64,000 nucleotides of DNA, from positions 1,318,712 to 1,382,711 of the forward strand of contig CP075526.1 of NCBI GenBank assembly GCA_025808555.1, read 5' to 3'. The number at the start of each line of letters is the position of its first letter. The stretch's first letter is position 1. A program made the translations under genes and the position numbers. The notes under the pieces are model-generated. The model saw nothing but the letters and a program-made list of their open reading frames with translations, was not told the DNA's origin and did not search any database. This document shows positions 1 through 64,000 of the stretch, piece after piece. This DNA comes from Anaerolineales bacterium (GTDB lineage Bacteria; Chloroflexota; Anaerolineae; Anaerolineales; UBA11579).

Positions 1-45
1 CACCAGAATATGGCGCAGCAAGTCAGATTTGCGGCTTAGTTTCAT
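1..45 (-). CDS. Unknown protein, N-terminal fragment cut by the window edge
   Basis: Only the first 15 codons (MKLSRKSDLLRHILV) lie in the window. The ATG overlaps the stop of the upstream glycosyltransferase gene as ATGA, a spacing typical of translationally coupled genes, so this is probably the next gene of the same operon. The fragment is too short to assign a function; a role in the same glycan or envelope pathway would be a guess from context only. Confidence 0.6.
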   Translation of the reverse strand, partial: MKLSRKSDLLRHILV

Positions 46-1262
46 GCTGCCACCAGGCGGGCCAGATGCTGGTTGTAGATTTGCTGCCAGGTGTACTCTC
101 CGCGCACGCGGGCGCGCAGACGCCAGGTGGGGCTGGCTTGCAGCGTGTTGCTGATGAGAGCGGCTACATCGGTTGGCGCAGAGCTTGGGGAGAAATAGTA
201 CGCCTCTTCACCACCTAGTTCTTCCAGAGCGGGGATATTGGAACAGAACACGGGTATGCCGGCCAGGCCAGCCTCAAGTACAGGGATGCCAAAGCCTTCA
301 TCTTTACTCGGTAGAAATAGCGCATCTGCCAGTTGATAGAAATCACTGATCACTTCGTCAGGGATAAAGTCAGCCACATGCTCGGCCAGGAAGTGGGCGG
401 ACTGCTCAAGCCCAAGCTCTGCGCGCAGTTGCTTCAGCTTTTCGAAGTAGCCGTGGTTGGCTGGGTTGTGCGGGCCGAGCGGGCCAGTGATGAGCAGGCG
501 AGCATCCGGCATCTGCTTACGGAGCTCAGCCAGGCTGTGCAACGCCAGCTCAATATTCTTGCGAGAGGTGAGGCGTACCGGCATCAGGAGTAGTGGGCTG
601 GCGGCTAGTAGATTGAGCGAGTTCACCAACTCAATTGAAAGACGACCAAGTTTGAAGAACAAACGCGGGCTGACGCCGTTGGGCACCACCAGTATTTGCC
701 CCGGGGGGATGTTGAGCAGCCTGGCGAGCTCGGCCTGGCGGGTGGTGGAGATTGTTACTTGCGTAGCTGCAGGCCAGGGAGTGCGCAGCAGGTCCCACGG
801 CTGGCCAGAATGCAGCTCCTGCCCGTAGCGTTCGGAGCCCCAGGCCAGGTCGTGATGCCAGAGGATGAGGCGCGGGAAGTTTGGCTGCAGTGATAGCTGA
901 TAGAGCGCAGCGGTGAGCGCCAGATTTTTGTGCAGGGAAGCCACGTTATGGGCGAATAGCACATCAACACCTGCCAGGGCAGTGTGCAGCCGTGTGCTGA
1001 TGTCTGCGACCAAACGCGGCCAGGTGGCGGGCAGCTTGCCGGCATCCAGGAACTGCTTGGCAGCAAGCACGCGCGAGTGGAGCGAATCGATGAGCGGAAT
1101 TTTAGCGAAGGCAATACGGCGGTCAGTCGCCTGGCCGCGGCCGGCAATGATGCGCACGGTGTGGCCGGCGGCGACCATCATGCGGGCATGATGGTCAATG
1201 ACGCTTTCGACACCGCCAACGATGGGCGGTGCGGAATAGTGGAGGATGGCTACATTACTCAT
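42..1262 (-). CDS. Glycosyltransferase, GT4-like (GT-B fold)
   Basis: This is a soluble GT-B glycosyltransferase that transfers a sugar from a nucleotide-sugar donor, probably for a cell-surface glycan. The N-terminal acceptor lobe begins with a glycine-rich GGVESVIDHHARM segment after a short beta strand. The C-terminal donor lobe carries the GT4 signature EGFGIPVLEAGLAG with both conserved glutamates (EX7E). About 406 residues, full length for the family. I chose the ATG at 1262 over an upstream TTG because a -10-like TATTGT sits 5 bases before it and no ribosome binding site is visible. It ends coupled to the fragment at 1-45. The acceptor and sugar cannot be told from sequence. Confidence 0.85.
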   Translation of the reverse strand: MSNVAILHYSAPPIVGGVESVIDHHARMMVAAGHTVRIIAGRGQATDRRIAFAKIPLIDSLHSRVLAAKQFLDAGKLPATWPRLVADISTRLHTALAGVDVLFAHNVASLHKNLALTAALYQLSLQPNFPRLILWHHDLAWGSERYGQELHSGQPWDLLRTPWPAATQVTISTTRQAELARLLNIPPGQILVVPNGVSPRLFFKLGRLSIELVNSLNLLAASPLLLMPVRLTSRKNIELALHSLAELRKQMPDARLLITGPLGPHNPANHGYFEKLKQLRAELGLEQSAHFLAEHVADFIPDEVISDFYQLADALFLPSKDEGFGIPVLEAGLAGIPVFCSNIPALEELGGEEAYYFSPSSAPTDVAALISNTLQASPTWRLRARVRGEYTWQQIYNQHLARLVAA

Positions 1263-1267
1263 GACTA

Positions 1268-1292
1268 ACAATAGTTGCCCACGTTGTGGGCA
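1268..1292 (-). promoter_or_regulatory. -10-like hexamer with adjacent inverted repeat before the glycosyltransferase
   Basis: On the minus strand TATTGT (1268-1273) ends 5 bases before the ATG at 1262. Immediately upstream is a perfect inverted repeat, tgcccac-gtt-gtgggca (1276-1292), placed where it would cover the -35/-10 spacer, so it could be an operator. No convincing -35 is visible. Confidence 0.35.
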
Positions 1293-1432
1293 GCCTCACG
1301 CGTCTGCGTAGAAGCAAGAGATACGTCTGTGTGGGGATGCCCAGGAATTTCAGGCGGGCACTAAAACTTCAAAAGTAGTATAGCACTTAAGACGCGCATT
1401 TCAGGCGCGCTGCAGAAAAGATTACAAACTAT

Positions 1433-1978
1433 TTACGAAGTGAAAACGGGTAAATGGCCGAGGGCGATCACATGCGCCCACTTGGCGCGGTCGCCCTCGG
1501 TAAAGATGGCGGCCTCGGCCACCACGCTGCCCCCCGCCTTCTCGACCACTGTACGCATGCCCAACTGAGTTGAGCCGGTGCTCACCACATCATCCACCAA
1601 GATGACACGCTGGCCGGCGATCAGCGGAAGGTCCTTGGCGTCAAGATACAGCGTTTGGCTGGAATTGGTGGTGATGGAAACTGTTTCGGCCGAAATTGAA
1701 TCGCCCATATAGGACTTGTAATTCTTGCGCAGCACCACGTAAGGCTTATTGGTTTCTTCGGCCAATGTGTGAATGAGCGGAATGCTTTTGGCCTCTGCGG
1801 TGAGCAGTACATCGTATTCATTCGCGGCAAGCTTGTGCGCCAGTTGCTTAGCGCACGCGCGCACCAGTTCCACATCCCCAAGAATGTTCAAAATGGCAAT
1901 GGTGACGCCGGGGGCGACCTCAAGCAAGGGCAATTCTCGCGTCAACCCTGCTACCTCCACGGTATAAGTACTGCTCAT
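1433..1978 (-). CDS. Purine-type phosphoribosyltransferase (Apt/Xpt-like)
   Basis: A 181-residue type I phosphoribosyltransferase that would couple a base to PRPP in nucleotide salvage. The PRPP-binding loop VILVDDVVSTGST is intact near residues 126-138, and the preceding hood and core resemble adenine phosphoribosyltransferases. The base specificity is not certain. A second, clearer xanthine phosphoribosyltransferase is encoded at 8054-8623, so this one probably serves another base or function. It is divergent from the PLD-family lipoprotein gene, with only 21 bases between the two chosen start codons; the two seem to share a palindromic -10 element. Confidence 0.8.
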   Translation of the reverse strand: MSSTYTVEVAGLTRELPLLEVAPGVTIAILNILGDVELVRACAKQLAHKLAANEYDVLLTAEAKSIPLIHTLAEETNKPYVVLRKNYKSYMGDSISAETVSITTNSSQTLYLDAKDLPLIAGQRVILVDDVVSTGSTQLGMRTVVEKAGGSVVAEAAIFTEGDRAKWAHVIALGHLPVFTS

Positions 1979-1984
1979 GGGGTC

Positions 1985-1992
1985 ATTATAAT
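1985..1992. promoter_or_regulatory. Shared palindromic -10 element of a divergent gene pair
   Basis: The octamer attataat reads TATAAT on both strands (minus 1985-1990, plus 1987-1992). The minus-strand ATG at 1978 follows after 6 bases and the plus-strand ATG at 2000 after 7 bases. That geometry would place both transcription starts at or next to the start codons. No good -35 is visible on either side, so this rests on the -10 match and spacing only. Confidence 0.5.
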
Positions 1993-1999
1993 GTCGCCG

Positions 2000-3043
2000 A
2001 TGCGCAAGATGCTCCTTGTTCTAAGCATTCTTATGACGGCCTGCGCGCCGCAAGCCAATGCGGTAGTGGCTACCCAATCCGCAGCGTCCGCTGAGCTTGA
2101 CTGGGTGGATGTGTATTTCACCGACCCGTATGCACCTGGCGCTCGCCAGGTAGAAGGCGGCCCGGATGAGGTGATAGCTGCGGCGATCTATGCTGCCCGC
2201 AGCAGCGTGTATATGGCGATCTATGACCTCAATCTTTGGAGCATCCGAGATGCGCTGCTGGATGCGTATGCGCGCGGGCTGGACGTGCGCCTGGTGGTCG
2301 AGGCCGATAATATGGACCGCCGTGAACTGCAGGAGCTGACCCAGGCGGGGATCCCCTTGGTGGCGGATACCAGCCCTAACTACATGCACAATAAATTTGT
2401 AGTGATCGATGGTTATGAAGTGTGGACGGGGTCAACAAATTACACCGTAAGCGATATGTACGGCAACCGCAACAATGTTCTTCGTCTGCGTTCCAGTGAG
2501 CTGGCGGCCAATTACGCCAACGAATTTGACGAAATGTTTACGCGTGGTTATTTTGGCGAGAATACATTTGATAACACGCCGCATCAGGAGCTCTACATTG
2601 GCAATGTAGAAGTGCATACATACTTCTCCCCGGATGACAATGTGGCCGCGGCTTTGGTGGATCTGATCGATGATGCCGAAGAGAGCTTGTACTTTCTGGC
2701 CTTCTCGCTGACCCTGGACGAGATCGGTGATGCTCTGGTGCGCGCCCAGCAGCGCGGAGTTGAGGTGCTGGGCATCATGGATGACGCCCAGATCGGTAAC
2801 CAAGGCGGCGAATATGAATTTCTGCGCCAGAACGGAGTGCAAGTCCATAGGGATGAGGCCGCCACCAATTTGCACGACAAGGTGCTGATCGTGGATGAGA
2901 CAGTTGTGGTGACCGGCTCCTACAACTTCAGTAGCAACGCTGAGTTCCGTAACGACGAAAATACCCTCGTTATTTACAGCCCCAGTGTGGCGGCAGAGTA
3001 TTTGCGCCAATTTCGCCTGCTTTGGGCGCTAACAGAGAAATAA
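2000..3043 (+). CDS. Lipoprotein of the phospholipase D (HKD) superfamily
   Basis: A 347-residue exported protein with two complete HKD catalytic motifs: HNKFVVID followed by the GSTNYT element in the first half, and HDKVLIVD followed by GSYNFS in the second. Each His-Lys pair lies in a half-domain of a PLD fold, so the protein should be a phosphodiesterase acting on a lipid headgroup or nucleic acid outside the cytoplasm. The N-terminus MRKMLLVLSILMTAC is a lipoprotein signal with lipobox LMTAC. I prefer the ATG at 2000 over the one at 1991 because it gives a clean Arg-Lys signal peptide and fits the TATAAT 7 bases upstream. The substrate is unknown; bacterial Nuc-type endonucleases share this two-motif layout. 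Confidence 0.85.
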   Translation: MRKMLLVLSILMTACAPQANAVVATQSAASAELDWVDVYFTDPYAPGARQVEGGPDEVIAAAIYAARSSVYMAIYDLNLWSIRDALLDAYARGLDVRLVVEADNMDRRELQELTQAGIPLVADTSPNYMHNKFVVIDGYEVWTGSTNYTVSDMYGNRNNVLRLRSSELAANYANEFDEMFTRGYFGENTFDNTPHQELYIGNVEVHTYFSPDDNVAAALVDLIDDAEESLYFLAFSLTLDEIGDALVRAQQRGVEVLGIMDDAQIGNQGGEYEFLRQNGVQVHRDEAATNLHDKVLIVDETVVVTGSYNFSSNAEFRNDENTLVIYSPSVAAEYLRQFRLLWALTEK

Positions 3044-3088
3044 CCAGCCATTAATTAATCTCCAATACTCCCAGGGGAGAATCTGAGT

Positions 3089-3325
3089 ATGGGAGACCTA
3101 TTCTTTATCGAAGATGCCAACCAGTTGGATGGCAAAATCCTGTGGGCGGCTGAGCGCTATCGCCAGAAATATGGCCGAGCGGCCACACTGGTGATGCTGC
3201 ATCCCAGCCTGCTGCGCGGCGAACGCCGGCTTGGCGCGTTGCGTCTGGAGCCGCGCAAGACCGTGCTGCCAAGCTACGTATGGGTGGGTGAAGACGCGCG
3301 CAGCGCTAAGCCGCTTGCACGCTAA
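3089..3325 (+). CDS. Small hypothetical protein, 78 residues
   Basis: An acidic-then-basic 78-residue protein with no recognised domain. It is supported by a strong ribosome binding site (aggggaga) 9 bases before the ATG and by its position 45 bases after the PLD lipoprotein on the same strand. Its 3' end overlaps the end of holA tail-to-tail by about 20 bases. The pattern FFIEDANQLDGKILWAAER followed by a strand-like TLVMLHP suggests a small alpha/beta protein, but no function can be inferred. Confidence 0.6.
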   Translation: MGDLFFIEDANQLDGKILWAAERYRQKYGRAATLVMLHPSLLRGERRLGALRLEPRKTVLPSYVWVGEDARSAKPLAR

Positions 3326-4286
3326 GCTCAGCCACAAACGTTTGCATCGCCAGACGGGGCTCGATCTCGCCGGTTTTGATCTGTTCGTCGTACTCCAGCA
3401 AGCGGGCGTAAATGCGCTCCAAGCTGGGTAAGTTGAAGAGGCGCGCCTGGGCGGCCATCTTCTTGGCCCGGTAAGGGTGCATGCCCAGTTGTTTGGCAAT
3501 ATCGGCTTCGCCTAAGCCTGCATCCAGCAGGTCACGGCTTTGCAGTAGCGCTCTGAAGTGACCCACCATACTGAAGTAGAGCAGGATCAGGTCGCGCTCC
3601 TCCAGCAAAGGGAGCAGCGCTTGCATGGCGCGAGAGCCATTGGCAGCGCTAAGCCCATCGGCCAGGGCAAAGAAGTCGCCGTGTTCGCCGCTGGGCAGGC
3701 TCAGCAGCTCCACATCCGCGGCGGTTACCGGGCGGCTGTAGTTGGCGTAGGCGAGCAGCTTATGCAGCTCCTGCTCAGCAGAGGCCTTGTCGGTGGCTTG
3801 CATTTGGGCCAGGGCGGCCGCGGCCTGCGGTTGCAACTCGCCGCCCAGCTCCTTGGCGCGCTGGCTTAGCCAGCTGGCCAGCTGGGCGCCTTGCGGCAGG
3901 TTGAATTCGCGCACAAAGGCGCGGCCCTCTGCTGCATCGGCCCATTTCATCAACCAGTGGCGATCTTCCAGCGCGGCTGGCTCGATCAGCACCAGAGCGG
4001 TGCTCTCAGGTACTTCATTCAAAAATTCAGTGAAGCGGCTGCGCGCCTCGGCTGGGTTGAAGGTTTTGCCAGTTTGTTGAGCGATCACCAGCCTGCGCTC
4101 AGCCAGGAACGGCGCGGCCAGGGCGGCGCGGCGTAGTGCATCCAGGTTGGCGCCGCTTTCCAGGCGAGTGGTATTCATCTCCGCGGTGGCCGGATCGCCA
4201 AGTTTGCGCGAAAGCTTGGCGATCTCCTCGCGAATGGCGGTGTCATCCTCACCCATGAAAATGTAAACGCAGGGTTTGACGGCCAT
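3306..4286 (-). CDS. holA: DNA polymerase III subunit delta
   Basis: The delta subunit opens the beta sliding clamp as part of the clamp loader during replication. The 326-residue length is normal. The N-terminal region starts YIFMGEDDTAIREEI, as in HolA, which keeps the AAA+ fold but lacks a functional Walker A. The C-terminal collar domain carries the family-typical stretch LGMHPYRAKKMAAQARLF. It is the last gene of a minus-strand run: the gene for the DUF6391-like protein ends 1 base upstream of its start, so the two are probably co-transcribed. Confidence 0.9.
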   Translation of the reverse strand: MAVKPCVYIFMGEDDTAIREEIAKLSRKLGDPATAEMNTTRLESGANLDALRRAALAAPFLAERRLVIAQQTGKTFNPAEARSRFTEFLNEVPESTALVLIEPAALEDRHWLMKWADAAEGRAFVREFNLPQGAQLASWLSQRAKELGGELQPQAAAALAQMQATDKASAEQELHKLLAYANYSRPVTAADVELLSLPSGEHGDFFALADGLSAANGSRAMQALLPLLEERDLILLYFSMVGHFRALLQSRDLLDAGLGEADIAKQLGMHPYRAKKMAAQARLFNLPSLERIYARLLEYDEQIKTGEIEPRLAMQTFVAELSVQAA

Positions 4287-4287
4287 A

Positions 4288-4791
4288 TCAGTCAGACGTG
4301 CTGATACGGTGAGCCGTGAAGCGTCCGCGCTGCGTGCGGCGGATCTCGGTTACGTGCAAGCTGCCCGGTTCGCCTGAGGTAGTGACGCGCTCCTGAATAC
4401 GGGTACCCAGCGGGCGGGCCAGCAAGAGCCCGCCCATCGAAAACAGGAACGCCAGCGGCAGGCGTTCAAGCCGTTCGCGGTCGTTGCGGGCGCTGCCCAA
4501 GGCAAACGCCCCGGCCAGGCCAGCCGAAACGCTGGCCGTGACCAGGTTGGTGCCGCAGTTGGGGTGGATGGCCAGCTGGCGCTCGCCGGCGCGCAAGCGC
4601 GCCAGGGCCTCCTCCACCGCGGCGTATACGGCTTCGGTGCTCAGATCGCCGAGCAGCCAGAAGCCGCGAGGGTCTGAATGCCCGGCGGTGGATACGCGCG
4701 GCTGCGTGCGGCTGAGCACATGGATGGTAGCGTGCTCCAGCCCGTGGTTGCGGCGCAGGCGCGAGAGGGCGGTGATGTCGAGCAGACCCAT
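4288..4791 (-). CDS. DUF6391-like conserved hypothetical protein
   Basis: A 167-residue protein with the conserved N-terminal motif RRNHGLEHATIHVL and a later HPNCGTNLV segment, both resembling the DUF6391 family of cyanobacteria and Chloroflexota (family name from memory). His, Glu and Cys in these motifs could bind metal, but this is speculation. Two weak hydrophobic segments around residues 105-150 (AGLAGAFALG, LPLAFLFSMGGLLLA) suggest membrane association. It sits between a multi-pass membrane protein and holA with gaps of 1 base on both sides, so it is almost certainly co-transcribed with them. Confidence 0.7.
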   Translation of the reverse strand: MGLLDITALSRLRRNHGLEHATIHVLSRTQPRVSTAGHSDPRGFWLLGDLSTEAVYAAVEEALARLRAGERQLAIHPNCGTNLVTASVSAGLAGAFALGSARNDRERLERLPLAFLFSMGGLLLARPLGTRIQERVTTSGEPGSLHVTEIRRTQRGRFTAHRISTSD

Positions 4792-4792
4792 G

Positions 4793-5704
4793 TTATTTCG
4801 CTGCAGTGAGCTCCGAGTAGGCCAGGGTCCACGCGGTTTGCAGGTAGCTGTACAGTATGCCGCTGGCCACCAGAATGACCGGGATGGCGCCGGCGAAGCA
4901 GATCAGCGTGAAGGTGGCGTTTTGCATGCCATTCCCGCTGGCTGCACCAAGCACCAGGGGCAGCAAAGCTATAAAGAATGGGATGGCCAGTACGATGCTA
5001 ATGAAGAAACTGCCCAAAATGAGAATGAGCGCCAGCAAGGCTAGGCTGCCCACGTTCTTGGAGAGCACGTCCCAGCCACGCTGGATGCCTGCACTGATGC
5101 CGAGCCCCTCTTTCACGACGGCGATGCTGGCAAAATCTGTGAAGATGCCGTAGGCGATGCCGATCGGGATGAAGAGGCATAGCAAGGGCAGGATGCACAG
5201 CACGCCAATGCCCATGGTGAGAACGCCCAGACCGGCCACACCGGCAACAAGCACAATACCCAGCAAAATGGGCGGCAGAGCCAGGAGCAGGTTCAGGCCA
5301 ACCACGCGGTCGAAGACGCCCCAGCTTTCGCCCCAGATGCTGCGGAAGGTGACTGCGCTACCCGCCTCGGCCTGCAAGGCGCCTACGGTTACGCCTGTCT
5401 TGCCGTACAGGCCAACCAGCCAGGTGATGATGACAAGCAAGCAGATAGCAGCGAAGAAGATGGCAACGAATATGGCGATCTGCTCTTCCGAGATCGAGCG
5501 CATGCTGCGCTCCATGTCAGTGAAGAAGCGCTGCAGCTCAGGCGGCGGGGTGAAGTTCTCGCCTGCGTCGGTGCTGAAGTTGCTGCCGCCTCCGCCACCA
5601 CCGCCGCTGCGCGAGCCGCAGGAGGCCAGGATGCCAAAGATCCACAATACCTTGTGCTTCCAAACGATCTTCCAAGCACGTGAGAGTATGTTGCCAAGTT
5701 CCAT
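4793..5704 (-). CDS. Multi-pass membrane protein of unknown function
   Basis: A 303-residue integral membrane protein with about five to six transmembrane segments. The N-terminus (MELGNILSRAWKIVWKHKVLWIFGILA) resembles membrane domains in which a short helix precedes the first span. A glycine run of seven residues followed by a polar loop up to about residue 70 separates spans 1 and 2. A good ribosome binding site (aaggag) precedes the ATG. The following genes are 1-2 bases away. Together with the next upstream membrane protein it resembles the glycerophosphodiester phosphodiesterase membrane-domain type of fold, but without a catalytic domain; function unknown. Confidence 0.75.
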   Translation of the reverse strand: MELGNILSRAWKIVWKHKVLWIFGILASCGSRSGGGGGGGSNFSTDAGENFTPPPELQRFFTDMERSMRSISEEQIAIFVAIFFAAICLLVIITWLVGLYGKTGVTVGALQAEAGSAVTFRSIWGESWGVFDRVVGLNLLLALPPILLGIVLVAGVAGLGVLTMGIGVLCILPLLCLFIPIGIAYGIFTDFASIAVVKEGLGISAGIQRGWDVLSKNVGSLALLALILILGSFFISIVLAIPFFIALLPLVLGAASGNGMQNATFTLICFAGAIPVILVASGILYSYLQTAWTLAYSELTAAK

Positions 5705-5751
5705 TATGAGTTCTCCTTACACCTAAGATGATACACGCTTGATACGCTAAT

Positions 5752-6510
5752 TTATCTTTTTCTTTGCGATAACTGTTGATAGGCGCAAACGAAAATGACT
5801 TGCACGATCGCGCCCATGGCAAACCAAACAGGAGGTAGAAACGCCAACTCCGTACTGATGATTTGGCCGGCTTGATTTTCATAGCCACCACTTGAGAGCA
5901 ATATCATGGCATATACATACAGGCTACTGTAAAACGGGAGGAAACAAAATAATGCTACTTTGATTAGTAACTGAAAATGCCTGCGAATCAAATAGATGGC
6001 TTCAGAAACAGCGATTCGAACCTGGTTGCCTGCAACAATCGAGGTGCAGCTGAACTGAATTAGGACCAAGTATGCTAGAGTAATGGGAGTGCACAAGACA
6101 ATCAACAATACGATGTATGCGGCTCGTAAATTGTCCGGAACTTGCGACCCAATAAGTGTGGATAAGATCAAGTAGCCGACTGACCCCAGTACACCGAAAG
6201 CAACCAGTGCTGCGACTGTGCGCCATGCTAATAACAGGTTGCCAGGCTGAAGTTTTTCAAAATCTGGCCTCTCGCCATTCAAAACTGCAAAAGCTGCTCT
6301 GCGGATAAATAATGGCATTACGATCCAGGCAATTACAAAAGCCGGAACTGTTAAGTAGTCTGGAATTCCAAATTGATTGGGCGAAAACAAAGGAAGGCTT
6401 ATGAATAGTGTTAGAGCGCTAAAGCCCAGTATATAAGACGAGATTTTTCGCGTTGTAACTATCCCGGATTTAAGTATCTGTCTGGTTTTGATTTTTTCCC
6501 CGTTTTCCAA
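5752..6510 (-). CDS. Multi-pass membrane protein of unknown function
   Basis: A 252-residue protein with six predicted spans and a C-terminal basic tail (QQLSQRKR). The start is TTG: a GGGAG ribosome binding site lies 7 bases upstream, inside the end of guaA, and no in-frame ATG is available nearby. The gene is noticeably richer in A+T than its neighbours, which could mean weaker expression or more recent acquisition. It follows guaA by 4 bases and precedes another membrane protein by 47 bases. No family could be named. Confidence 0.65.
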   Translation of the reverse strand: MENGEKIKTRQILKSGIVTTRKISSYILGFSALTLFISLPLFSPNQFGIPDYLTVPAFVIAWIVMPLFIRRAAFAVLNGERPDFEKLQPGNLLLAWRTVAALVAFGVLGSVGYLILSTLIGSQVPDNLRAAYIVLLIVLCTPITLAYLVLIQFSCTSIVAGNQVRIAVSEAIYLIRRHFQLLIKVALFCFLPFYSSLYVYAMILLSSGGYENQAGQIISTELAFLPPVWFAMGAIVQVIFVCAYQQLSQRKR

Positions 6511-6514
6511 TCAT

Positions 6515-8050
6515 CTACTCCCATTCAATCGTAGCGGGCGGTTTACTGCTTATATCGTAGACCACGCGGTTCACACCCGCCACTTCGTTCACGATGCGGC
6601 TGGATATTTTGCGTAGCAACTCATCTGGCAACGCGGCCCAGTCGGCCGTCATAAAATCCTGGCTGGAAACGGCGCGCAGCGCTATGGTTTCCTGGTAGGT
6701 ACGCTGGTCGCCCATCACGCCTACGCTGCGCACGGGCAGCAGCACAGCGAAGGCTTGCGCCAGGGCGGCGTGGGGGCGGTTAACCAGCCCGGCTTCCTTG
6801 AGCGCGCTGGTGAAGATGGCATCCGCGGCGCGCAAGGCGGCCAGGCGCGGCCCGGTCACCTCGCCCAGGCAGCGCACGGCCAGCCCGGGGCCAGGGAATG
6901 GCTGGCGCCATAGCAGATGGGGCGGCAGCCCCAGGCTTTCGCCCACTTTGCGCACCTCGTCTTTGAATAAGTAGCGCAACGGCTCAACCAATTTGAAGTT
7001 CATCTTCTTCGGCAGACCGCCCACGTTGTGGTGGGTCTTGATGCGCTCGGCATGCTGGCGCTCGGGGGCACGCGATTCGATCACATCCGGGTAGATGGTG
7101 CCCTGAACCAGAAAAGGCGGCAGGCCCAGCTGCTGCGCCTGTGCTTCAAAGACACGGATGAAGCGCTCGCCAATGCGCCGCCGCTTCTCTTCCGGGTCGG
7201 TCACACCTTTGAGATCCGCCAGGAACATGGCGGCTGCGTCCACCACCACGAGTTCGATACCCAGCCCACTTTGCAGAGCCTGGATGACTTCCTCGCGCTC
7301 GCCCTGGCGCAGCAGGCCGGTATCCACAAACATCGAAACCAACTGGTCGCCGATGGCAGCGTGCACCAAGGCCGAGGCCACGCTGGAGTCCAGACCGCCG
7401 CTGATGGCGGAGAGCGCATTGGCGTCGCCCACCTGGGCGCGAATGGCCTGGATCGATTGTTCAACAATGGCCCCCGGGGACCAGGTGGCCGGTGCGCTGC
7501 AGATCTCTACTGCGAAGCGACGCAGGATCTCGGCTCCGCCGGGTGTGTGCAGCACCTCAGGGTGGAATTGCACGCCGTAGTAGCCGCGGCTTGCGTCAGC
7601 CATGGCGGCGATGGGCGCATTGTTGCTGGCTGCTATTGGAGTGAAGCCGGACGGAGTGCGCTCAATGCGATCGCCGTGCGACATCCATACGGTCTGCTCG
7701 CCATCACCAAGCAGCGCGTTGGAACTCAGTGTGCGCAACTGGGCTGAACCGTATTCGCGGTGCTGGCTGGCGGCCACCTGGCCGCCGAGGGCATGGGTCA
7801 TCGCTTGCATGCCGTAGCAAATACCCAATATAGGCTTGCCGCTTTCGATCACATACTCGGGCAATTGCGGAGCGCCTTCGGCATAGACCGAGGCAGGGCC
7901 GCCTGAGAGCACAAAACCCTCCGGCTTGAGGGCAAGTATTTCGTCTGCGGGGGCATCACAAGGAAAGAGCTGGCAGTACACCTGAGCTTCGCGCAAACGG
8001 CGGGCAATGAGCTGGGATGTTTGCGAGCCGAAGTCCAGAATAATGATCAT
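6515..8050 (-). CDS. guaA: GMP synthase (glutamine-hydrolysing)
   Basis: Converts XMP to GMP with ATP and glutamine in the cytoplasm. All parts are visible in 511 residues: a class I glutamine amidotransferase domain with the nucleophile elbow GICYGMQAM and the His-Glu pair in GVQFHPEV, the ATP pyrophosphatase loop AISGGLDSSVAS, and the C-terminal dimerisation domain ending RVVYDISSKPPATIEWE. It lies 3 bases downstream of xpt, forming a guanine-nucleotide salvage and synthesis operon. Confidence 0.97.
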   Translation of the reverse strand: MIIILDFGSQTSQLIARRLREAQVYCQLFPCDAPADEILALKPEGFVLSGGPASVYAEGAPQLPEYVIESGKPILGICYGMQAMTHALGGQVAASQHREYGSAQLRTLSSNALLGDGEQTVWMSHGDRIERTPSGFTPIAASNNAPIAAMADASRGYYGVQFHPEVLHTPGGAEILRRFAVEICSAPATWSPGAIVEQSIQAIRAQVGDANALSAISGGLDSSVASALVHAAIGDQLVSMFVDTGLLRQGEREEVIQALQSGLGIELVVVDAAAMFLADLKGVTDPEEKRRRIGERFIRVFEAQAQQLGLPPFLVQGTIYPDVIESRAPERQHAERIKTHHNVGGLPKKMNFKLVEPLRYLFKDEVRKVGESLGLPPHLLWRQPFPGPGLAVRCLGEVTGPRLAALRAADAIFTSALKEAGLVNRPHAALAQAFAVLLPVRSVGVMGDQRTYQETIALRAVSSQDFMTADWAALPDELLRKISSRIVNEVAGVNRVVYDISSKPPATIEWE

Positions 8051-8053
8051 GAG

Positions 8054-8623
8054 CTAGGCAAATTCGATGGCGTCGCCATCCATGTTGGTGATCGCAACCA
8101 AAGATACGATGGGTACGCCCAGTACCTCAAGCGCGGCGCGGCCATTCTCAAAGGTCTTCTCGACCAGAGCGCCTACGCCCACGATCTGCGCACCCGCGGT
8201 TTGCGCCAGGCGGGCCAAGCCCAAGATGGTAGCGCCGCTGGCCAGAAAGTCGTCAATGATCAGCACCTTCTCGCCGTTCGAAAGATACTCAGGCGAAACG
8301 ATCAGTTCCACCATGCGGCCCTTGGTGTGTGAGGGCGCCAAGGTCAGGAACACCTGGTCAGGCATGGTGATGGGCTTGTTCTTGCGCGCATACACGACGG
8401 GCAAGTTCAGGTGCATACCAGTGGTTACGGCCGGGGCGATGCCCGAAATTTCCGCAGTTAGGATCTTGGTAGCGCCGCTGTTCTTGAATTGCTCGGCGAA
8501 CTCGCGCCCGCAGGCTTCCATTAGGCCAGGGTCAACCTGGTGATTGATAAAGCCATCCACTTTCAGGATGCCGCCGCCCAGGTTGCGGCCATCTTTGCGA
8601 ATGCGTTCCTTCAGCGCTTGCAT
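8054..8623 (-). CDS. xpt: Xanthine phosphoribosyltransferase
   Basis: Salvages xanthine to XMP using PRPP; XMP is then the substrate of GuaA, encoded next. The 189-residue protein starts MQALKERIRKDGRNLGGGIL, typical of Xpt, and contains the PRPP loop VLIIDDFLASGAT. The ATG at 8623 was chosen over longer in-frame starts that would run into the oppositely transcribed maf gene. The upstream space to maf is only 61 bases and does not contain a recognisable purine riboswitch. Confidence 0.92.
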   Translation of the reverse strand: MQALKERIRKDGRNLGGGILKVDGFINHQVDPGLMEACGREFAEQFKNSGATKILTAEISGIAPAVTTGMHLNLPVVYARKNKPITMPDQVFLTLAPSHTKGRMVELIVSPEYLSNGEKVLIIDDFLASGATILGLARLAQTAGAQIVGVGALVEKTFENGRAALEVLGVPIVSLVAITNMDGDAIEFA

Positions 8624-8631
8624 ATCGCAGC

Positions 8632-8659
8632 ATTTAACCACAAGTTTGTCTCTTTCCAA
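8632..8659 (-). promoter_or_regulatory. Promoter of xpt-guaA, possibly leaderless
   Basis: On the minus strand TTGGAA and TTAAAT are separated by 16 bases, and the TTAAAT ends 8 bases before the xpt ATG. Both hexamers are 4-5 of 6 matches to the sigma-70 consensus. The spacing implies a 5' untranslated region of almost zero length. Confidence 0.4.
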
Positions 8660-8684
8660 CGTTAGCCAGCTAAAATTAAGGCTT

Positions 8685-9350
8685 ATGGATCCAGTGAAAC
8701 TCGTATTGGCTTCCACCTCGCCACGACGCAAGGAATTGCTCTCGCTGCTGGGTCTGCCATTTGAGGTGATGCCCGCTGACATCAATGAGGATGTGCTGAC
8801 GGGCGAGAGCCCGATGGATTATGTCGTGCGCCTTGCCCAAGGCAAAGCACAGGCCATTGCCGAGCGCTTAGGCGATACGCCGGCAGTAATCATCGCCGCC
8901 GACACCACCGTGGTGCACGAGGGCGAGATCATTGGCAAGCCGGTGGATGCAGCGGATGCGGAGCGCATTCTGCGCTCGCTGCGTGGCCGCACCCACCAGG
9001 TCTACAGTGGCCTGTGCATGCTGGATACGGCCAGCGGCAGCCAGGCAACCGATCTGGCGCTCAGCCAGGTGCCCATGCGCAACTATTCTGATAGCGAGAT
9101 GAGCGCCTATATCGCCAGTGGTCAGCCTCTGGACAAAGCCGGCGCCTATGGGATACAAAATACCAGCTTTCACCCGGTAGAGGCCTTTGCCGGCTGTTTT
9201 GCGAACGTTGCTGGGCTGCCTCTGTGCCACCTGCTGCGTAACTGGCGGCGCTGGCAGTTGCCCTTGGCAGTTGACCTGCCGGAAGCCTGCCAACGGCATC
9301 TGAACTATGATTGCCCCGTAAGCCACTCCATCCTTCAATGGGAGCACTAA
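8685..9350 (+). CDS. maf: Maf-family nucleotide pyrophosphatase
   Basis: A 221-residue house-cleaning nucleoside triphosphate pyrophosphatase. The first catalytic motif LASTSPRRKELL, the conserved AADTTVV block and the later AYGIQ motif are all present, as in dTTP/UTP-type Maf proteins. A TAAAAT 8 bases upstream of the ATG suggests a promoter with little or no leader. The stop overlaps the start of the penicillin-binding protein gene as TAATG, so the two are translationally coupled. The C-terminal 30 residues beyond the Maf core (PEACQRHLNYDCPVSHSI) are extra and unassigned. Confidence 0.92.
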   Translation: MDPVKLVLASTSPRRKELLSLLGLPFEVMPADINEDVLTGESPMDYVVRLAQGKAQAIAERLGDTPAVIIAADTTVVHEGEIIGKPVDAADAERILRSLRGRTHQVYSGLCMLDTASGSQATDLALSQVPMRNYSDSEMSAYIASGQPLDKAGAYGIQNTSFHPVEAFAGCFANVAGLPLCHLLRNWRRWQLPLAVDLPEACQRHLNYDCPVSHSILQWEH

Positions 9351-11605
9351 TGCACGACATATCTATGCGTCGCGTCATTCTCAGCCTGGCACTTATTTCG
9401 GTAGTCCTCAGCGCGTGTGGGCTGGGGCCTTCCCAGGCCTTGCCTACGCCCCAGATCAATGTAAGCGCGGCACCGGATGCTGAGCTGGCTGTGCGAACTT
9501 ACCTGGATGCATGGAACGCAGGGGACTATCCGACTATGTACACGATGCTGACGGCAGAAAGCCGCAGCCAGATCACCGAAGAGGACTTTGTAGCCCGCTA
9601 TGCAGATGTGGCCACGCAAGCCAACCTGTTCCGCGTGGATTATGAGCTTTTGCAATCTCTGATCAACCCACAAAGCGCCCAAGTTGGCTATCGGGTAACG
9701 CTTAATTCTGCAGTCATCGGGCCGATCACGCGCGATACCGCCATTGATCTCAAGCTGGAGAGCGGCAATTGGCGCATCACTTGGGATGAGCGCATCATCC
9801 TGCCGGAGTTGGCGGGTGGCAATCGCCTCAGCATGCAGCGCTCTGTGCCGGCCCGCGGGCTGATTTATGACCGCAACGGCAACGTCATCGCCGGCAGCGC
9901 CACGGCTGTGGCGGTGGGTGCGTTTCCCAGCTTGATCGAGCAGGAGGATGCGAACCGTGTGATCAGCGAGCTGGCGCGCGTCAGCCGCCGCCCGGTCTCC
10001 GAGGTCAGCAGCTTGCTGTTCCCTGAGAATACTGAGGCTCCATACTACGTATCGATCGCTGAAGTGTCTGAAGATGAATTTTTGGCTCGCGCAGGCGATT
10101 GGTCTGATCTGTCTGGTATCCGCTTTCAATATTACGACACCCGCTTGTACTACAACGGCGGCCTGGCTCCCCAAACGATAGGCTATTACGCTTCCATTCC
10201 AGCCGAGCAAGTGCAGGAATTCATTCCGCGTGGCTATCAGAGCGATGACCGCATAGGCCGCTTGGGGCTTGAGGCGTGGGGTGAGGAGTACCTGGCCGGC
10301 ACGCGCGGCGGGACACTATATGTATTGAACCCGGCCGGCGAAGTAGTGACCCAGTTGGCCCAAAGCGCTTCTCAACCTTCCGACTCTATCTATACGTCAA
10401 TTGACAGCGAGCTCCAGCGTCGAGCCCAAGAGGCCATCAAGGATTTCAACGGGGCTGTGGTGGTGCTGGAGCGTGATACAGGCCGCATTCTTGCGATGGC
10501 TTCCTCGCCTGGCTTCAACCAGAACTGGGCAGACTTTAACAACTACAACTCAGACTGGAATTCCTATTTCACCTCTGGGGATGACGTCTTCTTCAACCGC
10601 GCCACCCAGGGTCAATACCCGCCGGGTTCAATCTTCAAGGTCATCACCTATGCCGCCGCGGTGGAGAGTGGCCAGTTCCAGCCTGACCAGCAAATGGATT
10701 GTGTGCAGGAGTGGCACGGCCTGGCTGGCCAGACCCTGATCGACTGGACGCTGGACAAAGAACTGCCCGCCAGCGGCCGCCTGACGCTTGTTGAAGGCAT
10801 CATGCGCTCGTGCAACCCGTGGTTCTACCAGATCGGTATGGACCTCTATAACGCGGGCTTCAAGAACGCCGTGGCTGAGATGGCACGTGGCTTTGGCCTG
10901 GGCTCTGTTACAGGTATCCAGAGCCTCACCGAGGTAGCCGGCTCTGTAGTGGACCCTGAGCCGACTGACGAAGAGACCGGCCGTAACCAGGCCGTGCAGC
11001 AGGCCTTTGGCCAAGGCACAACCCTGCTGACCCCGTTGCAGGCTGCGGTGTATACCGCCGCGGTAGGCAATGGCGGCACGCTGTATGTGCCCAGCTTGGT
11101 TGACCGTGTGGTCAACGCCAATGGTGATGAAGTGCTGAGCTTCACCCCACAGGTGAATGGCACGCTCCCGATCAGCCAAACCACGCTGGAGACACTGCAG
11201 GCCGGGATGCGCCTGGTGGTGGCCGACCCGCGTGGCACTGCCTACCGCCGCTTCACTGGCTTTGGCCTGCCTGTGTATGGCAAGACCGGCACCGCCACGG
11301 CGGGCACCGGCCTGCTGCCGCACGCCTGGTTCATCGGATACACCGATGCTGGCCGTGAAAATCAACCGGACATTGCCATCGCCGTGCTGGTCGAGAATGT
11401 GGGCGACGGTTCTGATTTCGCCGCACCCATCTTCCGCCGTGTGGCTGGCTACTACTTCTTCGGCAGCCCTGGCCCGCTGTATCCCTGGGAAACCGACTAC
11501 GGCGTAGTCAACCCGGTCTTCTTCAACCCCATCCTGCAGCAGCAGGCCACCGGCACAGCCGAGGCGGAGGCCACCCAGCAGGCTCAGGAAACACCGGAAC
11601 CATAA
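9350..11605 (+). CDS. Penicillin-binding protein transpeptidase, lipoprotein with NTF2-like domain
   Basis: A 751-residue D,D-transpeptidase for peptidoglycan cross-linking. The N-terminus is a lipoprotein signal (lipobox VLSAC), not the usual membrane anchor. It is followed by an NTF2-like (MecA_N-type) domain, a dimerisation domain, and the transpeptidase domain with the three active-site motifs: SIFK, SCN and KTG (YGKTGTA). The C-terminus ends in a Thr/Ala/Gln-rich tail. The ATG at 9350 overlaps the maf stop and has a GGGAG 6 bases upstream. MecA-like N-terminal domains are known in class B PBPs of Firmicutes and Chloroflexota; low beta-lactam affinity is possible but cannot be judged here. 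Confidence 0.9.
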   Translation: MHDISMRRVILSLALISVVLSACGLGPSQALPTPQINVSAAPDAELAVRTYLDAWNAGDYPTMYTMLTAESRSQITEEDFVARYADVATQANLFRVDYELLQSLINPQSAQVGYRVTLNSAVIGPITRDTAIDLKLESGNWRITWDERIILPELAGGNRLSMQRSVPARGLIYDRNGNVIAGSATAVAVGAFPSLIEQEDANRVISELARVSRRPVSEVSSLLFPENTEAPYYVSIAEVSEDEFLARAGDWSDLSGIRFQYYDTRLYYNGGLAPQTIGYYASIPAEQVQEFIPRGYQSDDRIGRLGLEAWGEEYLAGTRGGTLYVLNPAGEVVTQLAQSASQPSDSIYTSIDSELQRRAQEAIKDFNGAVVVLERDTGRILAMASSPGFNQNWADFNNYNSDWNSYFTSGDDVFFNRATQGQYPPGSIFKVITYAAAVESGQFQPDQQMDCVQEWHGLAGQTLIDWTLDKELPASGRLTLVEGIMRSCNPWFYQIGMDLYNAGFKNAVAEMARGFGLGSVTGIQSLTEVAGSVVDPEPTDEETGRNQAVQQAFGQGTTLLTPLQAAVYTAAVGNGGTLYVPSLVDRVVNANGDEVLSFTPQVNGTLPISQTTLETLQAGMRLVVADPRGTAYRRFTGFGLPVYGKTGTATAGTGLLPHAWFIGYTDAGRENQPDIAIAVLVENVGDGSDFAAPIFRRVAGYYFFGSPGPLYPWETDYGVVNPVFFNPILQQQATGTAEAEATQQAQETPEP

Positions 11606-11613
11606 GCGCGCTG

Positions 11614-12519
11614 ATGCAGCTTAGCGGCTTGGTTTTGCGGTCCCAATCTGGCTTCTACGCGGTGGAAACCGCGCAGGGCGAATATCTGGCGAGGTTGCGC
11701 GGTCGCCTGAAGCAGGGCCGCCCAACTGGGGATATCGTCGCCATTGGCGACCGCGTAGAGATCCGCGTGGAAGATGGCGCCGAGCCGATGATCGAGTCGG
11801 TTGCCCCGCGTCAGCGCGCCCTTGTACGCAAAGACCCGCGCCCCAACGGCGAATATGAACAGGTGCTGATCGCCAACCCTGACCAGGCGCTGTTCATCTT
11901 TGCTTGCGCTGACCCCGCGCCCCGCTTGCGCATGCTGGATCGTTTTCTGATCATTGCTGAAGCGCAGGAAATTCCCGCACACATTGTTGCCAGCAAGGTT
12001 GATCTGGTAGGCATGCAGAAAGCCCAGGCAACCTTTGGGCACTACGCAGAGCTCGGTTATCCCGTCCATTACACCTCTGTGCAGGATGCCTTGGGAATAC
12101 AAGAGCTGCGCAGCTTGCTGCTGGGCAAGACTTCTGTCCTCGCCGGCCCCTCGGGCACCGGCAAGTCCAGCTTGATGAATGCGGTGCAGCCCGGGCTTGA
12201 TCTGCGCGTGGGCGGTGTACAACAAGGGTCAGGTAAGGGGAAGCACACTACAGCCGAACGCCTGATGTACAAACTGGAGGGGGGCGGCTATGTTGCTGAT
12301 ACACCGGGTCTGAAAGCCCTGGCCTTGTGGGACATTCAGCCGGAGGAATTGGACGGCTATTTCCCTGAGATCAAGCCGCTTATCCATAGCTGCCACTATC
12401 GCGGCTGCCGCCACCTTGAAGAACCGGATTGTGCGGTGAAAACGGCTGTAGAAGCTGGAACCATTCACCCTGCGCGCTACGAGTCCTACAGAGCTTTGCG
12501 AGAGGGCTCCAAAGAGTAA
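11614..12519 (+). CDS. rsgA: Ribosome small-subunit-dependent GTPase A
   Basis: A GTPase that checks late 30S subunit assembly. The circularly permuted G-motif order is clear: G4 ASKVDL first, then G1 GPSGTGKSSLMN, then G3 DTPG. An N-terminal OB fold precedes it and a C-terminal zinc finger with Cys/His ligands (CHYRGCRH...C) follows. 301 residues, full length. It begins 8 bases after the penicillin-binding protein gene and probably shares its transcript; a strong terminator follows immediately. Confidence 0.95.
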   Translation: MQLSGLVLRSQSGFYAVETAQGEYLARLRGRLKQGRPTGDIVAIGDRVEIRVEDGAEPMIESVAPRQRALVRKDPRPNGEYEQVLIANPDQALFIFACADPAPRLRMLDRFLIIAEAQEIPAHIVASKVDLVGMQKAQATFGHYAELGYPVHYTSVQDALGIQELRSLLLGKTSVLAGPSGTGKSSLMNAVQPGLDLRVGGVQQGSGKGKHTTAERLMYKLEGGGYVADTPGLKALALWDIQPEELDGYFPEIKPLIHSCHYRGCRHLEEPDCAVKTAVEAGTIHPARYESYRALREGSKE

Positions 12520-12548
12520 AAAATCGCCTGCATTGCAGGCGATTTTTT
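12518..12548. terminator. Bidirectional intrinsic terminator
   Basis: A 13-base-paired stem (aaaaaatcgcctg ... caggcgatttttt) with a short loop, A-rich on the left and T-rich on the right, begins in the rsgA stop codon. It can end rsgA on the plus strand and the convergent gene ending at 12550 on the minus strand. Confidence 0.85.
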
Positions 12549-12549
12549 G

Positions 12550-12772
12550 TTATTCGTTGTATTCCCCGCGCTCTTCGTGGGCCCGGCGGTCCCGGTGGCG
12601 CCGCTCCAAGCCGATCATGGCAATGCCAATGATGCCAAAGAGCAAGCCGGCCAGCGAAACACCGTAGCTCAGGAACGCAAGGAAGAAGTTGATCTCCACA
12701 ATGCGCAGGATGAACAGCCACGGCATGATGAATCCAAACAGGACCATCAAGAAGCCGTAGATCAGATACTGC

Positions 12773-12792
<20 letters not shown>
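12550..12792 (-). CDS. Small two-span membrane protein
   Basis: An 80-residue protein with two hydrophobic segments (about residues 8-29 and 35-60) and a highly charged tail (ERRHRDRRAHEERGEYNE). The start is a TTG with an AGGTG ribosome binding site 5 bases upstream, inside the last codons of the transporter ATPase gene, so the overlap is 20 bases. It is the last gene of the transporter operon. Function unknown; it could be an accessory subunit of the transporter or unrelated. Confidence 0.6.
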
Positions 12793-13840
<1,048 letters not shown>

Positions 13841-14821
13841 TTAGTTTTTGCGCTCCTTGCTACCGGGTTCGTACAACCAGCACTTCACGTAACGCCCCTC
13901 AACTTCAAACAGCGGGGGGTCCTGACTGCATTTTTCAAAACGCTTGGGGCACCGCTCCGCAAAGCGGCAACCCGCGGGAGGATTGATCAAGCTGGGGGGT
14001 TGGCCGGTGATGAACTCCGGCTCAACCGTTTCGCGTAAGCGCGGCACACTCGCCATCAGCTTCTGCGAATAGGGGTGCAGCGGCTGGGTGAAGAAGCGAG
14101 CCGAGTCGGCGTCTTCAACGATCTGGCCGGCGTACATCACCACCACGCGGTCAGCCAACTCGCTGGAGGTGGCGATATCGTGGGTGATCAGGATGAAACT
14201 GGCGTCGGTCTCTTTCTTGACCCGCTTCAGAAGGTTCATGATGTTGGCCTGGGTCAGCAGGTCCAAGGCGGAAGTCGGCTCGTCAAGCGTGATCAGCTTG
14301 GGATTAGTGACCAAGGCCATGGCAATCGCCACGCGCTGGCGCATACCGCCGCTCAGCTCAAACGCGTAGCGGTCAAGGAAGTCTACCGGCACGCCCACTT
14401 TGCGGAACATATCCGTGGCCTTCTCCAATGCCTCAGCCTGGGTCATGCCGTAGTGAACGATCAGCGGTTCTGCCACCTGCTCACCCACGCGCAGCACAGG
14501 GTTGAGCGAGTTCATGGCTGCCTGCGGCACCATGGAGATCTTGGCCCAACGAATGTCCTGGCGATAGGTCTCATCATCCATGGCCATAGTGTCTTGGCCA
14601 TCCAGATACACGCGGCCGCTGTACTCTTCAATGTTGCGGGGCAGCAAGCGCAGCAGAGCCTTGGCGAAGGAGGTCTTGCCGCAGCCTGACTCGCCGATCA
14701 CCACCACAGCCTGATTTGAAGGCATTTCAAACTGCACCTTGTCCACCGCCTGCACGACGCCTTTGGCGGTACGGAAGGACAGGGTAAGGTCTTCTACTTT
14801 GAGTAGTGTGTTGTTCGTCAT
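13841..14821 (-). CDS. Peptide-type ABC transporter ATP-binding protein (OppD/DppD-like)
   Basis: The second ATPase of the transporter. It has Walker A GESGCGKTS, signature LSGGMRQRVAIAMAL, Walker B LITLDEP, the ITHD switch, and the C-terminal Cys-containing extension (AGCRFAERCPKRFEKC). 326 residues. It begins 30 bases after the second permease gene; a strong ribosome binding site is not obvious. Confidence 0.93.
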   Translation of the reverse strand: MTNNTLLKVEDLTLSFRTAKGVVQAVDKVQFEMPSNQAVVVIGESGCGKTSFAKALLRLLPRNIEEYSGRVYLDGQDTMAMDDETYRQDIRWAKISMVPQAAMNSLNPVLRVGEQVAEPLIVHYGMTQAEALEKATDMFRKVGVPVDFLDRYAFELSGGMRQRVAIAMALVTNPKLITLDEPTSALDLLTQANIMNLLKRVKKETDASFILITHDIATSSELADRVVVMYAGQIVEDADSARFFTQPLHPYSQKLMASVPRLRETVEPEFITGQPPSLINPPAGCRFAERCPKRFEKCSQDPPLFEVEGRYVKCWLYEPGSKERKN

Positions 14822-14851
14822 AAGGAATGAATCGTCTTTCTTCTCGGTTTT

Positions 14852-16198
14852 TTAGATGTCACGCAAGCGAGGATTGAAAATGCGGTCCATCGCAAAACCT
14901 ACCAGCGCGAAACCCAGGCCGGTGATGATCAGAAGGATCGCAGGCTCCAAGATCCAGTAATAGAAGCCATTGTACACAGCACCACCGGTGCCCCACGCCT
15001 CATAGATGATCTTGCCCCAGGTAGGCAGCACGGGGTCGCCCAGGTTCAGGGATGCCAGAGTGGCTTCCAGGAACACGAAAGAGGGTACGCCCAGCACCAG
15101 CCCGGGGATCAGCAATGGGGTCACGCGCGGGATCAAGTAGCTGAAGATGATGCGAGAGCTTGTGGCACCATAGGAGCGGGCCGCCTCAATATAAGGCGAC
15201 TCTTTCACCTGCATAAAAATGGCGCGGTAGCTCTTAATGGCGCCGCTGAAGATACTCAGCAGAACTGTGGCGCCAAGAATGGTCGTAATACTCTTCGAGT
15301 AGAAGGTGCCAATCATGATCAAAATGCTCAGGATTGGCAGATTGAGGTTGATCTCGGTGATGCGCTGGATCAACTCGTCTACCCAGCCGCCGTACCACAC
15401 GCCCAGGGCGGCAAAGATGATCGCTGCGATGGATGTGCCGAAGGAAGCAACCAGGCCAAAAGCCAGCGCGATGGGAACGCCCCACAGAATGCCGATTGTC
15501 AGGTCGCGGCGCTGGTGGTCAGTGCCGAACAGACCATATACCTTGCCGTGGATGACCACATCTGCTTTGGAGATTGACGAATCATTCTCAAAAGTCAGGT
15601 AGTCGATCACGATCTGGTATTGGCCTTTGAGTACATCAACCGCTTCCGTTTCCGGGTTGTCAAACAGGCCGATTTCAGGGCTCAACCCGCCAAGGCGGCG
15701 ACTTAGCTTGGTGTCCTGGGTGGCGCGATAGCTAAAGTTATAGCCAATGCCTTGCTCCATAAGGCGAATTTCACGCCCGTCCGGAGTGACCCAGAAGATG
15801 CTCACGAACGGATTGCGCGTGGCATAGCGGGATGTGAAGCTAAAGACAACGTCCTGCGGGGCAAAATCCGCGGTGTAGTTGAAGTTGTACACCAAAACGC
15901 GGTTCTCGCCTTCCGCACGCTCATTCACCTCGGTTTGCACAGACTCGTCTGCCATTGTCAGAACGATGGTCTCGGGAAGCTTCTTAGAGCGGAAGAGATT
16001 GGTCCACGCTGGCGGTACGGTTTTGGGGTTCTGGCCCCAGATCGCTTCCCCGCCGCGCCATAGGCGGATAGCCTCATCGCGCGGGATGATGATCACCGTG
16101 AGAATTGACACGATGAACAGGATCGCGATGAGCGCTAGGCCAATAATGGCGCTGGGGTACTTGAGGAGCTGTTGAAAGCCCTTGATTATTCCTTGCAT
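14852..16198 (-). CDS. ABC transporter permease (OppC-like) with a large extracytoplasmic insertion
   Basis: The second membrane subunit of the importer. The C-terminal half is a normal BPD_transp_1 permease with an EAA loop (YIEAARSYGATSSRIIF) and five spans. At 448 residues it is about 150 longer than usual: a soluble beta-rich domain of roughly 190 residues (about 40-235) lies between span 1 and the remaining spans, so it should face the outside. It might contact the unusual binding protein encoded upstream. An AAGGTG ribosome binding site precedes the ATG. Confidence 0.88.
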   Translation of the reverse strand: MQGIIKGFQQLLKYPSAIIGLALIAILFIVSILTVIIIPRDEAIRLWRGGEAIWGQNPKTVPPAWTNLFRSKKLPETIVLTMADESVQTEVNERAEGENRVLVYNFNYTADFAPQDVVFSFTSRYATRNPFVSIFWVTPDGREIRLMEQGIGYNFSYRATQDTKLSRRLGGLSPEIGLFDNPETEAVDVLKGQYQIVIDYLTFENDSSISKADVVIHGKVYGLFGTDHQRRDLTIGILWGVPIALAFGLVASFGTSIAAIIFAALGVWYGGWVDELIQRITEINLNLPILSILIMIGTFYSKSITTILGATVLLSIFSGAIKSYRAIFMQVKESPYIEAARSYGATSSRIIFSYLIPRVTPLLIPGLVLGVPSFVFLEATLASLNLGDPVLPTWGKIIYEAWGTGGAVYNGFYYWILEPAILLIITGLGFALVGFAMDRIFNPRLRDI

Positions 16199-16225
16199 CT
16201 TCGATTCACCTTGTTTTTCTTAGTT

Positions 16226-17365
16226 TTAGCTGCCAATTTTCACACGCGGATCAACCAAGGCGTAAACGAAGTCGAGTACAAAGACCGTGATTGCCAGAAG
16301 ATACGCATAGATGATGGTTAATGCCACGATCACCGGAGTGTCGTAAAGACCGATCGCAGTGATGAAGGTGCGGCCCAGGCCGGGCCATTGGAAGACGCCT
16401 TCAGTAAGGATCAGGCCAGTCCAAAGGCCGATGACAAGCAAGGCGAAGCTAGTGATGATGGTAGGTAGGGTGGGGCGAAGGATGTAGCGGTACTGAATGT
16501 CGCGGTCACTCAAGCCCTTTGCCTTGGCCATTTCAACATAGTCTTCGCTGGAGTAGATCAGGAAGAATGTACGCCAGTTATAGATACTGATGAAGAGGTT
16601 GCTAAGAATGATGGCCATAGTGGGCAGGATCAAGTGCTTGCCAACATTCAGTATGTAGCCCAGCTGGTCGCGTGGTGGCGGGGAGTCGATCATGCCGCCA
16701 AAGGGAAGCCACCTGAATACCGCCGCGAAGAGAAGGATTAAGAATAAGCCATAGAACCATGAAGGCGCCGATGAGGTTGGTGAGAAACCAATGATTAGCT
16801 TGTCCCAGAAATTGCCGTAAGAGCGAGACAGCATGAGCGCCAAAGCAATACTGCCAAAGAACAGTATCAGATTGGATGCACCTACCAACAAGAGTGTTGG
16901 CCCCAGGCGGTCAAGGATGATTAGCTTCACCTGGCGCGAGCCCGTATCGCTGGCCATTAACTGCGCCGTACCAAAGTCCATGCGGATGGCGTTCCACAAG
17001 AAGGTCAGGCTGCGCACAGCAAACGGCTTGTCCAGGCCGTAGCGCTTTTCGGCGCGCTCAACCTGGGCAAGAAAGAATGCATTTTTCTCTGCAGGATCCA
17101 TCTGTTGGTAGTTCTGATCGGCACGCAGTTGCTGGCCGATAAACTCGCGGATCTGACCGCGCACAATCTGGTCCACGTAACCGCCCATGTTGGCGATCAG
17201 AATGGTCAGGTACACAGCAACAACTACGCTCAGAAAGATGCTGGCAAATTTGAGCAGGGTGTACTTTGCCACACGTGCAAATGTGCTGTTCTTGCGCTTG
17301 GGACTCGTGGTTTGTTCCTGAGGTACGCCTTGCGGCGCCTCAAGTTCGGGCGTAGTTACACTCAT
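16226..17365 (-). CDS. ABC transporter permease (OppB-like)
   Basis: The first membrane subunit of the importer, 379 residues. It has a cytoplasmic N-terminal tail, a first span, an external region with the typical YGLDKPFAVR segment, and the EAA loop (DYVEMAKAKGLSDRDI) before the last spans, ending in the family hallmark DFVYALVDPRVK. I chose the ATG at 17365, which has AAGGAG 6 bases upstream. It is separated from the binding-protein gene by a strong palindromic hairpin. Confidence 0.92.
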   Translation of the reverse strand: MSVTTPELEAPQGVPQEQTTSPKRKNSTFARVAKYTLLKFASIFLSVVVAVYLTILIANMGGYVDQIVRGQIREFIGQQLRADQNYQQMDPAEKNAFFLAQVERAEKRYGLDKPFAVRSLTFLWNAIRMDFGTAQLMASDTGSRQVKLIILDRLGPTLLLVGASNLILFFGSIALALMLSRSYGNFWDKLIIGFSPTSSAPSWFYGLFLILLFAAVFRWLPFGGMIDSPPPRDQLGYILNVGKHLILPTMAIILSNLFISIYNWRTFFLIYSSEDYVEMAKAKGLSDRDIQYRYILRPTLPTIITSFALLVIGLWTGLILTEGVFQWPGLGRTFITAIGLYDTPVIVALTIIYAYLLAITVFVLDFVYALVDPRVKIGS

Positions 17366-17484
17366 CAATTTCTCCTTGCTTCCGTGTGAAGCGGGGCGGA
17401 ATGCCCAAATAATATACCAAAAAACCCAATGCCTATAATGAGAATCCTTTTCAACAAGCGGAAGGATAGTCTACTTTTAAAAGC

Positions 17485-17516
17485 AACAGCGGCAGGGCCT
17501 AGGCCCTGCCGCTGTT
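17485..17516 (-). terminator. Perfect 32-base palindrome between binding-protein and permease genes
   Basis: The sequence aacagcggcagggcct followed by its exact reverse complement forms a very stable hairpin 34 bases after the binding-protein stop. On the minus strand only a weak U-tract (ttgctttt) follows, so it is more likely a partial terminator or an mRNA-stabilising hairpin. Either would let the binding protein be made in excess over the membrane subunits, as is common for ABC importers. Confidence 0.7.
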
Positions 17517-17550
17517 TTTGAGCTTTAGCTACTTCTACTCTGTTGGCCGA

Positions 17551-20112
17551 TTACTCGGTCACAAAGTCGAAGGTGGCGAAGGCCGGGATGCTGACCGGGA
17601 TGGCAACAACAGCAACTTCCAGCTTGTTGGAGCCAGCGCCGAGAGCAGACGTAGAAGCACTACTCAGGGTGACGACGTAATGGCCGTCAGCGCTCAGCTC
17701 AGCTTCGCCGGTCTCAACCAGTGCGCCTTCTGCGTTGTACAGCAGGTAGCTCACGCTCGAGATCTCGTCGGCCGGGTAAGGTGCGCCGTCGAAGGACACC
17801 AGAACGTCGAAGGTGGCCTCTTCACCCACGGTTACGCGGGCAGAGCCATCGATCTCAGCAGTGGCGACCTTGGGAGCCGCGAAAGCGGACCACTTGTCAG
17901 CCAGGTCGGTGAAGTTCGGGTTGTGTACCAGAACGGCGGTCTTCTCCACCAGCAGAGCCTGCTCGAGGATGTAAGGACCAACACCAGACCAGACGTGACC
18001 GTACGTGCCGTAGAAGTCCAACAGGTTGTTGTAACGAGCGGTAGCTTCTTCAGCAGTTACGAACGCGCCCATGGTGGCGGCGAAAGGAATGTGACCTTCG
18101 TCAGCACCACGCTGCAGGTAAGAGGCCAGCACTTCCAGGCTGGGGCCACCAACGAAGTTGGTCTGCTCCACCTCGGCTTGAACGGCCTTGTCCGGGGTGT
18201 AGGCGAGTTCGCCTTCAGCCTCGGCCCAGTTGGCAGCCGCAATGGCGTGCCAACCAGCATTACCGTAACCGTACTCCGGCCACAGGGTGGCGGCGTTAGC
18301 GCCAGCGATCAGCTCAGCGTCCTGAGTCCACACATCGGTGTAGTACTCAACCGTCAGCGGGTCGGTGGAAACGATGCGCCAGCCCTTGAAGCCGCCCTTG
18401 AACGCAGCCAAACCACCAGCAGCGGCCGCATCGTAGATGGGGCTGCCTTCAGTGCCGGTGGCGAAGGTCATGATCATGGGCATCACGAAGTCAGCCACAG
18501 TCATTGGGCTGCCGTCGTGCCAGGTGCGGTCGTACAGCTCAGCGGGGTAGTGAACCACGGTCTTGATCAGGGAGCTCAAGCCGTCGGGGTGAGCCTCACC
18601 AACAGTGATGAAGGTCTCGGTCTCCGGGTTCCAGTCGATCCAGGCATCCGCCGGGACCTCGTTGCCGTCAACAAAGCTCAGGTCAACCCAGTCGTAGGTG
18701 GTGCCGATGGGCAGGCCTTCCTGCGCGTACACTTCAGCGCTTTCGAGGCGCTGCGGCAGGGGGATACCGGTGTGCGGGTTCAACAGCACAGCGGAGTCAC
18801 GGGTCAGCAACTGCCACTGGTTGTCGTAGGTCCAGTTGCTACCACCGATCGGGTTGGCGGGTTCGACGAAGATGTCAGGGGTACCCCATTGCAGGGTGCC
18901 ACCCTCTTGGTCGTCGAAGCGCAGGGTGAAGGTGGTCAGCGGGTTGATGTCAACGCCAGCGGCCAAGTCAAAGGCCACGGAAACGTTGGGCTGCCACGGG
19001 CTGAAGGCCTGGCCGTCGATCAACCAGACGTGCAGAGCAGCGTCAGCAGCGTATTGCAACGCTTCGCTGATCATCGCCTTGCGCTCATCCAGGTTCGAGT
19101 AGTTGGCGTTGGCCAGGTCATTGGCCAGGGCGCGGTACTCAGGAGAGATCTGGTGCTCGAAGGACTGCCATAGCGTGGTGAAGCCGTAGGCGCTGTCCGG
19201 GGATTCAAAGAACTGGAAGTCAGCAGCGTCATCACGGGTGATACCACCAACGCCCCAGGCGCCGGTGTAGATGTGCCACAGACCGTCCGGAGCGTTACCG
19301 CTCACCCACAGGGCGGCCAACTCAGAAGAGGTGCCGTACTGGCGGGTCACAGTGAAGCCGATGGACTCGAGCTGGTTGGAGATGTAGTCGCCAACCGGAA
19401 CACGGGTGCCGTCGGAGTCAGTGCGGATCAAGAAGATGATGTTGACCGGGGAGCCGTTGTAGCTCCACTTGCCGTCGACCATCGTGGCGCCCATGGCTTC
19501 CATCTCAGCGGAGATGGCGGCAGCGGCGCCCTCAGGGTCGTAGCTCAACTGGGCCTCAAGGCCGCGAATCACGTCAACGTGGCGAGCGTAGTCGGGGAAC
19601 GCGGACACAAACGAGAAGAACTTCGGAGTGCCCAGGCCGCCGTACACTTCCTGGTTGATGTAGTCACGGTCGATGAGGTTGTTCATCGCCTTGCGGATCG
19701 TGGCGTTGGTGAAGGGGTTTAGAGTGCCGTTCAGGAACTCCACGCCACCCACCTCGGCCGTGGCCGGGTTGAAGGTCAGCTCGTAGTAGATACCGTACTG
19801 GAACGAGCGCTCCAGGCCAGCTGCGTCAGCAGCCTGCACATCCTGCGGGCGGGAGAGGTTCGAGGTATAGATGTCGATGTCGCCGGCTGCAATCTGGGTG
19901 ATTGCAGAGTCGGCGCCCACGATCTTCATACCGATCTCATCCAGCCAGCCACCCACGCGGGTGGTAGCAGGAGGGGCTTCAGTTGCCGGGGCTTCAGTGG
20001 CTTCGACCGGTGCTTGAGTGGCCGTAGCGCTGGAGCTCGGCTGGCACGCGCCCAGCACCAAGCTAGCGACTAGCAGGATGCTGAACAGCGCCAAAATGCG
20101 ATTGCGTTGCAT
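17551..20112 (-). CDS. ABC transporter substrate-binding lipoprotein, apparently circularly permuted SBP_bac_5
   Basis: A lipoprotein (lipobox VLGAC, Cys23) that should capture the transported solute, probably a peptide or similar. The blocks of the SBP_bac_5 family are all present but in rotated order. Residues about 53-85 match the family's middle (IGMKIVGADSAITQIAAGD), 130-165 the late block (NPFTNATIRKAMNNLIDRD), and only at about 410-550 come the normally N-terminal blocks (NPIGGSNWTYD, WHDGSPMTVADFV). The GPYILEQ...NPNF block at about 730-760 would normally be followed by residue 53. A C-terminal Ig-like domain of about 85 residues is added. 853 residues, against about 550 usual. A GGAGGAG ribosome binding site precedes the ATG. 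Confidence 0.85.
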   Translation of the reverse strand: MQRNRILALFSILLVASLVLGACQPSSSATATQAPVEATEAPATEAPPATTRVGGWLDEIGMKIVGADSAITQIAAGDIDIYTSNLSRPQDVQAADAAGLERSFQYGIYYELTFNPATAEVGGVEFLNGTLNPFTNATIRKAMNNLIDRDYINQEVYGGLGTPKFFSFVSAFPDYARHVDVIRGLEAQLSYDPEGAAAAISAEMEAMGATMVDGKWSYNGSPVNIIFLIRTDSDGTRVPVGDYISNQLESIGFTVTRQYGTSSELAALWVSGNAPDGLWHIYTGAWGVGGITRDDAADFQFFESPDSAYGFTTLWQSFEHQISPEYRALANDLANANYSNLDERKAMISEALQYAADAALHVWLIDGQAFSPWQPNVSVAFDLAAGVDINPLTTFTLRFDDQEGGTLQWGTPDIFVEPANPIGGSNWTYDNQWQLLTRDSAVLLNPHTGIPLPQRLESAEVYAQEGLPIGTTYDWVDLSFVDGNEVPADAWIDWNPETETFITVGEAHPDGLSSLIKTVVHYPAELYDRTWHDGSPMTVADFVMPMIMTFATGTEGSPIYDAAAAGGLAAFKGGFKGWRIVSTDPLTVEYYTDVWTQDAELIAGANAATLWPEYGYGNAGWHAIAAANWAEAEGELAYTPDKAVQAEVEQTNFVGGPSLEVLASYLQRGADEGHIPFAATMGAFVTAEEATARYNNLLDFYGTYGHVWSGVGPYILEQALLVEKTAVLVHNPNFTDLADKWSAFAAPKVATAEIDGSARVTVGEEATFDVLVSFDGAPYPADEISSVSYLLYNAEGALVETGEAELSADGHYVVTLSSASTSALGAGSNKLEVAVVAIPVSIPAFATFDFVTE

Positions 20113-20288
20113 GTGTTCTCCTCCGTAAAAAATTTGACTAAGTTGGTTAGGCAGGTAATTCAGTGCTTCTGGTGAGTACCACCTCCTTTGATTTAGATTA
20201 GGCTTACGCCTTTAGCTGACAAACACAAAAAAAGCACAGCCAGCTATTGCCGCAAAACGAATTGCGAGCCCTGGTAGTACAGATTTTC

Positions 20289-20321
20289 ATTATAGGGCTT
20301 TAATTGTGGAATTGTGCCACA
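20289..20321 (-). promoter_or_regulatory. Candidate promoter and operator of the ABC transporter operon
   Basis: On the minus strand a perfect TATAAT (20289-20294) lies 176 bases before the binding-protein ATG. Just upstream a 17-base inverted repeat, tgtgg-N7-ccaca (20305-20321), covers the expected -35 position. This is a suitable place for a repressor or activator. No strong -35 hexamer is visible. The leader between them and the gene also contains an unused strong Shine-Dalgarno sequence (aaaggaggt). Confidence 0.45.
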
Positions 20322-20341
20322 GATTCGGCAGAATCTAATAA

Positions 20342-21100
20342 TTAGTTGGCCGGGTCGATTTCCTTAATGAGAGAAGGCAGCTGGGCCAAAGAGGCGATTT
20401 GGGCGTCTGGTTTGATGGTTTGGGCGTGGTCACGGTTGGCTGGGGTATCCGCCCGCCGGGTCAGCCAAATGCTGTAGAGCCCGGCATTGCCGGCCCCCAG
20501 AACATCCGCTCCCAGCGTATCGCCCACCATGGCAGCCTGGCTGGCTTGAAGGCCAAGACGCTCCAGGGCCAGGTTGAATATGCGCGGATTGGGCTTGCGC
20601 ACCCCACAGGCGGCTGAGCTGAGCACCAGGTCAAAGTATGGGCGTAGCCCGGTGTTATCCACCAGGGTTTGGACATCCTCGTCGTCTCCGGCGTTTGAAA
20701 TAATCGCCAGCTTGTATCCAGCCCCTTTGAGAGTTGTAAGGGTGGGCAGCGTGTCATCTTCCAGAAGCCAATGGGCCTGTGACGCTGCATACAAGGCGCG
20801 CAGGGCAGGCAAGAGCTGTTGCTGACTCACATCGGGATACCCCAGGTCAGCTAGCAGGGTTTTCAAAACGTAGGCAGTTGTATGCTCCACAAACTCTGCT
20901 TCTCGTTGGGCATAGTAGTCATTCAGACGAGAACGAAACTGAAGCAGGAACTTGGGCGTGTCAAGCACAAAACCTTCGCCTTGCAAGTGGGCCAGTAATT
21001 GCGCATCAGCCTTTTGCTGCACCTGGGGCCAGGCACCGTCAAAGTACAGCAAGGTATTGCCAAGGTCAAAGAAAATGGCTTCAAGGCGTTGGGTGCTCAT
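20342..21100 (-). CDS. HAD-superfamily hydrolase (subfamily IA), second catalytic Asp replaced
   Basis: A cytoplasmic HAD-fold enzyme of about 252 residues. Motif I is FFDLGNTL: the nucleophile Asp is present, but the acid-base Asp two residues later is Gly. Motif II SN (IISNAGDDE), motif III Lys (GVRKPNPRIF) and motif IV GDTLGADVLGA are intact. Loss of the second Asp is seen in dehalogenase-like and some non-phosphatase HAD proteins, so phosphatase activity should not be assumed. I prefer the ATG at 21100, which has GGA 7 bases upstream, over the one at 21112. Monocistronic. Confidence 0.85.
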   Translation of the reverse strand: MSTQRLEAIFFDLGNTLLYFDGAWPQVQQKADAQLLAHLQGEGFVLDTPKFLLQFRSRLNDYYAQREAEFVEHTTAYVLKTLLADLGYPDVSQQQLLPALRALYAASQAHWLLEDDTLPTLTTLKGAGYKLAIISNAGDDEDVQTLVDNTGLRPYFDLVLSSAACGVRKPNPRIFNLALERLGLQASQAAMVGDTLGADVLGAGNAGLYSIWLTRRADTPANRDHAQTIKPDAQIASLAQLPSLIKEIDPAN

Positions 21101-21159
21101 GGATGGTCCCATTGTTCTACAACGAATAACCCCCCGTCAGTTGTTTCGTGTCACATTCT

Positions 21160-21194
21160 AAAAAAAGCGCCCGCTTTGTGAGCGGGCGCTTTTA
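21160..21194 (-). terminator. Intrinsic terminator after the FW-domain lipoprotein gene
   Basis: A strong GC-rich stem (agcgcccgct / agcgggcgct) flanked by A-rich and T-rich tracts sits 4 bases after the stop at 21198. It reads as a terminator on the minus strand and could also act on the plus strand. Confidence 0.85.
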
Positions 21195-21197
21195 TGG

Positions 21198-21869
21198 TTA
21201 GTCTTCTTCTGCTACAGGCAGAACTTCAATGTCTACCCAGAACCAGGAGCGGGCGTTGTTGCCAATACCAAAGATGACGCCATCGCCGCGCAACATCCAA
21301 TAGCCCTTGTAAAAGCCAGAGCGATCGGGGGCGCGCATGCTCACTTCCACCATGGCGTAATCGCCAGGCGGGATCTCACGGTCGGTGAATTCCACAACGG
21401 TTTCAGCGCCCATCAGGTCACCCTGAGTCCAGATGACGGCGAAGTCGCGCTTCCATGTGCAGGAGCCGGTGTTCTTGAGACGCCATACCTTAGTGAACGG
21501 GATGTTGGCGTAGATCTGAACACCATCCGGGTGAGACTCCCACTCCAGGTTGGCGCGCAAGCAAGGAATGCCAGAGGTGCTGGGTTGCTGTTGCTGAGCC
21601 TGGGTGGGGAATGGTGTGGGGGTAACGCCGCCCTCTGGAGTAGCCGTGGGGGTGGGCGGTTCAGGCGTGAAGGTGGGCGTCGGCGGAATCGGGGTGAAAG
21701 TGGCTGTAGGCGGGGCAGCCGCGGCGGTTTCGGTGAGCGCCTGGAAAGCGATCTGGGCTGCCTCAGTTAGCACCGCATCTGTATTGGAAGCAGAGCCGCC
21801 GCCACAAGCGCTAAGCAAAACTGCGCCAGCCAGCAGCACAAGGATCAAAGTCTTTTGGGTATTTCTCAC
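21198..21869 (-). CDS. Lipoprotein with an NBR1-type four-tryptophan (FW) Ig-like domain
   Basis: A 223-residue exported lipoprotein (lipobox LLSAC) with a Thr/Pro-rich linker of repeated TPTFTP and TPT units (about residues 50-95). The C-terminal domain of about 115 residues matches the FW or NBR1 Ig-like fold: FTKVWRLKNTGSCTWKRDF, then YKGYWMLRGDGVIFG and SWFWVDIEV, with the conserved tryptophans. The domain is best known from the eukaryotic autophagy receptor NBR1 and occurs in bacteria, where its role is not established. The start is GTG with GAGGTG upstream. Monocistronic with its own terminator. Confidence 0.8.
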   Translation of the reverse strand: MRNTQKTLILVLLAGAVLLSACGGGSASNTDAVLTEAAQIAFQALTETAAAAPPTATFTPIPPTPTFTPEPPTPTATPEGGVTPTPFPTQAQQQQPSTSGIPCLRANLEWESHPDGVQIYANIPFTKVWRLKNTGSCTWKRDFAVIWTQGDLMGAETVVEFTDREIPPGDYAMVEVSMRAPDRSGFYKGYWMLRGDGVIFGIGNNARSWFWVDIEVLPVAEED

Positions 21870-21952
21870 AACAGCACCTCAAATTTTTGGCGTAAGAGCA
21901 AAAATTATATCCCCCGCTATAGCGGTTAAGGATTCTCTCATTCGTTTACCAT

Positions 21953-23440
21953 TTAAGGCCGTGGGGGCTGAAAGTTGGGTGCCGCCATACTCCACTCAGG
22001 TTGTTGGGCTGAGCCACCCGCAGCGACGTATAGCTGGTAATCGCTGCTGAGACAATTGCGAGCATTCACGGCGCGCTCCAGGTTCATGACAATTACGTAT
22101 GTGCGCTCGTGCCCGCTACTATCCAGGCTGACTTCACCATTCCACATCGGGTAGACGAAACTTTCACCTTCGGCAATGCCAACAACCGCCCCCAGCATTC
22201 CCTCGGTGTTCAGGGTGACAGTGATGGCTTGCTGGAAAGGCAGTTCAACGTAGTCCGCGCCGAGTTGGTGCACGCCATCGGTGGGCGTGAACCAGTCATC
22301 CAGCACAGCAGAACCCTCCATAGCAACGGTGGGATAACGCAAGCCTTCTTCAAAGTTGCGCGTGAGCAGTGCTACGCTGTAATCAAGGAATACATCTTCG
22401 AAAGTTGTGTCGTATTCGGCCAGCAAGGCGTCCCAGGCATCATAGCCATCGAGATCGATAATGTGCTCCCAGAGGCGCAGCACAATATCGTGCCCGTACT
22501 GCTCGGAGAGATGGCGCATAAAGATCCACATCCCGTACCAGCGGTCAAGATCGTCATCGTGCTGTTCGCCGCCCTCGGCGAGCTGGCACGAGTCGGGTGA
22601 CTTCATGACCGAGTCGAGGCTGAATATCGGATCATTGACGCTGTCGAACAGCTCTTCCTCGATCCATGTGGAGGTGGCCTCCCAGACCCAGTCGTGCGGC
22701 TCCTCGCCGTCATAGCCGAACTGGATCGCGTGGTGGAACTCGTGGGCAGCTGTGCTGCGCATGTAATTCAAGGCATCTTCGGGATAGCTTCCGTCTTCTT
22801 CGTAGTCGTAGTCTTCCAGATAGTCATTGTCCAAAACGATGTGAGTATGCGTTGAGGTTTGTTCGATGAGCGGGCTGTTGGGGTTGTCGCCAATGACGGG
22901 GTTGTCATAGTCCGAGTCGGTATAACCCGCGTAATCTTCGTCCATGATGTTCATCAGGTAGACGTCATAGCGGTCATCGCCGCCCAGGCCGAAGTCTGGT
23001 GGGGGAGCGGCCCAGCCGAAGTGATCTATGGAGGCGAACCAGGAATACTCCATGGCGCGAGCGACTTCGATAACGTAATCCGGATGGCCGCTGCCGGTGC
23101 TCTCGGCGGAGGGAACACCATCTTCGCCGTCCCAGGTGTAGTGGATGCGGAAGTTCTCCGTATCGAGGACATACATTGTGCCGCTAAGTCTGGGGCGGTC
23201 ATGGTCGCTGGGGCTGAGGGTGGGCGGGTCAATGATCAGGTCGGGCAGCAATTGCAGGCCGTCGAGGCGTTCACTGGTGATGATGGGCCGGGTTTGGGTG
23301 GCTTGCGGGGTTGGACGCAGGTTGAGCTCGAGGTCGCGCTCAGCTTCCGGAGCGCCTAGGAGCGTGCGGCAGGCGATGCTGGTGAGCAGGAGGGCGCTGA
23401 AGGCCAGCGAGAGGGCGCGAGGAGAGCGGGAGCGATGCAT
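21953..23440 (-). CDS. Lipoprotein zinc metalloprotease (HExxH)
   Basis: A 495-residue exported protein whose signal peptide ends in LLTSIAC, a probable lipobox. A zinc-protease motif HEFHH appears in STAAHEFHHAIQFGYDG, followed about 15 residues later by WEATSTWIEEE, where a glutamate could be the third ligand (gluzincin-like). It resembles the MXAN_6640-type putative metalloproteases (name from memory). The upstream part is rich in Asp, Tyr and Gly (DYEEDGSYPED), suggesting calcium sites. I chose the ATG at 23440 because it starts the signal peptide. The substrate is unknown. Confidence 0.8.
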   Translation of the reverse strand: MHRSRSPRALSLAFSALLLTSIACRTLLGAPEAERDLELNLRPTPQATQTRPIITSERLDGLQLLPDLIIDPPTLSPSDHDRPRLSGTMYVLDTENFRIHYTWDGEDGVPSAESTGSGHPDYVIEVARAMEYSWFASIDHFGWAAPPPDFGLGGDDRYDVYLMNIMDEDYAGYTDSDYDNPVIGDNPNSPLIEQTSTHTHIVLDNDYLEDYDYEEDGSYPEDALNYMRSTAAHEFHHAIQFGYDGEEPHDWVWEATSTWIEEELFDSVNDPIFSLDSVMKSPDSCQLAEGGEQHDDDLDRWYGMWIFMRHLSEQYGHDIVLRLWEHIIDLDGYDAWDALLAEYDTTFEDVFLDYSVALLTRNFEEGLRYPTVAMEGSAVLDDWFTPTDGVHQLGADYVELPFQQAITVTLNTEGMLGAVVGIAEGESFVYPMWNGEVSLDSSGHERTYVIVMNLERAVNARNCLSSDYQLYVAAGGSAQQPEWSMAAPNFQPPRP

Positions 23441-23560
23441 TGTGATTTCTCGGCTTTCTGGATGGATGGGATTCAGTGTACTGGCGCAGCAGATGCTGCG
23501 CCAGTACACAAGGTGGGAAACTGAGGGTGCATTGCATCGCTAGCGATGCAATGCAAAAGA

Positions 23561-25141
23561 CTATTCGATGACGGTGTTGGTCTGCTCGTGCATGTAGAGC
23601 GGCAGGTAGTAGTGGCCGCCGGCGCCCTTTCCGGAGGAGCCGGAGCCCTTCCAGCCGCCGAAGGGCTGGAAGCCAGGCCAGGCGCCGGTGCTGGCGCCCT
23701 GCGGGCGGTTGGCGTAGGTGACGCCGGCCTCGATGTTCTCGAAGAACCACTTGGACTCATCAGCGCTGCCGTAGAAGCCCGCGGTGAGACCAAAGTCGAC
23801 ATCGTTGGCGAGGGCCATGCCTTCGTCGAGGCTCTTGATCTTGTGCACCATGGTGATGGGCAGGAACATCTCCTGCTTCCAGAGCTTGTGATTGGTGGGA
23901 ACGTCGGTGACGATGGTTGGCTCGCAGAAGTAACCCCTGCCGAAGTCGCCATCGGTCAGCACGCGGCCGCCGGTGGCAATCGCGCCGTTCTGGGACAGAT
24001 CTTCCGTCCAACCCTTGTAGTTGTTGTAGGCGCCCTCGTTGATGACGGGACCCATGAAGGTGTCTTTGAGCGTGGGGTCGCCCACCTTGAGGGTCTTGGT
24101 CACAGCCAGCAACTTCTCGAGCAGCTGGTCGTAGACGGGTTCTTCTATATAGATGCGCGAGCCAGCGGAGCACTTTTGCCCCTGCAAGCCGAAGGCTGAG
24201 CGATAGAGACCCTGCGTGGCGCGCTCCAGGTCAGCATGGCGCGAAACGATGACGGGGTTCTTGCCGCCCATCTCGAGCAGGATGGGGCGGGGGTAGCGGC
24301 CATTGGCAAAGGTGCGGTAGATGTGCATGCCGACGTTGTAGGAGCCGGTGAAGGTGAGGCCGGCAGTGCGCGGATCATCCACCAGGGCCTGGCCAGCGAT
24401 GGCGCCGTCGCCCGTGACGTAGTTGACCACGCCATCGGGGAAGCCGGCGTCACGGAAGACCTCGGCCAGCAGGCGTGAGGCCCAGGGCGTGTCTTCGGCG
24501 GGTTTCATGACGACGGTGTTGCCGGCGACCAGCGCGGTGCCAGCCGGGCCGGCGGTGAGGGCGAAAGGAAAGTTGAAGGGGCTGATGACGACCCAGACGC
24601 CGTAGGGGCGCAGGCGGTTGGTGTTGGTGGCTTTGTAGCCTTTGAGCGGGTCGACGCCCATGGGGCGGATGAAGCCGTTGTTGGCCTCCATCTGGTCACA
24701 GGCGTAGTAGAAGAAATCTGCGGCTTCAGAGACGTCACCCAGGGCTTCCATGCGGTTCTTGCCGACTTCGATGGAGACGACTGCGGCGATGTCAAAAATG
24801 CGCTCGGTGATCAGGTCGGCCGCTTTGCGGACGAGGGTAACGCGCTCCTGCCAAGGGCGGCGGCCCCAGTCTTTGGACGCGGCGTAGGCGGCTTCCATTG
24901 CGGGGGCGACTTCGGCGGCGGTGGCTTCCTGAAAGGTGCCCAGCAGCCAGTCAGTGTTGATGGGAGAGCGGTCTTCGAACTTGGCGGCGGCGCGCACATC
25001 CTTGCCGTTGATGAACATGGGGTGCTCCTGGCCTAAATTGCCTTTTACCTTGGCAATGGCGGCCTCGAAGCGGGTGTGCAGATCCTCCGGGGGATCGTAC
25101 ATGGTGGCATAGGTGAGTCGGAATTTACCCGGGTCTGACAT
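23561..25141 (-). CDS. pruA: L-glutamate gamma-semialdehyde (1-pyrroline-5-carboxylate) dehydrogenase
   Basis: Oxidises glutamate semialdehyde to glutamate with NAD+, the second step of proline and arginine breakdown. It is a full-length aldehyde dehydrogenase of 526 residues with the catalytic Cys in GQKCSAGSR, the general-base Glu in LEMGGKNP, and the N-terminal extension typical of P5C dehydrogenases (HPMFINGKDV). An AAGGAG ribosome binding site precedes the ATG. No proline dehydrogenase gene is adjacent, so the partner must be elsewhere. Confidence 0.88.
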   Translation of the reverse strand: MSDPGKFRLTYATMYDPPEDLHTRFEAAIAKVKGNLGQEHPMFINGKDVRAAAKFEDRSPINTDWLLGTFQEATAAEVAPAMEAAYAASKDWGRRPWQERVTLVRKAADLITERIFDIAAVVSIEVGKNRMEALGDVSEAADFFYYACDQMEANNGFIRPMGVDPLKGYKATNTNRLRPYGVWVVISPFNFPFALTAGPAGTALVAGNTVVMKPAEDTPWASRLLAEVFRDAGFPDGVVNYVTGDGAIAGQALVDDPRTAGLTFTGSYNVGMHIYRTFANGRYPRPILLEMGGKNPVIVSRHADLERATQGLYRSAFGLQGQKCSAGSRIYIEEPVYDQLLEKLLAVTKTLKVGDPTLKDTFMGPVINEGAYNNYKGWTEDLSQNGAIATGGRVLTDGDFGRGYFCEPTIVTDVPTNHKLWKQEMFLPITMVHKIKSLDEGMALANDVDFGLTAGFYGSADESKWFFENIEAGVTYANRPQGASTGAWPGFQPFGGWKGSGSSGKGAGGHYYLPLYMHEQTNTVIE

Positions 25142-25392
25142 TATGTTTGCTCCTTGGACACAGCTGTTGGGGAACCTTGGACAGGATGTGAAGTATAGCC
25201 CAGCTACTTGTACCCCTCCTGAAAGTTATTAGTTTTTGGAGGGGTGGGGGTCTCCACTAACAACTACTAACAACTAACAACTTTCTGTTCCGAGTTACTA
25301 GGTTTGAGCACAGAGTCAATCTAGTGCTTGAATGACCTAAAGGATTCCTCGGCTTTGAGGACTTGTGTATTTGTGGTTCATTAGGGTGCCGC

Positions 25393-25511
25393 CTCGGAAT
25401 GACGGGGCTTCCTGGCTTGGGGATTGCTTCGTCCGGCTGCGCCGTCCTCGCAAAGACGGATGGGCACGTTGGGAAATTGTGCGCAGGCAAGCCTGCGCCT
25501 CGCAATGACGG
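25393..25511. repeat. Dispersed intergenic repeat, copy 1
   Basis: Contains ttggggattgcttcgtccg (25417-25435) and cctcgcaatgacgg (25498-25511), both shared exactly with bases 63794-63812 and 63847-63860. Inside are further partial copies (cctcggaatgacgg, cctcgcaaagacgg), so it looks like nested units. Motifs of this kind (cattgcgagg ... gacgaagcaatcc) recur in intergenic DNA of many bacteria; function unknown. Confidence 0.75.
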
Positions 25512-25632
25512 ATAGGCGTATTTTCGCATGCTGTGCTCCCCTGCCTGTATAGGAGTGATAGTACAGGTAGGTGCAAAAAAGGAGTGGGTTTTGGGCCTGA
25601 ATGTCAATGAACTGGGTTTGATTGCGGAAAGA

Positions 25633-25660
25633 TGCACAAACGGTGCACTTGTGTTACAAT
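25633..25660 (+). promoter_or_regulatory. Candidate promoter and operator of the nuo operon
   Basis: A -10-like TACAAT (25655-25660) lies 71 bases before nuoA. A 15-base inverted repeat, tgcac-aaacg-gtgca (25633-25647), covers the expected -35 position, where a regulator could bind. No canonical -35 is visible, consistent with activator dependence but also with chance. Confidence 0.35.
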
Positions 25661-25731
25661 GCGGTTTATCTGTAAATCTGCCGCAAGGTGAATCTTTTTT
25701 GCGGTAATCAGGACAAAGAGACCCAATACGC

Positions 25732-26088
25732 ATGGAACAAAACTGGCTTTTTATTGGCGTGTTCGTTGCAATTGCGGGAGTTTTCCCTCTTTTGCCGATC
25801 ATTATTGCGCAGATCCTGGCCCCGCGCAAACCCAACCACATCAAGCTTGAGACCTACGAATGCGGTATGGAGACGGTGGGCGACACCTGGGTGCAGTTCA
25901 AGGTGCAGTACTACATTTACGGCCTGGTTTTCCTGATCTTTGATATTGAAACTGCCTTCCTGTACCCGTGGGCTGTGGCTTACGGCGTGCTGCCGATGTT
26001 TGCGGTTGTTGAAGGCGTGATCTTCATCCTGATCCTTGCGGGCGGCCTTTTCTACGCCTGGCGCAAGGGTGCCCTGGAATGGTCTTAA
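25732..26088 (+). CDS. nuoA: NADH-quinone oxidoreductase subunit A
   Basis: Small membrane subunit of complex I at the junction of the membrane and peripheral arms. 118 residues with three spans; the loop after span 1 has the family hallmark ETYECGMETVGD, including the conserved Cys, and span 2 follows FKVQYYIYGLVFLIFDIE. First gene of the nuo cluster. nuoB, C and D, which usually follow nuoA, are absent here; nuoH is next. Confidence 0.95.
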   Translation: MEQNWLFIGVFVAIAGVFPLLPIIIAQILAPRKPNHIKLETYECGMETVGDTWVQFKVQYYIYGLVFLIFDIETAFLYPWAVAYGVLPMFAVVEGVIFILILAGGLFYAWRKGALEWS

Positions 26089-26144
26089 AGGCTGCTACAG
26101 CTACGCTGTTCAGCCTTTTTATTTGAGCACACAGAGGAAATGTA

Positions 26145-27329
26145 ATGTCTTTTTGGACAGACCCGATCTTAGTAGCAAACGAGTGGCTGACAGGGCTGCT
26201 GACCGACCTGTTGCCCGAGGCCTGGGCGACCCTGATCGGCACCATTATTGGTGTGGTGGTGGTCTCATCCTTTGGCCTGATCCTGGTGATCTTCCTGATC
26301 TGGCTGGAGCGCAAGGTGGCGGCCCGCTTTCAAGACCGCATTGGCCCCAACCGGGCCGGCCCTTACGGCTTGCTGCAGACGATCGCTGACATCGTAAAGC
26401 TGCTTACTAAGGAAGACAGCATCCCTGAGAAGGCGGACAAGCTGACCTTCAACCTGGCGCCGATCGTTTCGATGATCGCAGTGTTGCTGATCTGGGCGGT
26501 TATTCCGTTTGCGCCTGGCTGGATCGGCACCGATCTGAACGTGGGCGTGCTGTACATCGCCGCGGTGGGGTCTTTCGGTATTCTCTCGATCCTGATGGCA
26601 GGCTGGGCGTCCAATAACAAATACGCGCTGCTAGGCGCTTTCCGCGCCGTGGCGCAGCTGATCTCCTACGAAGTGCCGATGCTGCTGACCCTGCTGGTGC
26701 CGGTGTTGCTGGCGCGCAGCATGGGCATGATGCACATGGTGGAGGTGCAGAGCACCTGGTTCATTGTGCTGGCCCCGGTGGCGGGCGTCATCTTCCTGGT
26801 CTCCTCGATCGCTGAGGTTGGCCGCACTCCGTTCGATCTTATTGAAGCTGAATCCGAAATTGTGGCCGGTTACCACACTGAGTACACCGGCATGAAGTTT
26901 GGCCTGTTCTTTGCGGCTGAGTTCCTGCATGCGTTCACGGTGGGTGTGCTGTTCGCCATTCTGTATCTGGGCGGCTGGCGTGGCCCGGGCGCTGAGCAGT
27001 ATCCGATCCTGGGCGTTATCTACCTGATGGCAAAGGCCAGCATTGGTTATTTCATTGTGATGTGGGTTCGCAGCACGCTGCCGCGCATCCGCATTGACCA
27101 TATGCTGGACCTGAACTGGAAGGTGCTGACGCCGATCTCGCTGGCCTTGCTGATCGCAACGGCGGTGCTGGACAAGCTGTTCGCCGAGACGGCGCTACGC
27201 GTGCCGACCCTGCTGGCCGGCAACCTGGTGGTGCTGGCGTTGAGCTGGTTGCTGTTGCGAGGTATGTCTCGCAAGGCGCGCCGCGAACGCCAAGTCTTCA
27301 AGAAACGCCCGGAGGCCCGTGCGGTTTAG
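26145..27329 (+). CDS. nuoH: NADH-quinone oxidoreductase subunit H
   Basis: Membrane subunit that forms much of the quinone-binding chamber and the start of the proton path. 394 residues, eight spans. Conserved features: LERKVAARFQDRIGPNRAGP after span 1 and the acidic loop LIEAESEIVAGYHTEY. The C-terminal basic tail (RKARRERQVFKKRPEARAV) is longer than in E. coli. An agaggaaa ribosome binding site lies upstream. Confidence 0.96.
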   Translation: MSFWTDPILVANEWLTGLLTDLLPEAWATLIGTIIGVVVVSSFGLILVIFLIWLERKVAARFQDRIGPNRAGPYGLLQTIADIVKLLTKEDSIPEKADKLTFNLAPIVSMIAVLLIWAVIPFAPGWIGTDLNVGVLYIAAVGSFGILSILMAGWASNNKYALLGAFRAVAQLISYEVPMLLTLLVPVLLARSMGMMHMVEVQSTWFIVLAPVAGVIFLVSSIAEVGRTPFDLIEAESEIVAGYHTEYTGMKFGLFFAAEFLHAFTVGVLFAILYLGGWRGPGAEQYPILGVIYLMAKASIGYFIVMWVRSTLPRIRIDHMLDLNWKVLTPISLALLIATAVLDKLFAETALRVPTLLAGNLVVLALSWLLLRGMSRKARRERQVFKKRPEARAV

Positions 27330-27362
27330 CCGTAGCGCGCCTTTTGTGATGGAGCCAAACGC

Positions 27363-27878
27363 ATGACTGCAATGCAAGGTGTCTTTCTTTTCGCTGCCGG
27401 CCTGATCCTCTGGGCCGCTTTTATGATGGTGACGCGCCAGAACCTGGTGCACGCCGCCTTCTACTTGATCATGGCGCTGTTCGGCGTGGCGGTGATCTTT
27501 GTGCTGCTGGACGCCGGCTTCCTGGCGGTGGTGCAGGTGCTGGTGTATATCGGTGCGATCTCGATCATCATGATCTTTGCGGTGATGCTTACCCGCGGCG
27601 ATGTTATTGAAGAAGCCCCAGTAAACAAGAACTATGGCTGGGCATTGCTGCTGGCGGCCCTGTTCGCCTTTGGCCTGATCATTCTGATCGGCCAGTGGCC
27701 GGCGGTGGCCAGCCTGGCGGGCGAGATCGACACCAGCCGCGATCTGGCGGCTGAGCTGGGCGTGGCCCTGGTATCGCCTGAGGGTTTTGTGATCCCGTTC
27801 GAAGTGGCTTCGGTACTGCTGTTGGCGGCCCTGGTGGGCTCGCTACTGGTGGCCCGCCCGCAGAAGAAAGGTAAGTAA
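27363..27878 (+). CDS. nuoJ: NADH-quinone oxidoreductase subunit J
   Basis: Membrane-arm subunit of 171 residues with five spans; span 3 carries the conserved VQVLVYIGAISIIMIFAVML, including the Tyr and Gly around the pi-bulge that transmits coupling. It is followed 8 bases later by nuoK. Confidence 0.94.
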   Translation: MTAMQGVFLFAAGLILWAAFMMVTRQNLVHAAFYLIMALFGVAVIFVLLDAGFLAVVQVLVYIGAISIIMIFAVMLTRGDVIEEAPVNKNYGWALLLAALFAFGLIILIGQWPAVASLAGEIDTSRDLAAELGVALVSPEGFVIPFEVASVLLLAALVGSLLVARPQKKGK

Positions 27879-27886
27879 GCGACGCT

Positions 27887-28195
27887 ATGATCCCGCTTTC
27901 CTGGTACCTGGTGCTGGCCGCCCTGCTGTTCTGCATTGGCCTGTATGGTGTGCTGGCGCGCAAGAACGCCGTGGCTATTTTGATGGGTGTTGAGCTGATG
28001 CTTAACGCGGTAAACATCAACCTGGTGGCCTTTTGGCGCTATTTCACGCCTGACCTGATTGCTGCGCATGCTTTTGTAGTGATCGTGTTTGCCATTGCTG
28101 CCGCTGAAGTGGCGGTTGGCCTGGCCCTGATCATTTCCATCTACCGCCGCCGCAAGACCGTGGCCGCGGACGAAATCAACTTGATGAAGTGGTAA
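27887..28195 (+). CDS. nuoK: NADH-quinone oxidoreductase subunit K
   Basis: Membrane subunit of 102 residues with three spans. The conserved glutamate of span 2 (GVELMLNAVNINLV) and that of span 3 (AAAEVAVGLALI), both on the central proton axis, are present. It lies 8 bases after nuoJ and 3 bases before nuoL. Confidence 0.95.
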   Translation: MIPLSWYLVLAALLFCIGLYGVLARKNAVAILMGVELMLNAVNINLVAFWRYFTPDLIAAHAFVVIVFAIAAAEVAVGLALIISIYRRRKTVAADEINLMKW

Positions 28196-28198
28196 GCA

Positions 28199-30355
28199 AT
28201 GCCGACTGAAACTTTGATCTGGCTTATTCCGCTCCCGCCGCTGCTGGCGTTCTTCCTTATTCTGCTGTTCACGCGTAAGAACAACGCCCTGAGCCATACG
28301 GTGGGCGTTGTGGCGGCGGCCACCTCGTGGCTGCTCGGTATGCTGGTGTTCTTCGCCGCAGTTGGCATTGACCACTTCGGCGAGCACCCGTTCCATTCTG
28401 CCATCGCGTGGCTGCCCACGGGCGAGACCGTCTTCAACATTGGCGTGATGATCGACCCGCTGAGCGCGGCCGTGCTGTTCTTTGTGGCCTGGACCGTGCT
28501 GATGATCTTCATCTACAGCATTGGCTATCACAACTTTGGCGCTCCCAAGGGTGACCATGACAAGCCGGGCCTGCCGCCGCACGGCGCGGAGGATCATGGC
28601 CACCATGTGCCCTCGGTGGAGCCGATGTACTCGCGCTTCTTTGCCTTCATTGCCCTGTTCGCCTTCGGCATGTATACGCTGGTGGTATCTGACAACCTGC
28701 TAACCCTGTTCGTGGGTTGGGAGATCATGGGCTTGTGTTCGTACCTGCTGATCGGCTTCTGGTACGCCAAGCCTTCGGCACGCGATGCGGCCAAGAAGGC
28801 GTTCCTGACCACCCGTATCGGTGATGTGTTCATGCTGCTTGGCATTGTGGCCCTGTACTCGGCCACCGGCACGCTGAACTTCCACGAAATTTTGCGCAAC
28901 GAGAATATTCTGCACATGCTGGCCAGCTCGCCCAGCGGCGTGTTGGGGCTTTCGGCGGCTGGCCTGATCGGCCTGCTGCTGTTCATTGGCACGGTGGGCA
29001 AGTCTGCCCAGTGGCCGCTGCACGTGTGGCTGCCGGATGCGATGGAGGGCCCGACCCCGGTCTCGGCCATGATCCATGCGGCCACGATGGTGTCGGCCGG
29101 TGTGTACATGGTGCTACGCATGTTCCCGCTGCTCTCGGCGGGCTGGCACCACGGCGACCCGCTGACCACCACCATGACGGTGATGGCGTTCTTTGGTGCC
29201 TTCACGGCCATTTTTGCGGCCACGATCGCCCTGGCACAAAAGGACATCAAACGCGTGCTGGCTTACTCCACCATTTCGCAGCTGGGCTTCATGATCGCGG
29301 CCCTGGGCATTGGTGCGTATGTGGCGGCGGCGTTCCACCTGGTAACCCACGCATTCTTCAAGGCGTTGCTGTTTTTGGGATCGGGCTCGGTCATTCATGG
29401 TATGGAGCACGGCGTGCTGCACACCGGCGAGCATGTAGACCCGCAGGACATGTTCAATATGGGCGGCTTGAAGAAGAAGATGCCGATCACGTTCTGGACC
29501 TTCCTGATCGGCGGCTTTGCGCTGTCTGGCTTCCCGCTCATTACTTCGGGCTTCTGGTCCAAGGATGAAATTCTGGCGGATGCATTTGCCAATCATCACT
29601 ATGCGCTGCTGATCACCCTGTCCCTGGCGGCGCTGCTGACCGCGTTCTACACGATGCGGCAGATCACCCTGACCTTCTTCGGCGAGCCGCGCACCAAGGC
29701 GGCTGACCACGCCAGCGAGAATAAGCTGGTGATGACCGGCCCGCTGATGGTGCTGTCTGTGTTCGCCATCATTGCCGGTTGGGTGGGCATCCCTGAGCAT
29801 TTCCCAGTCATCGGCGGTTTGCTGCCGAACTGGTTCCACGATTTTGTGGGCAGTACGCTGCTGGAGCACCCGCACGCGCCAGACTTCAGCTGGATCCCGC
29901 TGGGCATCTCGCTGGGTGTAGCGCTGGGCGGTCTGGGGCTGGGCTGGCTGGTGTATCGCAAGGCCGGCAGCGAAGACCCGCTGCGCAAGCCGCTGGGGCC
30001 GGTGTATACGCTGCTGGAGAACAAGTACTACTTTGACGAGCTGTATACCAAGATCTTCATTCGCCCGGCGGGTGTGATCGCCGAGAAGTTCTCGTACTGG
30101 TTCCTGGACCGCAAGGTGATCGATGGTGTGCTGCACTGGATCGCGCAGAACTCGGTCAATCTTGGCCTGGTATTCCGTGACCGCTTCGAGACGCCGGTCA
30201 TCTCTGGCGTTGCCGATTGGGCGGCCAACAGCACGGCGGCAATTGGCCGCGTGCTGCGCAAGGTGCAAACCGGCCTGGTGCAACAATACCTGCTGCTGGT
30301 GGCCCTGGTTGCCTTTGGCGGCCTCTTCTACTATCTATTCACTGTGCTGCGCTAA
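28199..30355 (+). CDS. nuoL: NADH-quinone oxidoreductase subunit L
   Basis: Distal antiporter-like proton-pumping subunit with the long lateral helix. 718 residues, about 100 longer than E. coli NuoL. The pump residues are visible: Glu in VGWEIMGLCSYLLIGFW, the Lys of GTVGKSAQWPLHVWLPDAM, and the later LAQKDIKRVLAYSTISQLG. A His-rich hydrophilic insertion (GDHDKPGLPPHGAEDHGHH, about residues 119-137) lies between early spans. Confidence 0.95.
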   Translation: MPTETLIWLIPLPPLLAFFLILLFTRKNNALSHTVGVVAAATSWLLGMLVFFAAVGIDHFGEHPFHSAIAWLPTGETVFNIGVMIDPLSAAVLFFVAWTVLMIFIYSIGYHNFGAPKGDHDKPGLPPHGAEDHGHHVPSVEPMYSRFFAFIALFAFGMYTLVVSDNLLTLFVGWEIMGLCSYLLIGFWYAKPSARDAAKKAFLTTRIGDVFMLLGIVALYSATGTLNFHEILRNENILHMLASSPSGVLGLSAAGLIGLLLFIGTVGKSAQWPLHVWLPDAMEGPTPVSAMIHAATMVSAGVYMVLRMFPLLSAGWHHGDPLTTTMTVMAFFGAFTAIFAATIALAQKDIKRVLAYSTISQLGFMIAALGIGAYVAAAFHLVTHAFFKALLFLGSGSVIHGMEHGVLHTGEHVDPQDMFNMGGLKKKMPITFWTFLIGGFALSGFPLITSGFWSKDEILADAFANHHYALLITLSLAALLTAFYTMRQITLTFFGEPRTKAADHASENKLVMTGPLMVLSVFAIIAGWVGIPEHFPVIGGLLPNWFHDFVGSTLLEHPHAPDFSWIPLGISLGVALGGLGLGWLVYRKAGSEDPLRKPLGPVYTLLENKYYFDELYTKIFIRPAGVIAEKFSYWFLDRKVIDGVLHWIAQNSVNLGLVFRDRFETPVISGVADWAANSTAAIGRVLRKVQTGLVQQYLLLVALVAFGGLFYYLFTVLR

Positions 30356-30364
30356 CGGAACCTC

Positions 30365-31921
30365 ATGGACTTTGTGAATTCGCATCTTCTCTCGTTGATC
30401 TTATTCAGCCCGCTGGCGGCGGCGCTGATCGTGCTGCTGCTGCCCGGCCAGAACAAGAACCTTGCCCGCCGGGTGGCTTTTGTGCTGAGCTTGGTTCCGC
30501 TGGGGCTGACGCTGCTGGCCTGGTTCGGCTTTGAGGCGGCCCCGGTGGTGGACGGCTTCCGCTTCCAAGAGCAGACGGTTTGGTACAGTGCGATCAACTC
30601 CAACTATCACCTGGGCATTGATGGTCTTTCGCTCAGCATGGTGTTGCTGACCGCGATCCTGACCCCGATCGCCATCCTGGCTTCGTTCGGCGTTGAGGAA
30701 AAGGTCAAGACGTATATGGCTCTGTTCCTGGCGCTGGAGACCGGCATGCTGGGCGTGTTCCTCTCGCTGGACCTGTTGCTGTTCTTTGTATTCTGGGAGA
30801 TCGGCCTGGTGCCGATGTTCTTCCTGATCGACCAGTGGGGCAGTGCCAAGGGTGAGCGCGAACTGTGGAACGGCATGAAGGTGCCGGCCCGTCGCTACGC
30901 CTCGTTCAAGTTCATGATCTACACCATGGCCGGTTCACTGGGATTGCTGCTAGCGATCCAGATGATTGGCGTGGTTTCTGGCACGTTTGACCTGATCGCT
31001 ATCTTCCAGAGTTGGCCGGCGCTGCAAGGCACGCTGTTCGGCCTGCCGGTCGCGACCGTGAAGAGCATTGCCTTCTGGGCGTTTGCGATCGCGTTCGCCA
31101 TCAAGGTGCCGGTGTGGCCGTTCCACACCTGGCTGCCGGATGCGCACACCGAAGCGCCCACAGCCGGCTCCATGATCCTGGCCGGCGTGCTGCTGAAGCT
31201 GGGTGCGTATGGTTTCCTGCGCCTGGTGCTGCCGCTGTACCCTGAGCAGGCCCAGCAGTATGCGGGCGTGCTGGCGCTGCTGGCCACGGCGGCGATCGTG
31301 TTTGGCGCCCTCTCGGCCTGGGCGCAAACGGACTTCAAGCGCCTGGTGGCCTATTCCTCTGTGAACCATATGGGCTTCGTGGTTCTGGGCATCGCCGCGG
31401 CGGCGTATGCGGCCGGCACCGAGAGCGCAACGATCGCCATGAATGGCGCCGTGCTGCAGATGTTCAACCACGGCATTTCGGCGGCGGCGATGTTCTTTTT
31501 GGTGGGCGTGATCTACGAGCGCACGCACACGCGTGACCTTGAGCAGTTTGGCGGCCTGTTCCCGCTGGTGCCGCTGTACGGCGCACTGTTGATCCTCAGC
31601 TCGATGGCTTCGCTGGGCCTGCCCGGTTTGAACGGCTTCGTGTCCGAGTTCCTGGTGGTGCGCGGCGCCTGGCCGATCTTCACGGCCTACACGGCCATTA
31701 GCATGATCGGCCTATTCTTCACCGGTGCGTATATCCTCAAGGGGATCGCCAAGACGCTGCACGGCCCGCTGAACGAGCACTGGAAGGGTCATATCAGTGA
31801 GATCAACGGCCGCGAGCTGTTGGTGATGGCGCCGCTGGTGGTGCTGATGCTGTGGCTCGGCTTCTGGCCGGCCTGGCTGCTCAACGTAATCAATCAAGCC
31901 GTTGTGGCATTGTTCGGCTAA
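30365..31921 (+). CDS. nuoM: NADH-quinone oxidoreductase subunit M, first copy
   Basis: Antiporter-like subunit of 518 residues. The pump residues are intact: Glu in FWEIGLVPMFFLI, Lys in FAIKVPVWPFHTWLPDAH, and Lys in ILAGVLLKLGAYG. It starts 9 bases after nuoL and ends 10 bases before the second nuoM, so it is the canonical copy in the pair. Confidence 0.94.
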   Translation: MDFVNSHLLSLILFSPLAAALIVLLLPGQNKNLARRVAFVLSLVPLGLTLLAWFGFEAAPVVDGFRFQEQTVWYSAINSNYHLGIDGLSLSMVLLTAILTPIAILASFGVEEKVKTYMALFLALETGMLGVFLSLDLLLFFVFWEIGLVPMFFLIDQWGSAKGERELWNGMKVPARRYASFKFMIYTMAGSLGLLLAIQMIGVVSGTFDLIAIFQSWPALQGTLFGLPVATVKSIAFWAFAIAFAIKVPVWPFHTWLPDAHTEAPTAGSMILAGVLLKLGAYGFLRLVLPLYPEQAQQYAGVLALLATAAIVFGALSAWAQTDFKRLVAYSSVNHMGFVVLGIAAAAYAAGTESATIAMNGAVLQMFNHGISAAAMFFLVGVIYERTHTRDLEQFGGLFPLVPLYGALLILSSMASLGLPGLNGFVSEFLVVRGAWPIFTAYTAISMIGLFFTGAYILKGIAKTLHGPLNEHWKGHISEINGRELLVMAPLVVLMLWLGFWPAWLLNVINQAVVALFG

Positions 31922-31931
31922 AGGTGAATTG

Positions 31932-33404
31932 ATGGCCTTTCCTTTTCTAAGCGCAATTGTTTTACTGCCCATCCTGGCCGGTGTGGTTTTGCTGTTCCTG
32001 CCGCCCAAGAACCACAAGCTGATCTACAGCTTCGCCCTGGCCGTGGCCCTGGTGACCTTCCTGCTGTCGATCGTGGTGTATGTGGGATTTGACACCAACG
32101 GGCCTCCCTTCCAGTTCATTGAGAAGTACGACTGGCTGCCGCAGCTGCGCATTAGCTACCACGTGGGCGTTGACGGCATTGCCGCGCCGCTGGTGCTGCT
32201 GACCGGTGTGGTGATCTTCACTGGCGTCATCATTTCGCAGCGCATCGATGACCGCCCGCGCGAATTCTTCGCCTTCCTGTTCCTGCTGGCCAGCGGTGTG
32301 TTCGGTGTGTTTGTGGCCCTGGACCTGTTCGCCCTGTTCTTCTTCTACGAGATCGCCGTGTTCCCGATGTACCTGCTGATCGCCATTTGGGGATGGAAGC
32401 AGTCACGTGAGTACGCGGCGATGAAGCTGACCCTTTACCTGTTCATTGGCTCGGTGATCGCCCTGGTTGGCGTGCTGGCGATGTACTTCAACTCCGGGCT
32501 CTACACGTTTGACTTTCTGGCCTTGCAAAACGCCAACTTCTCGCCTGAGTTCCAGAAGCTGTGGTTCCCATTCGTGTTCTTCGGCTTTGCGGTGTTGGGC
32601 GGCATCTTCCCGTTCCATAATTGGAGCCCGGTGGGCCATGTGGCCGCCCCGACGGCGGTCTCCATGTTCCATGCCGGCGTGCTGATGAAGCTGGGCGCGT
32701 TCGCGGCGCTGCGGGTGGGCATCATGCTGATGCCCGAGGGTGCGCAGTTCCACATGTGGTGGATCCTGCTGCTGACGCTGGTGAACGTGGTGTATGGCGC
32801 GTTCATCGCCATGACGCAGACCGACTTCAAGTACATGATTGGCTATTCGTCCGTTTCGCACATGGGTCTGGTGGCGATGGGTCTGGCGACCCTGAACCAC
32901 GATGGCCTGGTGGGCGCCAGCGTGCAGATGGTCTCCCACGGTGTGATGACGGCTCTGTTCTTCGCGGTGGTCGGCATGATCTATGACCAGGCGCACACCC
33001 GCCAGATCCCCGAATTGGGCGGGATGATGAAGATCATGCCGTTTGCTGGCATTGCGTTCATCATCGGCGGCCTGGTATCGATGGGCATGCCAGGCTTCTC
33101 CGGCTTTGTGGCCGAGTTCCCCATTTTCATGGGCGTGTGGGCGGATACGCCGTGGATCGCCATTGTGGCGGCCATCTCGATCGCCGTGACGGCCGCCTAT
33201 ATTCTGCGGGCGGTGGGCAAGGTGTTTTTTGGCGAACTGCCGGCTGCGCTGGAAGGCCACATGCACGACATCAAAATCTCTGAGAAGCTGGCGCTGGGCA
33301 TTCTGTGCGTCATCATGATCGTGATCGGTATCTTCCCCAGTGTGGTTGTTCCCATGGTTGAGCACGGCGTTGAGGCGGTGCTGGCCCTGGTAGGAGGCGC
33401 GTAA
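31932..33404 (+). CDS. NuoM-like antiporter subunit, second copy, lacking one key lysine
   Basis: A second NuoM-family protein of 490 residues. The Glu of span 5 (FFYEIAVFPMYLL, E140) and the Lys of span 8 (AGVLMKLGAFA, K253) are kept. The Lys that normally precedes the PFHxW motif is replaced: FAIKVPVWPFH of the first copy aligns with FAVLGGIFPFH here, so Lys becomes Leu222. The WLPDAH motif is also altered (WSPVGH). Start ATG at 31932 with AAGGTG upstream. It is the penultimate gene of the cluster. Confidence 0.92.
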   Translation: MAFPFLSAIVLLPILAGVVLLFLPPKNHKLIYSFALAVALVTFLLSIVVYVGFDTNGPPFQFIEKYDWLPQLRISYHVGVDGIAAPLVLLTGVVIFTGVIISQRIDDRPREFFAFLFLLASGVFGVFVALDLFALFFFYEIAVFPMYLLIAIWGWKQSREYAAMKLTLYLFIGSVIALVGVLAMYFNSGLYTFDFLALQNANFSPEFQKLWFPFVFFGFAVLGGIFPFHNWSPVGHVAAPTAVSMFHAGVLMKLGAFAALRVGIMLMPEGAQFHMWWILLLTLVNVVYGAFIAMTQTDFKYMIGYSSVSHMGLVAMGLATLNHDGLVGASVQMVSHGVMTALFFAVVGMIYDQAHTRQIPELGGMMKIMPFAGIAFIIGGLVSMGMPGFSGFVAEFPIFMGVWADTPWIAIVAAISIAVTAAYILRAVGKVFFGELPAALEGHMHDIKISEKLALGILCVIMIVIGIFPSVVVPMVEHGVEAVLALVGGA

Positions 33405-33406
33405 CT

Positions 33407-34855
33407 GTGTTTGGCACCATTACCCCTGACATGATTTTGGCCATTCTGCCGGAAATATCTCTTCTGGTGGTTTTGGCGATCGTCTTTATTGTTGACCTGG
33501 TGCTGCCGGAGACGCGCCGCGGCATTTTGGCAGTGATCACTGCCGTGGGCCTGGCGGCGACCTTTGCGCTGACCCTGCTGTATGCTAACCCGGGCAACAG
33601 CGCTGAGCTGGTGTGGGGCGGCATGCTGCGCCACGATATGCTGGCGTATGTGGCCAAGCTGCTGTTTATCTTTGCGTCGTTCATTACGGTGCTGCTGAGC
33701 GTGAAGCTGGACAACGTATGGCTGAAGGGTGAGTACTACCTGTTGCTGCTCACCTCCACGATCGGTATGACCCTGATGGCCGCTTCGGCTGACCTGGTGA
33801 TGCTGTTCCTGGCAATCGAGACCACCTCCATCCCTCTGTATATTCTGGCCGGTTTCATGACCGGCGACAACAAATCCACCGAGGCGGGTTTCAAGTACCT
33901 GCTGTTCGGCGCCATGACGACGGCGGTGATGCTGTACGGCTTCAGCCTGCTGTTCGGTTTTGCGGGCAGCAGCAATCTGTATGTGATGGCTGATGCGATC
34001 AGCGCGGGCGCGGTGCCTGGCCCGGTGCTGGTGGGCACGCTGGTGCTGGTGCTGCTGGGCCTGGGCTTCAAAGTGGCGATCGTGCCGATGCATTTCTGGG
34101 CGCCGGATGTGTACGAAGGCGCGCCCACGCCGGTTACGGCGTTCCTGTCTACCGCGTCCAAGGCGGCGGGCTTCATGGTGCTGGTGCGGGTGATGCTGGC
34201 CAGCTTCCCCAACATCTTGGCGGACTGGCAGCTGATGCTGGGCATCCTGGCGGCCGCGTCTATGTTCATTGGCAATGTTGTGGCGCTGACCCAGAAGAAC
34301 ATCAAGCGCCTGCTGGCCTACTCAGGCATTGCGCATGCCGGTTACGCTCTGCTGGGCGTGGTGGCGGCTTCTGAACTGGGCGTGGCCAGCGTGATGTATT
34401 ACTTGCTGGTGTATGTGGTCACCAATATGGCTGCGTTTGGCGTGGTTGTGATCGTGGCGCGGGTGACCGGCTCAGATGAGGTTGAAGATTTTGCGGGTTT
34501 GCAGCGCCGCTCGCCCATGCTGGCGTTAGTGCTGCTACTGGCTTTCCTGTCATTAGCGGGTATTCCGCCGCTGGGCGGCTTCATTGCCAAAGTGCTGGTG
34601 TTTGCCGCGGCAGTGGAAGCGGGTTTTGTGTGGCTGGCCGTTCTGGGTGTTTTGGCTTCCATCATTGGCTTGTACTACTACTTGATCGTGCTGAAAGTCG
34701 TGTATCTGGACCAGCCAAAGAGCGAGGAGCCTGTGCCGGTGGAACGGGCGCATGGTGTAGCTATTCTTGCCAGCGTGCTGCTGGTGCTGATTCTGGGCGT
34801 GATCATTGCCCCTGCTTATGAGTGGGCCATTGCGGCTGCAGGCTCGCTGTTTTAG
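33407..34855 (+). CDS. nuoN: NADH-quinone oxidoreductase subunit N
   Basis: Third antiporter-like subunit, adjacent to NuoK in the complex. 482 residues from a GTG start that follows the previous stop by 2 bases. The conserved Glu (LAIETTSIPLYILAGF) and the Lys of GFKVAIVPMHFWAPDVYEGAP are present, as is the later ITQKNIKR-like TQKNIKRLLAYSGIAHAG. It is the last nuo gene here. Confidence 0.95.
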   Translation: MFGTITPDMILAILPEISLLVVLAIVFIVDLVLPETRRGILAVITAVGLAATFALTLLYANPGNSAELVWGGMLRHDMLAYVAKLLFIFASFITVLLSVKLDNVWLKGEYYLLLLTSTIGMTLMAASADLVMLFLAIETTSIPLYILAGFMTGDNKSTEAGFKYLLFGAMTTAVMLYGFSLLFGFAGSSNLYVMADAISAGAVPGPVLVGTLVLVLLGLGFKVAIVPMHFWAPDVYEGAPTPVTAFLSTASKAAGFMVLVRVMLASFPNILADWQLMLGILAAASMFIGNVVALTQKNIKRLLAYSGIAHAGYALLGVVAASELGVASVMYYLLVYVVTNMAAFGVVVIVARVTGSDEVEDFAGLQRRSPMLALVLLLAFLSLAGIPPLGGFIAKVLVFAAAVEAGFVWLAVLGVLASIIGLYYYLIVLKVVYLDQPKSEEPVPVERAHGVAILASVLLVLILGVIIAPAYEWAIAAAGSLF

Positions 34856-34861
34856 GCTGGT

Positions 34862-34889
34862 TTGACAAGAAGTTGGATTGTGATATAAT
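34862..34889 (+). promoter_or_regulatory. Near-consensus sigma-70 promoter of the F0 operon
   Basis: TTGACA (34862-34867) and TATAAT (34884-34889) are both perfect consensus hexamers with a 16-base spacer. They lie 6 bases after nuoN and 18 bases before the first F0 gene. This is the best promoter in the window and implies strong constitutive expression independent of the nuo operon. Confidence 0.85.
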
Positions 34890-34907
34890 TCCCGAATAAG
34901 AGCCGAA

Positions 34908-35198
34908 TTGAACAAGCCGAAGAAAACTGACCCCGGGCGATATGCGCTGAACATGACCCTTGTGGGTGCGGCTTCGTTGGCAGGCTTTCTAACGGTTGCT
35001 ATCCTGCTGGTGGCCCTGTTCGCCGGGCTGTGGTTAGACAACTACTTTTCAAATGAAAACCATATTTACACCATTGCTTTGCTGTGTGTAAGTGTGCCAT
35101 TTACTCTGGTGGCTATGCTGTGGGTTGTGCGCTTTGTGACCTCCCGCATCCAGCCGCCAGACTTGTCAAGAGACGAGGAGGACGCGGCTAGTGGCTAA
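34908..35198 (+). CDS. AtpZ/AtpI-like small membrane protein of the ATP synthase operon
   Basis: A 96-residue protein with two spans (about residues 22-44 and 56-78) and a charged C-terminal tail (RDEEDAASG). Position and topology fit the AtpZ/AtpI group, proposed to help c-ring assembly or Mg2+ uptake. The start is a TTG at 34908 with an aagag upstream. The end overlaps the GTG start of atpB by 8 bases, indicating coupling. Confidence 0.7.
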   Translation: MNKPKKTDPGRYALNMTLVGAASLAGFLTVAILLVALFAGLWLDNYFSNENHIYTIALLCVSVPFTLVAMLWVVRFVTSRIQPPDLSRDEEDAASG

Positions 35199-36213
35199 CA
35201 CTGAACAAGCTACCGGCAAATGGAAGTATGGAGTCAATCGCTGGATTATTCTGGCGATTATTGTCGTGAGCGTCATTGCGGCTGGGCAGATCCCGCCGGT
35301 GCGCCCGTACATCCAGCTCCCTGCGGAAGCCCTGACCGAAACCCTGTTTACCTTCCCGGGTACTGGTGAAGATTTTTATCTCACTAATACCATGCTGGCC
35401 ACCATTTTGGCAGACATTGTGCTGCTGGTGCTGGCCTTTTTTGTAGTTGGCCCGGCGCTGCGTTCCGGCAAGCAAGTGTTTAAAGGCATCACTGGCGTGA
35501 TCGAAGCGCTGGTCGAGATGCTTCACAACCTGACCGAGAGCACAGCTGGCAAGTGGACCAAGGCCATCTTCCCCATCTTTGGCGCCATCACCTTTCTGGT
35601 CCTGGTGGCCAACTGGATGGAGCTTATCCCGGGTGTGGACAGCATTGGCATTATTACGCACCACAGCGTGGAACACGCCCACCATCTGGATCACGACGCG
35701 GTATGTACTGAGGATACGCTGTTTCACATTGGCAGCACCCCGGTGGTAGCTGTGGGCGGGGATACTGCCTGCGCTGCCATGGTTGTGCCCTTTGTGCGCG
35801 CGGCCGCAACGGATTTGAACTTTACGATCGCCCTTGCCATTATTGCTTTTATGGCCATCCAGATCATTGGTGTGCGAGCGCAGGGGTTGGGGTATTTTGA
35901 GAAGTTCCTCAATTTCAGGGCGCTGTTTGCCAAGCCGGGCATGGGCATCATTGATTTTGTGGTTGGTATTTTCGAAATTGTCTCGGAATTCTCCAAAATC
36001 ATTTCGTTCTCCTTCCGTTTGTTCGGCAATATCTTTGCAGGTATGGTTTTGCTGTTCGTTATCGGTACGCTCATTCCGGTTGCAGCGCAGACCGGCGTGT
36101 TGATGCTGGAGTTTGCCGTGGGCCTTATCCAGGCCCTGGTGTTCGGCATGCTCACCATGATCTTCATGGCCCAGGCAACCCAGTCGCATCACGGCGACGA
36201 AGAACACCACTAA
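35191..36213 (+). CDS. atpB: ATP synthase F0 subunit a
   Basis: The stator channel subunit for proton movement. 340 residues; the essential Arg lies in SFRLFGNIFAGMVLL and the last span ends GLIQALVFGMLTMIFMAQA. An unusual extracytoplasmic loop between spans carries a His-rich stretch and two Cys (HHSVEHAHHLDHDAVC, later DTACAAM), about 45 residues beyond a typical a subunit. The GTG start at 35191 has gaggagga upstream. Confidence 0.93.
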   Translation: MANTEQATGKWKYGVNRWIILAIIVVSVIAAGQIPPVRPYIQLPAEALTETLFTFPGTGEDFYLTNTMLATILADIVLLVLAFFVVGPALRSGKQVFKGITGVIEALVEMLHNLTESTAGKWTKAIFPIFGAITFLVLVANWMELIPGVDSIGIITHHSVEHAHHLDHDAVCTEDTLFHIGSTPVVAVGGDTACAAMVVPFVRAAATDLNFTIALAIIAFMAIQIIGVRAQGLGYFEKFLNFRALFAKPGMGIIDFVVGIFEIVSEFSKIISFSFRLFGNIFAGMVLLFVIGTLIPVAAQTGVLMLEFAVGLIQALVFGMLTMIFMAQATQSHHGDEEHH

Positions 36214-36249
36214 AAAATCTGACTCATTTGTTGATGGAGGAATAGAGGA

Positions 36250-36477
36250 ATGGAAGCTGCTGCTGCAAAACTGATTGGTGCTGGTATCGCCATGATCGGC
36301 GCCATGGGTGCCGGTTTGGGTGTGGGTATGGCTGCGTTTGGCGGCGTGCAAGGCATTGCGCGCAATCCGGACGCGGCAGGCGCCATCCAGACCAACATGA
36401 TCCTGGGTATCGTGTTCACTGAAGCTATCGCCATTTATTGTCTGGTGGTAGCCATGCTCATTCTGTTCGTTTTCTAA
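36250..36477 (+). CDS. atpE: ATP synthase F0 subunit c
   Basis: Rotor ring subunit of 75 residues, two spans. Span 1 has the glycine motif GAMGAGLGVGMAAFG, the polar loop has ARNPDA, and Glu58 in span 2 (GIVFTEAIAIY) is the ion-binding carboxylate. The residue after Glu is Ala and no extra Na+-type ligand set is obvious, so proton coupling is the likelier reading. A strong ribosome binding site (ggaggaatagagga) precedes the ATG. Confidence 0.95.
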   Translation: MEAAAAKLIGAGIAMIGAMGAGLGVGMAAFGGVQGIARNPDAAGAIQTNMILGIVFTEAIAIYCLVVAMLILFVF

Positions 36478-36511
36478 GAACAGAGAGCCGCGATAGAAAG
36501 GAGCAACTACA

Positions 36512-37249
36512 TTGGAAGCTTTAGGTATTAATCTGGGTTTTCTGCTCGTCCAGATCTTCAACTTCCTGATTCTTTTCGTTGTGCTTCGCAAGATGGTGTT
36601 CGCTCCCATCGCCAAGATGCTTGAAGCCCGCCGCGAAAAGATTAACAAGGGCCTTGAAGACGCTCGCATCGCTGCTGAAGCGCGCGAGAACGCCGAGAAG
36701 GAAGCTGAAAGACTGTTGAGCGAAGCCCGCACAAAGGCGGCTGGCGAGGCGCGCGAAGTGACTGCACGTGCTGAGGCGCAGGCCAAGGAAATCATCAAGG
36801 ACGCTGAGGCCAAGGCTGGCAAGGCTCGCGAAGCGGCCCTGGCCGAGGTAGACCAGGAGCGCGTGCGTGTGCTGGGCGAGGTACGCGGCCAGGTAGGCGC
36901 GCTGGCAGTTGCCGCGGCGCAGAAACTGATCGGCGAGGCGTTGGACGCCAAGAAGCAGCAGGCCCTGATCGACGAGTTCTTCTCCGGCGTGAAGGCTGGC
37001 AAGGTGACCGTGCTGGAAGGCGCGGACGCAGCTGGCAGCTCTGCCGTGGTGACCAGCGCGCTGCCGTTGAGCGCGACGGAACAGTCCTCGGTGCAGGAGC
37101 AGGTGCTCAAGACGCTGGGCGGCAAGGGTGTGGTCACCTTCAAGGTAGACCCGAACATCCTGGGCGGCTTGGTGGTGCGTGTGGGCGACAAAGTGCTGGA
37201 CGGTTCGGTTTCCGGCCAGTTGGGCGCCCTGCGCCAGAGCATTCGTTAG
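36512..37249 (+). CDS. ATP synthase subunit b fused to the C-terminal domain of subunit delta
   Basis: A peripheral-stalk protein of 245 residues. Residues 1-165 are a normal b subunit: one N-terminal span (LGFLLVQIFNFLILFVVL) and a long charged coiled coil. From about residue 178 the sequence matches the end of delta: VVTSALPLSATEQ, then VDPNILGGLVVRVGDKVLDGS. The N-terminal six-helix bundle of delta, which contacts F1 alpha, is missing. The start is TTG with aaaggag 9 bases upstream. No F1 gene follows; a terminator and murE come next. Confidence 0.85.
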   Translation: MEALGINLGFLLVQIFNFLILFVVLRKMVFAPIAKMLEARREKINKGLEDARIAAEARENAEKEAERLLSEARTKAAGEAREVTARAEAQAKEIIKDAEAKAGKAREAALAEVDQERVRVLGEVRGQVGALAVAAAQKLIGEALDAKKQQALIDEFFSGVKAGKVTVLEGADAAGSSAVVTSALPLSATEQSSVQEQVLKTLGGKGVVTFKVDPNILGGLVVRVGDKVLDGSVSGQLGALRQSIR

Positions 37250-37273
37250 ACTACGCAGCATTTTGCGATACAG

Positions 37274-37303
37274 AGAGACGCTCGGCAACGGGCGTCTCTT
37301 TTG
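37274..37303 (+). terminator. Intrinsic terminator of the F0 operon
   Basis: Stem agagacgc / gcgtctct with a 10-base loop and a short T-run, 25 bases after the b-delta stop. It confirms that F1 genes are not simply further downstream in the same transcript. Confidence 0.7.
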
Positions 37304-37320
37304 CTATACAATGAGCCGCC

Positions 37321-38856
37321 ATGAAATTGAAGCAACTGCTGCGCACAATTGACCTGGATGGACAGGTGCCGGATGTGGATGTGACCGGCATTGCACTGGA
37401 CTCGCGTTTGGTGCAGCCAGGCGACCTGTTCTTTGCGATCGTGCGCGGCGTAGACCGCTACCAATACTTGGAGCAAGTGGCAGCCCGCGGCGCAGTGGCC
37501 GTGGTGGGCGAGCGTAAGGATGTGCAATCTGCGCTGCCGCACGTGACTGTGCCGGATGCGCGCTTCGCGCTGGCCGAGGCGGCCGCGGCGTTCTACGGCT
37601 ACCCGGCGCGTGACCTGACCCTGCTGGGCATCACAGGCACGGACGGCAAGACCACTACGTCTAATTTCATGTATCAGATCCTGCGTGCGGCGGGGTTGCA
37701 GACCGGCATGGTGAGCACGGTCAATGCCCAGATCGGCGAAGAAGTGCTGGACACCGGCTTTCATGTAACAACGCCCGAAGCCTTTGACACGCAGCGCTAT
37801 TTGCGCCAGATGGTGGACCGAGGGCTCACGCATGCCATTTTGGAAATGACCTCGATCGGCTTGGTGCAGCAGCGCGGGGCGCGCCCACGCGAGTTTGACA
37901 TTGCGATTGTCACCAACATCACCCACGAGCACTTGAACGACCATGGCACCTATGAGGCTTACTTTGACGCCAAGGCGCTGCTGTTTGAAGGTCTGGATCA
38001 GCCCTTTGAGAAGAGCCGGCCAGTGGAGCGGCTGGCGGTGCTGAACCGCGACGACAAGTCGTATGAGGGGCTGGCCAAGCGCACGAAGGCCAGGCAGCTG
38101 TCATACGGGCTGCACGCCGAGGCAGACCTGCGCGCCACGGATATTCGCAATGAGCCCGGACGGTTGAGCTTTGTGGCGCATGGGCCGGGCTTTAGCTTCC
38201 CGGTGGAGACACGCATGTTCGGCGCATATAACGTATCCAACTCGCTGGCGGCCATTGGCGCCAGCGTGGTGGGCTTGGGCGTGCCGGTGGAAGCGGCGCA
38301 AGCCGGTATCGCTGCCCTGGAAGGCGTGCCCGGGCGCATGGAGCGGATCGAAATGGGGCAGGACTTTACGGCGATCGTGGACTTTGCCCATACGCCGAAT
38401 GCGCTCAAAGTGGCTTTGGAGTCAGCGCGGCAGTTCACCAAAGGCAGCGTGATCACCGTGTTCGGCTCGGCCGGGCTGCGCGACAAGGCCAAGCGACGGA
38501 TGATGCCGGAACACGCGGCCGAGCTGGCCGACATCAGCGTGCTGACGGCAGAGGACCCGCGCACCGAGAGCCTGGACGAGATACTGGCTGAGATGGCGCG
38601 GGCGGCGGAAAGCCGTGGCGGCGTGGAGGGCAAGAGCTTCTTCCGCGTGCCAGACCGCGGGGCGGCGATCTCGTTCGCCGTCCTGCAGGCCAAGCCTGGC
38701 GATGTGGTGATCGTGCTGGGCAAGGGGCACGAGCAGTCGATGTGCTTCGGCGAGACCGAGTACCCGTGGGACGACCGGGTGGCGACGCGAGCGGCGCTGG
38801 CGGAGCTGCTGGGTGTACCCGGGCCGGAGATGCCGCGCCTGCCGACGAGCAGGTAG
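37321..38856 (+). CDS. murE: UDP-N-acetylmuramyl-tripeptide synthetase (MurE family)
   Basis: Adds the third-position diamino acid to UDP-MurNAc-L-Ala-D-Glu in peptidoglycan synthesis. 511 residues with the Mur ligase ATP loop GITGTDGKTTTSNF, the carbamylated-Lys region and the C-terminal domain. The specificity motif, DNPR in meso-diaminopimelate enzymes, reads EDPR here (TAEDPRTES); ornithine is known in Chloroflexus peptidoglycan, so the amino acid added is uncertain. A -10-like TACAAT 8 bases before the ATG suggests its own leaderless promoter. The last codons lie in a 19-base tandem repeat. Confidence 0.9.
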   Translation: MKLKQLLRTIDLDGQVPDVDVTGIALDSRLVQPGDLFFAIVRGVDRYQYLEQVAARGAVAVVGERKDVQSALPHVTVPDARFALAEAAAAFYGYPARDLTLLGITGTDGKTTTSNFMYQILRAAGLQTGMVSTVNAQIGEEVLDTGFHVTTPEAFDTQRYLRQMVDRGLTHAILEMTSIGLVQQRGARPREFDIAIVTNITHEHLNDHGTYEAYFDAKALLFEGLDQPFEKSRPVERLAVLNRDDKSYEGLAKRTKARQLSYGLHAEADLRATDIRNEPGRLSFVAHGPGFSFPVETRMFGAYNVSNSLAAIGASVVGLGVPVEAAQAGIAALEGVPGRMERIEMGQDFTAIVDFAHTPNALKVALESARQFTKGSVITVFGSAGLRDKAKRRMMPEHAAELADISVLTAEDPRTESLDEILAEMARAAESRGGVEGKSFFRVPDRGAAISFAVLQAKPGDVVIVLGKGHEQSMCFGETEYPWDDRVATRAALAELLGVPGPEMPRLPTSR

Positions 38857-38895
38857 GCTGCCGACGAGCAGGTAGGCTGCCGACGAGCGGGTAGC
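38839..38895. repeat. Three tandem copies of a 19-base unit at the murE stop
   Basis: The unit ctgccgacgagcaggtagg repeats at 38839, 38858 and 38877; the third copy has one changed base (gcg for gca) and its last base differs. The first copy encodes the last codons and stop of murE (LPTSR then TAG), so the other two are a downstream duplication of the gene end. Confidence 0.9.
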
Positions 38896-38970
38896 GCCGA
38901 CCTGCGTGCAAGCTGCTGGTGAGCTCCACCTGTTGTAGTTTGTGTCGCTTAGGTCGGTTGTGTCACACTT

Positions 38971-38997
38971 GTCGCTGTTGTCGCTGTTGTCGCTGTT
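38971..38997. repeat. Three tandem gtcgctgtt units
   Basis: Three exact 9-base copies in a row at 38971, 38980 and 38989, in non-coding DNA just past murE. A short slippage-type repeat with no evident function. Confidence 0.85.
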
Positions 38998-39011
38998 TAA
39001 CCTTGGCGTTA

Positions 39012-39033
39012 GGCAGTTGAGCGCTCAACTGCC
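39012..39033. other. Perfect 22-base palindrome
   Basis: The sequence ggcagttgagc and its exact reverse complement meet without a spacer. The nearest T-rich stretch is weak (ctttagc), so it is either a poor terminator for murE or a protein-binding site. Confidence 0.6.
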
Positions 39034-39371
39034 CTTTAGCCATTTCTGATAGTCCTCCTTATGTGCTCAGCAGCCGGCACGCTGCAGGTAACTGGCTGTA
39101 CTGGCTGCGCAGGCGGCTGCCTGCGTTTGTGGGCGGCATTCTGCCACAGGATGGCGCTGTTTTGCTGGTAAGTGACGCAGAAATCAAGTGGCTGGACAGA
39201 CGAGTGGCGTGCTCACCTATTAGGAATAAACTCGGGGTTGACGAGGGCTTAGGCTATCAGTATCGCGCGTATAAACATACCAGAATGTGCGCTTGCATAT
39301 AGCGAAGGATGGACGCAAGCACTGCAGGGAAGATGATAGTGCATGGGTTCACGGTTTCATGTGGCTAAGGT

Positions 39372-39412
39372 AAAAAAAAACAGACCCGCCACAATTGACG
39401 GGGCTGTTTTTC
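39372..39412 (-). terminator. Terminator after the glycoside-hydrolase-like lipoprotein gene
   Basis: A run of nine A (39372-39380) followed by a GC-rich stem (cagacccgcca / tgacggggctg, one bulge) and a T-run. On the minus strand the U-tract follows the stem, 35 bases after the stop at 39447. It may also work in the other direction. Confidence 0.75.
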
Positions 39413-39446
39413 TTGGGGGCGGCATTTCACACCTGAGCAGGGATAA

Positions 39447-41741
39447 CTAACAATCTGACCCGTGCCAATTGGAGATGATATCTTCAACAAGCATAGGGGT
39501 GTCTTCTATCAGCAAGGTGCGTTCGGGTAGCTGTGCACAGCCTGCACCGCGCTCGCTGCGCTCCCAGCCGCCAAGGTTGTAGACGTACTCAATCTGCTGG
39601 CCAACCGGCATCTCTACAGTTGCCTCATAAAAGCCAGCCCTGGGCAGCAGCAGAATGCTCCAGGGAACCCAGGTCGGGATGCCTGGGTGCTGGAAGCTGC
39701 CTCCCATAAAGACCTCCGGGCCGGAACCCTCTGGCGCCTGTACCTTGAAAGTCACGGCGGCCATTCGTGGCAATGGCTCTCCACTCAACAGGGGTGATTC
39801 ACAATCACCGGAGAGCGCCATGTCATGTGAGGTCACCCACAAACCGGCACCTACACGCAACCATGGGGTGCCATCTGAGGTAACAGAATGCCCGTCAAGA
39901 TAAATCAGTTGCCCCGCGTTCAATTGAGAAACCTGTGGCTCATCACTCCCTGGCCAGCGGCGCATGGATAGGGTTCCAAGCGCCTGACCGACACAGGCCT
40001 CCCCACTGGGTTCTGGGGCCGAGACCACCTCTACTTCTCGCCATGCAACCCAGGCTGGGCTTTCCAGCGAGCGGATGCGGACAGCAATGACCCCATTTAG
40101 TGCGATCGGCAACCGGTACACCAGCTGCCCATCGATGCTGGTGTAGCCATAGAATTCAGCCACCAGCACTTGGGTCTGGTTCTCCAACTTTGCCCAGACT
40201 TGGTGGTGGGTGTTGCCCGGCGGCCATTGCTCAATGCTCATGCCTACTTGTTGAACAGTAGTAGGCTCGTCTAGCGTGATCTCGATCCACTGCGGCGGAT
40301 AGTTCCCGGCGTTCCATGGGTTGCTGCTGCCATCCACGGCCGCAGCGGCTGGATTGCTGCCAAGCTGGCTGGATGCTTGTACCGCACGGCCGAGGGCTAC
40401 GTTGGTTTGTGGTTGAGGCGGAACAATACACGGGTCTGGCTGATGCAGTGGAGACATAGCCTTGAGTAGCAGCTCATCTTCTTCAAGCAGGGTCCATGGC
40501 TTTCCGTCAAGGTCCTCGGGCCAGGGATAATAGCCCCAGTTCAGCCAGCCATCAAAGCCTACCGCGCACGAATCGGCAATGTACAGCAAACCGATGCTGA
40601 GCGCGGTGAAGGCAGATGGAAAAATGGCATGGCCGGAGCCTGTCTCGCCCATGATTACCGGCTTGCCTTCAAACCCTAGCATGCCGAAGTTTTCAGCCTG
40701 TTGCTGAACGCTGAGGTCTGTGTCGTAATAGGCGTGGAAATCCCAGAAATCAACTGCATCTGCTTCGATCAGCGGCGCGGTATCTACATACCAGTCGCCG
40801 CCGATACCCGTGGAGTTGGGAAACTGCGGCGCAAAGAAGCCAACCGTGACCAGGCCCTGCGGGTCGTAGCTTTTGACAATCGCGGCTATCTCATCAACGT
40901 AAAAGAGCACTCCATCCACCACCATCTGCCGCTTTTCATCGGCGTTGCTCATGTCATAGGTTTGCTCATTGGAGATGGTGACCAGGCCCTCAGACAGCGA
41001 GAGAGGCGGCGCCTCCTTCCACAGCCAGAGCTCATTGGTGAGCTGCCAGCCCAGCACGACTTCGAAAGGTGCGGAGCGCTCCGTCAGGCCGGCCATCAGG
41101 TCATGCCAGAAGCGGCGCTTGATCTCAACCCCGGCAGGGTGCAGCCAGTCGGCGTTGCGGTAATCCGCGAAGCCGAAGCGCTGGTCGCTGATGTTGATCT
41201 GCTGGTCGAAGTAAGGCCAGTAGCCGCCATTCTCCGGTACCGAATTTGCAGTAAATATGATGTAAATACCTTCTTCGCCGGCGACGTGCATCAGATCCAC
41301 CATATTGTCGAGATAGGCTGGATTCAAGCCTATCCCGGAGGGGTTGCCGATGCAGTAAGGCCCGCCGCCGCAGGTATCGAAGAAAATTCGTACGGTGTTG
41401 TAGCCATAGCGGGCCAGGTTCTGGAAGGCGGTTCGCACCCGCTGCGGGTTGTAGACATTGGTAGCCATGACGCGGTCTTCGTAGTTGCCATGCTCGGCAA
41501 GATAGAAATCGACGTAGTTTACGCCGCGCGGCACAAAGCGTTCGCCTGTGGACGATTTATAAAATTCACCCACACCTTCCACTACACGGATTTCAATGCG
41601 CTGCACGTCCAGGGCGGCCCTTGGGGTTAGAGTAGCTTGTTGTTTGGTTTCGAGAGGAGATTCAACGAGTGTGGCTTGGGAACAGGCGGCCAAGAACAGG
41701 AACACGAAGAAAAGAAGTCTGAAACTTCGGGGTGTCTTCAT
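39447..41741 (-). CDS. Modular glycoside hydrolase-like lipoprotein (GH-A catalytic domain, F5/8-type C, SH3-like and starch-binding-like modules)
   Basis: A 764-residue exported lipoprotein (lipobox LAAC, Cys20). Residues about 55-430 form a (beta/alpha)8 clan GH-A domain: acid-base Glu237 in GWQLTNELW and nucleophile Glu366 in VIMGETGSG. Then a discoidin (F5/8 type C) domain at about 445-570 (NVALGRAVQASSQLGSN), an SH3-like stretch (about 590-645), and a CBM20-like module (about 660-750, FKVQAPEGSG...VFMGGSFQ). It probably cleaves a beta-linked glycan at the cell surface; the substrate is unknown. Monocistronic, flanked by possible decayed gene ends. Confidence 0.8.
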   Translation of the reverse strand: MKTPRSFRLLFFVFLFLAACSQATLVESPLETKQQATLTPRAALDVQRIEIRVVEGVGEFYKSSTGERFVPRGVNYVDFYLAEHGNYEDRVMATNVYNPQRVRTAFQNLARYGYNTVRIFFDTCGGGPYCIGNPSGIGLNPAYLDNMVDLMHVAGEEGIYIIFTANSVPENGGYWPYFDQQINISDQRFGFADYRNADWLHPAGVEIKRRFWHDLMAGLTERSAPFEVVLGWQLTNELWLWKEAPPLSLSEGLVTISNEQTYDMSNADEKRQMVVDGVLFYVDEIAAIVKSYDPQGLVTVGFFAPQFPNSTGIGGDWYVDTAPLIEADAVDFWDFHAYYDTDLSVQQQAENFGMLGFEGKPVIMGETGSGHAIFPSAFTALSIGLLYIADSCAVGFDGWLNWGYYPWPEDLDGKPWTLLEEDELLLKAMSPLHQPDPCIVPPQPQTNVALGRAVQASSQLGSNPAAAAVDGSSNPWNAGNYPPQWIEITLDEPTTVQQVGMSIEQWPPGNTHHQVWAKLENQTQVLVAEFYGYTSIDGQLVYRLPIALNGVIAVRIRSLESPAWVAWREVEVVSAPEPSGEACVGQALGTLSMRRWPGSDEPQVSQLNAGQLIYLDGHSVTSDGTPWLRVGAGLWVTSHDMALSGDCESPLLSGEPLPRMAAVTFKVQAPEGSGPEVFMGGSFQHPGIPTWVPWSILLLPRAGFYEATVEMPVGQQIEYVYNLGGWERSERGAGCAQLPERTLLIEDTPMLVEDIISNWHGSDC

Positions 41742-41775
41742 ATCATCTCCCTAGTTTTAGATTTGTGAAGTTAAA

Positions 41776-41883
41776 ATGATAGCACCCAAGCATGCCCATT
41801 TGGGTATCAAGAATAAATTCGGCGGCTGGCGCGAATGTGTGTTGGGTGATGAGTATCGTGAATATTTGATGCGATGCGAGTAG
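41776..41883 (+). pseudogene. Possible remnant of an isoprenylcysteine methyltransferase-like C-terminus
   Basis: The 35-residue frame ends GGWRECVLGDEYREYLMRCE. The GDEYREY segment resembles the C-terminal tail of membrane methyltransferases of the isoprenylcysteine carboxylmethyltransferase type. A similar degenerate string (GYQYRAYKHTRM) ends a frame on the other side of the neighbouring gene at 39302. Weak evidence: short and low complexity. Confidence 0.25.
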
Positions 41884-42005
41884 TAATGAGTGTGTGGTAA
41901 GAACAACCTACGAAGGTGGTGGAAATCAACTTCGTAAGGTGACTGCTGCGTGGAGCAATCGGAGATAGGGTGCAAGGAATGCAAGGCTTTCATGTGGAAT
42001 AGATG

Positions 42006-42040
42006 AAAAACAGCCCCGCCATTTGGCGGGGCTGTTTGTG
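42006..42040 (-). terminator. Intrinsic terminator of pnp
   Basis: A 12-14 base-pair stem (aacagccccgcca / tggcggggctgtt) preceded by five A on the plus strand, which become the U-tract for minus-strand transcription, 25 bases after the pnp stop. The stem is very like that at 39381-39406. Confidence 0.85.
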
Positions 42041-42064
42041 TTTTGCAGTCTGACGGGGGACGGG

Positions 42065-44308
42065 TTAGCGGCGACCGCCGCGGAAACCACCGCGGTCACG
42101 ACCACCGTCTCGGCCGCGGCCGCCATCGCGGCCACCCCGACCGCCGCGGTCACCGCCGCCGTTGCCACGCGGGCGGCTAGCGCCGCCCTTGTCCTTCTCG
42201 CGGGCTTCTTCAGCGGTCCAGCCTTCGAGAACGGCCTGGCGGCTGAGGCGGATCTTGCCGCTGGGGTCAACATCGGTGACCATGACGGTGAGTTCGTCGC
42301 CAACCTGGGCCACGCTCTCCACGCTCTCGACGTGGTTGCTGTCGAGCTGGGAGATGTGCACCATGCCGTCAATGTTGGGGAGGATCTCGACAAAGGCGCC
42401 AAAGTCAGTGGTGCGTACGACCTTGCCGGTGTAGACCTTGCCGATCTCGGCGGTCTCGGTGAGGGCCTCGATGCGCTCGCGGGCGATGCGGGCCTTCTCG
42501 CCGCTGTCTGAGGCGATGAAGACCGTGCCGTCATCGGCGATATCGATCTTAGCGCCACTCTCTTCCTGAATGGCGCGGATGGTCTTGCCGCCTGGGCCAA
42601 TGACCGCGCCGATCTTCTCGATGGGCACCATGACGGTGGTGATGCGCGGGGCATGGTCCTTCAGGTCTGCACGTGGTGCAGCCAGCACTTCAAGCATCTT
42701 GTCGAGGATGTGCTTTCGGCCTTCCTTGGCCTGGGTCAGTGCTTCGGCCATCATGGCCGGAGTCAAGCCGGAGATCTTGATGTCCATCTGCAGGGCGGTG
42801 ATGCCCTTATCAGTGCCGGCGACCTTGAAATCCATATCGCCCAGATGGTCTTCGATGCCCTGGATGTCGCTCAGGATCTGGTACTTGCTGCCATCGGTGA
42901 TGAGGCCCATGGCGATACCGGAAACGGGGGCCTTGATGGGCACACCAGCATCCATGAGCGCCAAGGTGCTGCCGCATACCGAGCCCATGGAGGTGCTGCC
43001 GTTGGAGGACAGGCACTCGGAGACCAGGCGCAGTGTGTAGGGGAACTCTTTCTCTGTCGGGAGCACGGCTACCAAGGCGCGCTCAGCGAGAGCGCCATGG
43101 CCGATCTCGCGGCGGGAGGAGCCGCGCAGCGGGCGGGCTTCACCGGTGGAGTACGGCGGGAAGTTGTAATGGTGCATATAGCGCTTGGTGTTGATAGGAG
43201 TGAGGTTGTCCAGCTCCTGCGCTTCCTTGGGCGTGCCCAAGGTGGTCAGGGTAAGCACCTGGGTCTCGCCGCGGGTGAACAGGCCGGAGCCGTGGGCACG
43301 CGGGCTGAGGTCAACCTCGCACCAAATGGGGCGGATCTCGGTGGGCTTGCGGCCGTCGGGGCGCTTGCCGTCGTTGATGATGCGGCGGCGCACTACGGCT
43401 TTCTCGGCCGAGGTGTAGGCTTCCTTCACCTGGCCGGCCAGCACGGCGTCGTCGCCGCCCAACTCTTCGACAATCGTGTCGCGCAGCAGGTCGATAGCCT
43501 CATACTGAGCCGCTTTGCCCTTGGTGTTCTCGAGAATGTTCTCGAGTTCGCTCTCGGCGCGGGCCAGCACTTTCTTCTTTAGCTCTTCGTCAATGCTGAA
43601 CTTGGGATAGTCGCGCTTGGGCTTGCCCACCGCGGCGGCCAACTCCAGCTGGATATCGATCAGGGGCTGCAGGGCCTGGTGGCCGAGAACGAGAGCGGCA
43701 GCCATGGCGTCTTCGTCCACCTCGTTGGCACCGCATTCCACCATCAGGATGGCTTCACGTGTGCCGGCGATGCGCAGGTCAAGATCGGATTCGGGGAGCT
43801 GGCTGTAGGTGGGGTTGACCACGAACTCGCCATTGATGCGGCCCACGCGCACCGCGCCGACCGGCCCGTTCCACGGGATGTCTGAGATCATGATGGCGGC
43901 CGAGGCGGCGTTGACGGCGATGACGTCAAGCACGTTCTCAGTGTCGGCGGACAATGCGGTCATGATGACCTGAACGTCATTGCGCAGGTCTTTGGGGAAC
44001 AGCGGGCGCAGCGGACGGTCAGTTAAGCGCGAGGTGAGGATGGCTACTTCAGTGGGGCGGCCCTCACGGCGGAAGAAGGAGCCGGGGATCCGGCCGCCGG
44101 CGTACATGCGCTCTTCAAAGTCCACGCTGAGCGGGAAGAAGTCAATGCCCATGCGCGGGTTGGCGCTCATAGTGGCGGTGGCCAAGATGAGCGATTCGCC
44201 GATGCGGGCCGTGACGGCGCCGCCAGCCAAGCGGGCCAGCTTGCCGGTTTCCAGGGTGATGCTTTGATTGCCAACAGTGGCGGTGTAACTGTGTACTTCT
44301 GGTTTCAT
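42065..44308 (-). CDS. pnp: Polyribonucleotide nucleotidyltransferase (PNPase)
   Basis: Phosphorolytic 3'-5' exoribonuclease for RNA decay. 747 residues: two RNase PH domains (the second with the catalytic FKVAGTDKGITALQMD), a KH domain (VIGPGGKTIRAIQEESGAKI) and an S1 domain (GKVYTGKVVRTTDFGAFVEI). The C-terminus is an unusual RGG-rich tail of about 45 residues (RGGRGGRDGGRGRDGG), which should bind RNA. I chose the ATG at 44308, which has aggagag upstream. It lies downstream of rpsO, the classic rpsO-pnp order. Confidence 0.96.
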   Translation of the reverse strand: MKPEVHSYTATVGNQSITLETGKLARLAGGAVTARIGESLILATATMSANPRMGIDFFPLSVDFEERMYAGGRIPGSFFRREGRPTEVAILTSRLTDRPLRPLFPKDLRNDVQVIMTALSADTENVLDVIAVNAASAAIMISDIPWNGPVGAVRVGRINGEFVVNPTYSQLPESDLDLRIAGTREAILMVECGANEVDEDAMAAALVLGHQALQPLIDIQLELAAAVGKPKRDYPKFSIDEELKKKVLARAESELENILENTKGKAAQYEAIDLLRDTIVEELGGDDAVLAGQVKEAYTSAEKAVVRRRIINDGKRPDGRKPTEIRPIWCEVDLSPRAHGSGLFTRGETQVLTLTTLGTPKEAQELDNLTPINTKRYMHHYNFPPYSTGEARPLRGSSRREIGHGALAERALVAVLPTEKEFPYTLRLVSECLSSNGSTSMGSVCGSTLALMDAGVPIKAPVSGIAMGLITDGSKYQILSDIQGIEDHLGDMDFKVAGTDKGITALQMDIKISGLTPAMMAEALTQAKEGRKHILDKMLEVLAAPRADLKDHAPRITTVMVPIEKIGAVIGPGGKTIRAIQEESGAKIDIADDGTVFIASDSGEKARIARERIEALTETAEIGKVYTGKVVRTTDFGAFVEILPNIDGMVHISQLDSNHVESVESVAQVGDELTVMVTDVDPSGKIRLSRQAVLEGWTAEEAREKDKGGASRPRGNGGGDRGGRGGRDGGRGRDGGRDRGGFRGGRR

Positions 44309-44330
44309 ATCTCTCCTATAGGCGCATTTC

Positions 44331-44369
44331 ACCTACAGGGCTGCACGCGCAGGGTGAAAATGCACCTGG
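44331..44369 (-). promoter_or_regulatory. Possible leader hairpin of pnp
   Basis: Near-complementary arms gcgcatttcacct and gggtgaaaatgca flank a 16-base loop just upstream of the pnp ribosome binding site. In E. coli a pnp leader hairpin is cut by RNase III for autoregulation; the position here is similar, but the sequence gives no proof of the same mechanism. Confidence 0.35.
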
Positions 44370-44513
44370 CCCGCCTGTTGAGGAACTGGTAACTGCAGAC
44401 AATCTGCGAGCAAATTATCAGCAAGTGCCAATGCCCCTAACGAGCGGGTAACTAGTTTGTAGGGGCTTAGTGTATCCGCAAATGCGCCCGCATGCCCCGT
44501 TGAGGGCGGGCTA

Positions 44514-44552
44514 ACAAAATAGTGGATATGCTCAGCATATCCACTATTTGTG
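44514..44552 (-). terminator. Terminator between rpsO and pnp
   Basis: A 14 base-pair stem (aaatagtggatatg / catatccactattt) with a 5-base loop, 6 bases after the rpsO stop. Because pnp follows on the same strand, it probably ends most rpsO transcripts or acts as a processing site. Confidence 0.75.
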
Positions 44553-44557
44553 TTTTG

Positions 44558-44836
44558 CTACTTGGTTTTGCGGCGGATATTGAGCCGATCCGCTAGCGCA
44601 ACGTAGGCATCGTAGTCCCTGTTGCGCAAGTAATGCAGCAGGCGACGGCGTTGGCCCACCAGCTTTACCAGACCGCGGCGGGAAGCCACATCTTTCTTGT
44701 GGGTTTGCCCATGGGCAGTGAGCTGTTGAATGCGATTGGTCAGCAGGGCAATCTGTACCTCGGTAGAGCCGGTATCACCCTCTGCGCGGCGGTAGTCGCC
44801 AATGATCTGGTTCTTGGTGTCTTTGGTTAACGGCAT
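44558..44836 (-). CDS. rpsO: 30S ribosomal protein S15
   Basis: A 92-residue 16S rRNA-binding protein of the small subunit. The full signature is present, including TGSTEVQIALLTNRI and the helix LLHYLRNRDYDAYVAL. Canonical length. An aaggagatg ribosome binding site precedes the ATG. A structured leader upstream may allow autoregulation. Confidence 0.98.
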   Translation of the reverse strand: MPLTKDTKNQIIGDYRRAEGDTGSTEVQIALLTNRIQQLTAHGQTHKKDVASRRGLVKLVGQRRRLLHYLRNRDYDAYVALADRLNIRRKTK

Positions 44837-44878
44837 GACGTCTGCATCTCCTTTGTATTAGCAGGTCTCCGAGCAGGC

Positions 44879-44930
44879 AGGTGGCCCGAATGGGTTTGCC
44901 GCCTACTGGTCGAGTCAAGGCAGGATTATA
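44879..44930 (-). promoter_or_regulatory. rpsO promoter and structured leader
   Basis: On the minus strand an extended -10 (tggtataat, hexamer at 44925-44930) starts a leader of about 80 bases. Within it aggcggc and gccacct (44879-44904) can pair with one C-A mismatch around an inner ccc-attc-ggg hairpin. S15 autoregulates through unrelated leader structures in several phyla, so this is a candidate S15-binding element. Confidence 0.45.
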
Positions 44931-44977
44931 CCAGCTAGCTAGCGAAATGGAGATTGGCCACTGCTCAACGGGAGCAA

Positions 44978-45769
44978 TTATTTGGCCAATTCCCGCAGGC
45001 TGGCTTGCATGTCGGCGGGCAGTTGCCGGATGACCTGGCGTGCTACCCAGCGGGCGCCTTCGGTGGGCTGGGCGGCGAGGAGCTGGCCAAGAAAATAGGC
45101 AGTCTCTTTTGGGCTGCGGTCCGCCAGCGTGTTGAGCAGATCGGCCAGGAAGGGCTGCAGTTTGCGCGGCGGGTCCTGGCTGATGGGCCTGAGGAGGGCA
45201 AATAGAGACGGCAGATTAGCAAACTCGCCCATCGTAAGCAGGGTCTGCAGGCTACCGAGGCTAAGGATCTGCTTGCGGCTTTCGTTGCTGCTCAGCAGCT
45301 GCTGAGCGAAGTTGAGTAAGCCTGCGGGGTCGTTTTGTGCGATGGTGCGTGGGCCGCGCTGGTACAGTTCAGCGACCAGCAGCTCTTCCTGATTTTCAGC
45401 GGCCCAGGCTTCAAGGCGGGTGGTGATCTCGGCCACCGGCGCGGGCGTTGCGCCCAGCATGCGGATTGCGAGCTGGCGGGTCTCGAAACTGCGGCGCTCC
45501 CACAGGGCGTCTGCAACTGACAGAGCGGCAGCTGGCTGCTGGCCGGCTTGCAGCCCCATTTCCAATTCCAGCCGTTTGAGGACCGGCGGCGGCACCTCGA
45601 AACTGAAGATGACAGGACGCAGGCCCTTTATGCGTCCGTGGCGATGGACAGGTGTGGAATAACTTTGCAGCAGTCGCTCAAGCTGTTTGAGATAAGCCTG
45701 CGGGTCGGTGAAGTGATCTGAAAGTTGAGCAGCTTCCTGCTGTAGCTGCCCAAGCTGTACGCTGGGCAT
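44978..45769 (-). CDS. HEAT-repeat-like protein, possibly AlkD-type DNA alkylation repair
   Basis: A 263-residue all-helical protein. The region ADALWERRSFETRQLAIRML resembles the start of AlkD-like DNA glycosylases, which are built of HEAT repeats; the rest shows regular helix pairs. Catalytic residues could not be verified. The ATG at 45769 overlaps the stop of the upstream LOG-family gene as ATGA, so the two are coupled; the longer upstream reading frame is not credible coding sequence. Confidence 0.55.
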   Translation of the reverse strand: MPSVQLGQLQQEAAQLSDHFTDPQAYLKQLERLLQSYSTPVHRHGRIKGLRPVIFSFEVPPPVLKRLELEMGLQAGQQPAAALSVADALWERRSFETRQLAIRMLGATPAPVAEITTRLEAWAAENQEELLVAELYQRGPRTIAQNDPAGLLNFAQQLLSSNESRKQILSLGSLQTLLTMGEFANLPSLFALLRPISQDPPRKLQPFLADLLNTLADRSPKETAYFLGQLLAAQPTEGARWVARQVIRQLPADMQASLRELAK

Positions 45770-46311
45770 CAGGCAGCCAGGGCCTCGGCCAGCAAACTGA
45801 CGGCATGATCTATGTCCTCGGCGTAACTGAGCAGCTCGCGATGAGCAGGGCGAATGTGCTCGTCCTGTGCTTCGATGAGGGCCAGCATGGTGCGGCGCCA
45901 GCCATCCCCGATCAGGATCAACGGGCGAGTGGGCATGGCGCTGGTTTGCATCTGGCTCCACATGGTGACGATCTCGTCCAGGGTGCCGATGCCGCCGGGC
46001 AGCGCCAGGGCGGCATCACACGAATCGATCAGGCAATATAGCCGCTCGCGCAGGGTAGGGAACTTGCGCTCCTCGAGCACCCAGGGGTTGTGTCTGGCGG
46101 CGCGCCAATCTTCGATCTGCTGGCAGGTGACCCCGACCACATGGCCGCCAGCCTCGGCCGCGCCGCGCGAGGCGGCTTCCATGGTGCCCATGTAGCCACC
46201 GGTGAGCACCGTGTGGCCGGCGCCCGCCAGAAGCTGGCCAAGGCGGCGAGCTTCTTCATAGGCGGGCTGACCGGGCTGGGGTGAAGCGGAGCCGAAAATG
46301 GTGATGTTCAT
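45769..46311 (-). CDS. LOG-family (lysine decarboxylase-like) Rossmann protein
   Basis: A 180-residue protein with the TIGR00730/LOG fold. The nucleotide-binding and catalytic motif PGGIGTLDEI is present, with TGGYMGTMEAASRGA earlier. LOG proteins release the base from nucleoside 5'-monophosphates, making cytokinins in some organisms; others have unknown roles in bacteria. It begins 24 bases after the O-methyltransferase gene and overlaps the HEAT-like gene by 4 bases. Confidence 0.82.
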   Translation of the reverse strand: MNITIFGSASPQPGQPAYEEARRLGQLLAGAGHTVLTGGYMGTMEAASRGAAEAGGHVVGVTCQQIEDWRAARHNPWVLEERKFPTLRERLYCLIDSCDAALALPGGIGTLDEIVTMWSQMQTSAMPTRPLILIGDGWRRTMLALIEAQDEHIRPAHRELLSYAEDIDHAVSLLAEALAA

Positions 46312-46335
46312 GGCCAGTATTTTACTGAACCAGGC

Positions 46336-46983
46336 TTATTCAACAATTGTCAGCGCAAAGCCATCATAGCCTTTGCTGCCCACGGTTTGGATGACAGTGT
46401 TGTTTGTGGAGCGGCCCAGTGTCTGCAATAGCGCACGCGCTCCGGCGCTATTGGCATCCTGCCCTTCGACGACCTGGCCATTGCGCACGACATTGTCGCT
46501 GATGATGAGGCCGCCCTTGCGGGTGAGCTGCTGCGCCCATTTGAAATAGTTTGGCAGATTGGGCTTGTCGGCATCGAGGAAGCACAGGTCGAACCCGGAG
46601 GCGAACTCTGGCAGCAAACTGGGCAGGGTTTCCAGCGCCGGGCCAACGCGCAGCTCGATGCGCTCGGCCAGGCCTGCGGTGGCAAAGTTGGCACGGGCCA
46701 CTTCGGCATGCTTGGGCTCAGCCTCCAGTGTGACCAGCAGGCCATCGGCAGGCAGGGCGCGGGCCAGCCAGATACCGCTGTAGCCAGCCAGAGTGCCGAT
46801 CTCCAGGATACGCCTGGCACCAATGGCGCGGGCCAGAATATAGAGGAACTGCCCTTGCATAGCAGACACCTGGATGCTGGGCATGCCAGCCTGCTCAGCG
46901 GTGCGTAGGGCGGCGGCGAGGATGTGGTCTTCTGGGGCGAGTAGCCCTTCAAGGAATTTGTCTACGGCTTGCCAAGGTTCCAT
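46336..46983 (-). CDS. Class I O-methyltransferase (catechol-type, COG4122-like)
   Basis: A 215-residue SAM-dependent methyltransferase of the family that includes catechol and caffeoyl-CoA O-methyltransferases. Motif I is ILEIGTLAGYSGIWLA, and the metal-binding Asp region FLDADKPNLPNYF is present, so it is expected to need a divalent cation. The acceptor substrate is unknown. Confidence 0.85.
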   Translation of the reverse strand: MEPWQAVDKFLEGLLAPEDHILAAALRTAEQAGMPSIQVSAMQGQFLYILARAIGARRILEIGTLAGYSGIWLARALPADGLLVTLEAEPKHAEVARANFATAGLAERIELRVGPALETLPSLLPEFASGFDLCFLDADKPNLPNYFKWAQQLTRKGGLIISDNVVRNGQVVEGQDANSAGARALLQTLGRSTNNTVIQTVGSKGYDGFALTIVE

Positions 46984-47037
46984 GAATAAAGTGTACTGCG
47001 TCTTGGTCTACCAAGATAGTGGAGCATATGCATGCTG

Positions 47038-47772
47038 TCATAGTCTCAGGCCTTTGGTGCCATAGATGGCGCTGGCACATCCGAAGAAGAACTCTGAGTA
47101 GGATGTCTCAAGACCCGCAAGACGAAAGATGGCCTGGGCGCGCCGCGTATTCTTGAACAAGCGCGTGTATTGGGCAAGCATGCGGTAGTTTTCAGGATTG
47201 CCAAGCATAAGGCGCCCAATCAACGGGATGCAATGCTCTAGATAGAACATGTAGGGCAATTGCAAGAGGAGCGAGGCGGGAACAGAGATCTCTACTAGGG
47301 CAAAGGTGCCACCCGGCCTGAGCACGCGGGCTATTTCGGCGGCAAGGGTATGTAGTTGCGCTTCGGAAAATGTCTTGAGGCCAAAGGTGGAAATGACCGT
47401 ATCCAGGCTGCTGGCTGCCAGCGAAGAGACCAGGGCATTTTGATTTGAAGGGTGCACATTGCCATAGCGAGTATAGGCTTTCGTTAGGAGCGACAGCTCC
47501 ACCATGCGGCTGGAGATATCAAATGCAAAGACCTGGCCGCCAGACCCGATGGCAGCCAGCACTTGCGGCCATGCTTCGCCCTGGCCGGACATGAAGTCGC
47601 CTACGCGGGCTGCAGGCTTCAGTGCTGCCAAGCGCACACACTGCCTGCGCCATAGCCAGGCAAAGCCAAAGGATGAAACTAGATTGACCACTCCATACGT
47701 GGCCGACATCTCATTGAAGAGTTGCTTGATGTAAAGGGGATCGTAGAACTTCTCAGGGGTTGCTGGTCGCAT
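47038..47772 (-). CDS. Class I SAM-dependent methyltransferase (UbiE/COQ5-like)
   Basis: A 244-residue methyltransferase. Motif I is VGDFMSGQGEAW, a variant of the usual DxGxGxG, followed by FAFDISSRMVEL and the UbiE-type ISTFGLKTF. A long hydrophobic segment (LLLQLPYMFYLEHCIPLIGRL) suggests a lipid-like acceptor or membrane contact. I chose the ATG at 47772; it overlaps the DNA methyltransferase gene by 20 bases and has ggggga directly upstream. Confidence 0.75.
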   Translation of the reverse strand: MRPATPEKFYDPLYIKQLFNEMSATYGVVNLVSSFGFAWLWRRQCVRLAALKPAARVGDFMSGQGEAWPQVLAAIGSGGQVFAFDISSRMVELSLLTKAYTRYGNVHPSNQNALVSSLAASSLDTVISTFGLKTFSEAQLHTLAAEIARVLRPGGTFALVEISVPASLLLQLPYMFYLEHCIPLIGRLMLGNPENYRMLAQYTRLFKNTRRAQAIFRLAGLETSYSEFFFGCASAIYGTKGLRL

Positions 47773-48664
47773 CTTTCCCCCGAGTAATTCTTGTTTCGGC
47801 CAGCTTGATGTACTTCTTATCCATCTCGTAGCCAACGTAGCTGCGGCCGGCCTTGAAGGCGGCGATGGCGGTGGTGCCGCTACCCATGAAGGGGTCCAGG
47901 ACCACCTCGCCCGGAAAGGTGTAAAGTTCGATCAGGCGGCGGGGCAACTCTTCGGGAAAGGGCGCGGGATGACCGATCTTTTTGGCGGATACGGTGGGGA
48001 AGCTCCATACGCTTTTGGTGTTTTGTAGGAAATCATCTCTCTCGCTGGTGAAACGTTTAGCGTCCGTAGGCGCCGGGCGGCCGAAGCGATCTTTACTGAA
48101 TACGAGGATGTATTCATGCACGTCTCGCAAGGTGGGGTTGCTGGCGCTGCGCCAGGAGCCCCACGCAGTCGAACCGCCGGCGGAGCTGGCCTTATCCCAA
48201 ATGATTTCGCCGCGCATCAGGTAGCCCAGGGCTAGCATGTCGTTGATGATGAAAGCGTGCAGGGGGATGTAAGGCTTGCGGCCCAGGTTGGCCACGTTGA
48301 TGCAGGCGCGGCCGCCAGGCACCAGCACGCGCAATGTCTCAGCCCATACACGGCGAAGCATACCCAGGTATTGCTCTAGATCCAGATCTTTGTCGTACTC
48401 TTTGCCGGCGTTGTAAGGCGGAGAAGTGACCATGAGATGGACACTGTTGTCTGGCAGCTCGTGCATGTCTTCGCTGCTGTGGCCGAAGATGCGGTTAAGC
48501 GTCTCAGCTGGCAGTTCGGTTTGAGCGTAAGGAGTGTTGGTTTCAGTGGGGAGCTTGGCGTACAGGGAGCTGTTATAGAAGCCACTGGCATCGTGGTTCT
48601 CTCGGCTGGAGGAGCCAAACGCGCGGCTGTGCGTACCCTTGGGGCGGCGTTTGGCGGGTGCCAT
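47753..48664 (-). CDS. Solitary site-specific DNA methyltransferase (beta-class, N4-cytosine or N6-adenine)
   Basis: A 303-residue DNA methyltransferase. The catalytic motif IV is TSPPY (residues 80-84) and the SAM motif DPFMGSGTT follows near residue 262, so the order is IV then I, the beta class. TSPPY is more common in N4-cytosine enzymes. A separate target-recognition domain lies between them. No restriction endonuclease gene is adjacent, so it is probably an orphan methyltransferase with an epigenetic or protective role. A -10-like TACATT 6 bases before the ATG suggests its own leaderless promoter. Confidence 0.85.
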   Translation of the reverse strand: MAPAKRRPKGTHSRAFGSSSRENHDASGFYNSSLYAKLPTETNTPYAQTELPAETLNRIFGHSSEDMHELPDNSVHLMVTSPPYNAGKEYDKDLDLEQYLGMLRRVWAETLRVLVPGGRACINVANLGRKPYIPLHAFIINDMLALGYLMRGEIIWDKASSAGGSTAWGSWRSASNPTLRDVHEYILVFSKDRFGRPAPTDAKRFTSERDDFLQNTKSVWSFPTVSAKKIGHPAPFPEELPRRLIELYTFPGEVVLDPFMGSGTTAIAAFKAGRSYVGYEMDKKYIKLAETRITRGKDATSNP

Positions 48665-48714
48665 GGGCGAAATGTAACAGAAAATCGTTGACTAGAGAAA
48701 GTGAGTGGCGGTCC

Positions 48715-49806
48715 TTAGCTGGGCCAGACCGCACCGGCGCGGACGACGCCATTGTCTGGCACGCTGTCTTTGACCGTGGCGCCGTTGCCAATACGAGCCA
48801 GGTTGCCGATGTGCACATTTAGATTGATGGTGACCCCCATGCCGATCAGCGTACCGCGGCCCACCTGTACGCTGCCGGCCAGGATGCTGCCGGGGGCCAG
48901 GTTGGCGTACTCTTCCAGCACACAGTCATGCGAGACGATGACGCCGGTGTTGACGATGACGCCTTTGCCAACTCGCGCGTCTGAGCCAACATAGGCATGC
49001 GGGAAAACCTGCACGCCTGGGCCGAGCTGGGCGCTGGGCTCGATCACTGCGCTGGGGTGCACCAATGTGGGCAACTCAAAGCCGGCGGCCCCCAAGCGAT
49101 CAAATACGGCGATGCGGGTGCTCATGGCGCCGATGCCGCCCACGGCGTTGAGCGCACGCGTGCAGCCGGCGGCGTGCAAGGCGGCCAGCGCCGCTTCGCC
49201 GCCGATGACGGTGCTATCTAATACGGGGTCACCCGGTTGGCGGCTGTCGTCTATGACGCCGGCCAGCGTGTATCCGCCAGCGGCGCGCAGCAGGTCGATC
49301 ACGGCTTTCCCGTGGCCGCCGCCCCCGTAGACGATGACGGAATTAGGCAGCTTTGCCGAGTCAGGAATGGCGAACGCAGCTTGCCCAGTTTGGGAGGCGA
49401 GTTTGGCGATGTAGTCCTCGGTGATTATGGGGCCAATGGGCAGGGTGGAGAGCTCAATGCCGCGTTTGTGGGCCAATTGGAGAGCAGGCTGAGTGATGCG
49501 CAGCCCATCCGGTACGCCAGACTGTGTTTCTGACTTGGTTTTGGGCGCTTGCCAGTCTTTACTGGGCGCAAGATACAGCAAGACCTGGCCAGCGGGCAGC
49601 ATGTCGCCTTGTTTGGCTTGCAGCCCGGCAACAAAGCCATCCGTATCTGCGAGGAGCTCAAAGGTGGATTTGGTGGTTTCCAAAGTGGCCAGCGTATCGC
49701 CCTTGGCGACCCTGGCGCCGTTGGAGATAGGAAGGCCAACCAGACGGGCCTCAGTTTCGTTGGGGTTGATCAGTGGAACGTGAACAGTCTTGGCGGCTTC
49801 AGACAT
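48715..49806 (-). CDS. E2-like fusion: lipoyl domain + peripheral-subunit-binding domain + PglD/NeuD sugar acyltransferase
   Basis: A 363-residue protein with the architecture of a dehydrogenase E2 subunit but another catalytic domain. Residues 1-78 are a lipoyl/biotinyl domain with the modified Lys in LETTKSTFEL (Lys46). Residues about 101-136 match the E1/E3-binding domain (ITQPALQLAHKRGIEL...IITEDYIAKLA). Residues about 154-363 are a NeuD/PglD acyltransferase: nucleotide-binding VYGGGGHGKAVIDLL, then a left-handed beta helix with the catalytic His292 in VSHDCVLEEY. It is the last gene of an operon with E1 alpha and beta, which are 7 bases upstream. Inference: acyl groups made by E1 are passed from the lipoyl arm to an amino-sugar. 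Confidence 0.88.
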   Translation of the reverse strand: MSEAAKTVHVPLINPNETEARLVGLPISNGARVAKGDTLATLETTKSTFELLADTDGFVAGLQAKQGDMLPAGQVLLYLAPSKDWQAPKTKSETQSGVPDGLRITQPALQLAHKRGIELSTLPIGPIITEDYIAKLASQTGQAAFAIPDSAKLPNSVIVYGGGGHGKAVIDLLRAAGGYTLAGVIDDSRQPGDPVLDSTVIGGEAALAALHAAGCTRALNAVGGIGAMSTRIAVFDRLGAAGFELPTLVHPSAVIEPSAQLGPGVQVFPHAYVGSDARVGKGVIVNTGVIVSHDCVLEEYANLAPGSILAGSVQVGRGTLIGMGVTINLNVHIGNLARIGNGATVKDSVPDNGVVRAGAVWPS

Positions 49807-49813
49807 CAAGGCT

Positions 49814-50827
49814 TTATACCATTTCCCGCGCGGCGGAGACGATGTCCTCGACAGAGGGCAAGGCGGCATCTTCCAGGTTGCGGGCGGCAGGTATCGGTGC
49901 CTCTGCGGCCGCCACGCGACGGGCCGCTTGTAAGCGACCGCCTAATTGTTGAGCGGCGCGTGCCAGTTGCTCGGCGCCCCAGCCGAGGGAGTATGTGCCT
50001 TCTTCGACGGTGAGCAAGCGGCCACTGCGTTGCAGGGAGTCCTGCAGCGCAGGCTCCAGGGTGCCGGCAGCGGGCAATGGAGCGAGCTGGGTGGGTACTA
50101 CCAGCTCGCAAAAAAGCTCGTGCTGGAAGGCAAGCTGGGTCAGGGCCTCGCGAGCGAGATCGGCCATGTAGCCGTAGGCGGTGAGGGTGAGCCGGGGGGC
50201 GGGTGCGCCCTTGAGGCGCAAGGTGTGCGTGGGGGCGAATTCGCCCGGGCTGACCTGGATCTCAAAATCAGCGAGCGCGGCGGAGTCCAAAATTTGCTTT
50301 GGGTACAACACCTTATTCTCGATAAAGAGCACGGGAACGTTCTGTTCCAGGATGGCGCGGCGCAGCAATTCGCCAGGCTCGCTGAGGGTATTGGGCGCCA
50401 GGACGCGCAGACCGGGCACCCCCAGGTAGAGCTTCTCCAGCGTTTGGCTGTGGGTGGGGCCGTAGCCGCGCCGCCCGCCCATGGGCGTGCGGATGACGAC
50501 GGGCACGTTGGCGGCGCCATTGAACATGGCGGGAAATTTGGTGATGCTGTTGATGAGCTGGTCGGCTATCAGGGTGCTGAAATCGCCGAACATGAGCTCC
50601 ACCACGGGGCGCAGGCCGCGCAGAGCCATGCCGGCGCCCACGCCGGCGATGGCGGCCTCGGATACGGGGCTGGTCCAGACGCGGTCAGGGTATTGGCTGG
50701 AGAGGCCGCGGCTGACTTTGAAAGCGCCGCCATATGGGTCTAGCAGATCTTCGCCAATCAGATAGACGCGCTCGTCGGCGAAGGCGGCATGTAGGCCGCG
50801 GTTGAGGGATTCGAGTACGCTGGTCAT
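49814..50827 (-). CDS. 2-oxoacid dehydrogenase E1 component, beta subunit
   Basis: The beta half of a thiamine-diphosphate-dependent dehydrogenase, 337 residues. The cofactor-binding Glu lies in PVSEAAIAGVGAGMA; the C-terminal transketolase domain ends normally. It pairs with the E1 alpha encoded immediately upstream, with an ATGA overlap. The substrate 2-oxoacid cannot be told; pyruvate is the simplest guess. The normal partners, a CoA-acyltransferase E2 and an E3 dihydrolipoamide dehydrogenase, are not present nearby. Confidence 0.9.
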   Translation of the reverse strand: MTSVLESLNRGLHAAFADERVYLIGEDLLDPYGGAFKVSRGLSSQYPDRVWTSPVSEAAIAGVGAGMALRGLRPVVELMFGDFSTLIADQLINSITKFPAMFNGAANVPVVIRTPMGGRRGYGPTHSQTLEKLYLGVPGLRVLAPNTLSEPGELLRRAILEQNVPVLFIENKVLYPKQILDSAALADFEIQVSPGEFAPTHTLRLKGAPAPRLTLTAYGYMADLAREALTQLAFQHELFCELVVPTQLAPLPAAGTLEPALQDSLQRSGRLLTVEEGTYSLGWGAEQLARAAQQLGGRLQAARRVAAAEAPIPAARNLEDAALPSVEDIVSAAREMV

Positions 50828-51714
50828 GGTAAGGGGTCGGCTGCGGCCTTAGTGTAGGCGGCGGCGATGGCCGAATTTACTTCGGCGTCGATGGTGGCGC
50901 GTTCGGCGGCTTGCAGACGGGCGCCGTGGATGGCGAGCGGGTCCCGAATCGCGCGCAGCTGCTCGATGAATGCGGGGTCACGCGTATCGTCGCCCTTGGA
51001 GTGCGGGCCGAAGCGGGCCGTGTGCAGGATGAGGGTGCGTGGGCCGGGTGCGGCGCGCAGCTGGGCAAATTCTTGCTTGGCTGCGGTATTGATCTCGCGT
51101 ACATCGCTGCTGTCGAGCTCTACCGCGGGGATATTGAAAGCAGTAAAGCGGCCAGCGAGGCTGCCCGCCATGGCAAGCTCCGTGGGCGTGGTCTGGGCGA
51201 TGTGATTGTTCTCGACGACGAAAAGGATCGGCGCGGCCCAGAGCGAAGCGATATTGAGACTCTCGTAGACAACCCCTTCGCCCATGGCGCCATCACCGAG
51301 AAAGAGCACGGTCACGGCCTGGCTGCCCTTGCGTTTTTCAGCAAGGGCAGCGCCTACCGCGATGGGGGCGGTGCTGCCGAGCACGCCATTGGAATAGAAG
51401 CTCTTCCAGTGCAGGTGCTGTGAGCCGCCAATGCCGCCGCAAACGCCAGTGGCCTTGCCCATCAGCTCGGCGAAGAGGGCGCGAGCATCGCCGCCATAGG
51501 CGAGGAAATGGCCATGGCAGCGGTGGTTGCTGAACACGATGTCGCCATCATTAAGATGGGCCAGCACACCAGCCGCGTTGGCCTCCTGCCCGATGTAGGT
51601 GTGGGTGGTGCCGTAGAAAGCTCCCTTGGGGAAAGCGTCGAGCACGGTTTCTTCAAACTGGCGAATGGTGGCCAGCTGCTTGTACAGAGCGGCATCCGTG
51701 TGCATGGCGCGCAT
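50824..51714 (-). CDS. 2-oxoacid dehydrogenase E1 component, alpha subunit
   Basis: The alpha half of E1, 296 residues. The thiamine diphosphate motif is clear: GDGAMGEGVVYESLN...ENN. The N-terminal YIGQEANAAGVLAHL and the phosphorylation-loop-like RFGPHSKGDDTRD also match the family. Start at the ATG 51714, which overlaps the stop of the sugar transferase gene as TAATG; an ATG at 51705 is also possible. Its placement inside a glycan-type operon is the key oddity. Confidence 0.9.
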   Translation of the reverse strand: MRAMHTDAALYKQLATIRQFEETVLDAFPKGAFYGTTHTYIGQEANAAGVLAHLNDGDIVFSNHRCHGHFLAYGGDARALFAELMGKATGVCGGIGGSQHLHWKSFYSNGVLGSTAPIAVGAALAEKRKGSQAVTVLFLGDGAMGEGVVYESLNIASLWAAPILFVVENNHIAQTTPTELAMAGSLAGRFTAFNIPAVELDSSDVREINTAAKQEFAQLRAAPGPRTLILHTARFGPHSKGDDTRDPAFIEQLRAIRDPLAIHGARLQAAERATIDAEVNSAIAAAYTKAAADPLP

Positions 51715-52364
51715 TATAACGGGCGGCCTTTTTCGTCCGGTGCGGCTGGGCGGCTGCCCATAAACTCCAAGGCGGTGGCGTTGCCCGGCTGGTTGATGCC
51801 CTCGCGGCGTAGTACCTTGAGCGGGGTTAGCAGCAGGATCTTGATGTCTAGCCACAGCGACCAGTTGTCAACGTACCAAACATCCAGAGCGAACTTGTCC
51901 TCCCACGAAACATTGTTGCGGCCGTTGATCTGGGCCCAGCCGGTCATACCGGGCAGGGTGAGATGGCGGCGGAACTGCAGCGGTGTGTATCGGTCCAAAT
52001 AGCGCATGAGCAGAGGGCGCGGGCCGACCAGGCTCATTTCGCCGCGCAGCACGTTCCAGAGTTCGGGCAGCTCGTCGAGGCTGCTGGCGCGCAGCAGGCG
52101 CCCGAAGCCGGTCAGGCGCTGCGCATCCGGCAGGGGCTGACCGTCAGGCCCGGCGGCATCTCGCATGGTGCGAAATTTGTAGAGCATAAAAGGCAGGCCG
52201 CCGATGCCCGGGCGCGGCTGGCGGAACAGGACGGGCCGGCCCAGAAAGATGCGCACCAGCAGGCCAATGAGCAGAACCAGTGGCAGCAGCAGGGGCAGCG
52301 CCAGCAGGGTCAGAAGCAGGTCAAATATGCGCTTGGAGCGGGGAATGGCAACGCGCGGCGGCAC
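51714..52364 (-). CDS. Phosphosugar transferase, PglC/WbaP family
   Basis: A monotopic membrane enzyme that moves a sugar 1-phosphate from UDP-sugar to undecaprenyl phosphate, the first step of a lipid-linked glycan. 216 residues: N-terminal re-entrant membrane helix (FDLLLTLLALPLLLPLVLLI), the catalytic Asp-Glu dyad in SSLDELPELWNVLRGEMS, and the VGPRPL motif. The C-terminal NQPGNATALEFMGS is typical of PglC-like small enzymes. In Campylobacter, PglC uses the sugar that PglD acetylates; here a PglD-like domain is encoded three genes downstream. Confidence 0.92.
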   Translation of the reverse strand: MPPRVAIPRSKRIFDLLLTLLALPLLLPLVLLIGLLVRIFLGRPVLFRQPRPGIGGLPFMLYKFRTMRDAAGPDGQPLPDAQRLTGFGRLLRASSLDELPELWNVLRGEMSLVGPRPLLMRYLDRYTPLQFRRHLTLPGMTGWAQINGRNNVSWEDKFALDVWYVDNWSLWLDIKILLLTPLKVLRREGINQPGNATALEFMGSRPAAPDEKGRPL

Positions 52365-52376
52365 GCAAGGATTTTA

Positions 52377-53342
52377 TCAGCGCGAGGCGAACATCTTTTC
52401 CAAGGCGCGAGCGTAGATGGCCTTGGCGGTGGCACGGTTCTGCGGCTGGTGGCGGGCGAAATGCTCCATCATGATGCCGGAGTTGACCTCGAGCACGCGT
52501 AGAACGCCGTCAACCTCAACGATGTCGATGGAGGCGAAGCGGATGTTGATAGCCTGCTGGGCAGCGAGGGCGAGGGCCTGGAGCTGCTCCAGCAGTGGGC
52601 CGGCGCTGAGGGCCTGCGGCGTGGAACCGGCGCCGAGGTTGTGCTTCCAGCCGATGGTGAGCGACTCGCCGGCCGGCAGCACCTGCTCCAGCTGGGCCTG
52701 GTGCTGCTCCAGCGCTTCGACGGCCTGTGCCTGGGTGATGGCGCCGGCCAGCAGCTGGCGCTCGACCAGGGCGCGCAGGCTGGCGGCGCCATCGCCGCTG
52801 ACCTGCGGTCGCTGTTTGGCGTAGGCCAGCTGGCATTCACCGTCGAGCATGATGAGGCGATGCTCGTTTTGGATTTGGTAGTAGGGCGAGAGGCTGAGTG
52901 ACTGCCCTTTTTGGAAGATGCTGAGCACAGCTTTTTCAAGCTGGGCCTGGTTCTTGATACGGGTGACCCCGAGGCCGCCGGTGCCTTCGTTGGGTTTGGC
53001 AACGATGTTGTAATCGTGCTGCTGGGCATAAGCCAGGATGGCGGGCCAGTGGCCGCCCTCTGGGATGTAGGCGGCGCGGCTTGGGTTGAGGAAGAAGCGA
53101 TGCTCAATGTGGGGGATGTGTTGGTGATGGAGCAAAGCGGCAACGGCGGCCTTGTCGCCAGCCAGCATGTGCGCCGTGGCCGAGTTGAGCTCAAAGTTGA
53201 AGCCAAAGGTGTGGCGCACCTGCCCGGCCTTTTCGAAACGCAAAATCCAATCCTGCGAGAAGCTGGTGAGGGTGTAGCCTTGCTCTGTGGCGATCTCTCG
53301 CAGCAAGGTGACGAAGATGCGCTCGTAGCTGGGCGTTGACAT
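52377..53342 (-). CDS. ATP-grasp ligase (RimK/cyanophycin synthetase-like)
   Basis: A 321-residue ATP-grasp protein that should form an amide or peptide bond through an acyl phosphate. The ATP-binding strands are visible: NIVAKPNEGTGGLGVTRIK, then EHRLIMLDGECQLAYAK, and the metal-binding VLRVLEVNSGIMME. It is the first gene of the operon and lies 12 bases before the sugar transferase gene. The acceptor could be an amino sugar or an amino acid; this cannot be decided from sequence. Confidence 0.8.
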   Translation of the reverse strand: MSTPSYERIFVTLLREIATEQGYTLTSFSQDWILRFEKAGQVRHTFGFNFELNSATAHMLAGDKAAVAALLHHQHIPHIEHRFFLNPSRAAYIPEGGHWPAILAYAQQHDYNIVAKPNEGTGGLGVTRIKNQAQLEKAVLSIFQKGQSLSLSPYYQIQNEHRLIMLDGECQLAYAKQRPQVSGDGAASLRALVERQLLAGAITQAQAVEALEQHQAQLEQVLPAGESLTIGWKHNLGAGSTPQALSAGPLLEQLQALALAAQQAINIRFASIDIVEVDGVLRVLEVNSGIMMEHFARHQPQNRATAKAIYARALEKMFASR

Positions 53343-53380
53343 GGGCCATATTCTAAGCGTAACGGAAGCCCAGTTAAATT

Positions 53381-53424
53381 ATGAGAATCACCTTCTGCGG
53401 GGGGACCGCTTTGGTGATTCTCAT
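53381..53424 (-). promoter_or_regulatory. Nested inverted repeat upstream of the ATP-grasp operon
   Basis: A perfect 12-base inverted repeat (atgagaatcacc / ggtgattctcat) encloses an inner gcgg/ccgc pair. It lies 39 bases before the ATP-grasp ATG in the leader or promoter, so it may be an operator or an RNA switch for the operon. It lacks a T-run, so it is not a standard terminator. Confidence 0.4.
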
Positions 53425-53440
53425 CAAGGCCCTTGATTTC

Positions 53441-53477
53441 AAAATAAAAGACCCGCTCACACATGAGCGGGTCTTTG
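53441..53477 (-). terminator. Intrinsic terminator of lexA
   Basis: A 13 base-pair stem (aaagacccgctca / tgagcgggtcttt) with a 4-base loop; the A-rich left side gives the U-tract on the minus strand. It lies 26 bases after the lexA stop. Confidence 0.85.
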
Positions 53478-53502
53478 TAGTCTTTGTGAAGCGGAGCGGG
53501 CA

Positions 53503-54204
53503 CTAGTTGGGAGCACCCATTTGGCGGATAACCATGACGACCTTGCCTTGCACCTGGACGGCGCGGGGGTTATCTACAAAGATGGGCTGCATGGTGGGGT
53601 TGGCGGGCTGCAGGCGGATGCCGCCGTTCTCTTTGTAGAAGTACTTGAGGGTGGTCTCGTCACGGTCCGTGAGCCAGACGGCGACCATTTCACCGTTGCG
53701 GGCGTCCTGGGCCTTTTTCATGACGACGATGTCGCCATCATTGACCATGGCGTCTACCATGGAGTCACCCTGGACTTCGAGGGCGAAGAGGTCTTCTTCT
53801 TTGTCGCCGGGGGCGAGCAGGCTGCGGGCGATCTCGACGCCGCTGTCCTGGTCATAGTAGGCAAAGTCGGACCCGGGCACAGGCATGGGGGCGCCGGCGA
53901 CGATACGGCCGACCACGGGCACCTTGATGAGATCCTCGATGGCCTCGCGGACAGCGTTGGCGGCGGCGGTAACACCCTTGACGAGGCGCACGCCGCGGGA
54001 AATCTTGCGGTCGCGCTCGATGTAGCCCTCCTCTTCCAGCTGGTTGAGGTAGTAGTTGACCACTGAAGTGGAAGAGATGCCGGTTTGTTTGCCGATCTCA
54101 CGGATGGAAGGCGGGTAGCCGTTCTCCTCCTGATAACGCTCAAGCAAATCCAGGATCTTCTTGTGGCGTTCGCTCAAACCCTTGCGTCTTTTAGCCATCA
54201 TCAT
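53503..54204 (-). CDS. lexA: SOS repressor LexA
   Basis: DNA-damage repressor that cleaves itself when RecA is activated. 233 residues, slightly longer than E. coli LexA. The N-terminal winged helix has ISSTSVVNYYLNQLEEEGYI; the cleavage site is Ala103-Gly104 (RIVAGAPMPV); the catalytic pair is Ser148 (GDSMVDA) and Lys187 (ETTLKYF). The first of three consecutive ATG codons was used, with AGGAG 8 bases upstream. A Gram-positive-type SOS box lies in its promoter, so it is autoregulated. Confidence 0.95.
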   Translation of the reverse strand: MMMAKRRKGLSERHKKILDLLERYQEENGYPPSIREIGKQTGISSTSVVNYYLNQLEEEGYIERDRKISRGVRLVKGVTAAANAVREAIEDLIKVPVVGRIVAGAPMPVPGSDFAYYDQDSGVEIARSLLAPGDKEEDLFALEVQGDSMVDAMVNDGDIVVMKKAQDARNGEMVAVWLTDRDETTLKYFYKENGGIRLQPANPTMQPIFVDNPRAVQVQGKVVMVIRQMGAPN

Positions 54205-54253
54205 ATGCCTGCTCCTGCACCACGCCTTGATAATAGGTCATTTGTGCTATGCC

Positions 54254-54283
54254 AGAATAACATGAACAGGCGTTCTGCGTCAA
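54254..54283 (-). promoter_or_regulatory. lexA promoter with SOS box between -35 and -10
   Basis: On the minus strand TTGACG (54278-54283) and TATTCT (54254-54259) are 18 bases apart. The spacer contains GAAC-GCCT-GTTC (54264-54275), which fits the Gram-positive LexA consensus GAAC-N4-GTTC. LexA bound here would block the polymerase directly. Confidence 0.8.
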
Positions 54284-54423
54284 GTGAAAATCAAGACCAC
54301 AAAGGCTGGATCTGAGCTAGTAGCCGCCGCACTGGTTGAAAGGTGGGCTGAATTTCAACAGCACGAGGCATTGTTTTATAATGTGGATTGAGTAGCGTCT
54401 GCTGCTCAGCCCCCAAGAACCCT

Positions 54424-55434
54424 ATGACCAAACAAGTTGTCCTTATTACTGGTGCGGCTGGCGAAATTGGCCAAGCCTTGGTGCGTGAGCTGGCGGCTGG
54501 CGGTGCGCAGATCGTGACCCTGGACCTGGCGGCGATGCCGGAAGAACTGGCCGGACATACCACCCACATTACCGGCAGCATCACCGACAAAGCGCTGATC
54601 GAGCGCCTGGGGACTGAATACACTTTCGACACTATCTATCACCTGGCGGCTTTGCTCTCGACCCGAGCGGAGCATTCACCGGCGCTGGCCCACGAGGTAA
54701 ACGTGGATGCCAGCGTTTTGCTTTTAGAGCTGGCGGCGGCTCAGTCTGCGGCGCGGGGGGAAGCCGTCAAGTTCATTTTCCCCAGCTCCAAGGCGATCTA
54801 TGGTATGCCGGATCTGGAAACCAAGGCGGCGCACCCAAGCGTGAAGGAAGATGAATGGCTGCACCCGGATACGGTGTATGGGGCCAACAAGCTGGCGGTG
54901 GAACTGCTGGGTGCGTACTATTCGCGCCGCTACAAGCAACTGGGCGAGGCACCGGCGGCATATGTGGACTTTCGGGCGCTGCGCTTTCCGGGCCTGATCA
55001 GCGCGTTCACGCTGCCGACGGGCGGCACCAGCGACTATGGCCCGGAGATGTTGCATGCGGCGGCGCAGGGCAAGCCGTACGCGTGCTTTGTGCGCCCGGA
55101 CACCACGATAGCGTTCATGGCGATGCCGGATGGGGTCAAGGCGCTGCAGACGCTGGCGGCCGCGCCGCGGGCTGCGTTGAGCCGCACCGCCTACAACGTG
55201 AATAGCTTCAGTTTGTCTGCTGAGGATTTTCGCCAACAGGTGCTGGCGGCGTTCCCTGAGGCGCAGATCAGTTTTGCGCCGGATGCGAAGCGGCAGGGGA
55301 TCGTGGACAGCTGGCCGATGGGAATCGATGATAGCGTGGCGCGGGCGGACTGGGGCTGGACGGCGGAATATGGCCTGCAGCGCTGTTTTGAAGACTATCT
55401 GGTCCCCAACATCCGTCAGCGTTACCAGGCGTGA
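54424..55434 (+). CDS. SDR-type L-threonine 3-dehydrogenase-like protein
   Basis: An extended short-chain dehydrogenase of 336 residues with the NAD-binding GAAGEIG loop and the catalytic YGANK (Tyr-x3-Lys). The segments FPGLISAF, GGTSDYGPEML and RPDTTIAFMAMPDGVKAL, and the late DSWPMGIDDSVARADWGW, match the epimerase-like L-threonine dehydrogenases, which oxidise threonine to 2-amino-3-ketobutyrate. The best alternative is a sugar epimerase. A TATAAT lies 42 bases upstream of the ATG. It overlaps yjbR by TGATG. Confidence 0.8.
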   Translation: MTKQVVLITGAAGEIGQALVRELAAGGAQIVTLDLAAMPEELAGHTTHITGSITDKALIERLGTEYTFDTIYHLAALLSTRAEHSPALAHEVNVDASVLLLELAAAQSAARGEAVKFIFPSSKAIYGMPDLETKAAHPSVKEDEWLHPDTVYGANKLAVELLGAYYSRRYKQLGEAPAAYVDFRALRFPGLISAFTLPTGGTSDYGPEMLHAAAQGKPYACFVRPDTTIAFMAMPDGVKALQTLAAAPRAALSRTAYNVNSFSLSAEDFRQQVLAAFPEAQISFAPDAKRQGIVDSWPMGIDDSVARADWGWTAEYGLQRCFEDYLVPNIRQRYQA

Positions 55435-55818
55435 TGGCGCACCCCGCCAAGAAGCAAACAAAAGATTCGCGCAACCAGCTGGCGCGGCTGCGCACGTTGT
55501 GCGGCGGGCTAGCAGATACTGTGGAAGTGGAAGCGTGGGGCGAACCCACCTTTCGTATCAACGGCAAGATGTTCGCTATGTTTGCTTCGCCCGAAACGCA
55601 TCATGGCGAGGGGAGGACGGCGGTATGGATCATGGCCGAAGCTGCGGAGCGGGATGTGTTGGTAGCGGCGGATGAGAAGCGATACTTTGTGCCGCCGTAT
55701 CAGGGCAAGAGCGGCTGGATCGGTGCGTATCTTTGACGAAAGCACAAACTGGGATGAACTAGAGGGCTTGTTAAGAGAAGGCCACCGCCTACGCGGTGAA
55801 AAGCCGCTCCGCGCTTAG
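55434..55818 (+). pseudogene. MmcQ/YjbR-family protein with an apparent C-terminal frameshift
   Basis: Small proteins of this family fold like DNA-binding double-wing domains; their role is unclear. Residues of frame 1 (AWGEPTFRINGKMFAMF, then GKSGWIGAYL) stop at 55736. In the next frame, starting just before, the sequence continues as the usual tail RIFDESTNWDELEGLLREGH and ends at 55818, so a shift near base 55723 breaks the gene. It could be a real mutation or a read error. It overlaps the 3' end of panD by 4 bases. Confidence 0.75.
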
Positions 55819-56156
55819 AGATAGCGGACGAACTTATTGTTCTCGTCAACCAGGATGAAGGTAGTTTCCACCGGTTCGGCGCTGATCTCAAAGGCCATGA
55901 TGATGACCTGCTCGCCGGTTTTGATGAGATGAGCGGCGGCGCCGTTCATGGTGATGGTGCCGCTGCCGCGCGGGCCGACGATGACGTAGGTTTCGAGACG
56001 CTCGCCGGTGGTGTTGCTGACCACAAGTACTTTTTCGCCGGGCCACAAGCCGGCGCGTTCCACCAGCTCTTCATCAATGGTGATGCTGCCGATATAGGCC
56101 AGATTGGCCTCGGTGACGGTGGCGTTGTGGATCTTGGAGCGTACAAGAATGCGCAT
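55815..56156 (-). CDS. panD: Aspartate 1-decarboxylase (pyruvoyl-dependent)
   Basis: Makes beta-alanine from aspartate for pantothenate and coenzyme A. 113 residues; self-cleavage occurs between Gly23 and Ser24 in AYIGSITID, giving the pyruvoyl group. Conserved TNGERLETYVI-type (TTGERLETYV) and NGAAAHL motifs are present. A -10-like TAGAAT lies 9 bases before the ATG. Other pan genes are not nearby. Confidence 0.95.
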   Translation of the reverse strand: MRILVRSKIHNATVTEANLAYIGSITIDEELVERAGLWPGEKVLVVSNTTGERLETYVIVGPRGSGTITMNGAAAHLIKTGEQVIIMAFEISAEPVETTFILVDENNKFVRYL

Positions 56157-56187
56157 AGGTCTCAGATTCTACTCGCTTAGCACTGGC

Positions 56188-56193
56188 TATAAT
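56188..56193 (+). promoter_or_regulatory. -10 element of the 56201 lipoprotein gene
   Basis: A perfect TATAAT ends 7 bases before the GTG at 56201 and 10 before the ATG at 56204. No ribosome binding site is visible, so the transcript may be leaderless. Confidence 0.45.
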
Positions 56194-56200
56194 TGCGCTC

Positions 56201-56965
56201 GTGATGTTGCGTAATACGGTTATGACGCTGCTGTTGGCGGCGCTCTTACTGGGCGGGTGCATTGTGCCCGTGGCGATGGAGCCCGAGCCCGAAGTAATGC
56301 TGGAGCCTACGGCTGAGCCCACGGAGACGCCGGTATGGTTCCCGCCGACGCCGACCGCGTCGCCCTTCCCGACGCCAGTGGTGAGCCCGACGGCGGACAT
56401 GCGCCCGGGGATTGGCGAGCTGCTGCTGGAAGATGACTTCAGCGATGCGGTGTTCTGGCCGACCAGTACGAGCGCGGACGGCAGCGCCCAGGTAAGCAAT
56501 GGGCGGCTGAACCTGGTGCTGAATGCCACGCGCAGCTATTTATTCAGCACGCGCAATGGCCCCGTGGTGGGCGATTTTTACGCTGAGATCACCGCGACTA
56601 CCAATTTCTGCAGCGGCGATGATGAGTACGGTCTGCTAGTGCGGGCGCTGGATGGCGATCACTTCCGTTTTGCGCTCTCGTGCGATGGGCGCGCCAAAGT
56701 GGACCGTTTTCACAATGGCAGCCTGAGCCGCCAGGTGGGCTGGGTGAGCAGCCGCGCGATTCCCTCAATCGCGCCGGGCACCAGCCGTTTAGGAGTTTGG
56801 GCAGGGGGCGGCCAGATGCACTTTTTTGTCAATGATATGTATCTGTTCAGCGTCACTGATTCGCTTTTGTTCCGCGGTGCGGTGGGTGTGTATGTGCACA
56901 CTTCAACCGAGAGAGACGTCTCGGTGAGCTTTTCGAGCCTCAGATTGTGGCAGGTGGACCGCTAG
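56201..56965 (+). CDS. Lipoprotein with a concanavalin-like beta-sandwich domain
   Basis: A 254-residue exported lipoprotein: signal peptide with lipobox LLGGC, a Pro/Thr-rich linker (TPVWFPPTPTASPFPTPVV), then a domain of about 180 residues. The domain (LLLEDDFSDAVFWPT..., GDDEYGLLVRALDGDHFRFAL, VGVYVHTS) looks like the LamG/DUF1080 jelly-roll group, which often binds glycans. The start is the GTG at 56201 or the ATG at 56204. It is divergent from panD. Function unknown. Confidence 0.7.
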   Translation: MMLRNTVMTLLLAALLLGGCIVPVAMEPEPEVMLEPTAEPTETPVWFPPTPTASPFPTPVVSPTADMRPGIGELLLEDDFSDAVFWPTSTSADGSAQVSNGRLNLVLNATRSYLFSTRNGPVVGDFYAEITATTNFCSGDDEYGLLVRALDGDHFRFALSCDGRAKVDRFHNGSLSRQVGWVSSRAIPSIAPGTSRLGVWAGGGQMHFFVNDMYLFSVTDSLLFRGAVGVYVHTSTERDVSVSFSSLRLWQVDR

Positions 56966-56968
56966 CGG

Positions 56969-56998
56969 TTGACTTCTATCGCACATTTGGTCTATAAT
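56969..56998 (+). promoter_or_regulatory. ssb promoter
   Basis: TTGACT (56969-56974) and a perfect TATAAT (56993-56998) with an 18-base spacer start a leader of about 160 bases before the ssb ATG. Confidence 0.7.
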
Positions 56999-57003
56999 TT
57001 TCA

Positions 57004-57090
57004 AGGTCGGTGAGCGAATTTTGACCAGCGCCGGGCAAGCAGCCCGGAAAACTTACACAGCCGCTCATTCGAAAAGGAGCCCCCAAAACT
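57004..57090 (+). ncRNA. Structured leader RNA upstream of ssb (unassigned)
   Basis: The leader can form a hairpin ccgggc-aagca-gcccgg (57033-57055 region) enclosed by a possible longer pairing gagcg/cgctc, and an alternative ggtc/gacc pairing. It does not match a riboswitch or ribosomal leader that I recognise. A Shine-Dalgarno-like aaggagc at 57077 is not followed by a credible start codon. Confidence 0.3.
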
Positions 57091-57167
57091 TATCTAAACT
57101 GAATATACACAGACTGTTTTAGTTAACTGACTACGCTTGTTTTTGGTACCTACTTTCTGGAGGAAAC

Positions 57168-57623
57168 ATGTCTTATCACAAGATCACAATCGTAGGCAAT
57201 TTGGGGCGTGACCCTGAAATGCGCTATACCCCCGGCGGCCAGGCGGTCACCAACTTCAATGTGGCCAGCAACCGCCAATACACTGGCTCGAACGGTGAGA
57301 AGATCAAGGAAACCGTGTGGTTCCGCATCTCGGCGTGGGGACGTCAGGCTGAGATCTGCAACCAGTACCTCAAGACCGGCAGCCAGGTGATGATCGAAGG
57401 GCGCATGACGCCCGACAAAGCCAGCGGCGGGCCGCGGGTGTGGACGCGCCAGGACGGCACGCCGGCCGCCTCGTATGAGGTGACGGCGGAACGGGTCGTG
57501 TTTCTGGGCGGCCGCGGCGGCGGTGGTGGCGGGGGCGGCGACATGGGCGGCGGAGAATACGGCGGCCTGCCCAGCGAGCCGGACGGCATGATGGGCGGCA
57601 GCGAGGAAGAGATCCCGTTCTAG
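57168..57623 (+). CDS. ssb: Single-stranded DNA-binding protein
   Basis: Binds single-stranded DNA in replication, repair and recombination. 151 residues: an N-terminal OB fold (ITIVGNLGRDPEMRYTPGG, TVWFRISAWGRQAEICNQYL), a glycine-rich linker and the acidic tip EEEIPF that recruits partner enzymes. A ggaggaaa ribosome binding site precedes the ATG. It is the first gene of a run with DUF3467, translin and the Cas4-like genes. Confidence 0.97.
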   Translation: MSYHKITIVGNLGRDPEMRYTPGGQAVTNFNVASNRQYTGSNGEKIKETVWFRISAWGRQAEICNQYLKTGSQVMIEGRMTPDKASGGPRVWTRQDGTPAASYEVTAERVVFLGGRGGGGGGGGDMGGGEYGGLPSEPDGMMGGSEEEIPF

Positions 57624-57630
57624 GCGCGCC

Positions 57631-57996
57631 ATGGCTGAGCCTACTAATCCCAAGAGCCAGGCAGGGGCGGGGCAACCCGCCCCTGGCCAGCGGCCGCGGC
57701 TGGTAATCCCGCCCGGCACGGAAGTGCTATACAGCAATGTGGTGCGGGTGGCGCACTCGCCAGCGGAGATGGTGTTTGACTTTGGCCGGCTATTGCCGGG
57801 CGAGCTGGACATCATCATCAAATCGCGAGTACTCATGTCGCCCTTGAGCGCCAAGCTATTGCAGCGCGCCTTGAGCGAGAACATTGCCAAGTACGAGAAG
57901 CAGTTTGGCGAGATCAAGCTGCCTGCTGGCAAGAGTTTAGCGGATGACCTTTTTAAATCCATTCAGCCGCCGGACGGCGAAGAGCCCAAGAGCTGA
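57631..57996 (+). CDS. DUF3467-family protein
   Basis: A 121-residue protein with the family pattern: VLYSNVVRVAHSPAEMVFDFGRLLPGE, then RVLMSPLSAKLLQRALSENIAKYEKQFGEIKLP. Function unknown in all members known to me. It follows ssb by 7 bases and precedes the translin gene by 2 bases, so it is co-transcribed and may be functionally linked. Confidence 0.82.
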   Translation: MAEPTNPKSQAGAGQPAPGQRPRLVIPPGTEVLYSNVVRVAHSPAEMVFDFGRLLPGELDIIIKSRVLMSPLSAKLLQRALSENIAKYEKQFGEIKLPAGKSLADDLFKSIQPPDGEEPKS

Positions 57997-57998
57997 GC

Positions 57999-58634
57999 AT
58001 GGAACGACTTGAAAATATCGCAGAGACGATACGGGCGGACTTTGATGCGCAGACCGCGGCGCGTGACACCGCGCTGGGCCAGGCGCGGCAGTTGACGCGG
58101 CATTGCTCGCAGGCCATCCGCGCCATCCACCGAGATGAGCACGACGTGGCGGCCGGCGAGCTGAAGGCAGCAGCCGAGCTGGCGGATGCGTTGCGGGCCG
58201 GCTTGAAAGAGTTTCCCGACCTGTACTTTGCCGGGTATACGCAGGATGCACTGAAGGAGTACGCCGAAGCCAACATTGTGAACGCATTGGTAAACAACGG
58301 CAGCCTGCCGAACCCGCAGGACTTGAAGGTGGAATCGGCCACGTATTTGCAGGGCTTGTCTGAAGCGGCAGGTGAACTGCGCCGCCGCTGCCTGGATATC
58401 TTGCGGCACGGGCATTCTGATGAAGCTGAGCGCCTGCTGGGGCAGATGGATGACATCTATGCGGTGCTGGTGACGATGGACTACCCGGATGCGGTGACGC
58501 GCGGATTGCGGCGCCTGACGGATATCTGCCGCAGCCTAGTGGAGCGCACGCGCGGCGATATGACGATCAGCCTGCGCCAGCAGCGACTGGAAGCCAGCCT
58601 GCAGGCGCTGGAAGAGAAACTGAAGAGCGCATGA
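57999..58634 (+). CDS. Translin-family protein
   Basis: A 211-residue all-helical protein matching the translin/TRAX superfamily, mostly known from eukaryotes and archaea, where it binds single-stranded nucleic acid and, with TRAX, cleaves RNA. Family-typical segments are ARDTALGQARQLTRHCSQAIRAIH, GYTQDALKEYAEANIV and GLRRLTDICRSLVERTRGDMT. The acidic residues of TRAX-type active sites could not be confirmed. The gene ends in an ATGA overlap with the Cas4-like N-terminal gene. Confidence 0.8.
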   Translation: MERLENIAETIRADFDAQTAARDTALGQARQLTRHCSQAIRAIHRDEHDVAAGELKAAAELADALRAGLKEFPDLYFAGYTQDALKEYAEANIVNALVNNGSLPNPQDLKVESATYLQGLSEAAGELRRRCLDILRHGHSDEAERLLGQMDDIYAVLVTMDYPDAVTRGLRRLTDICRSLVERTRGDMTISLRQQRLEASLQALEEKLKSA

Positions 58635-58864
58635 GCACGCAGTGGATCAAAGCCTCTGACATCGGCGAGTATTTGTATTGCCAGCGCGCCTGGTGGCTGC
58701 GCCTGCAAGGCGCAGCCAGCGCCAACGTGCAGGAGCTGGCTGAGGGCACACGCCAGCACGCCCGTCACGGGCGTGGCTGGCAGCTGGCGGGAACGCTGCG
58801 CGTGCTGGCGATTGGGCTGGCCGTAGTGGCAATGATCCTGCTGGTACTGCAAGTGGTGGGTTGA
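58631..58864 (+). CDS. N-terminal part of a split membrane Cas4/Dna2-like nuclease
   Basis: A 77-residue protein. Residues 1-48 match the start of Cas4-like nucleases: SDIGEYLYCQRAWWLRL with the first cluster Cys17, then ELAEGTRQHARHG with the conserved Gly and His. A transmembrane helix (LRVLAIGLAVVAMILLVLQVV) follows and the frame stops at TGA. The next gene starts 3 bases later in the same reading frame and holds the rest of the nuclease, so one stop codon splits an ancestral gene. Confidence 0.75.
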   Translation: MSTQWIKASDIGEYLYCQRAWWLRLQGAASANVQELAEGTRQHARHGRGWQLAGTLRVLAIGLAVVAMILLVLQVVG

Positions 58865-58867
58865 GGT

Positions 58868-59383
58868 ATGTACGCTGTACTGGCCGCTTTTCTGTTGCTG
58901 CTGGCATTGCTGCTGTTGTGGGTGAGCACCCGACAGCGCGGCGCACTGGGCTTGCCCAGCGGGCAGGTGGTGTACTCGGATACGGGCGTGGAGCGGCGGC
59001 TGGAGCAGCCACTGATGGACGAGGCATTGGGCCTGATTGGCCGCCCGGATTATTTGGTGCAGAATGGGGACGGCCTGGTGCCGGTGGAAGTCAAGAGCGG
59101 GCGCACACCGCGCAAGCCGTACGAATCGCATATTTATCAGTTGGCGGCCTACTGCGTGCTGGTGGCGCGCACTTTTCAGCAGCGCCCAGCCTATGGCATT
59201 ATTCGTTATCCGCAGCGCAGTTTCCGGGTGGAGTTTAGCGCCGCGCTGGAAGCCCAGGTGCTGAGCCTGCTGGCAGCCATGCGCCAGGGACTGGCGCATG
59301 GCGAGTTGCATCGCTCGCACAATGTGGCGGCGCGCTGCGCCGCCTGCGGCTACCGGCAGGTATGCAGTGAGCGGATACACTAA
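58868..59383 (+). CDS. C-terminal part of a split membrane Cas4/Dna2-like nuclease
   Basis: A 171-residue protein starting with a transmembrane helix (LAAFLLLLALLLLWV) and then the nuclease core: Asp61 (GRPDYL), Glu74-x-Lys76 (VPVEVKSG) and the QxxxY motif (Gln91, Tyr95 in HIYQLAAYC), all typical of PD-(D/E)XK Cas4/RecB-type nucleases. The three C-terminal cluster ligands Cys157, Cys160 and Cys166 are present; the fourth is Cys17 of the upstream gene. No ribosome binding site at good spacing is visible, so translation may depend on reinitiation. Confidence 0.8.
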   Translation: MYAVLAAFLLLLALLLLWVSTRQRGALGLPSGQVVYSDTGVERRLEQPLMDEALGLIGRPDYLVQNGDGLVPVEVKSGRTPRKPYESHIYQLAAYCVLVARTFQQRPAYGIIRYPQRSFRVEFSAALEAQVLSLLAAMRQGLAHGELHRSHNVAARCAACGYRQVCSERIH

Positions 59384-59387
59384 GCCT

Positions 59388-60260
59388 ATGGCTGAGAAGA
59401 ACGCAAGCCAATTCAAGCATGTGGCGGTGCTGGCCAGCGCAAGCAACACTCAGGCGCTGAGCCTGTGCGCTGAGGTGGCAGACTTTTTGCGGGGCTTGGG
59501 GTTGGCGGCGGACAGCGGCCTGCTGCAAGGCCAGGCCACCCAGCAGCGGCTCAAGCAATGGGGCAGCGACCTGGTGATTGCCCTGGGGGGTGACGGCACT
59601 ATGCTGCGCGCCGGGCATGTGTGCGCGCCGCTGGATATTCCATTGATCGGCATCAATCACGGCAACTTTGGCTTCCTAATTGAACTGGGCCCACACGAAT
59701 GGCAGCAAACCCTGCCGCGCCTGGTGAGCGGCGAGTACTCGACCGAAAAGCGGATGCTGTTGCATGTGGAGCTGTGGCGCGGCGACAAGATCGTAGGAAC
59801 CTGGCAAGCGCTCAACGAAGCCATGGTGGGGCGTGGCCGGGTGGTGCGCCCAGTGCACCTCAGTGCCAGCCTGGACGGCCACCCGCTGACCACGTATGTA
59901 TCGGACGGGCTGATCATTTCCACGCCGACCGGTTCGACTGCGTATGCGCTGGCCGCGGGCGGCCCGATCCTGCCGCCGACGCTGCGTAATCTGCTGCTAC
60001 TGCCGGTGGCGCCGCACTTGAGCGTTGAGCGGGCGCTTGTGCTGGCGGAAGGCGCCAGCATCAGCGTGGAGCTGGCCCGCGGCGATGAAGCCGTGCTGAG
60101 CGTGGACGGGCAGGCGCCCGAGGCGATGGAGCTGGGCGACCGCGTTGCAGTGCGGGCCAGCGAGCACAGCCTGCGCTTCCTGCGTTTCCGCGAGGCGAGC
60201 TACTTTTACCAGCGCCTATTGTCTCTAATGGCTAACAACCCTTCAACTGGAGCCGCATGA
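59388..60260 (+). CDS. nadK: NAD kinase
   Basis: Makes NADP from NAD. 290 residues with the GGDGT phosphate-binding loop (VIALGGDGTMLRA) and GINHGNFGFL, and the later conserved GDEAVLSVDGQ-type region. I chose the ATG at 59388, 4 bases after the Cas4-like gene. An ATGA overlap links it to the next gene. Confidence 0.95.
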   Translation: MAEKNASQFKHVAVLASASNTQALSLCAEVADFLRGLGLAADSGLLQGQATQQRLKQWGSDLVIALGGDGTMLRAGHVCAPLDIPLIGINHGNFGFLIELGPHEWQQTLPRLVSGEYSTEKRMLLHVELWRGDKIVGTWQALNEAMVGRGRVVRPVHLSASLDGHPLTTYVSDGLIISTPTGSTAYALAAGGPILPPTLRNLLLLPVAPHLSVERALVLAEGASISVELARGDEAVLSVDGQAPEAMELGDRVAVRASEHSLRFLRFREASYFYQRLLSLMANNPSTGAA

Positions 60261-60772
60261 CGACTACCTATTGTGCAAATCATCCAGACCGTGAGACCGG
60301 TCTGCGCTGCAATAATTGCGAGAAATACATCTGCGCTCAGTGCGCGGTACATACGCCTACCGGCTACCGCTGCAAGGAATGCGTGCGCGGGCGCCAAAAG
60401 GTGTTCGAGACCGCCACCACTGCTGATTTTGTTGTGGCTTTTGTAGTGGGCGCGTTGCTTTCGGGCATTGGGGCGTTCATTGCGATGCGGATCGGTTTCT
60501 TCACGCTGTTCCTGGCGCCGCTGGCTGGCAACCTGATCGCAGAGGCGATCCGACGGCTTACGGGCCGCCGCCGCTCACCGCGCTTGTTCCGGGTGGCAGC
60601 GGTGGCGGTGGGCCTGGGGGCGGCGCCGTTCGTGCTGCTACCGCTGGCGTATATCTTGCTGGGCGGCGCGGGCATCCGCACGTTTGTGGCAGTGCTATGG
60701 CCGCTGATCTATCTCTCGCTGGCTGTTTCTTCCACCTATTACCGCCTGGCGGGCATTGAACTCAAACGCTAA
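60257..60772 (+). CDS. B-box-type zinc-finger membrane protein
   Basis: A 171-residue protein. The N-terminal 40 residues are a Cys/His cluster (YCANHPDRETGLRCNNCEKYIC, then CAVHTPTGYRCKEC) like a B-box or rhomboid-associated zinc finger. Four spans follow. Proteins of this design occur in Chloroflexota and Actinobacteria with unknown roles. It overlaps nadK (ATGA) and recN (TAATG), so it is part of the operon. Confidence 0.8.
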   Translation: MTTTYCANHPDRETGLRCNNCEKYICAQCAVHTPTGYRCKECVRGRQKVFETATTADFVVAFVVGALLSGIGAFIAMRIGFFTLFLAPLAGNLIAEAIRRLTGRRRSPRLFRVAAVAVGLGAAPFVLLPLAYILLGGAGIRTFVAVLWPLIYLSLAVSSTYYRLAGIELKR

Positions 60773-62499
60773 TGCTGACCGAACTACGCATTCAGAACTT
60801 CGCCATCATTGAGGACCTGACGCTGGAGCTTGGCAGCGGTTTGGTGACTTTTTCCGGCGAGACCGGCGCGGGCAAATCGATCCTGATCGATGCGGTGGAA
60901 ACTTTGCTGGGCGTTCGGGCCGACGCCAGCCTGATCCGGGCGGGTGACGAACGCGCCACGGTGGAGGGTACTTTCCGCATCCCGGATGCGGCCCGCGAAC
61001 AGATCCACGCCATTTTGCAGCGCGAGGAACTGCTAGACGACCCGGACTATTTGCAGATCGCGCGCGAATTCCGGCGCGAAGGGCGCAATGTGGTGCGCAT
61101 CAACGGCCGCCCGGCCACCGTGGCGCTGGTGCGCGAGCTGGGCGAACTGCTGATCGACCTGCACGGCCAGTCTGAGCATCTTTCGCTGCTGCGCGTGCCG
61201 GCGCACCGCCTGCTGTTGGACCGCTATGCGGGCGTGGAGCGCGAGCTGGCGGCGTACCAGAAGACCTATGGGCAATTGCAGGAACTGCGGCGCGAGCTGG
61301 CCAGCCTGCGCGAGGCCGAGGCGGACGCTGCCCGACGGATCGAGCTGCTGAGCTTCCAGGTGCAGGAAATTGAGGCCGCCAAGCTGCAGCCGGACGAGGA
61401 AGCCAGCCTGCGGGATGAGCGCACCCGCCTGGCGAACGCCGAGAGCCTGGCGGCCAACGCCACCTTGGCGCTGGCCGCTCTGGACGAGAGCCAGGATGCA
61501 GAGGCGGCTACGGCGAGTGACCGCATGGGTGCGGCGGTGGAAGCGCTGGGGGCGCTGGCAAGGGTGGACGGCTCGCAGGCCGGGCTGGAAAACCGCGCCC
61601 AGGGACTGTTGGACGAGATGGCTGATATTGCCCGCGAACTGCGGGCGTACCTGGAGCAGATCGAGTTCAACCCCAAGCGGCTGGAGGAAGTGGAAGAGCG
61701 CCTGGCCCTGCTGCAGAACCTGAAGCGCAAATACGGCGAGGATATTGCCGCGATCGTGGCGTTTGGGCAACGTGCCCGCAAGGATCTGGAGAACATCTCG
61801 AACGCGGAAGAGCGGCTGGACGCTCTGCAGAAGGGCGAGGGCGAGCTGCTGGCGCGCCTGGCGCAGGAGGCGCAGGCGCTGGCCGCCAAGCGCCACAGCG
61901 CGGCGGATGAGCTGAGCAAGGGTATTGAGGTGGAGTTGGACGACCTCAAGATGGAAGCCGCGCGCTTTGGGGTGGAGTTTGGTACCACGCCGGATGCGAA
62001 TGGGCTTGAGATCGGCGGCGAGCGAGTGGGCTTTGATGCGTATGGCCACGAGACGGTCGAGTTCATGGTGGCTCCCAACCCTGGCGAAGGGCTGAAGCCG
62101 TTGGTCAAGATCGCCTCGGGCGGTGAGACGGCGCGCTTGATGCTGGCGATGAAGAACGTGCTGGCGCGTGCCGACCACACGCCCACATTGATATTCGATG
62201 AGATCGATCAGGGGATTGGCGGCCGCGTGGGCAGCGTGGTGGGCGAGAAGCTATGGCGCCTGGCGCGAGCACATCAAGTATTGTGTGTGACGCACCTGCC
62301 GCAACTGGCGGCGTTCGGTGACCAGCACTTTAAAGTTGAAAAGATCATGAACGATGGCCGCACGCAAACGCAAGCCGTGCGTTTGAAAGATGACGCGCGC
62401 GTGAACGAATTGGCTAACATGTTTGGCGAAATAAGTGAAGGAACTTTGCAATCGGCGCGCGAATTAATGGATGCCGTGCGCGCCACTACAAAGGCATGA
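60772..62499 (+). CDS. recN: DNA repair protein RecN
   Basis: SMC-like ATPase in double-strand break repair. 575 residues: N-terminal Walker A FSGETGAGKSILIDAVETLLG, long coiled coils, and the C-terminal ABC signature IASGGETARLMLAMK with Walker B LIFDEIDQGIGG. Start ATG overlaps the previous stop. No SOS box was recognised directly upstream, which fits its position inside an operon. Confidence 0.96.
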   Translation: MLTELRIQNFAIIEDLTLELGSGLVTFSGETGAGKSILIDAVETLLGVRADASLIRAGDERATVEGTFRIPDAAREQIHAILQREELLDDPDYLQIAREFRREGRNVVRINGRPATVALVRELGELLIDLHGQSEHLSLLRVPAHRLLLDRYAGVERELAAYQKTYGQLQELRRELASLREAEADAARRIELLSFQVQEIEAAKLQPDEEASLRDERTRLANAESLAANATLALAALDESQDAEAATASDRMGAAVEALGALARVDGSQAGLENRAQGLLDEMADIARELRAYLEQIEFNPKRLEEVEERLALLQNLKRKYGEDIAAIVAFGQRARKDLENISNAEERLDALQKGEGELLARLAQEAQALAAKRHSAADELSKGIEVELDDLKMEAARFGVEFGTTPDANGLEIGGERVGFDAYGHETVEFMVAPNPGEGLKPLVKIASGGETARLMLAMKNVLARADHTPTLIFDEIDQGIGGRVGSVVGEKLWRLARAHQVLCVTHLPQLAAFGDQHFKVEKIMNDGRTQTQAVRLKDDARVNELANMFGEISEGTLQSARELMDAVRATTKA

Positions 62500-62500
62500 A

Positions 62501-62521
62501 CGTGTTATAACTAGCAACACG
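62501..62521 (+). promoter_or_regulatory. Inverted repeat over a -10-like element before the response regulator
   Basis: The arms cgtgtt (62501-62506) and aacacg (62516-62521) flank a TATAAC (62506-62511), 18 bases before the ATG. This would suit an autoregulatory operator, or a weak terminator of recN. Confidence 0.35.
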
Positions 62522-62529
62522 CTCTTTCA

Positions 62530-63261
62530 ATGCTGACCTTACTGTTCGCACCGGACGCAGACGAAGCAGCTGTACTCACTCTTATCCTGCAACGCGCCGG
62601 CTTCGAAGTCCGCTTAGTTACTGAGCTTGACCAGCTATCGCAGGGCGATCGCCCGGCTGAGCTTTTCTTCTTCGCGTTCACTACAGAAAAAGCAATCACA
62701 TCCGAATTCATCAGCCAGCTGCGCCTGGAGAATCAGGCGCCGATCGTGATGCTGATGGAAGCGCGGGACGAGACGGCGCAGATCGATTTTATTGAAGCAG
62801 GCGCGGACCTTGTGTTCAGCCGACCGTATAGCCCCAAGTTCATGGTGGCGCAGTTGCGGGCGCTGATGCGACGCAGCTCGGGCTTGCCGTACTTTAGCCT
62901 GCCGGCGTTGAGCCAGGCGGGCATCACGCTGGACCCTTCAAAGCGCAGCGTGCAGGTGAGCAAGCAGGCTGCCACCCGCTTGACGCAGCTGGAGTTCCGT
63001 TTGTTGTATGCGCTGATGACGCACCCAGGGCGCATCATCCCTTCGGAGAATTTGGTGGAATACGTATGGGGCTACGGCGGCGAAGGCAGCCAGGGCCTGG
63101 TGCGCGGTTTGATCAGCCGTTTGCGCGGTAAGATCGAGCCCGACCCATCGAACCCGCGTTACATCATGACGGATGCGGGCATTGGCTATTACTTTGAGCC
63201 TGAGCCGGATCAGCAGCGCATGTTCAGCAAGACGGAGAAGAGCACCAGCGAAGTGCGCTAG
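62530..63261 (+). CDS. OmpR-type winged-helix regulator with a degenerate receiver domain
   Basis: A 243-residue transcription factor. Residues 1-115 have the receiver fold, but the phosphorylatable Asp is missing: the strand reads AELFFFAFTTE, with Ala49 at the expected place, and the conserved Lys is Arg98 (FSRPYS). Residues about 130-225 form the winged-helix DNA-binding domain (LTQLEFRLLYALMTHPGRII, GLISRLRGKIEPDPSNPRYI). It therefore probably works without phosphorylation. No histidine kinase gene is adjacent. Confidence 0.85.
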   Translation: MLTLLFAPDADEAAVLTLILQRAGFEVRLVTELDQLSQGDRPAELFFFAFTTEKAITSEFISQLRLENQAPIVMLMEARDETAQIDFIEAGADLVFSRPYSPKFMVAQLRALMRRSSGLPYFSLPALSQAGITLDPSKRSVQVSKQAATRLTQLEFRLLYALMTHPGRIIPSENLVEYVWGYGGEGSQGLVRGLISRLRGKIEPDPSNPRYIMTDAGIGYYFEPEPDQQRMFSKTEKSTSEVR

Positions 63262-63424
63262 TTTTAGCGACATAGGCTAGCCTTCGGCTGGTACACCTGT
63301 CAGGATGGGCGCAGCATGCTACGCTGCTTCGCAGCGTACACCCCTACGCTTTAAGGCCGCGAAGCCTCTGGCGAGAATGGATTGTCAAATCCAGTTGCTT
63401 TTTGACAGCGCAATGAGTGTATCT

Positions 63425-63466
63425 GCTGTACAGTTCGCTCCACTTTAAGTACAGCCTGTTAGGCTG
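63425..63466 (+). promoter_or_regulatory. Mutually exclusive hairpins in the leader of the LysW-like gene
   Basis: The arms gctgtac (63425-63431) and gtacagc (63449-63455) can pair; alternatively cagcct (63452-63457) pairs with aggctg (63461-63466). The two share bases 63452-63455. The second hairpin sits directly before the ribosome binding site (gaagga), so the choice could affect translation. A TTGACA at 63402 may be the -35 of its promoter. Confidence 0.35.
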
Positions 63467-63480
63467 AGAAGGAACTCGGA

Positions 63481-63663
63481 ATGAGCGATGCTGTTTGCCC
63501 CTCTTGTGGCGCCCAGGTGAGCGTGAAGGGCACGCCAAAAATTGGCATGAGTGTTACCTGCACCGCCTGCAGTACTGAGCTTGATGTGGTTTGGCTGGAT
63601 CCGCTGGAGCTGGATTGGCCGATCGAGGATGATGACTTTGATGAGGATCTGGACGAGGAGTAG
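63481..63663 (+). CDS. LysW-like zinc-ribbon amino-group carrier-type protein
   Basis: A 60-residue protein with a zinc ribbon (CPSCGAQ, later CTACSTE) and a long acidic tail, like LysW, which carries the growing lysine or arginine precursor on its C-terminal glutamate. LysW normally ends EDWGE; this one ends DLDEE, so the carrier motif is altered although a terminal Glu remains. A gaagga ribosome binding site precedes the ATG. No lysine-pathway gene is adjacent. Confidence 0.7.
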   Translation: MSDAVCPSCGAQVSVKGTPKIGMSVTCTACSTELDVVWLDPLELDWPIEDDDFDEDLDEE

Positions 63664-63793
63664 TGAACTAAAGGTTTCCCTATTCGGAAGATGAGAGGCA
63701 AAGGATCCCTTGGCTTGTCGACTCGGCGTTCTGGTGAGGAGTTCCGCCTATCGTCTCGGGATGACAAGATAGCTAGCATTCTAGTCTGCTTAG

Positions 63794-63860
63794 TTGGGGA
63801 TTGCTTCGTCCGTTTTTGGTGTGCATTTCATGCACACCAAAATACTCCTCGCAATGACGG
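63794..63860. repeat. Dispersed intergenic repeat, copy 2
   Basis: Shares ttggggattgcttcgtccg (63794-63812) and cctcgcaatgacgg (63847-63860) with bases 25417-25511. Between them is a perfect 13-base-pair hairpin with a 3-base loop (ttttggtgtgcat-ttc-atgcacaccaaaa, 63814-63842) that copy 1 lacks. Confidence 0.75.
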
Positions 63861-63866
63861 GAATAC

Positions 63867-63897
63867 AAAAACCGACCCTTTAGGGTCGGTTTTTTTG
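63867..63897. terminator. Bidirectional terminator next to rpoD
   Basis: Stem accgaccc / gggtcggt with a 4-base loop, A-run on the left and seven T on the right, 4-33 bases from the rpoD stop. It ends rpoD on the minus strand and any transcript from the plus side. Confidence 0.85.
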
Positions 63898-63900
63898 TTA

Positions 63901-64000
63901 TCAGCTGCCGCCGAGGTACTCGCGCAACTGGTGGCTGCGGGTTGGGTGGCGGAGTTTGCGCAGCGCTTTGGCCTCGATCTGGCGGATGCGCTCACGGGTG
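63901..64000 (-). CDS. rpoD: Primary sigma factor RpoD, C-terminal fragment
   Basis: Only the last 32 codons are in the window: [19 protein letters not shown], then [10 protein letters not shown] and the stop at 63901. This is the helix-turn-helix of region 4.2, which reads the -35 element, in the form found in housekeeping sigma-70 factors. The gene continues beyond the right edge. Confidence 0.92.

Follow-up and report, generated by a model that had tools for sequence, protein, structure and literature searches.

A NuoM of a two-NuoM complex I belongs to a lysine-less lineage in which a helix-8 histidine may replace the helix-7 lysine

Complex I of the 2M type, whose founding paper is reportedly that of Chadwick et al. 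(2018), carries two NuoM subunits. In the stretch of DNA analyzed here (64,000 nucleotides, further called the window), the second of two adjacent nuoM genes encodes a protein deprived of the helix-7 lysine, a residue central to the current models of complex I coupling. Is this gene a damaged copy of its neighbor, or does it encode a working module in which another residue has taken over the role of the lysine? A working lineage without this Lys would bear on most of the proposed mechanisms. The window was placed in Chloroflexota because named Anaerolineae and Chloroflexi loci joined it in the tree presented below. The genes of the operon are as follows:

25732..26088, plus strand, nuoA (Pfam PF00507)
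26145..27329, plus strand, nuoH
27363..27878, plus strand, nuoJ
27887..28195, plus strand, nuoK
28199..30355, plus strand, nuoL (718 aa), all key charged residues kept
29918..30283, plus strand, lateral-helix segment of nuoL, about E. coli 500-592 (coordinates counted by hand)
30365..31921, plus strand, nuoM1, ordinary Lys-type NuoM (518 aa)
31932..33404, plus strand, nuoM2, lysine-less NuoM (490 aa), assigned from the translation, TIGR01972, alignment and AlphaFold2 model
33407..34855, plus strand, nuoN (482 aa)

The second nuoM lies inside the nuoL-nuoN operon in the order nuoL-M1-M2-N, and the proposal that NuoM2 supplies the additional NuoM subunit of a 2M-type complex proved right. The 2M complexes described in Chloroflexi and Nitrospira share with it the two nuoM genes between nuoL and nuoN, the longer NuoL lateral helix, and the fused nuoCD located with nuoB and nuoI elsewhere (PMC7117926, PMC8004040, PMC9040806). 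Cultured Chloroflexi with 2M complexes have the same layout as the window genome (the Lost City Chloroflexi paper, PMC7117926), and a set of 12 nuo genes, two of them nuoM, is described in Chloroflexus (PMC8004040). In the window genome, nuoB, the fused nuoCD, and nuoI were grouped approximately 0.6 Mb from the window; no nuoE, nuoF, or nuoG was found beside this distant group. A further complex I operon of this genome (L130) comprises nuoA, B, F, G, H, J, K, L, N and only one nuoM, which encodes a NuoM of the Lys type.

The segment of the window NuoL equivalent to E. coli residues 500-590 was 120 residues long, roughly 28 more than in the single-NuoM operons, and contained the lateral-helix insertion of about 26-29 residues typical of 2M complexes. 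The median length was 121 (range 116-124) in the two-NuoM operons (n = 32), 93 in the single lysine-less operons (n = 55), and 92 in the Lys-type operons (n = 21), the last with two exceptions of 123 and 125. Hence, the longer lateral helix suggested as a check in the original prediction was observed (120 residues vs. the single-NuoM medians of 92-93). The two exceptions, each a long NuoL segment with a single NuoM, were L130:9333-11429, from the second complex I of the window genome (125), and L118:2277-4241 (123); therefore, the NuoL insertion alone is no proof of a second NuoM.

NuoM2 scored 456.5 bits against TIGR01972 (NuoM), above the curated cut-off of 263.8. Its AlphaFold2 model, built with 37 sequences, had a mean pLDDT of 93.5 and is predicted to adopt a complete, plain NuoM fold, with helix 7 broken at 224-227, just past Leu222; the top Foldseek match was 8qby_M, and the best VIA-align match gave Z 57.3 and rmsd of 1.4 over 488 residues. 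By family score and fold, the protein was classified as a NuoM, a variant one. Among the PDB matches to NuoM2 and to the Bacteroides NuoM, none was the structure of a lysine-less protein; the best match for both was one Paracoccus NuoM with the Lys present (271 and 244 bits, respectively).

The key residues were identified using E. coli NuoM from NC_000913 as the reference, the alignment of NuoM2 being gapless over helices 7-8. Their codons, with positions counted from 31932, are as follows:

32349..32351, plus strand, Glu140, helix 5, equivalent to E. coli E144, kept
32367..32369, plus strand, Met146, helix 5, Glu+6, equivalent to NuoL Ser150, Lys in the relatives of class C (see below)
32595..32597, plus strand, Leu222, helix 7, equivalent to E. 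coli NuoM Lys234
32625..32627, plus strand, Ser232, equivalent to E. coli Leu244 and to the Paracoccus Leu242 gate
32670..32672, plus strand, His247, helix 8, equivalent to E. coli NuoM Leu259 and NuoL His254
32688..32690, plus strand, Lys253, helix 8, equivalent to E. coli K265, kept
33114..33116, plus strand, Glu395, helix 12, equivalent to E. coli E407, kept

Most of what had been read from the sequence held. Leu222 aligned gaplessly with Lys229 of NuoL, Lys217 of NuoN, Lys247 of the window NuoM1, and Lys234 of E. coli NuoM, and the same absence of the helix-7 Lys was found in 241 scorable relatives. The WLPDAH motif was changed to WSPVGH, as reported (HNWSPVGH in full); its V is local to NuoM2, most relatives having WSPDGH. 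The Glu of span 5 and the Lys of span 8 were indeed retained, as was the helix-12 Glu (E140, K253, E395), and H229, K300, H310, and H336 were also present. An alternative Lys at an equivalent place of span 7, which would have overturned the claim, was not found: K209, the sole basic residue of this span, is 13 positions removed from Leu222, near the N-terminus of the span, and about half of the relatives have a basic residue there.

The fold, the helix-5 Glu, the helix-8 Lys, two His, and the helix-12 Glu are common to NuoM2 and the ordinary NuoM/ND4 of E. coli and Paracoccus, whereas the NuoM2 lineage differs in the change of the helix-7 Lys to Leu/Ile, of the Leu gate to Ser, and of a helix-8 Leu to His. 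This His247, not noticed earlier, falls gaplessly on NuoL position 254, the same helix-8 alignment position as the histidine switch of NuoL and MrpA. NuoM2 departs from NuoL at the other switch positions, having L222, V250, L251, M252, and T340 where NuoL has the helix-7 Lys, T257-M258-V259 following the His, and K342. The His247 site may act like the histidine switch, but NuoM2 does not qualify as a NuoL.

Protein searches over the relatives and the phylum gave a first set of 174 distinct aligned NuoM proteins (that of E. coli included), 84 without and 90 with the helix-7 Lys. The substitution at Leu222 is no chance event, since these 84 of 174 sequences lacked the Lys and the accompanying changes were fixed. 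Many of the lysine-less proteins were the only NuoM encoded between nuoL and nuoN. When the HxWSPxGH motif was sought in a collection of named genomes, at least 119 stretches matched; 80 loci among the matches listed were analyzed. By title, these listed loci came from Bacteroidota (Bacteroides, Prevotella, Flavobacteriaceae), Fibrobacter, Zixibacteria, Latescibacteria, Acidobacteria, Rokubacteria, several 'Deltaproteobacteria', Phycisphaerae, Acidimicrobiia, Omnitrophota, Clostridiales, Chloroflexi, and others, indicating that the lysine-less lineage spans about a dozen phyla.

When 32 genomes taken from the listed motif matches were searched whole for NuoM (E 1e-40), 14 had a single match, which was lysine-less in all 14 (in G508 as judged by locus L171). 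Among the isolates in this group were Bacteroides congonensis, Phocaeicola massiliensis, Butyricimonas synergistica, Hoylesella loescheii, Mediterranea massiliensis, and Salegentibacter sediminis. The loss of the Lys was not confined to the 2M complexes: 84 loci had only lysine-less NuoM (some of them ending early at the locus boundary), 36 had both kinds, and 22 only the Lys type. The partner subunits in the single lysine-less operons are ordinary and intact, NuoL keeping K229, H254, K305, K342, and K399 in 55/55 and NuoN keeping K217 in 67/68.

Which residue accompanies the absence of the Lys was analyzed in an enlarged set, in which 441 rows yielded 416 distinct NuoM over residues 100-400; 415 were scorable (L150 was gapped at the key site), and hits of insufficient length or scoring below about 180-200 bits were left out. 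Several of the searches were limited to their best loci (30 at most each), and what these searches contributed to the counts does not represent phylum frequencies. Of the 415, 174 had Lys222 without His247, 228 had His247 without Lys222, nine had a helix-5 Lys146 with neither of the two (class C), four had none of the three basic residues (three Fibrobacterota and L099), and not a single one combined Lys222 with His247. Class C comprised eight proteins, L203 and L266 being identical. In the phylum of the window alone, covered by a protein search independent of the motif (n = 168), the numbers were 87 with the Lys, 77 with the His, three with the helix-5 Lys, and one with none. Position 232 was Ser in 228/228 of the His class (the motif scan itself demanded a Ser-like codon there), and Leu in 173/174 of the Lys class; in class C it was Ala, Val, or Thr. 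E140, K300, H310, and E395 were kept in nearly all of the 228 His-class sequences.

Position 146 corresponds in the alignment to NuoL Ser150 and position 247 to NuoL His254. According to a 2026 simulation paper (PMC13358369), NuoL His254 is a switch, one conformation of which points toward the Lys-Glu pair with an H-bond to Ser150. This contact beside the pair makes the three alternative basic sites neighbors in NuoL; they may likewise be adjacent in NuoM2. Three sequences without any of the three basic residues (L149, L171, L192; Fibrobacter, Fibrimonadales) had a second helix-5 Glu two residues after the usual one. A doubled helix-8 Lys (GVLKK, 252-253) was seen in six His-class sequences (L368, L372, L373, L374, L382, L384).

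Maximum-likelihood trees were constructed with columns 146, 222, and 247 removed. All lysine-less NuoM fell into a single clade with SH-aLRT of 97 in the first tree and 100 in the second, both trees coming from quick searches and having long outgroup branches flagged by the program. NuoM2 was inside this clade, and NuoM1 grouped among the Lys-type NuoM. NuoM2 was 34% identical to NuoM1 and 45% identical to the Bacteroides NuoM. The placement of NuoM1 and NuoM2 in different deep clades and their 34% identity mean that the 2M operon joins two old lineages; the same two observations ruled out a recent tandem duplication of NuoM1. Within the lysine-less clade, the His was lost in seven independent comparisons, with a gain of the helix-5 Lys in five of them and nothing visible in two; the sign test for the His-to-Lys swap gave p 0.0625, the minimum possible from five informative pairs. 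Within the genus, the 55 NuoM2 pairs had a median pairwise dN/dS of 0.087; for NuoM1, where 54 of the 55 pairs could be used, the median was 0.086, so NuoM2 is under purifying selection equal to that on NuoM1.

The part of the original prediction that did not survive was the decaying duplicate; the extra 2M NuoM, the missing helix-7 Lys, and the longer NuoL segment all stood. The word 'copy' does not fit a protein with 34% identity to NuoM1 in a separate deep clade, nor was the Lys 'lost' from a duplicate, its loss mapping to the base of a multi-phylum clade. As for 'silent', a lysine-less NuoM was the sole match in 14/32 genomes, and the dN/dS values given above are those of a constrained gene. 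An extra copy in the operon without a residue essential elsewhere would suit a silent or decaying NuoM1 duplicate, yet the dN/dS equal to that of NuoM1, the uninterrupted reading frames of the close relatives listed, the age of the clade, and its role as sole NuoM elsewhere contradict it. The silent copy was ruled out by selection and distribution, and we regard a duplicate in decay as very improbable.

With a probability of roughly 60%, we propose that NuoM2 serves as the fourth antiporter-like subunit in the 2M complex and works as a proton module whose relay has been rewired, coming from an old lineage that shifted the basic residue paired with the helix-5 Glu to another site. In ordinary NuoM, this paired residue is the Lys at the helix-7 break; with Leu at this site in NuoM2, the helix-8 His at the NuoL switch position would take over. 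His247 could move between the Glu140 side and Lys253, as partner of the former and donor to the latter, the remaining relay (Glu140, Lys253, His310, His336, Glu395) being retained. NuoM2 would assemble between the other antiporter-like subunits, protons would still be passed along the central axis, and the 2M complex would contain two consecutive NuoM modules with different tuning. For the lineage of about a dozen phyla as a whole, we judge slightly better than even the chances that a Glu(helix 5)-His(helix 8) pair replaces the Lys-Glu pair, with about five later moves to the helix-5 Lys.

Several observations count against a rewired working module. In Paracoccus, K232Q, at the helix-7 Lys, and L242A, at the Leu corresponding to Ser232 of NuoM2, each abolish catalysis (PMC9802314). 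Both essential residues are absent here, hence the coordinated rewiring of His247 with Glu140 and Lys253 that we propose. Deletion of nuo in Bacteroides fragilis left the NADH:quinone activity and mouse colonization unchanged (PMC7002350); the nuo operon of this species is described as having no nuoEFG (PMC7002350). The four NuoM without any basic residue and a sign test reaching only p 0.0625 also weigh against the rewiring. The Paracoccus mutants would suit a passive relay, in which NuoM2 assembles and transmits charge or a conformational change but moves no proton of its own, the 2M complex still pumping four protons; the ordinary NuoM1 adjoining NuoM2 in the window fits this too. Such a spacer would, however, leave a two-module pump wherever the lysine-less NuoM is the sole one (many operons, 14/32 genomes), would not be expected to keep the other relay residues (E140, K300, H310, E395 in the His class), and by drift would not give the rule that the replacement obeys. 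We consider it a minority explanation, about one that might hold in a single case of five. A change of ion choice, with the NuoL/MrpA-like His marking a shift of NuoM2 toward Na+ rather than H+, is suggested by the proposal that helix VIII of NuoL/MrpA, including His254, is an ion-specificity site (PMC4938563); since the other NuoL residues of this helix are absent (T257, M258, and V259 are V250, L251, and M252 in NuoM2), it seems improbable, though less so than the decaying duplicate.

The rewired module has a precedent in formate hydrogenlyase, where a His of a neighboring helix takes the switch place (PMC13358369); there it is the His that has moved, whereas in NuoM2 the ion-pair Lys is replaced. 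According to a review, every antiporter-like subunit has a helix-7 Lys that pairs with a Glu of helix 5 (PMC10212512). The lysine-less NuoM, its separate deep lineage, and the His/Lys exchange are absent from the accessible portions of the 2M accounts (PMC7117926, PMC8004040, PMC9040806). No report of either the lysine-less NuoM or the exchange was found in the open literature; subscription papers were mostly outside the search, so an earlier notice is possible. If the rewiring is true, what coupling through NuoM requires would be a basic residue at one of a few clustered sites rather than that particular Lys, and the 2M arm of Chloroflexota would join Lys-type and His-type modules from two deep lineages. 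A natural Lys-free lineage, present also as the sole NuoM in common gut genera such as Bacteroides, would directly test the role of the Lys-Glu pair. Two further points that it would test are whether the histidine switch is peculiar to NuoL and whether a fifth proton is indeed pumped by the 2M complex.

Other observations concern the operons and the genome. In 12 of 14 lysine-less nuo operons (L430-L443, about 19 kb read each), nuoF and nuoG were not seen. Their absence was rejected as a marker of the lysine-less type since the Lys-type operons L444 and L445 also show none. Locus L340, from the Acidobacteriota search, had two NuoM, a lysine-less one with the helix-5 Lys and one of the Lys type, seen directly; the same pairing at L405, from the Myxococcota search, was deduced from 26 NuoM rows on 25 loci. 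Both are possible 2M complexes outside Chloroflexota. Finally, two more Proton_antipo_M proteins with open frames of 786 and 525 aa are encoded in the window genome at G000:C1:636601-640763; judging from their lengths, they probably belong to a cation/proton antiporter, as subunits resembling MrpA and MrpD.

What the first reader, a model, noticed from the sequence alone, without database searches (positions are those of the whole stretch)
58631..59383. Membrane-anchored Cas4-like nuclease split in two by one in-frame stop codon
The first small gene has the Cas4 start motif with one cluster Cys and a transmembrane helix; the second, in the same frame after a TGA, has another transmembrane helix, the PD-(D/E)XK active site (Asp61, Glu74, Lys76) and the other three cluster Cys. 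Together they make one complete Fe-S nuclease with a membrane hairpin inserted. No CRISPR array or other cas gene is seen nearby, so this is a solo Cas4-like protein, either split or inactivated recently.
Basis: partly seen in the sequence, partly recalled or inferred. Interest (0 to 1): 0.65.

Follow-up and report, generated by a model that had tools for sequence, protein, structure and literature searches.

The report
Two-gene membrane-anchored Cas4-type DNA nuclease
A DNA-cutting enzyme of the Cas4 family, normally one protein, is encoded here as two small membrane proteins that each carry part of the active site and part of the iron-sulfur cluster site; the split is ancient and conserved, not a broken gene, and it recurs on plasmids of Bacillus subtilis and Planctomycetes.

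Summary
ORF 58631-58864 carries the Cas4 N-terminal motif, cluster Cys17, RecB-motif-I His43 and a C-terminal membrane helix. ORF 58868-59383 carries an N-terminal membrane helix, Asp61/Glu74/Lys76, QxxxY and the other three Cys. 'Recently split or inactivated' is wrong. The C half occurs in 79 of 101 related genomes, with N directly upstream in 74 of 79 loci, in all three relative frames and before TGA, TAA or TAG. In a phylum sample all 86 genomes with a strong C half also have N; in 11 it is unlinked, up to 2.8 Mb away. Close orthologues keep every motif residue, and both halves are under purifying selection. A read-through AlphaFold model (pLDDT 95, pTM 0.90) is a full Cas4 fold (Z 19.5 to 7mi4) with a two-helix hairpin inserted; charges put both soluble parts in the cytoplasm. 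The same two-gene arrangement sits on B. subtilis and planctomycete plasmids. In Anaerolineales it usually precedes RecN; this genome has no cas1. Best reading: two membrane proteins assemble one Fe-S nuclease at the inner membrane face, probably for DNA-end processing. No earlier description was found in the open-licence papers searched. Activity is untested.

The parts
58631..58864 (+). N subunit, 77 aa: Cas4 N-terminal motif, cluster Cys17, RecB motif-I His43, C-terminal membrane helix; starts in an ATGA overlap with the upstream translin-like gene
58679..58681 (+). codon of Cys17, predicted first Fe-S ligand
   Evidence: invariant in 74/74 N halves; 1+3 Cys layout as in Pcal_0546 and SSO0001
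58757..58759 (+). codon of His43, RecB motif I, predicted metal ligand
   Evidence: invariant in 74/74; equivalent to His62 of SSO0001 by motif
58793..58858 (+). membrane helix of the N subunit, predicted N-in/C-out
   Evidence: hydropathy and charge bias; model helix 33-76
58862..58864 (+). TGA stop of the N subunit (an ordinary stop, not a lesion)
   Evidence: frame, stop codon and linkage vary in orthologues
58868..59383 (+). C subunit, 171 aa: N-terminal membrane helix, RecB motifs II and III, QxxxY, three cluster Cys
58874..58945 (+). membrane helix of the C subunit, predicted N-out/C-in
59048..59050 (+). codon of Asp61 (motif II)
   Evidence: invariant in 78/78 C halves
59087..59095 (+). 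codons Glu74 to Lys76 (motif III, ExK)
   Evidence: invariant in 78/78
59138..59152 (+). codons Gln91 to Tyr95 (QxxxY motif)
   Evidence: invariant in 78/78
59336..59365 (+). codons Cys157, Cys160, Cys166: the other three predicted cluster ligands
   Evidence: invariant in 78/78
59388..60260 (+). NAD kinase-like gene directly downstream (operon context)
   Evidence: ORF; identified from its sequence, not family-tested
60772..62499 (+). RecN (operon context), found downstream in 65 of 80 named Anaerolineales loci

Best explanation
The two ORFs encode two subunits of one Cas4-family (RecB-like, PD-(D/E)XK, Fe-S) DNA nuclease held in the membrane. Each has one membrane helix: N subunit N-in/C-out, C subunit N-out/C-in. 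The helices pair as an antiparallel hairpin and bring the two soluble parts together on the cytoplasmic face. The N subunit supplies cluster Cys 1 and the motif-I His; the C subunit supplies Asp, Glu, Lys, QxxxY and the other three Cys, so a complete nuclease should form only when both are present together at the membrane. Shown by computation: two genes, conservation, co-occurrence, topology signal, full Cas4 fold when joined. Inferred: physical assembly, Fe-S binding, nuclease activity. Role (inferred, about 0.4): trimming DNA ends at the membrane in repair or recombination, with RecN/SSB neighbours in Anaerolineales and a YoaA/DinG-type helicase neighbour on B. subtilis plasmids.
For: cas4 model split over the two ORFs at 2-44 and 52-179. 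N directly upstream of C in 74/79 loci in three relative frames, 27/21/27 in 75 named loci. 86/86 phylum genomes with a strong C half have N, 11 of them unlinked. Motif residues invariant in 78/78 and 74/74. Opposite charge bias of the two helices, 72/74 and 77/78. dN/dS below 1 for both. Read-through model pLDDT 95.2, pTM 0.90, Cas4 first in PDB, Z 19.5. Same pair on plasmids of other phyla. Two natural fusions.
Against: No experiment. The model joins the halves by reading through TGA, so it does not test assembly of two separate chains. Cys mutants of Pcal_0546 and SSO1391 lost the cluster but still cut DNA (PMC4176176), so C alone might keep some activity. Both natural fusions and some lineages (f33, part of f41) have lost catalytic residues, so part of the family may be non-catalytic. 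Context is not conserved outside Anaerolineales, which weakens the repair role.
Confidence: 0.82

Rival explanations
1. One cas4 gene recently broken by a nonsense mutation, a pseudogene.
For: In this genome the halves share a frame across one TGA.
Against: Split in all close orthologues examined, in every frame, sometimes unlinked; motif residues invariant; purifying selection.
Confidence: 0.01
2. Sequencing error, or TGA recoded as Trp or selenocysteine, so that one protein is made.
For: The frame is open after TGA.
Against: Same-frame orthologues have TGA, TAA or TAG at the junction; most orthologues are in other frames.
Confidence: 0.01
3. The C subunit is a complete nuclease by itself; the N protein is a separate membrane regulator or anchor derived from a duplicated Cas4 N-terminus.
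For: The C half alone scores above the TIGR00372 cut-off; the cluster was dispensable for cutting in two Cas4 proteins (PMC4176176).
Against: C lacks the motif-I His and cluster Cys 1 in all members checked, N keeps both in all; the joined model is a complete Cas4 fold; a C half without N is not seen in the 86 strong cases.
Confidence: 0.1
4. Same two-subunit enzyme, but its job is defence: degrading foreign DNA as it enters at the membrane.
For: Membrane tether facing the cytoplasm; a Cas4-like nuclease lowers plasmid transfer or maintenance in Synechococcus elongatus (PMC10653904).
Against: Near-universal presence and a housekeeping operon with RecN in Anaerolineales; plasmids themselves carry the pair; no defence genes recognised among neighbours inspected by eye.
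Confidence: 0.25

Closest known systems
CAS-Cas4 (TIGR00372 / PF01930; SSO0001, Pcal_0546, Cas4 of Cas4-Cas1-Cas2; PDB 4ic1, 4r5q, 7mi4, 8d3l)
   Same: RecB motifs, QxxxY, four Cys in 1+3 layout, fold (Z 19.5 to 7mi4)
   Different: those are single soluble chains encoded with cas1/cas2; here two membrane proteins, no cas1 in the genome
Solo-Cas4, reported as monophyletic in many Chloroflexi (PMC5704561)
   Same: Cas4 outside CRISPR loci, mostly vertical; the C half is probably what was counted there (inference)
   Different: the main text of that survey does not use the words transmembrane or split
Helicase-nuclease enzymes with Cas4/RecB-type Fe-S nuclease domains (AdnAB, AddAB, Dna2)
   Same: fold (AdnA Z 15, Dna2 Z 12, AddB Z 10.6); on B. 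subtilis plasmids a YoaA/DinG-type helicase gene lies upstream
   Different: there the nuclease is a domain of the helicase polypeptide; here two free-standing membrane proteins
Argonaute-associated Cas4 family protein ACE1 (PDB 9iab, 9iac)
   Same: Cas4-family fold outside CRISPR (Z about 12)
   Different: single chain in those entries; no Argonaute gene was recognised beside the window pair

Membership tests
Cas4 nuclease family | RecB motif I His | tested here: met
   His43 of the N subunit, 74/74
Cas4 nuclease family | RecB motifs II (Asp) and III (ExK) and QxxxY | tested here: met
   C subunit, 78/78
Cas4 nuclease family | four conserved Cys, one N-terminal and three C-terminal | tested here: met
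   one in N, three in C, all invariant; layout as in PMC4176176
Cas4 nuclease family | match to the cas4 profile | tested here: met
   C half above the TIGR00372 and PF01930 cut-offs; N half weak, E 4e-4
Cas4 nuclease family | Cas4 fold | tested here: met
   joined model, Z 19.5 to 7mi4
Cas4 nuclease family | one polypeptide chain | tested here: not met
   two genes in the window and in all close orthologues examined; customary rather than catalytic, so filed as a variant
Cas4 nuclease family | Fe-S cluster and DNA nuclease activity | not testable with these tools
   needs purified protein
CAS-Cas4 (CRISPR adaptation) | encoded with cas1/cas2 | tested here: not met
   no cas1 in the genome
Solo-Cas4 | cas4 gene outside CRISPR-cas loci | tested here: met
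   CRISPR arrays elsewhere in the genome not tested

The most novel reading that the evidence does not exclude
An obligate two-subunit, membrane-assembled Cas4-type nuclease whose active site and Fe-S cluster are completed only when two membrane proteins pair, conserved over much of the phylum and also carried by plasmids of Bacillota and Planctomycetota: a distinct branch of the Cas4 family with a non-CRISPR function in DNA handling at the membrane.
Probability: 0.72. Interest if true: 0.82.

Novelty: new variant of a known kind. Interest (0 to 1): 0.74.

Why it matters
What solo-Cas4 does is an open question (PMC5704561). Here it has a predicted place, the inner face of the membrane, and a built-in control, two proteins that must meet. 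The N subunit, annotated 'hypothetical protein' on the plasmids, is easily overlooked, so the C half alone looks like a truncated solo-Cas4. The B. subtilis plasmid pair makes the question testable in a standard laboratory organism. An active site and a cluster site divided between two polypeptides, with frame, stop codon and linkage free to vary, would be a clean natural case of a split enzyme.

Tried and rejected
Recent nonsense mutation, sequencing error and recoding were rejected because frame, stop codon and linkage vary among orthologues. A sequence search of the PDB with the single C half found nothing; profiles found Cas4 chains. Viral contigs: no relative with the B. subtilis C half and one short match with A3; phages: none. 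Searching genomes around B. subtilis was not possible. The Rubrobacter and Nitratidesulfovibrio plasmid hits are annotated as ordinary CRISPR Cas4. No conserved neighbour was recognised outside Anaerolineales. A first alignment of the natural fusions misplaced the N helices and was replaced. Paper searches for a split or membrane Cas4 found no description; only open-licence papers are in that library.

Full report
1. Observation. Window 58631-58864 (77 aa) and 58868-59383 (171 aa) are two ORFs in one frame, separated by TGA plus one codon. The NCBIfam cas4 model matches the first at positions 2-44 and the second at 52-179, and these are the only matches in the 2.24-Mb single-contig genome. To them must be added His43 of the first ORF, the RecB motif-I residue; its counterpart is a metal ligand in SSO0001 (His62) and a proposed one in Pcal_0546 (His94) (PMC4176176).

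2. It is not a broken gene. The C half was found in 79 of 101 related genomes with no stop inside. I fetched those loci and looked upstream. The N half is directly upstream in 74 of 79. Of the five others two are cut by contig ends, and in the remaining three genomes the N half lies elsewhere. The halves are in the same frame in about a third of cases and in the other two frames in the rest (27/21/27 in 75 named loci). Same-frame pairs are separated by TGA, TAA or TAG. In 17 of 80 named loci more than 350 nt lie between the halves, most often holding a same-strand ORF of about 210 codons. Both halves are under purifying selection in the window's genus: dN/dS 0.11-0.58 for N (short, noisy) and 0.02-0.20 for C.

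3. The two halves go together. In the relatives 78 genomes have both, 21 neither, and one each has only one: G068, where C sits at a contig edge, and G061, a weak N match. In 400 genomes across the phylum 86 have a strong C match, and all 86 have an N match. In 65 the two are adjacent, in 10 they lie within 5 kb, and in 11 they are unlinked: eight on other contigs, three on the same contig 182 kb, 0.89 Mb and 2.8 Mb apart. Co-retention without linkage is what a two-subunit enzyme predicts. More distant C matches (70-141 bits) are less clear: 16 of 36 have an N match at E 1e-4, though weaker N-like ORFs were seen beside most of those inspected.

4. Division of labour. In 74 of 74 N halves Cys17, Gly39 and His43 are kept; in 78 of 78 C halves Asp61, Glu74, Lys76, Gln91, Tyr95, Cys157, Cys160 and Cys166 are kept. 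The cut lies between RecB motifs I and II, so neither protein alone has the full set of motif residues or all four cluster Cys.

5. Membrane topology. Both halves carry one hydrophobic stretch long enough to cross the membrane. Arg/Lys counts are 3.0 before against 0.28 after the N helix (72 of 74 in this sense) and 0.06 before against 3.1 after the C helix (77 of 78). By the positive-inside rule both soluble parts are cytoplasmic and the cut ends of the hairpin face outward.

6. Structure. The pair read through TGA, with an alignment of 58 sequences, gives pLDDT 95.2 and pTM 0.90, with helices 33-76 and 82-105 forming the hairpin. Foldseek and VIA-align put Cas4 first (8d3l E 1e-6; 7mi4_A Z 19.5, 2.9 A, 181 residues, model span 1..250). 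Two genomes of family f41 carry natural in-frame fusions with a hairpin linker (L148, L157). The L148 model has pLDDT 84 and Z 15.9 to 7mi4. Both fusions have lost the motif-II Asp and come from draft genomes, so they support the architecture, not activity.

7. Spread. Outside the window's phylum, tblastn in plasmids found the same pair on Singulisphaera acidiphila pSINAC03, Paludisphaera borealis PALBO2 and B. subtilis plasmids. In each pair read, a small 'hypothetical protein' with the Cys, G..xH and a membrane helix lies directly before a 'PD-(D/E)XK' or 'Dna2/Cas4' protein with an N-terminal membrane helix. The B. subtilis N protein aligns with the N profile over 70 columns, membrane part included (hhalign 98.6%). 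Across the combined alignments N keeps Cys, Trp, Gly and His, and C keeps Asp, Glu, Lys, Gln and three Cys. On the Planctomyces sp. SH-PL62 plasmid the C half is disrupted and an IS701 transposase gene lies upstream: a picture of a truly broken copy.

8. Context. In named Anaerolineales, including the cultured Anaerolinea thermolimosa IMO-1 (L225), C is followed by a B-box-like membrane protein (68 of 80 loci) and RecN (65 of 80; several others are truncated); the NAD kinase-like gene between them was read in the window, and the blast query for it failed. About a quarter have SSB, DUF3467 and a translin-like gene before N. Elsewhere in the phylum the pair is kept but not this context. On B. 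subtilis plasmids it follows a YoaA/DinG-type helicase gene and precedes an Hfq-like gene. No cas1 exists in the genome.

9. Mechanism. Best reading: the two proteins meet in the membrane through their helices, complete the Fe-S and metal sites, and act on DNA at the inner face. Two genes, co-occurrence, motif conservation, topology signal and fold are computed; assembly, cluster and activity are inferred. For the role I prefer DNA-end processing (RecN, SSB and helicase neighbours; about 0.4) over defence against incoming DNA (about 0.25).

10. Known or new. Motifs, profile and fold place it in the Cas4 family; context makes it solo-Cas4. The main text of the family survey (PMC5704561) reports monophyletic solo-Cas4 in many Chloroflexi but does not use the words transmembrane or split, and searches of open-licence papers found no description. 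I therefore call it a new variant of a known kind. Subscription papers and preprints could not be checked.

Noticed in passing
57999-58634: The gene directly upstream is translin-like (Pfam Translin E 9e-5, just under the cut-off) although the best NCBIfam models call it a haloacid dehalogenase superfamily protein. It recurs beside the pair in 21 of 80 Anaerolineales loci and in G110.
   Followed up: partly
60257-60772: B-box-like zinc-finger plus membrane-helix protein conserved just before RecN in 68 of 80 named Anaerolineales loci; identity from its sequence, not family-tested.
   Followed up: no
L201, L209, L241 and about 12 other named loci, between N and C: A same-strand ORF of about 210 codons, similar from genome to genome, sits between the two subunit genes; repeat-like by eye, not family-tested.
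   Followed up: no
L164, L167, L168 and L148, L151, L157, L159: Lineages in which the C half keeps the membrane helix and cluster Cys but has lost one or more catalytic residues: possible non-catalytic derivatives.
   Followed up: partly
L292:12455-15776 (B. subtilis plasmid NRS6107_2): Operon of a YoaA/DinG-type helicase, a 77-aa protein of unknown family, the two Cas4 subunits and an Hfq-like protein.
   Followed up: partly
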